Part shown: positions 1 to 42,821 of the stretch, in pieces
How positions within the stretch are numbered: the stretch's first letter is position 1
How the letters are laid out: the number at the start of each line of letters is the position of its first letter
NCBI GenBank assembly: GCA_020629795.1
Contig: JAHDCR010000001.1
Coordinates: 282,136-324,956 of the forward strand
DNA length: 42,821 bases
Source of the DNA: Candidatus Altimarinota bacterium
GTDB taxonomy: Bacteria > Patescibacteriota > Gracilibacteria > BD1-5 > UBA6164
Direction: 5' to 3'
The notes under the pieces: model-generated
What the model was told of the DNA's origin: nothing
Database searches by the model: none
Seen by the model: only the letters and a program-made list of their open reading frames with translations
Program-made: the position numbers and the translations under genes

Positions 1-84
1 CAGCAGGAGCATCGACTACGTCAGCAGGAGCATCGACTACGTCAGCAGGAGCATCGACTACGTCAGCAGGAGCATCTATGACAT
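1..84 (-). repeat. 21-bp in-frame tandem repeat encoding DVVDAPA
   Basis: Three perfect 21-bp copies lie at 1-21, 22-42 and 43-63. A diverged fourth copy is at 64-84. The unit is a multiple of three and encodes a heptapeptide on the minus strand. Near-perfect identity at the DNA level suggests recent slippage or expansion. The array is cut by the window start, so copy number is unknown. Confidence 0.9.
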
Positions 85-709
85 CATCACCTCAAGAACC
101 AATAAGTGGTTCGATGACAGGCTTATTTTGTATGTCAAATATATCGTTAAAATTCGATATACTATCTGAATCAATTACATTATTATCTCCTAAATCTCTA
201 TCACTTGATCTGGCATCTCATCTTTGTCTAAGGAATCTACTATTTGCTACTATGGCAATTTGATGTCCAGTTTCTGAGTCGTGTATAGTAAATAATCTAT
301 TATTTCAGCCACGAGGTTTTTTGAATATCATATTTGTTCGTAGTTCATCTGGAATTTCTCACAATACTCATACATCTACATCAGCCATTCAGAGCATGGT
401 TGCGAGTACTCATAAGTCTCTATCATTATTTACTGTATATCAAGAGCTCAGTATATCTCTTGTCACGTCTGACATAAAATCTTTTCTCTCTTGAATAACT
501 TCACTCTGTTCTCTATTGAGCATGCTTGCCAAGCTTAATACTGCTTCCTGGTCCTCTCAATTAATTTTTCAATCGGAAAGCATGGCTTGCATCTGCTCAT
601 CAAAATTAGGATTTCTATGTGTATCAACTATTTCTGATGTGCCCTCGGCTCCATTGAAATACGCTATAGTAAGATTAATTTGAGCTTGTATTTGTTGCAA
701 AAAGTACAT
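1..709 (-). CDS. Unrecognised protein with C-terminal DVVDAPA heptapeptide repeats (3' end cut by window)
   Basis: The reading frame starts at the ATG at 709-707 and stays open to the window edge if UGA is glycine. I do not recognise the family. The first 200 or so residues are polar and acidic, with about ten UGA glycines and no signal peptide or membrane segment. The visible C-terminal end is a run of seven-residue units, one DVIDAPA followed by three DVVDAPA, and the array continues past the edge. Such Asp/Ala/Pro repeats are typical of extended linkers or surface stalks, but that is inference. A terminator hairpin at 722-758 separates it from the large gene upstream, so it probably has its own promoter or depends on readthrough. 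No Shine-Dalgarno sequence is visible before the ATG. Confidence 0.7.
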
Positions 710-721
710 AATATTTTTTCT

Positions 722-758
722 TAAAAATAAGATATACTAAAAGCATATCTTATTTTTA
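722..758 (-). terminator. Hairpin terminator downstream of the 1253-residue protein
   Basis: A 14-bp inverted repeat (722-735 with 745-758) is built of an A-rich arm and a T-rich arm around a 9-nt loop. It can act in either direction. It lies 40 bp past the stop of the large minus-strand gene and 12 bp upstream of the next minus-strand start. Confidence 0.75.
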
Positions 759-799
759 AATTTATGTCGAGGATGTGGGGTTGACATTGGTTGATTATA

Positions 800-3700
800 T
801 TAAGATCAAGGAATTAGTTCATCTAAATTAGTTGATTCTAAAACTATAGAGTTAATAAGTCAGAAAATAGGGTATGACATTGTAGTCCACGCAAGAGACG
901 ACCAGTCTAAACCTCATGGATTATTGCCACTTGTGTTCTCAACAAAAAGATGATATCAAGCTCATGCAAACATCATTGGGATTGCTCCTCATCATAATAA
1001 TTCACTTCTCAATGCTGCACTATCTAATTTAATTATTGATTCTACAATTCTTTTTGGTGTAAGGACATCATGCAAAGCCCTAGCACTTACATATCTAGCT
1101 ACTTTATAAGGATATTTTAATCCAAAAGGTAAATCAGACATAAATTCATCGATTTTAATTACTCTTTCACCTGGTTTAAATCATTGTCTTATCGCGGCTG
1201 GTGAGCTTCAAGCATCAATAGTATTACGATTAATTGCATCCCCAATAGATCTACTGACTCAAGCTCCTCACATAGCATCTAGTGCTTTTGAGGCTTGAGC
1301 AGGAGATAAGTTCTCAACAGAGACTTCTCTCCATCAATTTCACTCAGTTTGTTTTAAAATTTTTCAATTATTCTGAATTTTAATACTAGCTTCTCATGGA
1401 ACAGTTATTTCTCTTCATGCAGCTCTACCTAAGGCTACTCTTTTATTAGCTAGTATAGCAGATTCTATAAAACGTAATCTATTTGCAGATGTAGATAGAC
1501 TCGTATTAATGTTCCTTGCAGCATCATCAATATTTGTAAAAATTGTTGTACTTGGTGATTCTCATCATCTTATAACAGTATACTCATTATTATTTCCTCT
1601 TTTTATAGTGTACTCACCAATAGTTGTTTCATCTCACTTTCTCAAAGCCCTAATCAATCTTTGTGTAAATGGAGTAATATCTCATATATTTTGAGAAACT
1701 GTTTCAGCTCTCGCGGCTGCATTTGGAACAGCATCATCAGCTCTCGCGGCTGCATTTGGAACAGGGGAATTAACATCTAAAGGATTTAATCGGTTTGGAT
1801 TTAGTTGAGTAACTCGATTTCAATTCATGCCATAATATTCTCTATTTTTACCATAATACGTATTTCAATTTGAATGTGTATACATTCTAATTCACTGTCC
1901 ATCAAGTGTTTGTAGAAATTCGCTTGGAGTAATGGTAAATGTTTCACCTTTTTGAGTTATAGTTACTTCACCATTTCTTATAGTAGCAGTGCTTGTCTCT
2001 CATTGTTGTTTAAAGGTAATAGTTCTCCCTTCGATTCTCGACAGACTTTCTGAAGCAATTCATGGAGTTACTCGAGCTGTTGGACGTCATGGTCATATGA
2101 ATTCTGGACTTGATCTTGCAGCCTCAACACTTGTTGGCTCTTGAGCTCTGCTTCTATTAGGTAGTCTTAGATTTCAAGCTCGAGTCGATAATGCTCAAGC
2201 TCATCTAAATGCTCAACCTAGCACAGCTCAACTCACAAATACATCTAATAACTCTTCCCAAGTTCGTCCTTCTCAGCTATCAAATAATGCGTATGCTGCA
2301 TTTTCAACTGTATAATCTATAGCAGCAAAACCAGCTCACTCTGCAAATAAAAGTTTAATAGCATTCTGTGCACCTTCACGAGTTGCTATAGCAGATAAGC
2401 CAGCTCATTCAGGTATAACTCTCATTCGTGATAGATATCCAAACATATTCCATGTTAGCCCCATCTTTATTATTTCACTATAATCATCAGCTCCTGTAAA
2501 GAGGTGTTGCCAGTCATCTCATTGTTCTAAATATAGGAAATTATTCATAGTATTCATACCCTCATAGAATGCAGTTCATTGAGCAAATCGACTTCCAAAA
2601 GTTCATACTCTTCCTAGACTATTCATTCGGTTTGCAATCATTGCTGATCGCATTGCAATTGATCAAACCTTAGCCGCTCATGCTGCAAGTGCAAATCATG
2701 CACCCATTGGAATAAGACTTACAACGATGAGTCCTGCGTTATTTCCAATCCACTCTCCTGCAGTTTGCCAGAATCCATCAAGTTTAGCAAAAAGAGTTTC
2801 ACTTGAACCATCTGATTGAGTGCTAATTCCTCGTACAATCTCTATTGAAAGTACATTCTGTGCATACATGTCAGCTCCTTGTTGTATTGCTTCATTAATT
2901 GCATTTCGCAAGTCAGTTCAACTCAGTGTTGGATCGTGTTTCAGGAGTTCATCTTCATATATTCTTCTTGTTTCTGCAGTGTTTCATTGTGCGTTTCATT
3001 CTGCCCATGCGTCACGTACATTTTCAGCATATTTATCAGTGTCTCGATTTGGTGATATGCCAAGAATATTTGCAATATCAAGACTTGAAATTCTTTCAAG
3101 ATTATCGAGAGCATATATTTTTTCGACCATTTCAGGATGAGCCTGCAGTATATCCTGGACTAGTATATCTTTAACCTTTTCAGTATTACCATCAGTCATT
3201 GCTCCAGCTGACATCAAAGACAGAAGCTCTATTTTATGAGTATCTTTATTAGTATCTGTAGCACTATCTATAAGAGCTCTAGTATCTCCAATGTTATCTA
3301 TAATATCATCGTATTGTACTCTTTCAGCTACTGCTATCTCTGAAAATAAATTATCTATAAGAGTGTTTATGGTTGTATCATCTGAATCTGCAGAATTGAG
3401 AAAATTTGAAAATAATGCATTCACATTTTCAATACTATCTTCAATCACTTTTTTATCGTTAAACAGTCACCAAGCAGTCATCATACTTGTAGCTTCTTTT
3501 TGTGCAGCATCTGTCCACACTTGTAGCATTGTTGCGAGTATGTATACTTTAGGATTTGATAGTTTTTCCTGAAGTAAGAGAAGTCTTTCTTGATCATTTC
3601 TATAATCTACAAGTTCTGAGTTGGCAACTTCTTGATCTGGTCAAATAGCTCACAATCATCCAAAGCCATTGCTTGCTGTGAATACAGGCAGTATTCATAT

Positions 3701-4561
3701 CGAGTGTGGTCAATCTATTCTATCTATAGTTGGTGCTTGTGCTGGTCTTCATGATATTCCTCATACTACACCTGCTTGTACTGGAGCAGGTCTTTGTGCT
3801 GGTCTTGGTCTAGGGCTCGGTCTTTGTGCTGGCCTAGGTCTATTAGAAGGAATAGAGGTAACTCAAGCAGGACTTGCCGGATTTTCTGCTTTTACGTAGT
3901 CAGCAGAAATGTAACCTTCTGTTCCATTAGGTAGCTTTACATGGAGAAATAGTTTTCAATTGTTACCTATTTGATGATTTGTGAGGAGAGTGAGGTTTTG
4001 TCATTGAGGGAGGTTTCAAATTTTGCTTCTTAGGTTGGAGCTATACATTCTGAGACTTGAGCTGCTATTTTTAATAGCTACCGTTACATTCGTGGTGTTT
4101 GCGAGTTGAGATTTAATAGCATTGATATCTTGTGAGTTTCAGATTGAGTCTTGAATCGTTCCGTTAATTTGATCAGCAGTAGAGTAGTTGTATTCATGCT
4201 GAGTTTGAGGTCTATTTGATGGAGCGGCAGCTAATGCATCATTGGATGTAGAAGGAGGTGTCCAAGAGCTTATGTTTCTTCAAGCAGATGGAGTGACAGC
4301 ATTTCTAGCTGGAGTTCTGTCACTATTACTGGATTGCATTCCTTGATATATAAGCATAGAATCACGTAAAGAACTAAGGGCAACTTGTGTTTCTCATCTT
4401 TTTTTTGATACTTCTTCGTTAATAGGTGTTTGTAGTCTTGTTATATCTTCTATACTTAGATTTCAAAAATCTCTTTGAAGCTTTTCAATTTCATTTACAT
4501 CTCAGGATTTTATAGCTGCCTCAGCCTCTTGGTAGCTATCGATAATATTATTAAAACTCAT
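800..4561 (-). CDS. Large (1253 aa) unrecognised protein with SH3-like domain
   Basis: The frame runs from the ATG at 4561-4559 to TAA at 802-800 and contains dozens of UGA codons read as glycine. Residues 1-150 are polar and Gln/Ser/Asn-rich. Residues about 155-220 look like a bacterial SH3 (SH3b) fold: LRMYSSNLRS near the start and GTEGYISADYVKAE at the end, the usual SH3b finish. A Pro/Arg-rich linker with repeated RPRPAQRP-type units follows (about 225-260), then a long helical region (about 300-600). Around residues 600-650 is a hydrophobic Ala/Gly-rich stretch that may enter a membrane. The C-terminal third holds a 33-bp duplicated unit (VPNAAARA twice). I do not recognise the whole protein. 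SH3b domains commonly bind cell-wall peptide, so a cell-surface or attachment role is possible but unproven. It is divergently placed from ftsX. Confidence 0.8.
1705..1764 (-). repeat. Two-copy 33-bp tandem duplication within the large protein
   Basis: A 27-bp block at 1705-1731 is repeated exactly at 1738-1764, giving a 33-bp period. It encodes VPNAAARA-DDA-VPNAAARA in frame on the minus strand. It looks like a recent in-frame duplication. Confidence 0.85.
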
Positions 4562-4733
4562 AATCGTTTTCTTAATTTATTAAATTCCTTATTACTCTAT
4601 CATATTTTTCATCAAAGGAGCAAAATATAGGACTTGACCTTTTGAATTATTTAATGAGCTTATTTGTGGTTCTATGGTTGCAATATATTTGATTCTTATT
4701 ACAATTTAGTGTAAATATCCATAAGCACCTTCT
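4562..4733. other. Divergent intergenic region between the 1253-aa protein gene and ftsX
   Basis: These 172 bp separate two divergent genes and must hold promoters for both. A TTGACC at about 4633 and AT-rich blocks are present, but I cannot assign a convincing -35/-10 pair. No RNA gene or strong hairpin is seen. Confidence 0.5.
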
Positions 4734-5645
4734 ATGCTATCACGACTCGTAAAATACGGAGCAAAAAACATCATGAGAAATACCTTTCTATCAGCTTCTT
4801 CAATACTGATATTAACACTTCTTATGTTTTTTATAAACATCCTTCTTGTACTGCATGATGTGAGTCTAAGAATTATAGACGGAGTAAATGAAAAACTCAC
4901 TATCTCACTGTATCTCGAAGAAGAATATGATAAAAATTCTGTAGAAATTATTGATTTGCAAAATGATATCAAAAGAGCAGTTCCAGAAGTACTTATTACG
5001 TATAAAACAAAAGATGAGGTTTTAGATGACCTACGTAAAACCGATCCAGAGCTAGTTGATATACTGGAGAGACAAAACCCACTTCCAGAAACCATAAGTA
5101 TTTCAAATATTCCTTTAAAATCATATGAAAAACTTAATAACGTTGTTGAGTCTAAACTCTTTGTTCTGTCAGAAAATATTGACGAAGAGAGCCTGAGAAA
5201 TAATGAAAGTTTTTCTACTTATACACGTCAATTTGAACGAATAGACAAGGTAACCTCAGTGTTAAATATATTGCAAATCTGACTTTATATTATCATAGCC
5301 ACTTTTATTGTTTCTATTGCAATTATTGTATACTCTATAATAGGAAATTTTATCTATTATTATAAAGATGAAATATATATTACGCGTCTTGTATGAGGAA
5401 GTAAACTTTTCATTTATTGACCATTTTCCTTACAAGGAATGATGTATGTAGGAATAAGTTTTATTATCTCTAGCGCTTTATTCCTTGTTTTACTTTCAAA
5501 CCTTCGATATGTATTTGAACTCTCAGAGTTTTCGGATGTATATACAGGTAACCTATCACTTGTTTTATTGATTCAAGGCCTTGTATTTCTCACTGTTGGA
5601 GCTGGAAGTGGATTCCTCTCGTCACGTCGATATCTAAAAAAATAA
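4734..5645 (+). CDS. ftsX: Cell-division permease protein FtsX
   Basis: FtsX pairs with the ATPase FtsE in the inner membrane and activates peptidoglycan hydrolases during division. The 303-residue product has the family layout: a short N-terminal cytoplasmic part, a membrane helix at about 20-42, an extracytoplasmic domain (about 45-180), and three C-terminal membrane helices. The conserved RLVGGSKLFIYGPFSLQG segment matches the FtsX loop that contacts FtsE. UGA is read as glycine at several sites, including 5281-5283 and within this loop. The start is the first ATG, giving MLSRLVKYGAKNIMRNTF, typical of the family. No ftsE lies next to it, which is unusual because the two are usually adjacent. 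The next gene starts 10 bp downstream, so they are likely co-transcribed. Confidence 0.9.
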
Positions 5646-5655
5646 ATAACTAAAA

Positions 5656-8046
5656 ATGTTTTTTAAATCCCATGGACTCTTAGGGCAAAATGCTCGTAAC
5701 CTCACATATATAAAATGAGGAAATTTTCTGCTTGCTAAAAAGTTAGCTGATTCGAAACTGACAACTAAAAAATTCCTCTCAAAACATAACGTTGCTGTTC
5801 CTGAAACCTTGCAGGTAATCAAAAAACATTCTGAAATACAGATAGAAAAAATAAAAAATTTCACTCCTCCTTTTGTAGTAAAACCAAATAACTGATACGG
5901 TTGAAAGGGGATTTTAATCTTTGATGAGATTGATGCGACCTGAAGTTTTATTACAAACTCATGAGAAAAATACTCTCCCGCAAGATTAGCTGAGCATTTC
6001 GTATATGTTTTAGATGGGTTTTATTCCCTTTCTGGAGGTCGTGATACTGTGATTATTGAAAAGAAAATAATACTTACAAAGGAGATAGAACTCTTAGGTA
6101 AATACGGACTTCCAGATATTAGAATTGTTGCGTATAACAAAGTTCCTGTAATGGCAATGATACGTATACCAACGGCAGAGTCAGATGGTAAGGCAAACAT
6201 CCATGGTGGTGCGTGTGCTGCAGGGATAGATATTGGATCAGGGAGATTGACCTATATTTCATCGAAATGAAAACTCGTAAAGTCAGTGCCGTGAATAGGA
6301 GATGTGAGAGGTATTATAGTGCCTGAATGGGATAAAATACTTTCGCTTGCTGTCTGAGTACAAATGGCTACTGGAATAAAATTTTTAGGTTGTGATGTTG
6401 TATTAGATGAAACAGATGGCCCACTGCTGCTAGAAATCAATGTACGACCAGGGCTGGAAATACAAAATGTTAACCTGGCACCTCTCAAAGCCAGGCTTGA
6501 TAAAGTAGAGTGAGTAGACGTATGAAGTATAGAAAAATGAGTACGTATAGGAAGGGATTTATTTTCATGAGATATCGAAGAAAAGATTACATCACTTTCA
6601 GGAAAGAAAATTTTGTGAGCAAAAGAATATCTCACCATATTTCACAATGATAAAACACTTAATTATATAGCTGATATTCGCGTGAGTAATAATGAAAGCT
6701 TTGTAAGTAAGGCTTTTGTTGAAGATATATTGCATATTACCATTGGAGAAAAAACGAGAGTAAAACTAGAATGTGAAATTTTAGGAATAGGAAAAACTAT
6801 AGCATTTAAAATCAGCGATCTAGAAGAGGATAAAAATTTGAGCCTTTGAAAAAATGTCTTGAAAGGCTTTCTAATAGACCCGTTTAAATATAAAAAATGA
6901 GAGAACCCAATTTTTCACTCTCTGAGTAATGAAAAGTGAAAGAATACTGCAATTACTAAAAGTAATGAGCAGCAGCTAATTTCCATAGATAAGGCTCTCA
7001 TGGATATTGATAAAAAACTGCTTATATTAAAATACTTAAATCCAATTAATGCTGAGGAGCAGAAGCAAATTTTTATAGAAAAAAAATGAGATTATGTCCC
7101 TAACTTTGAGTATAAGTCTTTTCCTCATGATTTGGATGCCTTGGAGCATGAACTAAAACTCATAGAAGTGCCAGATATACCAGTGGGTGAAATGTATGTA
7201 AGAAAGCAAGAGGAAATACATAATAAAATTAGATTTCTACGAGCTTTTGAAGAAAAAAATACCTGAGATATGACGCTCTATTCTAAAAAAGTTTTTGGGG
7301 ATATTGATGATGATAATTTTGAAATGAGTAAACAAAAAATCACTCATAGAGACAGCATCGTTCCAGAACAAGATTTCTTGAGTACTCAAGAAATCAAAGA
7401 CTACATGAAGAAGTTTAATCATATTTATGGAATCAAAGTTAAGGTGTTAGAAGCAGAATCTACGGCAAGATTTGTGATGAAGGGGGATACGCTTATGTTT
7501 AGAAAGTGAGCGATAGTATGAAAAAGAGAGATGCGGTCTATTATAGCCCATGAAATAGAGGGGCATTATCTCAGAAAAATAAATGGAAGAAAATCACAAT
7601 TCTCAATATTGTCTCGTGGAAGTGCTTGATATCTTGAAATAGATGAGGGTATTGCTATTTATAATCAAGATAGATTTATTACTCCCGTTGATAAAAAATA
7701 TTACTCTATATTTGAGAGGTATTATTTTGTCCAGTATGCATTAAAACATTCATATAAAAGACTCATAAAACACCTCGCTGAATTTTATGATGATGATTAT
7801 GAAAGAGTATTTGCATATATGTTGAGGCTCAAGAGATGATTTACTGACCCAAGTAAAGAGTGAGTTTTTATGAAAGATGTAGTATATGTGAATGGTCTGC
7901 AAAAAGTTCAAGATTATATAGAATCATGATGATCACTCGAGAGCCTGTATGTTTGAAAACTCAATATTGAAGATATACATTTACTCAAAGAAAATCCTTT
8001 CTTTGTAAAACATAAAAAAGACATAGTAATTCCATTTTCTGCTTAA
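5656..8046 (+). CDS. ATP-grasp (alpha-L-glutamate-ligase-like) / retropepsin-like / DUF1704 zinc-peptidase fusion
   Basis: This 796-residue protein appears to join three modules. Residues 1-300 resemble the RimK-related alpha-L-glutamate ligase-like ATP-grasp family: LGQNARNLTYI near the start, the nucleotide loop KPNNGYGGKG (76-85, two glycines from UGA), and the metal-binding LLLEINVRPGLEIQN (257-271). Residues about 305-415 resemble the retropepsin-like family of RimK operons, with KISDLEEDKNLSLGKNVL and KGFLIDPFKYK, but the catalytic DTGA is absent, so it is probably degenerate. Residues about 420-796 match DUF1704 (QEGLA-motif family, related to the tubulin detyrosinase MATCAP): HEIEGH at 632-637 gives the HExxxH zinc site and DEGIA at 663-667 replaces QEGLA. 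The predicted activity is adding an amino acid to a peptide end plus cleaving a C-terminal residue. The substrate is unknown. It sits between ftsX and pyrFE with short gaps. Confidence 0.8.
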
Positions 8047-8064
8047 TTCTTAAATATAATTATC

Positions 8065-9477
8065 ATGAATAGACTTATTATAGCGCTAGATAATCTCACT
8101 CCAGAACTTTTAGTTATGAAAATAAGAGAAGTATTAGAGAATAATTCTGATTTTAGAGATCAAATTGTTTTTAAAATTCATGATCTTGTATCTCTTATAG
8201 GATTTCAAGGTTTACATGATGTGCTTAAAGATATTGATTGTAAGTTAATGTTAGATCCAAAGTGGCACGATATTCCAAATACGTTAAAGAATTACTTAAA
8301 ACAGCTTCATGCATCGGGTTTATGATCAAAAGTTGAGTATATCACAATTCATACAAGTTGATGAACAGATATGCTTACAATGGCATTAGAAACTAAAGAT
8401 GAATTATTGCCACACGTGAAACTTTTATGAATCACAGCACTCACCTCTCTGGATGATGAAGATACTTGATATATTTTTGATGCGACAGCACAGCACTCAG
8501 TTTTAAAGCTTGCAAAAATAGCGCTAGATCTAGGGATAGAATGACTTGTATGTTCAACACATGAATCAAATATACTAAGATGAGTATTTGGAGAGCATTT
8601 TGAAATTGTAACTCCTTGAGTTCGGTTTGCGTGAGAGTCAGCATGAGATCAAAAACGTGTAATGACACCAAGTGATGCTATTATAAATGGATCAACACAT
8701 ATTGTAATGTGAAGATCTATACTTTGATCTAATAATATATCTCAATCAGTAAATCAGTTTTTCAGTGAAATACACAATCAAAAATATATAAATACTCACT
8801 GATTTAGATATGAAAAAATGTTATACACTGGTGATTGGAAAGATGTCCTATCTTATATTTGAGCATTTTACTTTCGACCAGAAGGTTGAAAATATGTGAG
8901 GTTTACCTCAAAAGTTCTATCTAATGCTTATATAAATATAGGAGCAATAGAGAGAAGCTATTGAGTTGTAGATAGGGCTTGTAGCGAACTTGCTAGTCAG
9001 ATACGTGCAAAAAACATTATTGCTGATGTAGTAGTAGGAGCTCAAATGTGAAGTGTGAGAATTTCATTATTTTTAGCTAAAAAATTAGGAATACAGCAGT
9101 CTATATACACAGAAAAAACAGAAAACAATAACAATAATATGGCCCTAAAACGTCACTCGATTGATCTCACATGAAAAAGAGTTATTATTTCTGAGGACAT
9201 TGTAAGTCGAGGAACAACAACTGCAAAAATGAGACAAGTACTAGAGGAGCTGTGAGCTACAGTGGTCGCTATAGCATGCGTATGAAATAGATATGAACAA
9301 AGCTCACAAGATTGAGTCCCAATTATTAGTTGTTTTGTGCCACCTAAGTTTGAGCTGTATTGGGATGACAATACTCCTGCAGATCAAAGAAAAGATTTTC
9401 CAAGACTCCCACAATGAGCAGTTGTTTCAGAAAAACCTAAAAACGACTGGTGAGAATTAGTGGAAAGTATGAGGTAA
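8065..9477 (+). CDS. pyrFE: Fused OMP decarboxylase / orotate phosphoribosyltransferase (PyrF-PyrE)
   Basis: The 470-residue protein would carry out the last two steps of de novo UMP synthesis: orotate + PRPP to OMP, then OMP to UMP and CO2. The N-terminal half is OMP decarboxylase with the catalytic DPKWHDIPNT motif (64-73) and, later, TPGVRF, the phosphate-binding end of the barrel. The C-terminal half is a type I phosphoribosyltransferase with the PRPP loop VIISEDIVSRGTTT (about 373-386). The order is PyrF then PyrE, the reverse of animal and plant UMP synthase. Many glycines are UGA. The ATG lies 18 bp after the ligase/peptidase gene, so it probably shares that transcript. No other pyrimidine de novo genes are visible apart from pyrG, so the organism may salvage orotate. 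Confidence 0.92.
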
Positions 9478-9565
9478 AAATCCTCAGATAGTGTCTTTCT
9501 ACATATATTTATACAACACCTTAGTACGTCTTTTGAAAAAATAGATTAAAAACTACAAAAATAAT

Positions 9566-9593
9566 TTGCAAAGCCTAATATTTTTTATATAAT
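9566..9593 (+). promoter_or_regulatory. Promoter of the tRNA-Asp/tRNA-Ala transcript
   Basis: TTGCAA (9566-9571), a 16-nt spacer and TATAAT (9588-9593) precede the tRNA-Asp gene by 44 bp. The -10 is followed by the C-rich discriminator TCCCTCG, like the tRNA-Glu and typA promoters in this window. Confidence 0.7.
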
Positions 9594-9637
9594 TCCCTCG
9601 CTTTGTTTGATACGAAGCTTTGTTTTTGGCTAGAAAT

Positions 9638-9715
9638 GGGGGCGTAGCTCAGTTGGTTTAGAGCGCCGCACTGTCACTGCGGAGGTCGCGGGTTCGAGCC
9701 CCGTCGCTCCCGCCA
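9638..9715 (+). tRNA. tRNA-Asp (anticodon GTC), CCA encoded
   Basis: The cloverleaf is complete: acceptor stem GGGGGCG with CGCTCCC, D-arm, anticodon loop CTGTCAC with GTC, T-arm with GGTTCGA, and an encoded CCA. It is the first gene after the promoter at 9566 and lies 23 bp before tRNA-Ala. Confidence 0.95.
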
Positions 9716-9738
9716 TTATAAGTCAAAAACATTAGCCT

Positions 9739-9815
9739 GGGGAATTAGCTCAGTTGGCTAGAGCGCTCGCCTTGCACGCGAGAGGTCAGGAGTTCGACTC
9801 TCCTATTCTCCACCA
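9739..9815 (+). tRNA. tRNA-Ala (anticodon TGC), CCA encoded
   Basis: Acceptor stem GGGGAAT pairs with ATTCTCC. The anticodon loop CTTGCAC carries TGC, the T-loop is AGTTCGACT, and CCA is encoded. It is probably co-transcribed with tRNA-Asp and possibly with the tuf region. Confidence 0.95.
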
Positions 9816-9826
9816 TTAAGTTTCCT

Positions 9827-9878
9827 CTATGATAGGTAATACCATAGAGAAAGTTACATCAAGGTTGTTAAACAACCG
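9827..9878 (+). promoter_or_regulatory. Two consecutive hairpins in the leader of the small-protein/tuf region
   Basis: Downstream of tRNA-Ala, CTCTATG pairs with CATAGAG across an 11-nt loop. Soon after, GGTTGT pairs with ACAACC around a short loop. Neither is followed by a T-run, so they are not classical terminators. They could be processing signals that free the tRNA or a leader structure for the following genes. Function is inferred only from structure. Confidence 0.45.
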
Positions 9879-9910
9879 AAGATGCATATTACTTTTAAAT
9901 ATACATTGTT

Positions 9911-10120
9911 ATGCCAGCAAATAAGAGACCAAGAAGATTAAACTATTCGGTAAATAAGAAATGACCAGTTACTGGAGGGAAAGTTTGAGGTGCTATTAAG
10001 CATTTTAAAAAACTACGAGAAAGAGTGGCATTTGAATGAGAAACTAAATGGTTAAGTAACGCTATGACAATCGTTTTAGCAAAACTTAAAAAATACGGAA
10101 TAAATCCTAACAAAATATAG
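9911..10120 (+). CDS. Small basic protein (69 aa), unrecognised
   Basis: The open frame from ATG 9911 to TAG contains four UGA glycines (KKGPV, KVGGA, FEGET) and is rich in Lys and Arg. The first residues are MPANKRPRRLNYSVNKKGPV. No membrane segment is present. I do not recognise the family. Its place between tRNA genes and tuf, its charge and its size suggest a nucleic-acid or ribosome-associated protein. It ends 3 bp before the next small gene, which supports both being translated from one message. Confidence 0.6.
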
Positions 10121-10123
10121 ATT

Positions 10124-10210
10124 ATGGCTAGATTAACAGGACACGCACACAGAAAACTAAGAAGAGCTAAGGCTCTGATTGAAAAAAAGGTGAAAAAAGC
10201 AAGAAGTTAA
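10124..10210 (+). CDS. Very small basic protein (28 aa), unrecognised
   Basis: ATG 10124 starts 3 bp after the stop of the preceding small gene. The product begins MARLTGHAHRKLRRAKALIE and ends in a Lys/Arg helix. About half of its residues are Lys, Arg or His. Size and charge resemble tiny ribosome-associated proteins, but there is no clear match to bTHX or the COX24-like family. A chance open frame cannot be excluded at this length; the tight spacing and position before tuf argue for a real gene. Confidence 0.45.
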   Translation: MARLTGHAHRKLRRAKALIEKKVKKARS

Positions 10211-10281
10211 TTTTGATTTTTTCATAAATTTTCGTACATTTAGTTACACAAATTTTTATTTAATTTTTTATTTTTACAATT

Positions 10282-11478
10282 ATGGCTTTCGACAGATCTA
10301 AGGCACATATGAACATCGGGACTATTGGTCACGTTGATCACGGAAAAACTACTACAACTGCAGGTATCTCTATTGTTCTTAACGCACTTCACGGTGGTGG
10401 TGAATGAGTAAGAGATTTTGCTTCTATTGATAACGCTCCAGAAGAAAGAGAAAGAGGTATTACTATCAACACTTCACACGTTGAGTATGAAACTGCTGAT
10501 AGACATTATGCTCACGTTGACTGTCCAGGACATGCCGATTATGTAAAAAACATGATTACAGGTGCTGCTCAAATGGATGCTGCGATTCTTATCGTTGCTG
10601 CTACTGACGGACCTATGGCTCAAACAAGAGAACATATTCTTCTTTCAAGACAAGTAGGTGTTCCATATATCGTTGTTTTCCTAAACAAGTGTGATATGGT
10701 TGACGATGAAGAAATGCTTGACCTTGTAGAAATGGAAATTAGAGATCTTCTCTCTAAATATGATTTCCCTGGTGATGATACTCCAGTAGTAAGAGGTTCT
10801 GGTCTTGTTGCACTAGAAAACCCTACTGATATGGATAAAGAATACGGTGCTAAATGTATTGTTGAACTTTTTGAAGAAATTGAAAAATTTGTTCCAGTTC
10901 CAGAAAGAGATTTAGATAAATCATTCCTAATGCCAGTTGAAGATGTTTTCTCAATTAAGGGGAGAGGTACTGTTGTTACTGGTAAAATTGAACAAGGTGT
11001 TATCAACGTTGGTGATGAAATTGAAGTTGTTGGTATTAGAGATACTACTAAAACTACATGTACTGGGGTTGAAATGTTCCACAAACAATTAGAAAGAGGT
11101 GAAGCTGGTGATAATGCTGGTCTTCTATTAAGAGGTATAGAAAGAGATGACGTTGAAAGAGGTCAAGTTCTTGCTAAGCCAGGATCAATTACTCCACATA
11201 CTAAATTTGAATGTGAAGTATATGTACTTTCTAAAGATGAAGGTGGTAGACATACTCCTTTCTTCAAAGGATATAAACCACAATTCTACTTCAGAACTAC
11301 TGATGTAACAGGTGATATCGAACTTCCTGCTGGAGTTGAAATGGTTATGCCTGGTGATAATATTCAAATGACAGTTGATCTACAAGTGCCTATTGCCATG
11401 ACTGAAGGTCTAAGATTTGCAATCAGAGAGGGTGGTAGAACAGTTGGTTCAGGTGTTGTTGCTAAAGTTATTTCATAG
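10282..11478 (+). CDS. tuf: Translation elongation factor EF-Tu
   Basis: EF-Tu delivers aminoacyl-tRNA to the ribosome as a GTP complex. The 398-residue protein has the usual length. Motifs are the P-loop GHVDHGKT (near residue 19), RGITI in switch [13 protein letters not shown] for guanine, then domains 2 and 3 ending [13 protein letters not shown]. The only in-frame UGA is codon 42 (10405-10407), in a variable loop before [15 protein letters not shown]. The rest of the gene uses ordinary glycine codons, unlike its neighbours. No Shine-Dalgarno sequence is seen before ATG. It ends with TAG. It is followed by rpsJ, the typical tuf-S10 order. Confidence 0.98.
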
Positions 11479-11535
11479 TTTTATCTTTCAGACTTGTTCT
11501 GAAAAAACAAAAAAGATATATGTTGCTTAGCATAA

Positions 11536-11561
11536 CTCTCTTAAGAGAAATCTTGAGAGAG
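11536..11561 (+). promoter_or_regulatory. 10-bp hairpin in the tuf-rpsJ spacer
   Basis: CTCTCTTAAG (11536-11545) pairs with CTTGAGAGAG (11552-11561) with one G-U and a 6-nt loop. It has no T-run after it. It may be an mRNA processing or stability element, or part of a leader controlling the S10 end. Confidence 0.45.
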
Positions 11562-11601
11562 CTTGCTAGGAAATATCATTACATTTTCTGCTTCACGAGT
11601 C

Positions 11602-11637
11602 ACTCCCACTGTTTGACACGGGAGTTTTATTTTTATT
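11602..11637 (+). terminator. Terminator-like hairpin between tuf and rpsJ
   Basis: ACTCCC (11602-11607) pairs with GGGAGT (11620-11625), followed by TTTTATTTTTATTT. It would end tuf transcription or attenuate rpsJ. The stem is short, so termination could be partial. Confidence 0.55.
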
Positions 11638-11650
11638 TATAACGTGATAC

Positions 11651-11971
11651 ATGGCTACAAAGAAAGATGGACAAAAAATCAGAATCTCTGTTAAGGCATT
11701 TGACCACAGACTTCTAGATGAAGCTGTAGGAAAAATAGTTTGAATAGCTAAAGACTCTGGTGCTGTAGTAGTAGGACCAATTCCTCTTCCTACTAAAATT
11801 GAAAAAATAACTGTAAATAGATCTACATTTGTTAATAAAGATGCAAGAGAACAGTTTGAAATTAGAAGACACAAAAGACTTGTTGAAATACAACAACCAA
11901 CAGCTAAAACTCTAGAATTACTTCAAGGAGTTTCTATTCCAGCTGGAGTTGGAGTTGAGATAAAAGCATAA
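11651..11971 (+). CDS. rpsJ: 30S ribosomal protein S10
   Basis: S10 is part of the 30S head and of transcription antitermination complexes as NusE. The 106-residue product shows [16 protein letters not shown] at the start, [17 protein letters not shown] in the middle and the conserved loop [12 protein letters not shown], then [13 protein letters not shown]. It is full length. One glycine (KIVGIAK) is encoded by UGA. The rest of the usual S10 operon (rplC, rplD and so on) does not follow; rpmB does, so the operon is broken up here. Confidence 0.97.
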
Positions 11972-11998
11972 AAAATTTAATTCCATTACTATAATACT

Positions 11999-12196
11999 AT
12001 GTCAAGAGTATGTGAAGTGACGGGAAAGAAAACATCAACTGGTAACAATAGAAGTAAATCTATGAGAGCTACCAAAAGAAAATTCTTCCCAAACCTGTTC
12101 TATAAAAATATAAAAGATCCTGTAACAGGATTAACATATAGAATCCGAGTATCTGCCAAAGGGCTTAAAACTCTTAAGAAAAAAGGAATTCTTTAA
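11999..12196 (+). CDS. rpmB: 50S ribosomal protein L28
   Basis: The 65-residue product has the L28 signature: CEVTGKKTSTGNNRSKSMRA, KRKFFPNL near the middle, and IRVSAKGLKTLKKKGI at the end. L28 sits on the 50S subunit near the E site. No UGA codons are used. It follows rpsJ by 27 bp and precedes tRNA-Leu. Confidence 0.96.
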   Translation: MSRVCEVTGKKTSTGNNRSKSMRATKRKFFPNLFYKNIKDPVTGLTYRIRVSAKGLKTLKKKGIL

Positions 12197-12214
12197 TTAG
12201 AATCCTTCTCTTCT

Positions 12215-12299
12215 GCCCAGATGGTGGAATTGGTAGACACGCAAGACTTAAAATCTTGTTCCTTCGGGAGTCCGGGTTCAATCCCCGGTCTGGGCACCA
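12215..12299 (+). tRNA. tRNA-Leu (anticodon TAA), CCA encoded
   Basis: Acceptor stem GCCCAGA pairs with TCTGGGC. It has the long variable arm of a class II tRNA (TTCCTTCGGGA region), anticodon TAA in the loop CTTAAAA, T-loop GGTTCAATC and encoded CCA. Confidence 0.95.
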
Positions 12300-12367
12300 A
12301 TCTAAATATAAACATAGTCCTGGTGCTATCAGAACTGAAAAAACATTTAATTTACAACAATATTGTC

Positions 12368-12607
12368 ATGTTAAAAATAAGACTATCAAGAGCCGGAAAG
12401 AAAAATATGCCTTTCTTTAGAATTGTTCTTACTGAGCATACAAGAGCTGCAAAACATGGATATAAAGAAGTACTATGATACTTTAATCCATTTACTAAAG
12501 AATTTAAAATTAAAGACCTAGATAAAGTAAAAACTTACGTATCACACGGTGTTCAATTCTCTCCTAGAGTTCAAAAACTTATGGAAACTAATAAAATTTC
12601 TCTTTAA
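12368..12607 (+). CDS. rpsP: 30S ribosomal protein S16
   Basis: S16 is a small 30S assembly protein. The 79-residue product starts MLKIRLSRAGKKNMPFFRIV, a clear S16 N-terminus, and continues with YKEVLGYFNPFTKEFKI, where the glycine is UGA, matching the family's LGxYNP motif. It precedes khpA, the order found in many bacteria. A terminator-like hairpin lies 8 bp after its stop. Confidence 0.96.
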
Positions 12608-12615
12608 TTTTTAAT

Positions 12616-12653
12616 TACTACTGACAAAAATATTTGAACAGTAGTATTTTTTT
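12616..12653 (+). terminator. Intrinsic terminator between rpsP and khpA
   Basis: TACTACTG (12616-12623) pairs with CAGTAGTA (12639-12646) and is followed by a run of seven T. The khpA start is only 22 bp further, so khpA expression requires readthrough or a promoter inside the hairpin region. Confidence 0.7.
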
Positions 12654-12675
12654 GTTATTATATAAATATGTTTTT

Positions 12676-12918
12676 ATGCAAGAAGTAGAATTTTTACAAT
12701 TTTTGGTAGAAAATATAGTTGTAAAGCCAGAAGATATTAATATAGAAAAAAGAGATGATGAGCTTGGGACACTTCTAACATTAGCAGTAAATCCAGAAGA
12801 TATGGGTATCATAATATGAAAAAAATGATCTACTGTGAATGCTCTCAGATCTATACTAAGATTACAATGAATGAAGATGTGAAAAAAAATTACACTGAAA
12901 GTATTAGAACAAGAATAG
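12676..12918 (+). CDS. khpA: KH-domain RNA-binding protein KhpA
   Basis: KhpA (YlqC) is a small single-KH protein that binds RNA, usually with KhpB, and affects ribosome maturation and cell size. The 80-residue product shows NIEKRDDELGTLLTLAVNPE followed by the core IIGKKGSTVNALRSILR. Both glycines of the GXXG RNA-binding loop are encoded by UGA (codons 48 and 51), strong support for the code reassignment. The position after rpsP is the conserved one. The start at 12676 fits the family length; an upstream ATG at 12634 would add an unlikely hydrophobic extension. Confidence 0.93.
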
Positions 12919-12937
12919 TTATAACTTAATATCCAAT

Positions 12938-13372
12938 ATGTTTTATTCAACCGTATTTGCAGCTGATACAAACTCAATTTTTGAGGCTCAAATGGACTTC
13001 TGAGAGTTTATACTCCTAGCTATCTCAATATTTGTTTTAGCAGCAGGATTATTATCAATTTTATTTATCTTATGGTGAGGATTACTCCTTATCCTTTCTG
13101 GTGGGAAAGATGATAAAATTAAACCAGCCATAAATACAATTCGTTTTGCTGTAATTTGAGTTGTAGTTACAGTTTTAACTATATTTCTCTTTCCAGTATT
13201 TGGACGACTATTAGGTCTCGATGTGGAAAGATATGCTAAACCTCAAAGAATTTTTGAAAAAATTGAAGAAATAGGAGATAAAATCTTTGGATGACAATCT
13301 ACTTCAACTCAATATAACACCTCAGATCCTCAATCTCTTGATGATTTTCCTGCTGATTTCTCTGATTTATAA
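12938..13372 (+). CDS. Two-helix membrane protein, T4SS-pilin-like
   Basis: The 144-residue protein has two membrane helices (about 27-50 and 65-90) separated by a loop GGLLLILSGGKDDKIKPAIN. This helix-GG-SGGK-helix pattern resembles the small pilin-like proteins (T4SS_pilin, VirB2/TrbC type) that are common and often multicopy in CPR genomes. The N-terminal stretch could be a short signal sequence. The C-terminal tail is polar with Ser/Thr/Asp. No secretion genes lie beside it. It follows khpA by 19 bp and is closed by a strong terminator. Family assignment is by pattern, so moderately sure. Confidence 0.6.
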
Positions 13373-13373
13373 T

Positions 13374-13402
13374 AAAAAACTCTCATATTGAGAGTTTTTT
13401 AT
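13374..13402 (+). terminator. Bidirectional intrinsic terminator
   Basis: AAAAAACTCTCA pairs with TGAGAGTTTTTT around a 3-nt loop. It closes the pilin-like gene on the plus strand and, read on the other strand, the coiled-coil gene. Confidence 0.85.
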
Positions 13403-13818
13403 TATCTGATATCTTTGTTAAATATAAAATATATCCATTTTTCATATATGCTCATTGTTGAGAGGAGACTTTGTTCATCAAGGAGGCTTTGAGGGACATA
13501 TTCAGCTTCTTGCGAGCTGGTTTCTTGAGTATATTTTTTGTATTGTTCTTCTTCGATAAGTGATATAACTTCTTCTCATTTATTTTTCATTCATCTTTCT
13601 GCTTTTAATATTTTATTTTTATATGCTTTTGTATTTTTATACTCTAGTGTCAGTTTCGTATTTTCTATTTTATCTAGTATTTCTTGATTATTGAGGGTAA
13701 TTTCATCAATATATTGCATTACTTTATACTCTGTATACTTATAGCTGAGTACTAAATAAACCATATATACAAGTATAATTATTAATAAAACAAAGATGTA
13801 TCGTGCCAGGTGCTTCAT
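13402..13818 (-). CDS. Membrane-anchored coiled-coil protein, unrecognised
   Basis: The 138-residue product starts MKHLARYIFVLLIIILVYMV, a short basic N-terminus and one membrane helix (about 7-28). A polar helical region with heptad-like Leu/Ile spacing (about 35-100) follows, then a tail. Two UGA glycines lie at the GMKNKGEE segment. The layout resembles small bitopic division proteins of the FtsB/DivIC/FtsL type, but no diagnostic motif is visible, so this is only a suggestion. It converges on the pilin-like gene, sharing its terminator, and is divergent from the FecR gene. Confidence 0.7.
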
Positions 13819-13879
13819 ATATTTTGATAAATAGACTTTGTATGCTAATATTATTATATTATTTACTTAGCTTAGTATA

Positions 13880-15172
13880 ATGAAAAAATTAGGAAATAAA
13901 TTTATAATAGGAGTTATTTTAATTATTACACTTATTGTAGTATCTCAAGTCTTCATTGCTTACTGACAAAGTAATAGGGATACCAATTCGTACCTCAGTT
14001 TGCTATCATGAAATGCGACACTCAATGATATACGTTTGATGCCGGAGGATAAAAATATCTTAGCTGCATGAGATCGGGTTAGAGTTATAGGAGAGTCTTC
14101 ACTCGCTGTTATTGAGTGGTGAGATGGTAGTATGACAAGGCTAGGTTGAAATACTACGATAACAGTAAATCAAAATGAAATATCAAGAGACTTTACAGAT
14201 ATTAATATTTCATTTGAATTAATAGCATGAAAGACTTGGTCCAATATAGTTTCTTTTATATGAAGTGACTCGTCTTTTACTCAAACATTTGATGGTATTG
14301 AGGCCTGAGTGAGAGGAACGGTCTTTGATGTTGATCTCGATAAACAGTTTATACACACTACAGATCATAGTGTTCAAATAACAACACCATCCTGAGATTC
14401 ATTTTTACTTCCTGAGTGAAGTGTTTTGAATTTAGAATCTTTTTCACTTATAGAGTTATCTGAATATATCAGAGAATTACAAGACTCAGCTTGGATAGAA
14501 ATCAATAATAAGCTGGATAGTGAATATATTAACGAGCTCAAATCATGATTAGAATCATCGATTAACTCATCTAACCCATTTTTATTCTTACTGAAATTTA
14601 TTTCACCAAAGTATGCAATTCTCTACGTCCTGGATACATATGAAAAACAAGAAGATATTGAAATTTATATCGCAACTATGTCAGATAGTAAGAAACAAAA
14701 GGTATATAACGATGTTCTATCTGTATATCAAGATATGAACTTTATCTCCCCAAGTGATGATGCATATGCGACTAAAATGAGATATAAGAGAGCCTTAGTT
14801 TTATTAGATGTTAATGATGAAAACACTCAAAGACTGGTTGCTTCTTCGGCTTATGACCTACAAGATATGTTAGATAGTGGTAACTCTGCAAAGATTTGAA
14901 ATACTCTTTCTTTTATAGAAAATAATATTGATAAGCTTGATACTCAAAACTTAGATATAGTAAAAAATGGATTAGACTATATTCCTGAAGACTTACGAAG
15001 CGAGTTTGCAGAAAGCTTTCAATCTCTTTGAGATATCCTTAATATTGATTTTTCAGAGTTTAAAAATATTAATTCAGACTCAATAGGAGATGTTTTAGAC
15101 TCTACGGATGCTGCGATTCAAAATTTTCTCGATGAAAATGTATGAGGATTACTTGAACAATTTTCAAACTAA
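13880..15172 (+). CDS. FecR-domain membrane protein
   Basis: The 430-residue protein has one N-terminal membrane helix (about 8-28) and an extracytoplasmic FecR-type domain (about 55-190). Its cues are DRVRVIGESSLAVIEWGDGS, RLGGNTTITV and GVRGTVFDVDLDKQFI, then HSVQITTPSGDSFLLPEGSV. FecR domains bind or sense extracellular cues and pass signals to partner proteins. The remaining 240 residues are helical and acidic with no recognised domain. Many glycines are UGA. It ends 3 bp before the CHASE2-cyclase start, so the two are co-translated; pairing of FecR and CHASE2 proteins is known in other bacteria. The sensor role is inferred from this pairing. Confidence 0.85.
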
Positions 15173-15175
15173 TCG

Positions 15176-17227
15176 ATGAGTAAACTATTGAAAAATAATA
15201 ACGTAATCACGATAATAATTTCATGTATTATCGTTTTTATACTTTTATGATGTAGTAGTTTTTTTAGAGTATTAAATAAAACAATACAAAATAAGTATTA
15301 TGAAGTAAAAAATAATATTGTAGGCCTTACGGCAAGTCCTCATATAATGATAGTTGAACTAGACGACAAGAGTTTTGAATCAATATGAAAGTTCCCATTT
15401 TCAAGAGATATTTATGCAACATTTTTAAAAAATCTAGAACCATATGATGTAGCTGCAATAGCGTTCGATATACTATTTTTGGATCCATCTATACCGGAAA
15501 ATGATAAAATATTCTCTCAGGCGGTATCTAGTACTCCTAACGTAATATTAGGTTCTTCAATAAATAATAAATGATCAATCCAAACTCCATTTGAAGGTTT
15601 CAAGCAAGGGAGTTATACTACTTGATACTTACCTCCTAATGTTGAGTCATCAAATAATACCGTGTATTCATTTACCCCTCAATTAACAGATATTTCTGGA
15701 GAGATATATGAACATTTTACTATAGAAATTCTACGAGCATTTTATAAATACTATTGATATCCTGATCTTAATGGGCCAGGAATCTATACAGATACACAAT
15801 ATATATTTTCAGATACAATTTCTTATCCACTCGCTTCCAAGTGATCAAAAGAGCTACTGATAAACTTTATACCACCAGAAAATTTTACAAGAATTTCTTT
15901 TTCTGATGTTTATGATAGTTCTATGTTACAAACCCTATCTAAAAGTATCTCATTTAGAGATGCGATTATACTCATTGGTCCAGCTGCTGATGGTTTAAAA
16001 GATGAGTTTTTTACCCCTAATTGAGTTGAATATGGAGTAAACATTCATGCAAATATTTTGAATACACTTTTGCAAGAAGAGTACACTATGTATTTTGATA
16101 GAAAATTAGAATGGGTATTAATATTCTTACTTGTAATTCTCTCAGTTTATGCAAATCTGTCTCCTTCTAATAAAGTTTTACTTATCAGTAATTTTTTGAT
16201 AGTTAGTGTTTTTTGGTTTATTTTTCCCTTGAGCATACTATTAGGTACCAATCTTATAATCAATTTTCCTTCAGAGATTATTTTTTCTTTGTTACTCGCA
16301 TTTACTTCTGCGAATATTGTAAAGTATCTTATTGAGGATACTAATAAGAAGAAGCTCAATAAAGCACTTAGTGAGTATGTGTGAGAGAGTATTGCTGATG
16401 AAATTTTACTAGAACATGGAAAGGTAAATCTTGATTGACAAGAAAAAAACTTAGTATGTCTTTTTTCAGATATTGAGGGCTTTACGACTATGAGTGAAAA
16501 ACTTAGTCCTAGTGAACTGGTATCATTCCTTCGTGAATATCTCTCGAGCATGACAGGTATTATAATGGATAAACGGTGACATGTTGATAAATTTGAGTGA
16601 GATGCTGTAATGGCATTATGGGGAGCTTTTACTGAGCATTCTAATGCAGATTATGTATCAGCATGTAATGCAGCTCTTGAACAAAGAGAAGCACTCAATG
16701 CTTTAAATAAAAAATGGTCTAAAAAGCTTGGTTCAAGTGTAAAAATAAGAATGTGAATCCATGGTTGAAAGGCAATTATCTGAAATATATGAGCTATAGG
16801 TCGAAAGATGGAATTTACTGCTTTAGGAGATAATATAAATCTAGCCTCGCGATTGGAGTCTGTTAATAAATACTATGGAACATATATTTGTGTAAGTGAA
16901 ATTGTATATATAGCAACAAAAGGTTTTTTTAGCTTTAGATATCTTGATGAAATCAAGGTAAAATGAAAGGATATACCAGTTAAAATCTATGAGCTTATTT
17001 GAAGACTAGATGCTCACTGAGAAAAACAAAAACAAATCTATAATGCATTTGCGTGAGCTATGTTGCACTACAAAGATCGTAGTTTCAATGACGCGAAGGA
17101 TATATTTGAGAGACTTGCCCAAGACTGAGATGCACCCTCAGAGACTTATACCCAAAGATGTGAATATTATATTCAAAATCCACCTGGAAAAGATTGGGAC
17201 TGAATCTGGAGAATGATGGAAAAGTAA
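15176..17227 (+). CDS. CHASE2-domain class III adenylate cyclase
   Basis: Makes cAMP from ATP in response to an external signal. The 683-residue protein has an N-terminal membrane helix (about 11-30), an extracytoplasmic CHASE2 domain (about 40-300; VELDDKSFESIGKFPFSRD, AFDILFLDPS, VILGSS), three membrane helices (about 310-390) and a cyclase catalytic domain (about 420-610). Catalytic residues are visible: metal-binding D432 in FSDIEGFT and D476 in KFEGDAVMALWG, purine-binding K472 with T548 in the second position, and transition-state N555/R559 in NLASRLE. The Lys/Thr pair fits class IIIb. The glycine before D476 is UGA. The C-terminal 75 residues look TPR-like. It follows the FecR gene by 3 bp and converges with ung, the two stops being 1 bp apart. 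Confidence 0.92.
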
Positions 17228-17228
17228 T

Positions 17229-17894
17229 TTACCATTTTATTTCTTCTTTTCATTGATCATTTAAAATATAATTGATTCTTTTAAAATGACCATTTCACAA
17301 GAATCATCTATGAGCTGAAAATGGAGATGGGTGCGGTGATTCTAATATAAAGTGCTTATCACAGTCGATAAGTACTTTTTTCTTTTGCGCATATGCTCAC
17401 CAAAGTACAAATATGATTCACTGCTGAGAATCTGATATTTTCTGTAAAACATTATCAGTAAATGTTTCCCATCAGATCTTTGCGTGACTCGCTGGTTTTT
17501 TTGCTTCTACCGTAAGAATACTGTTGAGTAGCAGTACCCCTTGCTCTGCCCAGTGTATAAGACTCCCTGAATCAGGAGTATATCCTGGATATTCATTTTC
17601 GAGCTCTTTATATATATTTCTAAGACTGGGTGGTATTTTTATCCCTTCTTGCACCGAAAAGCTGAGCCCATGGGCTTGTCCAGGTCAGTGATAAGGATCT
17701 TGACCGAGTATAACTACTTTGAGTGAATTTAGTGGTGTAGAGCTAAAGGCTGCAAAGATACTTTTTTGTTCTGGGTATACTGTTTTTCACTTTAATGCTT
17801 CTGAGTCTAAAAAAAGACTAATATCTTTAATATAATCTTTTGAAAGTTCATCTTTTAAGATTGTTTCCCAGCTTGGATGTATTTGGGGTAGCAT
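17229..17894 (-). CDS. ung: Uracil-DNA glycosylase (family 1)
   Basis: UDG removes uracil from DNA to start base-excision repair. The 221-residue product holds the full set of family 1 motifs: [18 protein letters not shown] with the water-activating D66, [10 protein letters not shown] for DNA contact, and [17 protein letters not shown] with H188 near the C-terminus. Several of these glycines are UGA. Length matches the family. The start at 17894 gives [17 protein letters not shown], the normal N-terminus. It lies between the cyclase and dnaE on the opposite strand. Confidence 0.95.
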
Positions 17895-17973
17895 ATATTA
17901 TTGTAATTTATTTTGATTCCATATTACTATTTATTTTAGTTACTCCAAATATTCTTCTCCACATATTTTCCAC

Positions 17974-18003
17974 AAGACTCGCGATTTTCGCTAGTCTTTT
18001 TTT
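17974..18003 (+). terminator. Terminator-like hairpin in the dnaE leader
   Basis: AAGACT-CGCGA pairs with TCGC-TAGTCTT across a short loop and is followed by seven T. It lies 44 bp before the dnaE ATG, with no plus-strand gene upstream for more than 700 bp, so it could act as an attenuator in a dnaE leader. Confidence 0.6.
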
Positions 18004-18046
18004 GTGTTATGGATACACTAAAAATATATATACTTTAGAGATTTTT

Positions 18047-21000
18047 ATGGCATTTGTTCACTTACACACACATACGCATTATTCAATACTTGAAGGTCTT
18101 CCAAAACCATGAGACTATGTAAAAAAAGCAAAAGAGCTAGGGATGAAAGCTGTAGCTATTACAGATACATGAAACCTTCATGGATGTCATGAGCTATATA
18201 CCAGTTGTAAAAAAGAAGGGATTACTCCTATACTATGATGTGAAGTGTATGTTAGGTCTGAAAGTGATAATACATTGAATCATAAACTTGTCTTGCTCGC
18301 TACATCTCTTACGTGATATCAAAATATTATAGCGCTAGCATCAAAAGCTTCACTTGATAATGCTGGACAAACTGCATGTGTTTCCTTTGATGACCTGAAG
18401 GATTTTTCAAGTGATGTCGTGTGCCTGAGTGGACCTATTCATGGAGAGATACCCTATCTTATATTATCATGAAAAAGTGATCAGGAGATAGTCGACAGAA
18501 TCAAACAGTATCAAGAAATATATGGGCAAGAAAACTATTATCTTGAAATATTGTATCATCAAGATATACCAAAACAACAACTTGTTACGGATAAGATGAT
18601 TGAGTTGTACAATACATATGGTATCCCACTAGTTGCGTGTCAAAACTCTTACTATATAGAGAAAGAGGATAAAATGACCCAAGATGTTATAATGGCACTA
18701 GGAACGGGACATGAAATTGAAAATCCAGATAGACCTACTTTAACACGTTGAGATTATAGTTTCCTCTCTGAGCAAGAGATGATAGAAATATTTGGATATA
18801 TACCAGAAGCTCTAGAAAACACAGCAAAGATTGCTGATATGGTAAATATTGAAATAGAAACTGGATGAATCCTTATCCCGACTTTTGAGCTACCAGATGA
18901 TATGCAAAAGCTCTTTGAAGAGTCTAATGAATACCAAAGAAATAATCCTGGAAAAACTCCAAAAAAATTACTCACAAGTGATGAATGGTATCTGAGATAT
19001 TTATCATTTGCCTGACTAAATTGGAGATATAAAGAAAATATTTCTAAAGAAGTACTTTTTGAGCTTGTTCAAAAGACAGATATGCCTTCTCTGTGAAAGC
19101 CTCTCGTTGAGACATCTCCGGAAGAATTAAAAGCACTTTCACTCACATATTATTGAGATAGAAAAAAAGAAATTCTTGCTTGATTTGATCAAAAAATGCA
19201 AGATAGAATAGAGCGTCTCGAATATGAGCTCGTAGTAGTTCATGAGATGTGATTTAACGCATACTTTCTTATAGTTGCTGATTATATCTGATGGGCCCGT
19301 GAAAATAATATCCCAGTATGACCTGGACGTTGATCTGCTGCTTGAAGCCTTATGGCATATTTAACAGGTATTACAGACATTGATCCACTACCATATGATT
19401 TGCTGTTTGAGAGATTTCTTAATCCTGCCAGAGTATCGATGCCGGATATCGATACCGATTTTGCTGATAATGACAGAGACAAGGTCGTCGAGTATTGTCG
19501 AAATAAATATGGTGCCGATAGAGTAGCTCAAATATGTACATTTGGTACTTTTGCTGCCAGGGCTGCTGTCAAAGATGTTGGACGTGTTATGTGAATCCCG
19601 TTTCAGGAGATGAATGAGCTCGTGAAACTTATTCCAGAAAAACCTGGGACAAAATTAGCTTGAGCGCTTGAGGACTCACCAGAATTTAAAGAAGCGTACA
19701 ATGATGGTACAAGACCAAAATATAGACAGATTATCGACAATGCTTTAAAAATTGAAGGAAATGTCCGTCAGTTATGAGTACATGCCTGCGCTGTAATCAT
19801 TGCTCCTGAACCAATGACAAACTTTACTGCGCTCGCTCATCCACCAAAGGATGCAGAGTCAATCGTAACCCAATATTCTGCGTATCCACTGGAAGACTTA
19901 TGATTATTAAAAATGGATTTCCTCTGACTGAGAAATCTAACGATTATTAAACGCGCTCAAGAGATTATTCAGCACGCAAAATGAGTCTGGGTAGATATTT
20001 TAGATGTACCACTTGATGATCAGAATGTTTTTAAAATATTTGCTGATGGGGACACTACTTGAGTATTTCAGTTTGAATCTGAAGGTATGAGAAAGTATCT
20101 CAGAGATCTGGCTCCAGATACCTTTGAGGATCTTATTGCGATGGTGTCTCTCTACCGTCCGGGGCCTCTTGCATATATCCCTACCTATATTGAGAGAAAA
20201 TACGGGAGAGAGGAAATTATGTATATGACGGATGACCTGAGAGAAATACTAACTAAAAAGAAATATAGTGAAGAGGAAATAGAGGAAGAAAAGAGAAAGC
20301 TCGAAGAAGACCTCAAAAAAATATTAGATGTGACTTATGGTATTGCGGTTTATCAAGAGCAGCTCATGTTTATAGTACAATATATGGCTTGATTTAGTCT
20401 CTGAGAAGCTGATCTACTTAGACGATGAGTTTGAAAGAAGAAGATAGAAGTAGTAGAAGCGCTGAAAATAGAATTCGTACAAAAAGCTGCTGAGTTTAAA
20501 TGATATAAACCAGAAACATCAAAGTATATTTATGAAGAGATGATTCAGCCGGCAGCAAATTACTCTTTCAACAAATCCCATGCTGCCTGTTACGCATTTA
20601 TTGCCTATCAAACTGCGTATCTCAAGGCAAACTATAGGACAGAGTTTCTTACGTCTATGATGACATCAGACGAAGAAAATATGGATAGAATTATACTCGA
20701 AGTATCAGAAGCACAAGCGAGTGGGATAGAAGTAATGCGTCCAGATATCAACGGCTCTTTAAAGCATTTTACCTATGTCGATGACCAGCATATACGTTTT
20801 GGACTCAAGGCAATAAAGTGACTTGGTGATGGACCTATTGATGCAATACTTGAAGCTCGAAAAGACAGACCTTTTGAAGATATTAATGACTTTATAAAAA
20901 GATGAGGAAGAGATATTCTCCTTAAAAAATCACTAGAGGCACTTATCTATGCCTGAGCTATGGATCAATTCTGAGAGAGAGGTACGCTTTTGGCTAACAT

Positions 21001-22000
21001 AGACGGGATTATAAGAGCCTCCAAAAATGAAGAAAAAAAGAGACAATCATCACAAATATGACTTTTTGAATCAGGTATGTGATGAGATGATTTTGATGAT
21101 GGATATGTATTAGAGCCAGCAAAGCCTCTGTGATTTGAACAGAAACTCTTTGCAGAAAAAGAAGTAATGGGGTATATGGTTTCTGGTCATCCACTCGATT
21201 CACTCCGCATGTATTGTCAAAGACGATCTCGAAGCGTAAAAAAACTTAAAACGACCATGCAAGATCTCGAAATAGAATTCAAAAAAGATGAAAAAGCATT
21301 TAAAGATAAACTTCAAAAAGAGCAGCTTTCAGTAGTGGGTATCATTCTCGACATGAGAAAAATTATTACAAAAACAGGAAAAAATATGATGTTTCTCTAT
21401 TGTGAGGGATTTGATTATGATTTTGAGGTAACTATCTTTGACAGAGATTACAGCGAGTATAAAGATAAACTGGAAGTTTGAAAAGTTGTTATAGTTGAGG
21501 GAAATCTCGATGTTAATTTTGAGTATGGTAGAAAAAATATTCGAAGTAAAAAAATAATTGTAGCCAGCCTCACTCAGGTAAGAGATCAAGCAAAAGAAAT
21601 GTGACTGCTGGATAATGTAAAAAGAAAAATGCTGTGAGCCCAAGAGCTCCAAACTGAGCCTGAAGATGATAAAACTTCAGATGAAGAGTGAGAAATAAAA
21701 CCAAAAGAAGAAATATCTAAAGAATCTACTACAAATTTTGAATGAGAGTTAGATAGCAAAATATCAGAAAATAAAATAGAAAAAGCTGAAAAAAATAAGC
21801 ACGAAGTACCAGGCAAATACATAGTAGAAATACCAAAGTGAACTTGACTTGATCAGATTCATAAATTAAAGGATTTTCTGTCATCTCAAGCTCCCTGAAC
21901 TATAAGTATATACATACTCTTATCTTGAAAAGAGATTGATACAAAGTTCTCTATTGCTGAGCTCCAAGATTTACATATTTGGGAAACACAAAATTTATAG
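18047..22000 (+). CDS. dnaE: DNA polymerase III alpha subunit
   Basis: The replicative polymerase catalytic subunit, 1317 residues. In order: PHP domain (1-about 270) starting [18 protein letters not shown]; polymerase palm (about 400-600) with [20 protein letters not shown] and the catalytic aspartates PDIDTDF (466-472); fingers with the SLYRPGPL motif; HhH region; OB fold (about 1095-1190) with [17 protein letters not shown]; an acidic linker; and a small C-terminal alpha/beta domain. UGA glycines fall inside GRGSAAGS and many other conserved sites. It is of DnaE1 type with no built-in exonuclease. The frame ends TAG at 21998, 1 bp before the next ATG, so the methyltransferase is translationally coupled. 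Confidence 0.97.
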
Positions 22001-22001
22001 T

Positions 22002-22487
22002 ATGCTTAAAAATCTATACAGAGAATTTCAGCAGATATTTTATGGCTTTGGAGTTCCTTTTGTATCCACTACTCCAAGACAAATGGAGATATTACTTGAG
22101 CACTTAAATCTTGATAATAACAGTGTATTTTATGATATTGGATGTTGAGATGGAAGAGTTATTTCTCAAATAGCTAAAAATTTTCCAAATACAAGATGTG
22201 TTTGATATGAATCCTCACCGTATCCCTTTTCTCTTGCTAAAAAACACCAGGGTATTAAAAATCTAGAATTATTTAGGGATTCTATATTTAAAGTGTGACT
22301 TGGCCACGCTACACATATTTATCTCTACATGGTCCCGTATATGACTCGAATAATATTTAAAAAAATTCAGAGTGAATGTAAGGCATGAACAAAGGTTTAT
22401 ATCAAATCTCATACAATTCCAGGTATACTTATATCAAAGACTATCCCTCTTTCTCAAAAGAATAATTTATATATTTATACTATCTAA
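22002..22487 (+). CDS. Class I SAM-dependent methyltransferase
   Basis: The 161-residue product shows SAM motif I, VFYDIGCGDGRVISQIA (two UGA glycines), preceded by VPFVSTTPRQMEILLEHLNL, the arrangement seen in small uncharacterised methyltransferases. The acidic end of strand 2 is in CVGYESSPYPFSLAKKH. The substrate-binding C-terminal part is short, so the target is unknown. It begins 1 bp after dnaE and is followed by the SDR gene after 9 bp, so all three probably form one transcript. Confidence 0.82.
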
Positions 22488-22496
22488 TATTTTAAA

Positions 22497-23279
22497 ATGA
22501 AAAACGTTGCGCTTATAACAGGAGCTAGTTCAGGACTTGGAAAGCAGTTTGCTATAATACATGCTCAGCGAGGTTGAGATCTCGTGCTTATAGCTCGTAG
22601 AGAAGATAAACTCAGAGAATTAGAACAAGAGCTCAGTGATAAGTATCGCATCAAAGTATTGGTGATTTCAAAAGATCTTACAGCTGTAAATGCTGCAAAT
22701 GAGATAAAAAAAGAGCTTGATAAGAGTAAAATAGAGCCTGAATATCTTATTAACAATGCATGATTTGGTTGAATAGGAAAATTTTGAGATAGAAATTGGA
22801 AAGACGAATCGTCTATGATTGCGCTAAATGTTATGGTTTTAACAGAACTTTGTCATATATTTCTCCCATGAATGAAGCTAAGAAATAGCTGAAGAATATT
22901 AAATATCTCATCTACAGCGAGCCTTATACCATGACCAAATCAGGCAGTGTACTACGCAACGAAGGCATTTGTAACTTCACTTTCAAACGCTATTGCAGAA
23001 GAGCTATATGATAGTAATGTAACAGTAACTGCGCTCCTTCCTGGACCAACAAAAACTGAGTTTTGAGAGGTTTCAGGTATGGATAAAACCAGTTTATTCT
23101 CAAAACCAGCTAGTGCAAGAGATGTAGCTCTTGAGTGATACAATGGTATGCTTGAGTGAAAATTAAATGTACTGTCTGTAGGAGGTTTTTCCCAAAAGGT
23201 TCTTATGAAATTGATTCCATTTATTCCCAAAAAGATGTTACTGAAGATAGTGAGAGAGGGGCAGGAAGTGAACGGATAG
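22497..23279 (+). CDS. Short-chain dehydrogenase/reductase (SDR)
   Basis: The 260-residue product has the Rossmann cofactor motif TGASSGLG at residues 8-15, LINNAGFGGIGKFG (NNAG motif, UGA glycines), catalytic Ser in ISSTAS, and YxxxK at Y152/K156 in YYATKAF. Basic residues after strand 2 (ARRED) favour NADPH. It resembles the classical SDR subgroup DltE/YdfG-like oxidoreductases; the substrate cannot be told. It ends 3 bp from the convergent beta-lactamase-fold gene. Confidence 0.9.
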
Positions 23280-23282
23280 AAT

Positions 23283-24239
23283 CTACTTACTTGCTAGATC
23301 TACATAGACCATTTTAGAAATATTTTGTATTACCTCCAATTGATTTTTTTCATTATTTCATTTTGTCATTACACATAACAGATATGGTTCATCCTCGTAA
23401 TATATGTTTCCACAATCATGTATATGTCTTTCTCAACTTGGTAAGTTTCTCACTCAAAACTTGTTAGATATGAGTAAATCTTTTGGAAGCATGGCTCTGA
23501 TTCCTGAAGTAAAGGTACTTTGAGATAAGAGCTTGAGGAGATATTCAGAATCTTCTCTACTGAGATATGAAGAGTTATAGAGCACTCTAAAAAATGAAGC
23601 ATAGCTTTTAACTGACATATTTAAATTTTTATCGGTATTAAAATCAACCAGTCAGAGCCCAAACATATCGTATGTTTGGATTATTTTATTAGTATTTAAA
23701 TAGTCTAACAGTGTTGTAGCTGCGGTATTATCAGAGTTAATGAGCATTTCTGAGAGGAGTTCGTTGATACTGTATGATTTTCACGATTGTATGTTATCAA
23801 TGGGTTTGTCGTACTGATCAAATTGAGATTGAGTCATTCTTCCGATAATTTCTGTATTCAATTCACTTGGTGTAATTTGTCTCATAAGTGAAATTGCAAG
23901 AGGGAGCTTTACAAGACTCGCAGATATGAACTTTGCATCTTGATTGTATCCAAAGGTAGATCCGTTTTTTAATAGCCGTACATAATATGCAGCATCCTCG
24001 ATTTTTTCAGATTTGATACTAGATTTGATATAAGTATCTATCTCTTTTTTTACATTTCAAGGGTTATAGTATTCATATTTTGGATTACACTCCAAAAGAG
24101 GATTTATAAATGTAAATCTACTATCGAACTCATGAATTTCATTTATAGATGAGGATTGTGTAAACGAATATACTGCGTATCAGCATATTCATAAAAATAG
24201 TGCATTAAATGCTAGTATTCAGGCAAAGAGGTTCTTCAT
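23283..24239 (-). CDS. Class A beta-lactamase-fold serine hydrolase, probably secreted
   Basis: The 318-residue product has an N-terminal membrane or signal helix (about 4-25), then a serine beta-lactamase/PBP fold. The nucleophile motif SxxK is S108-LV-K111 in FISASLVKLPLAIS, the SDN motif is at 169-171 (INSDNTAATTLL), and the third box is K260-F-G in place of KTG. The omega-loop Glu and LN of true class A enzymes are not evident near residues 195-210. This fits a beta-lactamase-related serine hydrolase acting on peptidoglycan or another target more than a resistance enzyme. UGA glycines are present. The function is therefore inferred from fold only. Confidence 0.82.
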
Positions 24240-24360
24240 ATCTATGTGTAATATATATATGAAAGATTATATATTTTTTTACGAAATAAGAAGAGGAAAA
24301 AAAATTATCTTTTTAATTAATTAAAGAAAAATTATCATATTTTTTTGATATTTATGGATC

Positions 24361-24392
24361 AAAAAAGACCAAAACTAAGTTTGGTCTTTTTT
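24361..24392 (-). terminator. Strong bidirectional terminator after typA
   Basis: AAAAAAGACCAAA (24361-24373) pairs with TTTGGTCTTTTTT (24380-24392) around a 6-nt loop. It lies 13 bp beyond the typA stop. Confidence 0.9.
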
Positions 24393-24405
24393 AATTTAAG
24401 AGAGA

Positions 24406-26202
24406 TTATTTATTTCTCTTTCTTTCAGTTTCTTTCAGCCATTTTTTTCTCAGTCTGATAGACTCAGGAGTTACTTCAACATATTCATCTGCTGAAATAT
24501 AATCAATTGCTTCTTCAAGAGACATGATTTTTGGTGGTGTAAGCTTAAGAGCTTCATCTGTACCAGAAGCTCTTACATTTGTAAGCTTCTTATTCTTCGT
24601 AGCATTTACCGTGAGATCTTGATCTTTGTTTGATTCTCAGAGAATCATACCTTCGTAGATTTCAGTTTGTGGTTGTACAAAGATTGTACCTCTGTCTTGG
24701 AGATTGAAGAGAGAGTAGGCCATAGTTTTTCCATTTTCCATAGAAATCATAGAACCAACAGCTCTTTTTTCAATAGTACCTTTGTATTCTTCGAAACAGT
24801 CAAAACTACTTGAGAGAAGACCTTCACCTTTTGTCATAGTTGTAAACTCTGATTTGAAACCTAGGAGACCTCGAGTAGGTACTCTAAATTCTAGATTTAC
24901 AATTCCATTTTCTTCAATCATGTTAGACATGATACCTTTTCTCTTTCCAAGCTCTGCAATAACTGATCCTTCTGATCCAGCAGGAACTGAAATACTTACG
25001 TTTTCCATTGGTTCCATTTTTTTACCATTTTCTTCGTGCATGATAACTACAGGAGCCCCTACTTGAAGCTCAAAACCTTCTCTTCTCATTGTTTCAATAA
25101 GTACAGAGAGATGGAGTTCACCACGACCAGCAACTTCATAGTTATCTCCAGCTTCAAAGTCGATTTTAAGACCAACATTTGTTTCTAGTTCTTTTTCTAG
25201 TCTATCTCTGATTTGTCTTGAAGTAACAAACTTACCTTCTCTACCAGCAAATGGTGAGTTATTAACGAGGAATTCCATCTTAAGAGTAGGTTCATCGATT
25301 GTGATAGGTGGCATTTGTTCTACCTCAGCAGTTGCTGCAACTGTTTCTCCTACAAATATATCTGGGATACCTGCAATAGTGATGATATCACCAGCAATAG
25401 CCTCTGTAGCTTTTACTTTTTCAAGTCCATCATTGGTGAGGATATCTGTGATTTTCCCCTTTCTTTTAGAACCATCGTTTGCAGTAATAAATACTTCTTG
25501 ACCAACTTTAACAGTACCTTCGTATACTCTACCAATACCTAAACGACCAAGGAAGTTATCATATCCTAGATTTGCAATTTGCATTTTGAGTGGTGCACTT
25601 GCGTCATTTTTAGCTTCTGGAACATGCTCCATAACGTAGTCTAAAAGTGGAGTGATATCTTTTTGTTCTCCATCTTCACCCACCCACGCTTTTCATTCAC
25701 GAGCGATAGCATATACAGGATTGTTAAGATTTTCGAGTTGTTCATCTGTTCCTCCAAGTTGTACAAACAGGTCAAAGAGTTGATCGATAACCCAGTCTGC
25801 TCTTGCTGATGGTTTGTCCATTTTGTTGATAACAACAATAGGGTGAAGACCAAGTTCAAGTGATTTTTTTAGTACAAATTTTGTTTGAGGCATAGGACCT
25901 TCGTACGCATCAACTACAAGACAAACACTGTCAACAGTTCTCAGTACACGTTCTACTTCAGAACCAAAATCGGCATGACCAGGAGTATCAACGATGTTGA
26001 TTTTATTTCCTTTATAGGTAATTGCTGTATTTTTTGAGTAAATAGTAATCCCTCTCTCTTGTTCTTGAGCATTACTATCCATAGCTCTTTCCTCGATACC
26101 AACACGTGCATCAAATCCATCAGCAGCTTTTAAAAGCTCATCAACAAGAGTAGTTTTACCATGATCAACATGGGCTATAATCGCTATATTTCTAAATGAC
26201 AT
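24406..26202 (-). CDS. typA: Translational GTPase TypA/BipA
   Basis: TypA is a ribosome-binding GTPase that aids 50S assembly and stress adaptation. The 598-residue product has the P-loop [22 protein letters not shown] and NKMDKP, then domains II, III/V and the TypA-specific C-terminal domain ending [12 protein letters not shown]. Length matches the family. Only two UGA codons are used (25695-25693 and 24639-24637) among many glycines, a low share like tuf. It has its own promoter at 26289-26262 with a GC-rich discriminator and a 5' leader hairpin. Confidence 0.97.
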
Positions 26203-26227
26203 AAGTATTTACAATAAAAAATAAATA

Positions 26228-26246
26228 CTCTCTAAATCTAGAGAGA
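26228..26246 (-). promoter_or_regulatory. Small hairpin in the typA 5' leader
   Basis: CTCTCT and AGAGAG arms flank a short loop between the predicted transcription start and the typA ATG. It could stabilise the message or affect initiation; it has no T-run in the gene direction. Confidence 0.4.
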
Positions 26247-26261
26247 GTTCTAACCGCGGGG

Positions 26262-26289
26262 ATTATAGGGAAAAAATAGCTGAAAGCAA
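26262..26289 (-). promoter_or_regulatory. typA promoter
   Basis: On the minus strand, TTGCTT (26289-26284), 16 nt, then TATAAT (26267-26262), followed by CCCCGCGG. The GC-rich run just after the -10 is striking in AT-rich DNA and recalls discriminators of growth-rate-controlled promoters. Confidence 0.75.
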
Positions 26290-26360
26290 GAAAAAAACTT
26301 GCTTTGTTTGACTAATTTAATAAATTATTAGAAATAAATAATAATTAACTTGTAAAAATT

Positions 26361-26774
26361 ATGATTACTATTGCAAAAAGCACTCCAGCATGAACTACTC
26401 CAGAAATGTTAGAGGCTAGATTATCTATGTTAACTAATCAACTAGAATCCCAGTGATGAAGAGTAAGAGAAGATATTCTTGCTACTCTGGTAAGGGATTT
26501 ACATAAAGTAGAATGAGTAACTGAAGAATTCCAACAGAGACTTTCAGATATTATACCAGATTTTAGAGAAAGTATCTTTAAGGATAAATTAGTATTTATG
26601 GAAAATAATCCAGCTAGTTTTTCATATAATTTTTGATATTTATTAGAAGAAATACCTAATCTATCAGCTTTATCTGAGTTAGGGAAAGAGGAATTAAAAG
26701 AAAGAGTTATGGCTGCAGAAGAGAAATCAAAAGTAGCAAAAAAAGAATTTTTAGGAGATTTTTATCAGGATTAA
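26361..26774 (+). CDS. Small helical protein, unrecognised (137 aa)
   Basis: The frame from ATG 26361 to TAA holds five UGA glycines. The product is almost entirely polar helix, with EMLEARLSMLTNQLES and LEEIPNLSALSELGKEEL, and lacks signal or membrane segments. I do not recognise it. It is a lone plus-strand gene between typA and the rpsF operon, divergent from typA and closed by its own terminator. Confidence 0.65.
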
Positions 26775-26777
26775 TAT

Positions 26778-26813
26778 TAAAAAAAGCTCAGAATTAATTC
26801 TGAGCTTTTTTGT
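26778..26813 (+). terminator. Intrinsic terminator shared by the small helical gene and rpsR
   Basis: AAAAAAAGCTCAGAATTAATTCTGAGCTTTTTT forms a near-perfect hairpin with a T-run on either strand, so it can close both convergent genes. Confidence 0.85.
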
Positions 26814-26828
26814 ATTTAGAAGAGAGTA

Positions 26829-27047
26829 TTACCCTTCGAAATTAGGATCGTAAGATTTTACGAAAGGAATTAGAGCCATAATTCTTGCTCTTTTAATAGC
26901 TTGTGAAAGCTTTTTTTGGTTTTTGAGTGATACTCCTGAGTAGTATCTTGGTACTATTTTACCAAACTTAGTTATGTATTTTTTAAGAAGTTCAACATTT
27001 TTATAGTCGATATTAACTCCTTCTAGTGGACATTCTTTTTTAGACAT
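26829..27047 (-). CDS. rpsR: 30S ribosomal protein S18
   Basis: The 72-residue product has the S18 core: [40 protein letters not shown] and ALIPFV. It forms a heterodimer with S6 on the 30S platform. No UGA codons are used. It is the last gene of the rpsF-ssb-rpsR operon. The residues CPLEG near the N-terminus keep one cysteine of the zinc-type S18. Confidence 0.96.
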
Positions 27048-27073
27048 AATTTAATATTTTGAAATAAGTAGTT

Positions 27074-27466
27074 TTAGAACATATCGTCGTCATCGAGTGA
27101 GTCATCCTCATCTAGAACGTTGTCTTCAAATTCTCCTCTCTTGTTGAGAAAGATCATATTTCCAGCAACTGTTTCTGTTTTATAGAGTTTTTCTCCATCA
27201 TCTTTATCGATAACTCTTGTTTTGAGTCTTCATTCTATATAAACGAGTTTTCATTTAGATAGAAATTGCTCTGCTCTTTCAGCAAGTGCTCCCCATGCGA
27301 CACAGTTATGAAATTCTGCCTCTGATTTATTTTCACCATCAGCTGTTTTATAATATCTGTTTGTTGCGAGAGTAAACATTGCCATTTTTTTACCTCCTTC
27401 AGTAGTTTTTATAAGAGGATCTCTTGTAATATTACCTATGAGGATAACTTTGTTAACTGTTCTCAT
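27074..27466 (-). CDS. ssb: Single-stranded DNA-binding protein
   Basis: SSB coats single-stranded DNA in replication and repair. The 130-residue product has one OB fold: MRTVNKVILIGNITRDPLIK, FTLATNRYYK and FHNCVAWGALAERAEQFLSKG, then KLVYIEGRLKTR with two UGA glycines. The tail is short and acidic and ends SLDDDDMF, close to the DDDIPF-type tip that binds partner proteins. It lies between rpsF and rpsR as in most bacteria. Confidence 0.95.
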
Positions 27467-27483
27467 ATTGATTGTATAAGTAA

Positions 27484-27771
27484 TTAAGCATCAAGGTTTA
27501 CGAACATATATCTCCAGATGTTAACATCTAGGTTGAAAGGACTGTTCATTCCTTTAATAGCTTTTCCATCAAGTTCAAGTGTCCACAGTATGTAGTGTCC
27601 AGTTTCACTTCATTTAATTTTATATGCGAGTTTCTTATCACCCCATACATTTTCATTTACTACTTTTGCACCTGCGTCACTGAGTAGTTTTTTGATTCCA
27701 TCAATACTAGCATTGAGAGATTCTTCTCCTGCTTCTGGATTGAGGATTACCATTAGTTCATAATTTGCCAT
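27484..27771 (-). CDS. rpsF: 30S ribosomal protein S6
   Basis: The 95-residue product starts MANYELMVILNPEAGEESLN and contains WGDKKLAYKIKGSETGHYIL (UGA glycine at KGS), the S6 core that contacts S18. It ends with NIWRYMFVNLDA. It is the first gene of the operon, with a clear promoter upstream. Confidence 0.96.
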
Positions 27772-27789
27772 AAATCCTATGGTTAGTAT

Positions 27790-27808
27790 CTATTCACACA
27801 TTGAATAG
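27790..27808 (-). promoter_or_regulatory. Hairpin in the rpsF leader
   Basis: CTATTC (27790-27795) pairs with GAATAG (27803-27808) just upstream of the rpsF ATG. In other bacteria S6:S18 represses its operon through a leader RNA; I do not see the known CCG-bulge motif here, so autoregulation is only possible. Confidence 0.35.
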
Positions 27809-27844
27809 AAGGATATAAAATATGCTTTTATGAAAAGCCAGCGA

Positions 27845-27872
27845 ATTCTATACTTTATTGCTATTTTGTCAA
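27845..27872 (-). promoter_or_regulatory. Promoter of the rpsF-ssb-rpsR operon
   Basis: Minus strand: TTGACA (27872-27867), 16-nt spacer, TAGAAT (27850-27845), then TCGCTGG. The -35 is perfect, and transcription would start about 65 bp before the rpsF ATG. Confidence 0.75.
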
Positions 27873-27938
27873 AAGAAAATTGACTTCACGTAAAAAGTAG
27901 AGAAAGTAATACTATTATTTGAAACTTTTACCTATTTT

Positions 27939-28838
27939 ATGCAAGAACTCAATCTCCAAGATATACTCAAAAACACAACAGATCTTACAGAAAAAAAAGT
28001 ATGATATGTAGCCATAATTGGGAGACCAAATGCGGGAAAATCTACTTTTATTAATACGCTTATTTGAGAAAAAATAGCTATTACGAGTAGTGTTCCTCAA
28101 ACGACTCGAAATAAAATACTCGCAATGTATAATGATGAAGATTCACAAATCATATTTTTTGACACTCCAGGAATACATGAGTCAACAAAAACCTTTAATA
28201 GCGAAATAAATAATCAAGCTCTTTCAAGTCTCAGAGATGCTGAGATAGTTTTATATTTTATAGATAGTTCACGTCCGACATGAGCTGAAGAAGAGTTTAT
28301 AGCTGATGTACTATCAAAAATTAATACTCCAGTATTTAGAGTTTACACTAAAAGAGACTTGTATTCAGCAATTGAAATACCTACCTGAGAAGATGTATTT
28401 GAAATTTCAAGTTTTGAAAACTCTGGTTTTACTCCTCTTATAGATGCTATTAAAGAAAAACTTCCTACTGGTCCAATACTTTTTCCTGAAGATTATTATA
28501 CAAAGCAAGATATATTTTTCAGAGTATCAGAAATCATCAGAGAAAAACTCTTTGAAAATCTTAAAGAAGAACTCCCTCACAGTGTCTTCGTCGCAGTGGA
28601 AGAGATTGAAGATGATGATAAATGAATGAAGCGAATTTCAGCCTATATCTACACAGAGACCGAATCTCAAAAATACATAGTGATAGGGAAATGAGGAACA
28701 CTTATTACAAAAGTTGGAAAAGCAGCGAGAATAGAGCTCGAAGAAATATTCTGACAAAAAGTTTTTCTCTCAGTGAGAGCAAAGGTCAGAAAAAACTGGA
28801 GAAAGGATGAATGATTTATTAGAAAGATGCTTAAATAA
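27939..28838 (+). CDS. era: Ribosome-assembly GTPase Era
   Basis: Era binds the 3' end of 16S rRNA in late 30S maturation. The 299-residue product shows the P-loop GRPNAGKST (28-36), switch region SSVPQTTRNKI, DTPGIHE, and the guanine motif TKRD. The C-terminal KH domain carries GKGGTLITKVGKAARIELEE, whose GXXG includes a UGA glycine, and VRKNWRKDEGFIRKM at the end. Length is normal. It is divergent from the rpsF operon and closed by a perfect palindromic terminator. Confidence 0.96.
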
Positions 28839-28847
28839 AGTATAATA

Positions 28848-28873
28848 AACACTGAGAATATTCTCAGTGTTTA
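28848..28873 (+). terminator. Perfect palindromic bidirectional terminator
   Basis: AAACACTGAGAATATTCTCAGTGTTT is a perfect inverted repeat placed between the stops of era and the convergent DKNYY gene. Confidence 0.8.
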
Positions 28874-28885
28874 TTGTTAGATTCA

Positions 28886-29989
28886 TTAGTCAATTATCTC
28901 TAAGCCATTAGAGTCATATGTGTATGTATGTGACTTATCTTTAAATATAGGAGTATACATGTTCTCTTCGATTAATTCAAATGTAATTGGATCGACTCAT
29001 TCAAGTATTTTTTCTCTAAAATAAACGTAATTTTTATCTTTTGCAAATATTCAATAAGAGATTACCTCAAAGGTTTTAAAATCAGCCTGCTCTATCATAA
29101 CATCTCCAATCCTATCCGCTAATACATAAATTGCTACTCAGTTAGTTTTATAAAGTCATTTAATTGTTTGTAGGATGTCTACTGCTGATTGACCAGGGAT
29201 TATCTTTGAAGTAGTATCTTCACAAATGGAATACTTTCAAGTATCAGTAATGATATCGGAATTGATAGCAATAGGAAATGCAGCTGTTTCATTATGAGAG
29301 AGCTCTGGTAAATCATCTATGAGACTACATTTATATATTTTTTCATAAGTAAGTATATTTATAGCACATGTATCTCAATTTTTTTCAATGGTAAAATCAT
29401 TAATTCAAATACGTCATTTTGCATTTGTACAAGTAATCATGCTTGTACCTAAACATTGCAAAGACTCAATACTTCCTATGTAATTTTCATCATTTTGTTC
29501 TATAAAATCTAACTTAGGTACAGTTCAGCAATCAAGTATATTTTTTGCCTTATGTTCCGATGGTATTTCTTGATTATCATTTTCTATCACTATTGTTTCT
29601 GGATTATCTAAAGGTTTAGATTCTTCATTTATTGAACTAGATACATCTAGGTTATTCTTGTGTATTAATTCTGCTTTTAGGACTATGTAATCTATAAGTA
29701 GTTTTACTTCTTGGTCTTTTAAACTATTTCATAATTTTATTTTAACAGAAGAAACTTGATTTGTTATAGTATTTATTTTTTCTGTGTCACCTTTGTATTT
29801 TTCGAAATACTTATCAAGAGCTTTTACATATAACTCTCATTTTGAACTATTCTTTTCTAGTTCACGTTTTTTAATGATTATATCTTTTAATATCACCATC
29901 TTTGTTCTTTCAATAGAAAACACATACTGAATATGTAGAGTACTAAAAATGAATATAGTAAGACTAGAAAGTATAAGAATTTTCTTCAT
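28886..29989 (-). CDS. Secreted DKNYY-repeat protein
   Basis: The 367-residue product starts MKKILILSSLTIFIFSTLHI, a signal-type N-terminus, so it is probably exported. A helical region (about 25-150) is followed by a Cys-containing domain (about 165-270; at least six Cys: LDCG, LQCLG, ITC, DTCAI, YKC, SICED) and a DKNYY-type C-terminus with FAKDKNYVYF, LEGVDPITFELI and FKDKSHTYTYD. DKNYY repeats occur in secreted proteins of unknown role. The paired cysteines suggest disulfides, which fits the neighbouring thioredoxin-fold gene, but that link is inference. Confidence 0.75.
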
Positions 29990-30005
29990 GAATACATACT
30001 AAAAA

Positions 30006-30042
30006 ATAAAGCTAGAATCATAGTATTGATTTCTAGCTTTAT
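30006..30042 (-). terminator. Terminator of the double thioredoxin-fold gene
   Basis: ATAAAGCTAGAA (30006-30017) pairs with TTCTAGCTTTAT (30031-30042). On the minus strand it is followed by a T-run, so it ends the gene at 30063. Confidence 0.85.
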
Positions 30043-30062
30043 AGAAAATATTTTTGAGCGTA

Positions 30063-31268
30063 TTACTCAGCCAACATTTTATCAATGATAGTTTCAAATG
30101 AAGCAGTAGGGTACGCTCCAGAGATTACTTCATATTCACCAGTAGCATTATTTATGAGCGCATTACCAGGAGTACCTGTAACACCAAATACGTTTTGACC
30201 AGTTGTTTGCTGCGCGAGAGCTTTGTCTTTATATCTATCTGAAGCAACACATTCTGTAAGTACATCTTTATTCGCTCCTAGTTCTACAGCTAAATCATAA
30301 AAGCCATCAAGGGAGAAGTTGTTATTGTTGTATTTATCAAATGAATTTTCAATAAGGGCATAATAATCAACTCCTTGTTCATTTGCACACTCTAGAGCTT
30401 GAGCAGCTGGGAGAGCGTTTGCGTGAAAATCTAGTGGGAAATGTTGGAAAATAATATTTAAGTCATCACCATATTTTTCTTGAAGAGCTTTTGGTGTACC
30501 ATCGTTGTGAAGTTTAGCACAAAATGGACACTCTAAATCAGAGTACTCTATATAAGTAATCGCTGCATCTGGATTTCCATCGATAACAGAGTCAGCTTTT
30601 ATAGCATCTATTTCACTCATATCATCGAGTACTAAAAATCATTTATCACTTCGTGATGCAAAAGGATTAAATTTTGCTCCAAGCGCGAGTGAGTATTGTC
30701 CATCAGGAAGAACTGTAAGATATGGTACAATTTGACCAGCATCATTAAGTGAGTTGTCACTAAAAATAATTGCTGGAAGAGCTGTTATGTTATTTTCTGT
30801 TAGGTAGTCAGATACACCAGAGTCAGAAAAGTCCTGTCTTACAAAGGTAGCTGAAGATAGGTATGGAAGCGCTTGTAATTGAGAAAGTACTTCACTAGTC
30901 TGACAGTCACTACATCGAGCGTCATCAATTACAGTAACGATTATTTCTTCAGCTGTAGTAGTAGTAACTACTCAACCAGGAACATCATTTTTAGACACCA
31001 TTTGTCCTACATAAAATGCTAGCCCAGCAATGATAAGAAGAAGAAATATGATTGCTCCATATAACAAATGTATCATGCTCGCATTATTTTTTATTTCTTG
31101 AGCATTTTCTTCAATATGTCTTGCATTTTCTTTTGCGAGATTTGAAGCCGGTGCTTTCCTTGCTGCAGCTGTAGTTGTAGTTTTTCTAGCAGTAGGTTTT
31201 CTTGTAGTTTTTGTTGCAGTTGTTTTTTTGGCTGCAGTTGTAGTTTCTGTTTCTTTCTTAACGGGCAT
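30063..31268 (-). CDS. Membrane-anchored protein with two thioredoxin folds (DsbA-like C-terminal domain)
   Basis: The 401-residue protein has a low-complexity N-terminus rich in Lys, Thr and Ala (1-45), a short helix, one membrane helix (about 68-88), then two extracytoplasmic domains. The first (about 100-200) holds a CSDC redox motif near residue 118 and cis-Pro-like TALPAIIF. The second (about 220-400) is DsbA/DSBA-oxidoreductase-like: YIEYSDLECPFCAKLH with CPFC near 246, HFPLDFHANALPAAQALECA, and GVTGTPGNALI with the cis-proline. Such proteins oxidise or isomerise disulfides in exported proteins. Two CxxC domains in one chain suggest internal electron transfer, but this is inferred. Start at MPVKKE; an upstream ATG at 31295 is possible. 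Confidence 0.87.
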
Positions 31269-31388
31269 AATTTGTAATATTAAATTAAATAACATATATA
31301 TAATATCTGTTTTTTGAATCTTCGCGAGATAAAAATATATTTTTCACCTTCAATAAACATTAATTTTATGTATAAAATACTATTTAAA

Positions 31389-31419
31389 AATAATACCTAC
31401 TTTATAAGCAGGTATTATT
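31389..31419 (-). terminator. Hairpin downstream of tRNA-Arg
   Basis: AATAATACCT (31389-31398) pairs with AGGTATTATT (31410-31419). It follows tRNA-Arg on the minus strand and probably ends that transcript. Confidence 0.65.
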
Positions 31420-31445
31420 TACTTTTATCGAAAATAGAAACTTAA

Positions 31446-31520
31446 TGGTATCCCCGGCTGGAATCGAACCAACATCTACCCCTTAGGAGGGGGTTGTTCT
31501 ATCCGTTGAACTACAAGGAC
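31446..31520 (-). tRNA. tRNA-Arg (anticodon CCT), CCA encoded
   Basis: Acceptor stem GTCCTTG pairs with CGGGGAT (G1-U72 and two further wobbles). The anticodon loop CTCCTAA carries CCT, the T-loop is GGTTCGATT, and CCA is encoded. It lies just after the stop of the membrane HTH gene. Confidence 0.9.
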
Positions 31521-31538
31521 AGATACTCAAAATAGAGC

Positions 31539-32132
31539 CTATACTCTAATAAAGAGTAAAAAAATTATTATTAATACTCACAGAACTACGGTTCATAGGA
31601 GTATCATATTAGTAGTTTTTTCGTATTTTAGTTTTTGTGTCAGTTCTGCAGCTTGTTCTTTGAGTGAGCTATTTTCGTTTGCAATATGACCTTTTGATTC
31701 TTCTAAAAGGAATTGTGATTTTTTAAACTCTACAAGACTAACGGAGTTTTTAGCGATTTCTTGAGCTTGTCCAAGACGTATTGATAGATCTTGGATAGCT
31801 TTATCCTTTGTTTGTATTTCACCTCTCAGATCTAAATATATTTTTTCTAGAGTCGCTCTACTTTGAGCATCCATAACTGAAGTAGAACTTGTTTTTGCTT
31901 GATGGAAGTCACTTTTAGATTCACTATAGCTTTGTTTTTTTTCTTGAGGCATTATTACCTCCGGCTTGCTATGCGTTGATTCTCCTGAAATATTTTCAAT
32001 ATCTTTCGAGTGAATGTATATGATTTTTCCTTCTTTTTTACTTCGAAGTTTTCATGATTTGATGTATCTATCAACACTTCTTGTAGAAACTCAAAGTATA
32101 TCTGCAGCATCTTGACGAGTAATACTATACAT
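31539..32132 (-). CDS. HTH DNA-binding protein with coiled coil and C-terminal membrane anchor
   Basis: The 197-residue protein joins three parts. Residues 1-45 form a MerR/excisionase-like helix-turn-helix: ITRQDAADILGVSTRSVDRY followed by the wing KLRSKKEGKIIYIHSKDI. Residues about 80-175 are a long polar coiled coil. The last 20 residues, LLGTVVLGVLIIIFLLFIRV, are a membrane helix with almost nothing after it, a tail anchor. The layout suggests a transcription regulator tethered to the membrane. Inside the gene, GGAGGT lies 5 nt before an in-frame ATG (31952) that would give a form lacking the HTH. I chose the longer start because the HTH is complete and in frame. Confidence 0.78.
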
Positions 32133-32243
32133 TGTCCTTTTTTTAAAAATATTTTTTGTCTACAATACTATAGAGAAATTCAGTACCTAAGCAAAAGTTT
32201 TTGTCTACTTTGAATATAATTAAGAAAAACATTAGTAAAATAC

Positions 32244-32270
32244 TTGACGCAGAGATTATTTGTATATAAT
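32244..32270 (+). promoter_or_regulatory. Promoter of the tRNA-Glu/fMet/Met cluster
   Basis: TTGACG (32244-32249) and TATAAT (32265-32270) are separated by 15 nt and followed by ACCCGAG. tRNA-Glu starts 33 bp downstream. Confidence 0.7.
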
Positions 32271-32302
32271 ACCCGAGCTTTAGAAATAAAAAGCATATCT
32301 GT

Positions 32303-32377
32303 GTCGCCATCGTCTAGTGGTTAGGACACCTGGTTTTCATCCAGGTAACCGGAGTTCGATTCTCCGTGGCGATACCA
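32303..32377 (+). tRNA. tRNA-Glu (anticodon TTC), CCA encoded
   Basis: Acceptor stem GTCGCCA pairs with TGGCGAT, with a G1-U72 wobble. The anticodon stem CCTGG/CCAGG encloses TTTTCAT with TTC. CCA is encoded. Confidence 0.93.
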
Positions 32378-32384
32378 TATATAC

Positions 32385-32459
32385 CGCGGAGTGGAGAAGT
32401 GGTATCTCGCCAGGCTCATAACCTGGAGGTCATTGGTTCGATTCCAATCTCCGCAACCA
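32385..32459 (+). tRNA. Initiator tRNA-fMet (anticodon CAT), CCA encoded
   Basis: The acceptor stem has C1 opposite A72 (CGCGGAG with CTCCGCA), the mismatch that marks bacterial initiator tRNA. The anticodon loop is CTCATAA. The anticodon stem keeps two of the three G-C pairs next to the loop (AGG/CCT in place of GGG/CCC), a small departure from the standard initiator. Confidence 0.88.
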
Positions 32460-32469
32460 AAAAAACCTT

Positions 32470-32513
32470 AAAAAAAGGCTGGGACTGAATTCTTCAGCGC
32501 TCAGCCTTTTTAT
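32470..32513 (+). terminator. Terminator between tRNA-fMet and tRNA-Met
   Basis: AAAAAGGCTG pairs with CAGCCTTTTT across a 20-nt loop, ending in T-rich sequence. It would end the Glu-fMet transcript before the next tRNA. Confidence 0.65.
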
Positions 32514-32515
32514 AT

Positions 32516-32592
32516 GTCACTATAGCTCAGTTGGTTAGAGCGCGGGATTCATAACCCCGAGGTCGCAGGTTCAATTCCCGCTAGTGATACCA
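32516..32592 (+). tRNA. tRNA with CAT anticodon (elongator Met, or Ile2 if C34 is lysidine)
   Basis: Acceptor stem GTCACTA pairs with TAGTGAT (G1-U72). The D-arm is AGCTCAGTTGGTTAGAGC, the anticodon loop TTCATAA, and CCA is encoded. It is not the initiator because it lacks the C1-A72 mismatch. The bases resemble common elongator tRNA-Met, but Ile2 cannot be excluded by sequence alone. Confidence 0.85.
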
Positions 32593-32691
32593 AAAACTTT
32601 TGAAAATAAACTCTTGTAATAAAGAGTTTATTTTTTTACTTTTAGGCAAAAATACCTACAATTTGCAAGTTATAAAATATAAAAGAAATAT

Positions 32692-34068
32692 ATGTTCATA
32701 GATGAAGTATCAATCAAGGTAATCGCTGGAAAATGAGGTGATGGTCTTGTGTCGTGGAGAAGAGAAAAGTATATTCCAAAAGGAGGTCCTTGGGGATGAG
32801 ATGGATGAGATGGATGAGATGTATATCTCTTAGCTGATGAAAATATTAATACCCTAAGTGAATATCGTCATAAAAAGATTATTACTGCAGAAAACGGTGA
32901 AAAAGGAATGCCAAATTTATGTCACTGACGTAATGGTGAAGATCTCGTTTTACGAGTCCCTGCGTGAACACTTATTAGAGATGAAGAAAGTAGGAATCTT
33001 ATATACGACCTTAAAAACCATGGAGAAAAAATCTGTATAGCTAAAGGTGGTCGTGGATGATACGGAAATGCCCACTTTACAAGCTCTACTCGTCAAGCTC
33101 CTGGCTTTGCGGAACTTTGAGATATCCCAGAAGAGAGAGAAATATATCTTGAACTTAAACTGGTTGCAGATATTTGAATAATATGAGTCCCAAGTGCTGG
33201 TAAATCGACGCTTATTTCTAAGCTCTCAAATGTAAAACCTAAAATTGGTGACTACCCATTTACAACTCTGACTCCAAATCTAGGTGTCATGGATCATAAA
33301 TGAAAATCTTTAGTGCTTGAAGATGTTCCGGGACTTATTCCTGGAGCAAGTGAAGGAAAATGACTCGGTATAGAATTTCTCAAGCATATAGAGAGAACAG
33401 GAGTATTGCTTCATATGCTAGATCTTTATAGACTCGATGATCTCGTTTCTGACTACGAAAATATTCGTTACGAACTTACTGTTTTTTCTGAGTTATTAGC
33501 ACAGAAAGATGAAATTATAGTATTTTCTAAGTCTGACTTACTAGATGAAGAGATGAAGGATCATATAATCTCAGAATTTAATACAAAATTTCCAAATAAA
33601 ACCTGTTTTATGATTTCTGCTGCGACAGGTCAGTGAATCGAGCAGCTGAAAGATTATCTTGCAGAAAATATAGTCTCTGCTGGTGCAATAGCTCAGGAAG
33701 AAAAAATTGAGAGAGCAGAAAATGATGATGGAGTAGTAGTGTTTGATCTACATGGACAAGACTCTGATCCTAAAAGAACTCATGTTGAATATGAGTGAGA
33801 CATGATTTTTTCAGCTTCTGGAAAACGTCTTGAGCAGATAGTGAGAATGACTGACTTTGAAAATAAAGAAGCACTTATGAGAGTCTATGATGTCCTTGAT
33901 AGATTTGGTGTTATAAGAGAAATTGAGAAGAAACTCAGTAAGATACTAGAAGACGAAGATAAAGATAATAGTTTCTTTTTTGAGGGCTCTGACGAGGATA
34001 ATATATCTCCAAAGATTCGAATAGCTGGAAGAGAAGTCCCACTTGAGAAGTTGAAATATAAGTTATAG
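32692..34068 (+). CDS. obg: Obg family GTPase (CgtA/ObgE)
   Basis: Obg binds the 50S subunit and links ribosome assembly to growth and stringent control. The 458-residue protein has the Obg glycine-rich domain (1-155) with [20 protein letters not shown] and a run of Gly-Asp repeats (GGDGGDGGDV) where UGA supplies every other glycine. The GTPase domain follows with P-loop GVPSAGKST (165-173, first glycine UGA), [23 protein letters not shown] and FSKSD. The C-terminal OCT-like domain contains [20 protein letters not shown] and the [20 protein letters not shown] motif. Length and order are normal. It ends with TAG and is followed by a terminator. Confidence 0.96.
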
Positions 34069-34073
34069 AAGCT

Positions 34074-34110
34074 ATAAAATCTCATCAATTTACGGTGAGA
34101 TTTTATATTT
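34074..34110 (+). terminator. Terminator after obg
   Basis: TAAAATCTCATC pairs with GGTGAGATTTTA around a short loop, with T-rich sequence after it. Confidence 0.75.
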
Positions 34111-34185
34111 TGCTTTCTTGCTATTTGAATACTTTTCACTACACTACGCAAGAATTTAAAACATTGTTTAACATAGAAAAACATC

Positions 34186-35262
34186 ATGAAATTTAACCTA
34201 GATACTTTAGTTGAAGAATATCATTCTTTAGAAAAACAGCTCAGTGATCCTGAAATTTTCAAGGATCAAAAGAAAGTGAAGCAAGTAGCAACTCGTAAAA
34301 AATCAATTGAAGAAGCTGTGAATCTATATAAAGAGTACAAAACAATCAGTGAAGCTTTAGATGAAAATAAACAGATGCTTGCTGGAGAAAAAGAAGAAGA
34401 GATGAGAGAATTACTTAAGATGGAAATCTCAGAAGCAGAAAATGCTATTCCAAAATTTGAAGATGATTTAAAGGTAGCGCTCCTTCCAAAAGATCAAAAT
34501 GATGATAAAAATATTATCGTTGAGCTGCGAGCCGGTGCTGGTGGAGATGAAGCAGCACTTTTTGCATGAGAGCTAGCACGCTCATATATAACATTTGCTG
34601 AATCAAGGGGATTTAAAACTGAAATTACTGAAAAATCTGAATCAGAAGCTGGTGGAATCAAAGAAATAATATTCGAAGTTCGAGGAGATGGTGCGTATAG
34701 TATTTTCAAATATGAATCAGGAGTACATAGAGTACAGAGAATCCCAGAAACAGAGAGTAAAGGTCGTGTTCATACTAGTACTATCACAGTTGCTATTATG
34801 CCAGAAGCTGATGATATTGATATTGAAATCAGAGAAGAAGATCTTGATGTAAAAGCTACAAAGTCGTCAGGAGCTGGTGGGCAGCATGTAAATACTACAG
34901 ATTCTGCTATTCATATGGTACATATACCAACATGAGTTTCGGTATTCTGTCAGGAATGAAGATCTCAACATAAAAATAGAGAAAAAGCTTATCAAATACT
35001 TAAAGCCAAGCTCTATGCACTGGAAGAAGAAAAGAAACAGCAAGAACTGTGAGAAGCAAGACTTGCACAAGTAGGATCATGAGATAGATCTGAAAAAATT
35101 AGGACTTATAACTTCCCACAGGATAGAGTCACAGACCACCGTATCTGACAAAACTTTTCATGAATTCCTCAAATAATGACCGGAAGACTTGATCCGATTA
35201 TAGATGCCTGCGCTCTGGCTGATCAACAAATGAAATTAGAACAAGCTGGTAAAACTGATTAG
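34186..35262 (+). CDS. prfA: Peptide chain release factor 1
   Basis: RF1 reads UAA and UAG stops. The 358-residue product is full length. The codon-recognition tripeptide is P187-E-T189 in [18 protein letters not shown], the PxT form of RF1 and not the SPF of RF2. The catalytic GGQ is at 231-233 in [16 protein letters not shown]. It carries UGA glycines itself, so it is translated by the recoded system. With UGA assigned to glycine RF2 is expected to be absent, and none is seen in this window. The gene ends with TAG, one of its own targets. Confidence 0.97.
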
Positions 35263-35265
35263 TAT

Positions 35266-35298
35266 AAAAAATAATCCCTATTTAGGGATTATTTTTTA
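35266..35298 (+). terminator. Bidirectional terminator between prfA and pyrG
   Basis: AAAAAATAATCCCTA pairs with TAGGGATTATTTTTT almost perfectly. It ends prfA and, on the other strand, overlaps the pyrG stop. Confidence 0.85.
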
Positions 35299-36894
35299 TA
35301 TAGAAGCTCTTATGAGTCCTACAAATAGTGGAGCTGGGTTTTCTAATTTACTGCTTAATTCAGGATGTGACTGTGTTGCTGTATAGTAGGGATGAATCTT
35401 GGAATTCATTTCTATAAATTGCACTATTCCAGCAGGGCTAGTTCCTGTGATATTTAAATCCGTACCATTTAATTTTTCTGCAAAACTTGGATGTACTTCA
35501 TATCTATGCCTAAACCGTTCTTCTATTTTATTTCATTTGAGCCTCTCAGCTTCGTTATAGAGATCTTTTATATTTCAAGGTTTCAGTTTACTAACTTGTT
35601 TTCAAAGTCTCATAGTTCCTCATAGATTTACTATGTTTTTTTGACTATCAAGGAGTGTAATGATGTCATTTGGCTTACATTTCTTGTCAAATTCCAGACT
35701 ATTAGCTTGAGGAGTATTTAAAACATTTCTAAAATATTCTATCACCATAAGTTGGAGTCAGAGACAAATTCAAAGACAAGGAATCTTATTTTCTCTAATG
35801 TATGTAATAGTCTCAAGCATATTTTCGATTCATGTATCACCGAATCCTCATGGGATAATACAAGCATTGCATTTTTTTACTTTTTCGATACCGTGTTTTT
35901 TTCGTGTATCTATAAAAATAATATTAGTCTTAACTCAGAGGTGTTTCCCAGCATGTCTTAGCGCTTCAACAACGCTGCTGTAGGAGTCTTCTAAAGCTGT
36001 ATATTTTCATACTATTCATACCGTAATTTCAGATTTTACTTGATTTAGTAACTGAGCACTCCACTCGTGTAGTCTTTCTCATTCATAAAATGGAATTCAA
36101 AGTTTCCCATATAATAGAGCATCAAATTTTTGCTTTTTTAAAAGTTGAGGAACCGTATAGATGCTATCAACATCAGGAAGAGAAAATACTCTATCTTCTC
36201 TTAGGTTTGCAAACAAAGCAATTTTTTCTCGACTTGATTTAGAGAGCTTTTCGGTTCATCTAGCCATTATAATATCTGGGAAAAGTCCTTTTGATTGTAG
36301 TAGATTTACGGACTGCTGTGTTGGCTTTGTCTTTTGCTCGTCTACTCAGCCAGGAACTGGTACATACGTGAGGTGTATATGTAAAAAATCTTCTTTTTTC
36401 TTTTTTCGCTTCATTTGACGAATTGCCTCTAAGTAGAGTTCTACTTCTATATCACCTACTGTTCATCCAACTTCTATCATGCAAATATCTCATCCAGATT
36501 GTGAGAATACCTCTTCTATTCTATCTGATATATGGTTAGTTACATGGGGTATCATTTGGACTGTTTTTCCAAGAAAGTCTCATCGACGTTCTTTCTCAAG
36601 GATTCCAGCAAATATTTTCCCCATAGATATACTTTGGTTTCCAGAACACTCACTTCATAAAAATCTCTCATAATGACCAAAGTCCATATCTACTTCAGCT
36701 CCATCAGCTAAAACAAATACTTCACCATGTTCATGAGGATTCATAGTACCTGGATCAATATTGAGATACCCATCTAATTTTATAGGTGTTACTTTGTATT
36801 TTTCAGAAAAGAAAAATCCGGCAGAGGCAGTGGTAACTCACTTTCCAATTCCGGATATAACTCAACCAGTTATGATAATATATTTTTTTCTCAT
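35296..36894 (-). CDS. pyrG: CTP synthase
   Basis: PyrG makes CTP from UTP, ATP and glutamine. The 532-residue product has the amidoligase domain (1-about 265): ITGGVISGIGKGVTTASAG as P-loop, [36 protein letters not shown], and IEVGGTVGDIE. The class I glutaminase domain follows with the nucleophile elbow PCLGICLGLQ (C377, both flanking glycines UGA) and the His-Pro-Glu triad end SHPELSSK. Length is typical. It converges with prfA and is divergent from the HAD gene. Together with PyrFE it completes a route from orotate to CTP, apart from UMP/UDP kinases outside the window. Confidence 0.97.
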
Positions 36895-37016
36895 TTTATT
36901 TAAGAGTGAGAAATTAAAAAGAAGTATAATGACGATTTACGTTCTAAGAAATTTTATTTATTGATTTTTATGCTGATGTTTTTAGAGTTATAGGTATTAG
37001 ATTCTAATAATATCGT

Positions 37017-37778
37017 GTGAGAAAAAAACTTATAGTTGTAGACGTTGATGCAACGCTTATTGATTCACCACAGCAGAAAATCCCAAGCAGACGGGTTATA
37101 GAACTTATATGAAAATTACAGGATAAGGTGCTTGTTACATGCGCGACTGGTAGATCTCTATCTTGGGCTTTACCAGTTTTACAAGCTGCAAAATTTACTG
37201 CTCCACCTATTCTTTGATGAGGGACATATATTTTAAATATTGATGACTTATCAATTTCTCATAAATTTGAACTTCCACAATATAAACTACAAGAAATTAA
37301 AGATATACTTTCCAAGTATAGGGATGTCCATGTTTTATATAATGATTATACTGAAGAAGATTATTTGGCAGGATGATGGAATCTACAGGGATTTTTAGAT
37401 TTGAAGGAATGTTGGATGATGGAGGTAGTTATGATTTCACATGAGACGGCTGATAATCTTATCGAGTATTTTCAGAAAATTACCTGAGTGACTTCTGTTA
37501 AGATGAACTCTTTTAAGGAATGATTTGTGGATATTCATATTGTACATGAAAATGCGACGAAAGAGCATGCAATTTGAATAATCCAGAGAGAGTTATGAAT
37601 TTCAAAAAAAGATACTATTTGAGTCTGAGACGGATATAATGACTTTCATATATTCAATGCAGTAGGAACTAAAGTTGCCGTATGAAACGCTGTAGAATGA
37701 CTCAAAGAACTCGCTGATGAGATTATTGATGATGTGAAGAATGATCCAATTGCTCAATTATTAGAAAGATATATTTAA
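37017..37778 (+). CDS. HAD-superfamily hydrolase (Cof-like)
   Basis: The 253-residue product has the HAD motif I VVDVDATLIDS (D-x-D-x-T), motif II in CATGRS, a cap domain, and motif IV GVGDGYNDFHIFNAVGTKVA, followed by NAVEGLKELADEII, typical of Cof/phosphoglycolate-type phosphatases. The substrate is unknown. The start is GTG at 37017 because a TAA lies in frame at 37008-37010 and no ATG is close. It is the first of four co-directional genes with short gaps (HAD, HD, ispG, aldo/keto reductase). Confidence 0.85.
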
Positions 37779-37795
37779 AAATTAACCAAAATATT

Positions 37796-38365
37796 ATGAA
37801 CTTACCAACAGCTCAACAAGCACATGACCTGATTGAAAAATACTCAACAAGCACGCAGCAACATCTCTACCAAGTAGGAGAGATTATGAAATACTTTGCC
37901 GGGAAACTCTGAGAAGATACACATTATTGGTGGCTTGTTGGTGTTCTTCATGACATAGACTGGGATTATATCGAAAAAAATGGAGATCAGCATATGAAGT
38001 CTGATTTTGAAAAAATTATGTCTGAAATAGATGCTCCAGCTGAGCTTCTGTGAGATATTAGGTCACATTGATTTTTTTTAGACGGAATTGATGAAGAGCC
38101 AAATACACTTGTAAGAAAGTATATTAATGCAGTCGATGAGCTCTCATGATTTATATGGGCATATTTTCGAATGATCCCATCTGAGGATGTAATGGATATC
38201 AAAGTAAAATCTATTAAAAAGAAACTCAAAGATAAATGATTTGCTGCAGGGGTAGATAGAGAACACTGCAGAAACTGCGAGACTATGCTGGATATTCCTC
38301 TAGATGATTTTATAGAGGATATCAAATTAGCTCTAAAAAATAGTGAGAGAGATTGGAGTAAATAA
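37796..38365 (+). CDS. HD-domain hydrolase
   Basis: The 189-residue product resembles small HD phosphohydrolases: HDLIEKYSTSTQQHLYQVGE gives the first His, and WWLVGVLHDIDWDYI carries the HD pair. The later SHGFFLDGIDEEPN and DELSGFIWAYFRM fit the family, with the downstream Asp for metal. Such proteins cleave phosphoester bonds, often of nucleotides. The substrate is unknown. It lies 17 bp after the HAD gene. Confidence 0.82.
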
Positions 38366-38392
38366 TATCTTGCTTTCACGCTAAAAATAGAC

Positions 38393-38423
38393 AAAATACT
38401 TCTAATATTTCAGAAGTATTTTT
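38393..38423 (+). terminator. Hairpin abutting the ispG start codon
   Basis: AAAATACTTCT (38393-38403) pairs with AGAAGTATTTT (38412-38422), and the T-run reaches the ATG at 38424. It may end HD-gene transcripts or hide the ispG start in mRNA. Confidence 0.6.
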
Positions 38424-39632
38424 ATGTTAGAAAAGAGAAAACAAACGGTAGCTGTTATGGTAGGGAATGTTCAAGTTGGTGGATGAGCTCCAGTTGTGGT
38501 GCAATCTATGACCAACACTCCCACTCGAGATGTCTTTGCTACTACTATGCAAATCAAAGAGCTAGCTATGGCTGGGAGTGAAATCGTGAGAATCACCGTA
38601 AATGATGATGCAGCAGCCCGAGCTGTTCCAAAAATAGTGAAAAACTTACGAGATGTTGGAGTGATGGTTCCGATTGTTTGAGATTTCCACTATAATTGAC
38701 ATCTCCTTCTCAATAAATTCCCAGAACTTGCGGCAAATCTCGATAAATATCGTATCAATCCAGGAAATGTATGAAAATGAGAAAAACGTGACGATAATTT
38801 TAGGCAGATAATAGAGTGTGCAATAAAATATAATACACCGGTGAGAATCTGAATAAATGGTGGCTCACTAGACGATGACCTACTTCAGGCAAATATGGAT
38901 GCAAACTCAAAGCTTGAACACCCAAAAAAGGCTGGAGAAGTATTTATAGATTCGATGGTAGAATCAGCACTTCTCTCTGTAGAAAAAGCAATTGAGTATG
39001 GAATGCCTGAAAACATGATGACTATTTCGGTTAAAATGTCGGATATACAAGATATGGTTCAATGCTACACTATGCTCAGTGAGCGTACTAATCTTCCTCT
39101 TCATCTTGGTCTTACTGAGGCTGGAGGTTCAACCAAAGGAATTGTTTCCAGCTCTATAGCTTTATGATTACTCTTACAACAAGGGATAGGAGATACTATC
39201 AGAGTTTCTATTACTCCAGAGCCTGGAGCAAAAAGATCACTAGAAGTGGAAGTATGTAAAAATATTCTACAAACCCTTTGAATACGAAACTTCCAGCCAC
39301 TTATAACTTCTTGTCCAGGATGTGGTCGAACTTCATCTGACAAGTTTCAAATTCTTTCAAAACAAATTGCAGATGAACTTGCTCTGAAATATGACGAGTG
39401 GAAAGATAAATATAAAACATTCACTACTACAAATATTGCGGTTATGGGTTGCATTGTAAATGGTCCTGGGGAAGCAAGGAATGCAGACATCGGAATATTT
39501 CTTCCATGAGATGGGGAAAATCCAGTTATTCCAGTATATGTACGTGGAAAAACATATAAAAATCTTAAAGGTGAGAGAGTCTTTGAAGAGTTCATGGATA
39601 TACTAATTGACTATTTTGAAGAAAGGATATAA
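38424..39632 (+). CDS. ispG: (E)-4-hydroxy-3-methylbut-2-enyl-diphosphate synthase IspG
   Basis: IspG is the iron-sulfur enzyme of the MEP isoprenoid pathway that converts MEcPP to HMBPP. The 402-residue product starts [20 protein letters not shown] followed by [15 protein letters not shown], the family signature, and has [35 protein letters not shown], and the [4Fe-4S] ligands C297 and C300 (SCPGCGR) and C343 ([11 protein letters not shown]) with E350. It is full length. No other MEP gene is visible. The start is confirmed by alignment to the usual N-terminus. Confidence 0.96.
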
Positions 39633-39651
39633 CTTAACATAATATTAATAA

Positions 39652-40719
39652 ATGCAAAAAAACAGACTCGGAAATACAGATATAATGGTTTCAAAAATTT
39701 GTCTCGGTACGATGGTTTGGTGAGCTCAAAATACTGAAATGGAGGCTCATGAACAAATGGATTATGGGGCCGCTCATGGAATTAACTTTTTAGATACAGC
39801 TGAACTTTATGCAGTCCCACCAAGACCTGAGACTCAGTGACTTACAGAAAAATATGTAGGAACATGGATGCAATCAAGAAAAAATAGATCAGATATAATT
39901 CTTGCGACAAAAGTTACGGGGAGTATGAAAAATAATGGAGGAGTAGCACATGTGAGAGATGGTGAATGAGTTACTCCATCAGGAATAATAACAGCTCTTG
40001 AATGATCTCTTGAAAGACTCCAAACCGATTATATAGATTTATATCAACTTCATTGGCCACAAAGAAAGGTCCAAATGTGGGGGAAGATGAATTTTGACGA
40101 ATCTATGATAGAAGAAAAAAAAGTAGTTGAAGAAGAAATCTTTCAGGTACTGAAAACCTTAGATACTCTAGTAAAAGCTGGAAAGATTAGACATATCGGA
40201 CTTTCAAATGAAACTCCTTGGGGAGCAATGAAGTTTTTAGAAATCGCGAAAAAAAATAATCTCCCAGTAGCGCAGACTATCCAAAATGCGTATAATCTCA
40301 TTCGGAGAGAATACGATTCAGCTCTTGCTGAAATTTCTACGTATGAATGAATAGGTTCACTCCCATATTCTCCACTTGCTGGTTGAATTCTTACTGGGAA
40401 ATATCAAAATGGAGCTCTTCCTGAAGGGTGTAGATATACGCTCTGGGGAAAAGATAGAATGCCGCAAAATTACAATGATAGAACTCTTGCAGCAACTGCT
40501 GAATATATGAAACTAGCAGAAAGTCTCTGAATATCAGTAACTCAGCTCGCTCTTGCCTGGGGCAATGATAGAAGTTTTGTAAACTCTAATATTATTGGTA
40601 CTACTTCAGTTGAGCAGCTTAAAGAATGTATCTCTTCAGCTGATATCACTCTCTCTGCTGAAACAAGAGCAGAAATAGATACGATCTATACAAAACATCC
40701 AAATCCTTGTACATTTTAA
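39652..40719 (+). CDS. Aldo/keto reductase (Tas-like)
   Basis: The 355-residue TIM-barrel NADPH reductase has LGNTDIMVSKICLGTMVWG, the catalytic set D and Y in FLDTAELYAVPP, K in ATKVTGSMK, H in QLHWPQRKV, and the cofactor loop SPLAGGILTGKY and SNIIGTTSVEQLKE. It matches the Tas subgroup of AKR family proteins. The substrate is not known. It is the last gene of the HAD-HD-ispG group, 19 bp after ispG, and is closed by a hairpin. Confidence 0.93.
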
Positions 40720-40723
40720 TACA

Positions 40724-40755
40724 ATAAAAAGAACTCATTATGAGTTCTTTTTATA
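40724..40755 (+). terminator. Bidirectional terminator after the aldo/keto reductase
   Basis: AAAAAGAACTCA pairs with TGAGTTCTTTTT around a 3-nt loop. It also overlaps the stop of the convergent minus-strand gene. Confidence 0.85.
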
Positions 40756-41182
40756 TTGGTAAATCTATTGATGATGCCTCTTTGCTAATAGCTTCCATTT
40801 CATCACGTAGTTTACGTATTCAGTCTAAGGTTACTTGAATTTGTTCACTATTTAAATCTAACCAAGATATTTCGTCATCAGGTGTAATATCGTCTCTATT
40901 TATTTCAAATAATTCCATACTTTTTATACTAAGTGGTGCAATTTTTCTTCTGGTAGCTATAAGGATATCTTCAAACCGTTGCTCCCACAGAGTATTGTTT
41001 ATTTCATCATTTGGAAATAAATAACTACCTTCTTCCTCTATTATTCATTTTGTTTGTAGTTTTACATTTAATTCAATAAGACAAAGTGCTACTGCTGTAC
41101 TTAAATCAAATTCTTTCGAATCTAATATATCCCACATAGCTTTATTAAAAGGGTCATTTCATACTCAAAGTTGTAAAGACAT
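40751..41182 (-). CDS. Small acidic protein (143 aa), unrecognised
   Basis: ATG 41182 to TAA 40753-40751. Four UGA glycines occur (LGVG, TKG, DGIRK). The product is acidic and probably helical, with RFEDILIATRRKIAPLSIKS and NSEQIQVTLDGIRKLRDEME near the end. There is no signal or membrane segment. I do not recognise it. It is divergent from gyrB. Confidence 0.65.
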
Positions 41183-41471
41183 AGTATAAGTGTTCTTACT
41201 AATATTATATATCAATCTATATATTTTTATATATTTATCAACTTTATTGTATTTAGTCAAAACATTACTTCTCGCGAGTTTTTTTATTTCTCCCGTCTAG
41301 AAAATATTTTCTAAAAATACTATAAATCTCTAATTTATAGAAATTTACCCAAAAACTGGCTCATAATTGGATTTTAATTTTTCTCTCGTCTGGAATACAA
41401 ATAAATTTGAAATTGTTTTTTGGCTTATTATAGTAGATAGTAGATAAATTTATTTTTAAAATATAAAATTA
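41183..41471. promoter_or_regulatory. gyrB leader with palindromes and a direct repeat
   Basis: The 289-bp AT-rich divergent region holds the palindrome CTCGCGAG followed by seven T (41271-41285), a 16-bp palindrome TAGAAAATATTTTCTA (41298-41313), and an approximate direct repeat TTCTCCCGTCTAG / TTCTCTCGTCTGG (41288-41300 and 41381-41393). These could be protein-binding sites or supercoiling-responsive elements for gyrB. I see no DnaA box cluster. Confidence 0.45.

Positions 41472-42821
<1,350 letters not shown>

Follow-up and report, generated by a model that had tools for sequence, protein, structure and literature searches.

Among the closest described systems is the Rlo operon of Pseudomonas, which encodes a secreted retropepsin (RloA), a 7TM protein with an inactive transglutaminase domain (RloB) and an ATP-grasp enzyme (RloC), and in which the effects of losing the RloA proteases are rescued when rloB or rloC is lost as well (PMC12239564). 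Writing and erasing of C-terminal glutamates is also the task of RimK and RimB, sometimes joined in one chain as the RimBK hybrid; RimK adds Glu to the C-terminus of RpsF and RimB removes it (PMC11957791). The tubulin cycle likewise combines an ATP-grasp ligase (TTL) with a peptidase (MATCAP/TMCP) at an acidic C-terminal tail, where human TMCP1 requires Glu beside the terminal residue and chains of Glu are shortened by either TMCP (PMC10499314). A pairing of DUF1704 with an ATP-grasp protein occurs in the rhizobial QEGLA cluster (N-formylglutamate amidohydrolase, QEGLA and a glutathione-synthase-like ATP-grasp).

Here, we describe a bacterial protein that joins an ATP-grasp ligase, a degenerate retropepsin and a MATCAP domain in one chain. 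With the Rlo operon it shares an RloC-like ligase, the RloA fold and an RloB-like partner, and the gene order 7TM then ligase also occurs among its relatives. It differs in that its retropepsin is fused, cytosolic and apparently dead, with a MATCAP domain added, and in that the partner, whose ectodomain is PKD-like where identified rather than a transglutaminase, ends in Glu-Glu (-EE) and is unlinked in this genome (G000); Legionella has rloA, rloB and rloC as consecutive genes, and an rloA-rloB-rloC operon with a secreted active retropepsin was not found in G000. RimBK resembles the fusion in uniting writer and eraser, but carries an N-terminal RimB with an active aspartic protease, whereas the fusion starts with its ligase, has lost the aspartic site and would use a zinc peptidase. 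To the tubulin cycle the likeness is one of homologous peptidases (HExxxH, EG motif and a KRG...D-S...F-KD-VY...G block), acidic tails and ATP-grasp ligases, and it is an analogy only, given that the fusion is bacterial, is a single polypeptide, is not proposed to act on tubulin and contains an RloC-type rather than a TTL-type ligase. The rhizobial cluster has a different ATP-grasp family, no retropepsin and no fusion; one CPR gene row (L124:2013-9420), consisting of 7TM, ligase/retropepsin, MATCAP, N-formylglutamate amidohydrolase and a 493-aa gene, joins the rlo-like and rhizobial arrangements. Both the families and the idea of pairing a writer with an eraser are known, while the fused architecture, the change of eraser and the -EE correlation did not turn up in the literature consulted, which included searches on ATP-grasp with DUF1704, KIAA0895 or N-formylglutamate amidohydrolase but did not extend to Iyer 2009 (PMC3268129).

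The gene occupies positions 5656-8046 (plus strand) of the window, by which we mean the whole 42,821-nucleotide stretch analyzed, and encodes 796 residues followed by TAA when TGA is read as Gly (table 25). The standard code was tried and rejected, since a table 11 reading places 26 internal TGA stops in this interval, all of which become Gly codons under table 25, and near relatives likewise read TGA as Gly. Among named contigs, those most similar belong to Candidatus Gracilibacteria MAGs; G000 itself is 1.1 Mb in 22 contigs and 95% complete. Under this code, the coordinates, strand, length and motifs given in an initial annotation of the locus are correct, and the three-domain architecture that it proposed is borne out by translation, Pfam, NCBIfam and AlphaFold2 models, making a fusion of ATP-grasp, dead retropepsin and MATCAP virtually certain. 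The full-length model, built from 76 sequences, has a mean pLDDT of 88.8 and a pTM of 0.52, with uncertain relative placement of the domains, and a signal peptide is not apparent. Downstream lies a pyrFE-like gene (8065-9477, plus; named from sequence reading), a neighbor in close relatives only. The window also encodes a 1253-aa protein at 800-4561 (minus), of unassigned kind with a weak bacterial SH3 match, and large minus-strand proteins are encoded upstream of ftsX in many relatives too.

The RimK/RloC-type ATP-grasp domain spans residues 14-285 (5695-6510, plus), as defined by Pfam, NCBIfam and fold. Pfam ATPgrasp_ST (PF14397) matches this segment with E = 1.5e-52 (179 bits; cut-off 31.4), and the best NCBIfam family by far is TIGR02291, "alpha-L-glutamate ligase-like" (E = 6e-63), although the score of 212.7 bits falls under the equivalog cut-off of 314.2, compared to 436 for Legionella RloC; by these scores the domain is a divergent, RloC-type relative of TIGR02291 and not a certified equivalog. 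The TTL profile PF03133 reaches 21.6 bits, across a 39-residue stretch. In an alignment of 76 relatives, K76, P77, N78, G80, G82 and G83 of the nucleotide-binding loop KPNNGYGGKG (residues 76-85; 5881-5910, plus) are invariant, as are E260 and N262, the expected Mg ligands, in LLLEINVRPG (residues 257-266; 6424-6453, plus). Among solved ligases the fold is close to RimK (5zct, Z 17.6 over residues 7-288; AlphaFold2 model, VIA-align), which would be in keeping with RimK-like modification of the ribosomal protein bS6. We give this reading next to no credence, since the ligase scores under the RimK-family cut-off and the bS6 of the window (27484-27771, minus; named from sequence reading) ends in VNLDA, without a terminal Glu.

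Residues of about 316-410 (6601-6885, plus) form a degenerate, RimB/RloA-like retropepsin according to hhalign and fold. Pfam returned no direct match for this part of the fusion, and a profile of the domain matches the PDB weakly (9g58, E = 0.034); the identification therefore rests on a bridge through unfused homologues, whose intact DTGA domains align to it with a probability of 99.8 (hhalign, E = 1e-29) and connect to RloA, together with the fold. Because the match list of the whole model was filled by ATP-grasp and MATCAP entries, residues 296-420 were folded alone (pLDDT 84), and this model matches Lpg0085 (2pma, Z 12.5) and RloA (9g58/9g59, Z 11.9/11.8), with Ddi1 lower at about 9-10. 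Alignment to the DTGA homologues places R342-V343-S344 (6679-6687, plus) at the catalytic D-T-G, whereas the C-terminal signature LG..L..FLIDP is retained. As the initial annotation had suspected of a middle segment without DTGA, the domain is thus, by model and alignment, a retropepsin fold that lacks the catalytic D-T/S-G and is predicted to be dead. The loss is general, with D[TS]G kept in 8 and DTGA in none of 85 fused proteins. A disordered linker (residues 420-434, pLDDT under 50; 6913-6957, plus) leads to the C-terminal domain.

The MATCAP/DUF1704 gluzincin carboxypeptidase domain covers residues 440-796 (6973-8043, plus), on the evidence of Pfam, phmmer, profile and fold. PF08014 matches residues 473-779 (E = 1.5e-31, 110.2 bits; cut-off 27), and TIGR02421, "QEGLA", matches with E = 1e-37 and 129.9 bits, under its equivalog cut-off of 338.65, so that the domain appears to be a divergent relative of that family and not the equivalog itself. 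By phmmer, residues 626-778 align to human KIAA0895L/MATCAP through HEI..HYLR, through the EG motif and through a KRG..D.S..G.F.KD.VY..G block; a profile of the 76 relatives matches the MATCAP structure 7z5g (3e-29), and in the AlphaFold2 model residues 458-796 superpose on 7z5g with Z 24.2 (277 aligned, 2.6 A; VIA-align). H632, E633 and H637 of the HExxxH zinc/catalytic motif HEIEGH (residues 632-637; 7549-7566, plus) are invariant in the 76 relatives, and so is E664 of DEGIA (residues 663-667; 7642-7656, plus), the presumed third zinc ligand by comparison with the EEG motif of MATCAP (PMC10499314). The two folds that the initial annotation had left to structure prediction, a zincin around HEIEGH and an ATP-grasp within residues 1-300, are therefore both found, and the invariant catalytic residues at both ends of the chain make it very likely that both terminal domains are catalysts. 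The same genome encodes two stand-alone MATCAP-domain proteins, at G000:C9:139707-140186 (L002:1255-2868, minus) and G000:C16:20472-20912 (L003:1360-2634, minus), one with HEIESH...EEGLA and the other with an altered HETTHF. At one locus (L046) another MATCAP-domain gene (537 aa) directly follows the fusion gene, and a search of phages for MATCAP gave a single weak match.

Matches to the fusion query occur in 79 of 118 relatives and in 122 of 380 genomes of the phylum, outside the class mainly in the unfused ligase-retropepsin form. Eighty named loci carry the fusion, mostly in Gracilibacteria, Peregrinibacteria and Peribacteria; by its spread, the fusion is ancient and class-wide in Gracilibacteria/Peregrinibacteria and not a one-off, and, with L149/L150 and L151/L152 outside the main clade, the tree indicates that it arose, or was transferred, two to three times. 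In CPR outside the class, the ligase and the middle domain make up a protein of their own, typically of 425-515 aa; PF05618 matches 17 of 18 aligned proteins of this kind, and their profile matches RloA structures (2e-8) and RimK. DTG is present in 31 of 36 sampled unfused proteins and replaced by NTG/NTS in the other five (L125-L129). MATCAP is a near-neighbor gene at 10 of the 36 loci, and DTG is lost at five of these ten versus 0/26 of the others; in each of the five DTG-less cases the adjoining MATCAP has an intact motif. On the ligase tree, DTG was lost on about four branches, each of which has MATCAP either fused or as an adjacent gene, an association for which the independent-pair test has too few pairs and is not significant. 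With its RloB-like gene partner, the system is a CPR variant of the Rlo/Rim writer-erasers, one in which MATCAP seems to have replaced the aspartic protease. Two further proteins (L141:1908-4673, minus; L142:3218-5782, plus) combine ATP-grasp and active retropepsin with large C-terminal extensions, which in L141 include a second ATP-grasp domain.

An RloB-like 7TM protein (PF14402), in many cases bearing a PKD domain, is encoded directly upstream of the ligase in 37 of 40 sampled CPR loci and next to most Peregrinibacteria-type fusions. Across the 118 genomes it was found in 72 of the 77 with a ligase-containing match, compared to 1 of 41 without, and G053, one of the five apparent absences, proved on a more sensitive search to have a 7TM ending in -EE. 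In G000 the 7TM gene is unlinked (G000:C10, L169:2059-3612) and encodes 517 aa (PF14402, 58.1 bits versus 25; NF052267 RloB, E 1e-9); a PF05618 search of this genome gave no match. The predicted architecture, in which a signal peptide and an ectodomain precede a membrane part of several helices (seven, going by the family) and a basic tail, suggests that the C-terminus is cytosolic, a side assigned from hydropathy and positive charge. By sequence reading, a sugar-phosphate-transferase-like gene stands beside the own-genome 7TM gene and a glycosyltransferase-like gene near it (L169:591-2057 and 4519-5622).

In the clade reading TGA as Gly, the 7TM gene is mostly unlinked and the gene upstream of the fusion is ftsX, in 15 of 15 loci plus the window, where it occupies 4734-5645 (plus) and is separated by a 10-base gap. 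From this location the initial annotation had raised FtsX, or another division protein encoded beside the fusion, as a target. The proposal did not hold up and now appears very improbable: the adjacency is kept in this clade only and is not seen among Peregrinibacteria-type fusions, FtsX tails are basic or neutral (YLKK, in full RRYLKK, in the window; YIKTL), and across genomes it is the 7TM gene, not ftsX, that goes with the fusion and alone has -EE.

The tail of the own-genome 7TM reads -RFREIVRSMEE, and its Glu-Glu end is shared by 98% of the 7TM proteins of MATCAP-type systems, linked or unlinked, versus 1 of 30 at DTG-retropepsin loci. It is present at 59 of 61 fused linked loci, in 4/4 loci (5/5 with L129) that combine a dead retropepsin with an adjacent MATCAP, and in 40 of 41 7TMs of the TGA clade, though these are mostly unlinked to the fusion. 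A further set of CPR 7TMs, 12 of them with DTG confirmed, has it in 0 of 18, and proteobacterial tails also lack it (Legionella AKARS, Aeromonas GKDK). Other proteins of the same loci end in -EE in 11 of 887 cases. Because -EE is constant although anywhere from 8 to 28 residues separate the last conserved motif from the end, the pair is anchored to the 7TM terminus. Exceptions are a fused locus ending in KQN (L098), a fused locus with a single E (L152), one -EE tail beside DTGE (L135) and an 87% complete genome (G009) with the -EE protein in which the fusion was not found. The sole exception in the TGA clade, G021, has a 7TM ending in -SE, an ATP-grasp protein that stands alone and a retropepsin with intact DTGA whose N-terminus is hydrophobic; of 60 relatives it alone gave a PF05618 match, and a search of G021 for MATCAP found none. 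Its operon of 7TM, ATP-grasp and DTGA retropepsin (G021:C45; L212:72-3686) is, going by its motifs, a natural swap of eraser type.

An -EE end could also be an artefact with no bearing on the substrate, produced by common descent or by a ribosome-binding site that lies inside the last codons of the upstream gene; at some linked loci the last codons do abut the next start, and most -EE proteins come from one clade. We consider this improbable, as the TGA clade keeps -EE with its mostly unlinked 7TM gene, DTG operons with this gene order do not have it, L125-L129 and L151 have gained it next to unrelated linkers, and G021 has lost it. The unlinked genes and the same-order DTG operons rule out the ribosome-binding-site origin specifically. 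As to ancestry, the tree implies about 5 tail changes and 4 DTG changes, and independent-pair sign tests, which have low power here, are not significant; since most -EE rows are related by descent and independent events are few, the association of -EE with eraser type is strong in counts but carries little weight in a formal comparative test.

Together, these data lead us to favor, with a probability of roughly 0.58, a Rim/Rlo-type enzyme that would both write and erase a tail by itself, its preferred substrate being the -EE end of the 7TM partner. The ATP-grasp domain would ligate one or more amino acids to the C-terminal carboxylate of a peptide tail, and the MATCAP domain would strip residues singly from the same kind of end; that both act on one tail is probable. 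The dead retropepsin, once the eraser, may have been kept as a tail-binding or spacing module, likely as a tail reader. The substrate would be the short cytosolic tail, with its encoded Glu-Glu, of a 7TM encoded elsewhere in the genome, and writing and trimming past -EE would tune the state of a membrane protein that belongs to the envelope or the osmotic response. Because TMCPs require Glu and RimK adds to a Glu already at the C-terminus, we favor the version in which one enzyme reversibly tails the 7TM -EE, and the odds that this tail is the one acted on are slightly better than even. Glutamate is the most likely residue to be added, a tentative choice made by analogy. We infer the activities, the shared substrate, the added residue and the physiology from sequence. 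The idea put forward in the initial annotation, reversible C-terminal tailing akin to the tubulin tyrosination cycle, is supported as an idea, as a formal parallel with predicted activity.

Against the 7TM tail as substrate stand the CPR systems with a cytosolic retropepsin and no -EE, which must either act on something else or do without this primer. Secretion of the Rlo protease in P. aeruginosa likewise leaves it unable to trim a cytosolic RloB tail (PMC12239564). These two points keep alive a different scheme, in which the enzyme makes and trims a free or carrier-bound (poly)glutamate or other small peptide that is exported or sensed by the 7TM, with -EE docking the retropepsin-derived domain; indeed, -EE could be a docking site and not the modified end. 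When RimB stimulates it, RimK produces poly-alpha-Glu in free form (PMC11957791). With RloA extracellular and RloC predicted to be cytosolic, passage of the rlo product through the membrane, with RloB, is conceivable, and the channel of RloA is positively charged, for acidic substrates (PMC12239564). We nevertheless regard the free-peptide scheme as unlikely, if worth keeping in view, since -EE follows eraser type and not the retropepsin fold, the partners of DTG proteins being without it.

The substrate might instead be an envelope glycan or cell-wall peptide, to which the ligase adds amino acids that MATCAP trims. The best Pfam match, ATPgrasp_ST, is named "sugar-transfer associated ATP-grasp", which together with the sugar-related genes around the own-genome 7TM gene, the penicillin-binding-protein and glycosyltransferase genes that adjoin some homologues, and the wall-like phenotypes of rlo mutants (PMC12239564) speaks for such a role. 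Yet these neighbors differ among lineages, an enzyme with no apparent signal peptide would reach cytosolic precursors only, and -EE is left unexplained, which makes an envelope substrate a poor prospect overall.

The reading of a tail writer and eraser at the 7TM terminus ties three families of which little is understood, RloC ligases, RloB 7TM proteins and bacterial DUF1704/QEGLA proteins, together in a single scheme, and names a short candidate substrate, the C-terminal -EE tail. In its broadest form, which we put at somewhat below even odds, a CPR tail code would operate in which a single enzyme carries out reversible ligation and MATCAP trimming at the encoded Glu-Glu of an RloB-like protein, recognition of acidic tails by MATCAP would not be confined to tubulin, and a metallopeptidase would repeatedly have taken the eraser role from a retropepsin. 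If true, this would provide a function for the bacterial relatives of MATCAP and a cycle in bacteria to set beside that of tubulin tails, and it would offer a way into the phenotypes, in envelope and antibiotic response, of the Pseudomonas rlo genes.

Follow-up and report, generated by a model that had tools for sequence, protein, structure and literature searches.

A FecR and CHASE2-cyclase gene pair in a reduced, recoded Gracilibacteria genome: a probable sensor for CRP-less cyclic-nucleotide-binding receptors, one of them tied to PilT

The placement of a FecR gene beside a CHASE2 cyclase gene is already known from other organisms. In Campylobacterota, a CHASE2 adenylate cyclase has a FecR outer-membrane protein as its neighbour, and in most cases a phosphodiesterase and a TPR protein belong to the same cluster (PMC9239204). 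CHASE2 cyclases of Sinorhizobium meliloti sense a host plant protein via the outer-membrane protein NsrA (PMC13001267). Near cyaD1 lies the FecR-domain gene smc02177, a target of Clr; infection control depends on it, whereas the signal is perceived without it (PMC5498481). Burkholderia carries a FecR-LysM and CHASE2 histidine kinase operon (PMC5192318). For the lineage considered here, type IV pili are expressed in Gracilibacteria according to a paper in whose covered text the words "cyclic" and "adenylate" do not occur (PMC11452946), and neither "cyclic" nor "adenylate cyclase" occurs in the covered text of a Vampirococcus paper (PMC8080830). The covered part of a 2025 ISME J paper on Saccharibacteria pili names the regulation of extrusion and retraction among open questions (PMC12206443). 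Among the open-licence papers listed, none by its title and the start of its abstract describes a system like the one below in the Gracilibacteria/Patescibacteria lineage. What appears to be new, as far as that search reached, is that this lineage has a putative cAMP pathway without CRP, one receptor of which is tied to PilT.

The window, by which we mean the whole stretch of 42,821 nucleotides that was analysed, lies within contig C13 of a 1.108-Mb genome (22 contigs, 95% complete) of a bacterium that is probably host-dependent. Its genes can be read through only if TGA is taken as glycine, as in code 25, the code that NCBI gives for SR1 and Gracilibacteria. In a table 11 translation TGA interrupts both frames of the pair, with 7 TGA codons inside the cyclase domain alone, while in table 25 both frames are open, and it is in the latter that the spacing of 3 bp given in the preliminary description holds, measured from the FecR stop to the cyclase ATG with the FecR gene upstream. 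The features of the pair and of the region upstream are as follows.

10282..11478: EF-Tu gene, upstream of the pair
12215..12299: tRNA-Leu gene, overlapping the start of the mechanical rpsP frame
12221..12607: rpsP (S16), mechanical frame
13880..15172, + strand: FecR-domain protein, 430 aa (table 25 frame, Pfam, hydropathy)
14090..14353, + strand: FecR domain PF04773, residues 71-158 (Pfam E 1.1e-5)
15176..17227, + strand: CHASE2 receptor fused to a class III nucleotide cyclase, 683 aa (Pfam, alignment)
15230..16144, + strand: CHASE2 domain, predicted extracytoplasmic sensor, residues 19-323 (Pfam E 1.3e-36)
16106..16333, + strand: membrane segments linking CHASE2 to the cyclase, residues 311-386 (hydropathy)
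16448..16990, + strand: catalytic domain (Guanylate_cyc), residues 425-605 (Pfam E 3.2e-22, alignment, solved-structure matches)

The pair resembles the Campylobacterota cluster in that a CHASE2-cyclase gene adjoins a FecR-domain gene (PMC9239204); a scan of five neighbouring proteins of the window gave no phosphodiesterase or TPR match of the kind found in that cluster. It likewise recalls the CyaD1/CyaD2/CyaK-Clr system of S. meliloti with SMc02177, in which a FecR-domain gene lies near one of the CHASE2 cyclases (PMC5498481, PMC13001267), and the Burkholderia operon, in which a FecR-domain protein adjoins a CHASE2 sensor protein, although the output there is a histidine kinase with a response regulator and here is a cyclase (PMC5192318).

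The Pfam match that defines the upstream protein is modest (PF04773, 26.2 bits with the cut-off at 24), and a six-frame genome search with the same model gave, among the matches listed, the genome's other FecR gene and not this one. The protein has a single N-terminal membrane segment at residues 8-26 by hydropathy, and its long C-terminal region is predicted to be mostly helical in a low-confidence model of the chain folded alone (pLDDT 36.8). Anti-sigma regulators of the FecIRA kind combine a cytoplasmic N-terminal anti-sigma region with an adjoining ECF sigma gene. We rejected such a FecI-type role for the window protein, in which FecR is the sole domain found and the membrane segment begins near residue 8; no sigma match was found by Pfam among the five neighbouring proteins scanned.

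The downstream protein matches the CHASE2 receptor-cyclase layout, with one N-terminal membrane segment, the CHASE2 domain, further segments and then the cyclase (by Pfam and hydropathy, the sidedness being our reading). From the membrane segments of both proteins we infer that the FecR and CHASE2 parts lie outside the cell and the cyclase inside. Six residues of the cyclase are invariant in an alignment of 21 proteins, and we take D432 and D476 to be the metal aspartates, K472 and T548 the purine pair, and N555 and R559 the transition-state residues of a class IIIb enzyme. Earlier statements that all catalytic residues are kept, and that a Lys/Thr purine pair is present, are thereby borne out. 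As judged from its sequence, the window cyclase has an intact class III (IIIb) active site, and cAMP production is predicted. The preliminary description further linked the enzyme to a group with bicarbonate-stimulated members. Its Lys/Thr pair is indeed there, but this is the general, adenine-selecting purine pair of class IIIb and does not imply bicarbonate sensing. The closest solved structures to the catalytic domain are CyaB of Pseudomonas aeruginosa (3r5g, E 3.7e-30) and then the bicarbonate-stimulated CyaC (1wc1, E 3e-25), both of which share the domain and the Lys/Thr pair, the sensor here being CHASE2 with a FecR partner. With the pair common to class IIIb and CyaB ranking ahead of CyaC, we rejected a bicarbonate-sensor reading as non-specific.

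Conservation of the pair was followed in a class sample of 192 genomes, in which the family of the window genome has 21 members, 19 of them with a cyclase. One CHASE2-cyclase locus per genome was inspected in these 19, the window genome included (in four of them CHASE2 is matched more than once), and at every one the cyclase gene is directly preceded by a FecR gene on its own strand. A gap of 1-22 bp separates the two at 18 of the 19 loci. The exception is L081, where the frames overlap and the mechanical start given to the cyclase probably lies too far upstream. The other 18 family cyclases are 41-64% identical to that of the window, and adjacency kept at 19/19 loci despite this divergence suggests, at the level of sequence, that the pairing exceeds chance. 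In other classes of the phylum a FecR gene was found within 300 bp of the cyclase at 9 of the 20 loci inspected. The observation of the pair in the preliminary description is thus confirmed, and its interpretation is supported in part. We consider it likely that the FecR and CHASE2-cyclase genes together provide the extracytoplasmic sensing part of a cAMP pathway that works without CRP.

The role of FecR within such a unit is putative, since smc02177 is dispensable for perception in S. meliloti, and it is conceivable, if not what we would expect, that FecR is an envelope partner or output (adhesin-like or wall-associated) that is co-expressed with the cyclase while CHASE2 alone senses. Apart from the placement of smc02177 as a Clr target for infection control (PMC5498481), this would be in keeping with a weak NCBIfam likeness of the window FecR protein to Lsa33, a model for a surface adhesin of Leptospira (E 6.9e-7, 28.7 bits against a cut-off of 420), and with 16 loci of standard-code class relatives (L065-L080, selected because coordinates showed a CNB, or cyclic-nucleotide-binding, gene near the cyclase), 14 of which have the CNB gene adjoining the cyclase with no FecR match on the fetched stretch, some stretches ending near the cyclase. 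The unbroken upstream position of FecR in the family and its recurrence near cyclases in other classes argue against it.

The genome encodes three CNB proteins, of 139, 132, and 284 aa, in a search carried to E values of up to 1, so candidate cAMP effectors are present, and the lack of any effector that would have counted against the preliminary description is not observed. They are not of the CRP/FNR kind to which the preliminary description had pointed, but consist of two stand-alone CNB proteins and one PilT-linked CNB-GAF protein. The 139-aa protein, (a), adjoins ATP-synthase genes and has the cassette FGEIALLNEEPRSATVVA; the 132-aa protein, (b), begins 1 bp behind infB (L064:7596-7994, contig C13) and has the cassette GEIAFFGEPPTRNATVIA; the 284-aa CNB-GAF protein, (c), begins 8 bp behind a pilT gene (TIGR01420, E 2.6e-125). 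A CNB domain of the cAMP type has a phosphate-binding cassette with a Glu and an Arg. Both residues occur in (a) and (b), which we predict to be cAMP-type CNB domains, and (c) has the Glu with Lys in place of the Arg. The GAF label of (c) comes from 6 of 25 aligned relatives that match PF01590 (best E 1e-6), and no domain was found in the C-terminal part of the genome's own protein. A CRP-type helix-turn-helix (HTH) is absent by Pfam from all three proteins, the identical kind of scan detecting HTH_Crp_2 in 3/3 CRP-like proteins of relatives, and a classical CRP/FNR effector was not found in this genome. In this the system differs from Campylobacterota, which have CRP-like proteins (PMC9239204), and from S. 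meliloti, where Clr is a CRP-family regulator and where the organism and its envelope differ as well (PMC5498481, PMC13001267). Among the matches listed the genome has three of the PilT family, as well as six to T2SSF (PilC-type), which are not specific to pili because that family matches 13 of 14 control genomes. The adjacency of (b) to infB may point to a cyclic-nucleotide link to translation initiation.

Cyclase and CNB genes occur together across the class. Both were matched in 77 of the 192 genomes, a cyclase only in 3, a CNB only in 31, and neither in 81, which puts CNB proteins in 77/80 genomes with a cyclase and 31/112 without (Fisher p 4e-24, a value that ignores shared ancestry). Against a pathway reading, three cyclase-positive genomes (G002, G013, and G124) have no CNB match. 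For the CNB-only genomes, 28 CNB loci were inspected in 23 of the 31, the other 8 being without coordinates among the matches listed. The Glu/Arg pair is absent at 21 of the 28, where all the proteins measure 213-277 aa, and a CRP-type HTH was detected in 3/3 of those scanned. The pair is retained at 7 of the 28, in five cyclase-negative genomes (G074, G142, G187, G191, and G115), which also counts against a pathway reading. In G115, which has no detected cyclase, the Glu/Arg CNB domain lies within a 2549-aa open frame (L191, contig C14). Family members G097 and G178 have no cyclase, CHASE2, or CNB matches and retain PilT-family genes; those of G097 are more distant matches only. In G178 one of them is orthologous to the CNB-linked pilT, at 56% identity, and no CNB gene was found downstream of it, which favours a pathway reading. 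Phylum-wide, a cyclase was matched in 39/379 genomes. Of the 27 genomes outside the class with a cyclase, six were set aside for matches weaker than 1e-7; among the other 21, CNB matches occur in 4, in 3 of them above cut-off, which again counts against a pathway reading. A cyclase-CNB pairing throughout the phylum was therefore rejected, and 77/80 within the class against 4/21 outside it makes the coupling look like a class feature.

The FecR/CHASE2-cyclase sensor of this reduced and recoded genome thus probably feeds CNB receptors that lack CRP features, one of them tied to PilT. A surface or host cue would act on the FecR and CHASE2 ectodomains, the cytoplasmic cyclase domain would convert ATP to cAMP, and the CNB proteins would relay the signal through binding of partners rather than of DNA. 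The likeliest output would be type IV pilus retraction through PilT, and a second output may lie near translation, through the infB-linked CNB protein. We put forward only tentatively the full scheme for this ultrasmall, recoded lineage, in which CRP-less cAMP signalling would run from the FecR/CHASE2 sensor through CNB-GAF to PilT and through another CNB protein to an infB-linked process. For a cell attached to its host, surface sensing that drives pilus retraction would make sense, and the pair and the CNB proteins together suggest a way in which a cell of this kind could detect its host and hold on to it. If PilT is gated by cAMP via CNB-GAF, the surface sensor would be linked to pilus retraction directly, with no transcriptional step in between. 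A 1.1-Mb genome would then offer a small candidate circuit of surface input, messenger, receptors, and motor, with a bearing on how episymbiotic Patescibacteria sense hosts and regulate type IV pili.

Loci of relatives were fetched, and the adjacency counts for CNB, PilT, and FecR refer to these fetched loci rather than to the whole 192-genome sample. The infB-linked CNB protein occurs 19 times, always beside infB and with Glu and Arg kept in 19/19. CNB proteins nearest type (a) have both residues in 47 of 48 cases, the exception (L174) coming from a cyclase-negative genome. All 28 proteins of the CNB-GAF type adjoin PilT (26 assigned to CNB-GAF by best hit, together with L158 and L161), and 12 of them (L157, L158, L160, and nine of L161-L170) were chosen with frame length in view. 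A chance linkage to PilT was set aside on this count of 28/28, with two exceptions, G152 and G024, read afterwards. In G152 the PilT-linked CNB-GAF gene is split into two overlapping frames (L227:2646-3499, contig C16), possibly through a frameshift or an assembly error. G024 has a cyclase and a pilT orthologue, yet no CNB-GAF gene was found behind pilT, and both genomes count against a pathway reading. One locus of G048 (L079) brings all the partners together in 7.1 kb; they share a strand, and one gene of opposite orientation lies among them:

5924-7912: cyclase
7925-8341: CNB protein
8430-10895: FecR protein
11544-11993: CNB protein
11986-13044: PilT

Lys takes the place of Arg in 19/19 PilT-linked CNB proteins compared from the order of the window genome, itself included, and their cAMP binding is for that reason the least certain among the CNB proteins. 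The CNB-GAF protein of the order may have lost cyclic-nucleotide control and become a constitutive PilT accessory, with cAMP acting via the two stand-alone CNB proteins only. Beyond the Lys residue, the PilT-linked CNB-GAF genes of G074 and G142, which have no cyclase match, would fit such a loss, but we think it rather unlikely, as the Glu is kept in 28/28 PilT-linked proteins and the Arg in 7 of 9 from standard-code relatives, and the pilT orthologue of cyclase-negative G178 stands without a CNB gene found behind it. The stand-alone CNB protein has as its nearest solved relatives by sequence the regulatory domains of cGMP-dependent and, behind these, of cAMP-dependent kinases, as might be expected if the cyclase made cGMP, or if it were inactive and another signal were read by the CNB proteins; this is improbable given the adenine-selecting Lys/Thr pair, the invariant catalytic residues, and the fact that CyaB and CyaC, both adenylate cyclases, are the best matches.

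Elsewhere in the window genome, another CHASE2-cyclase, of 703 aa, lies beside a divergently oriented FecR protein of 1453 aa (L061:10497-14858, contig C13) that has a lipoprotein-like start, an Ig-like domain in atrophied form, and a weak likeness to adhesins and to FISUMP. That the FecR-cyclase adjacency is passive, an old synteny by translation genes with no functional link, is very doubtful: EF-Tu lies upstream, and an EF-Tu-kind match of 394-399 aa (found by similarity to IF-2) in 15 of 18 relatives' loci makes the block look vertically inherited, but the same partners recur in this divergent second pair and in other classes of the phylum, and FecR with a CHASE2 cyclase is also found in Campylobacterota and Sinorhizobium (PMC9239204, PMC5498481). 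On the other strand, about 0.6-2 kb from the second FecR gene, are genes for a DUF5667 protein and for a member of the sigma-70 family (L061:15428-16949, C13; Sigma70_r2 E 1.8e-9), a setting in which this second FecR protein may have an anti-sigma link, and the FecR protein of the relative G048 likewise carries DUF5667. A third cyclase homologue, soluble, of class III and without CHASE2 (370 aa; L062:9136-10248, contig C1), has a purine pair that reads by eye as Lys/Asp rather than Lys/Thr.

Upstream of the window pair, the first residues of the rpsP frame are read-through of tRNA-Leu, so the real rpsP start is probably further downstream. Nearer the pair, at 12938-13372 and 13402-13818 of the window, come two proteins whose matches both fall below cut-off: a small membrane protein with a weak T4SS pilin likeness (E 5.1e-5) and, on the minus strand, a protein resembling DivIC (E 0.003).
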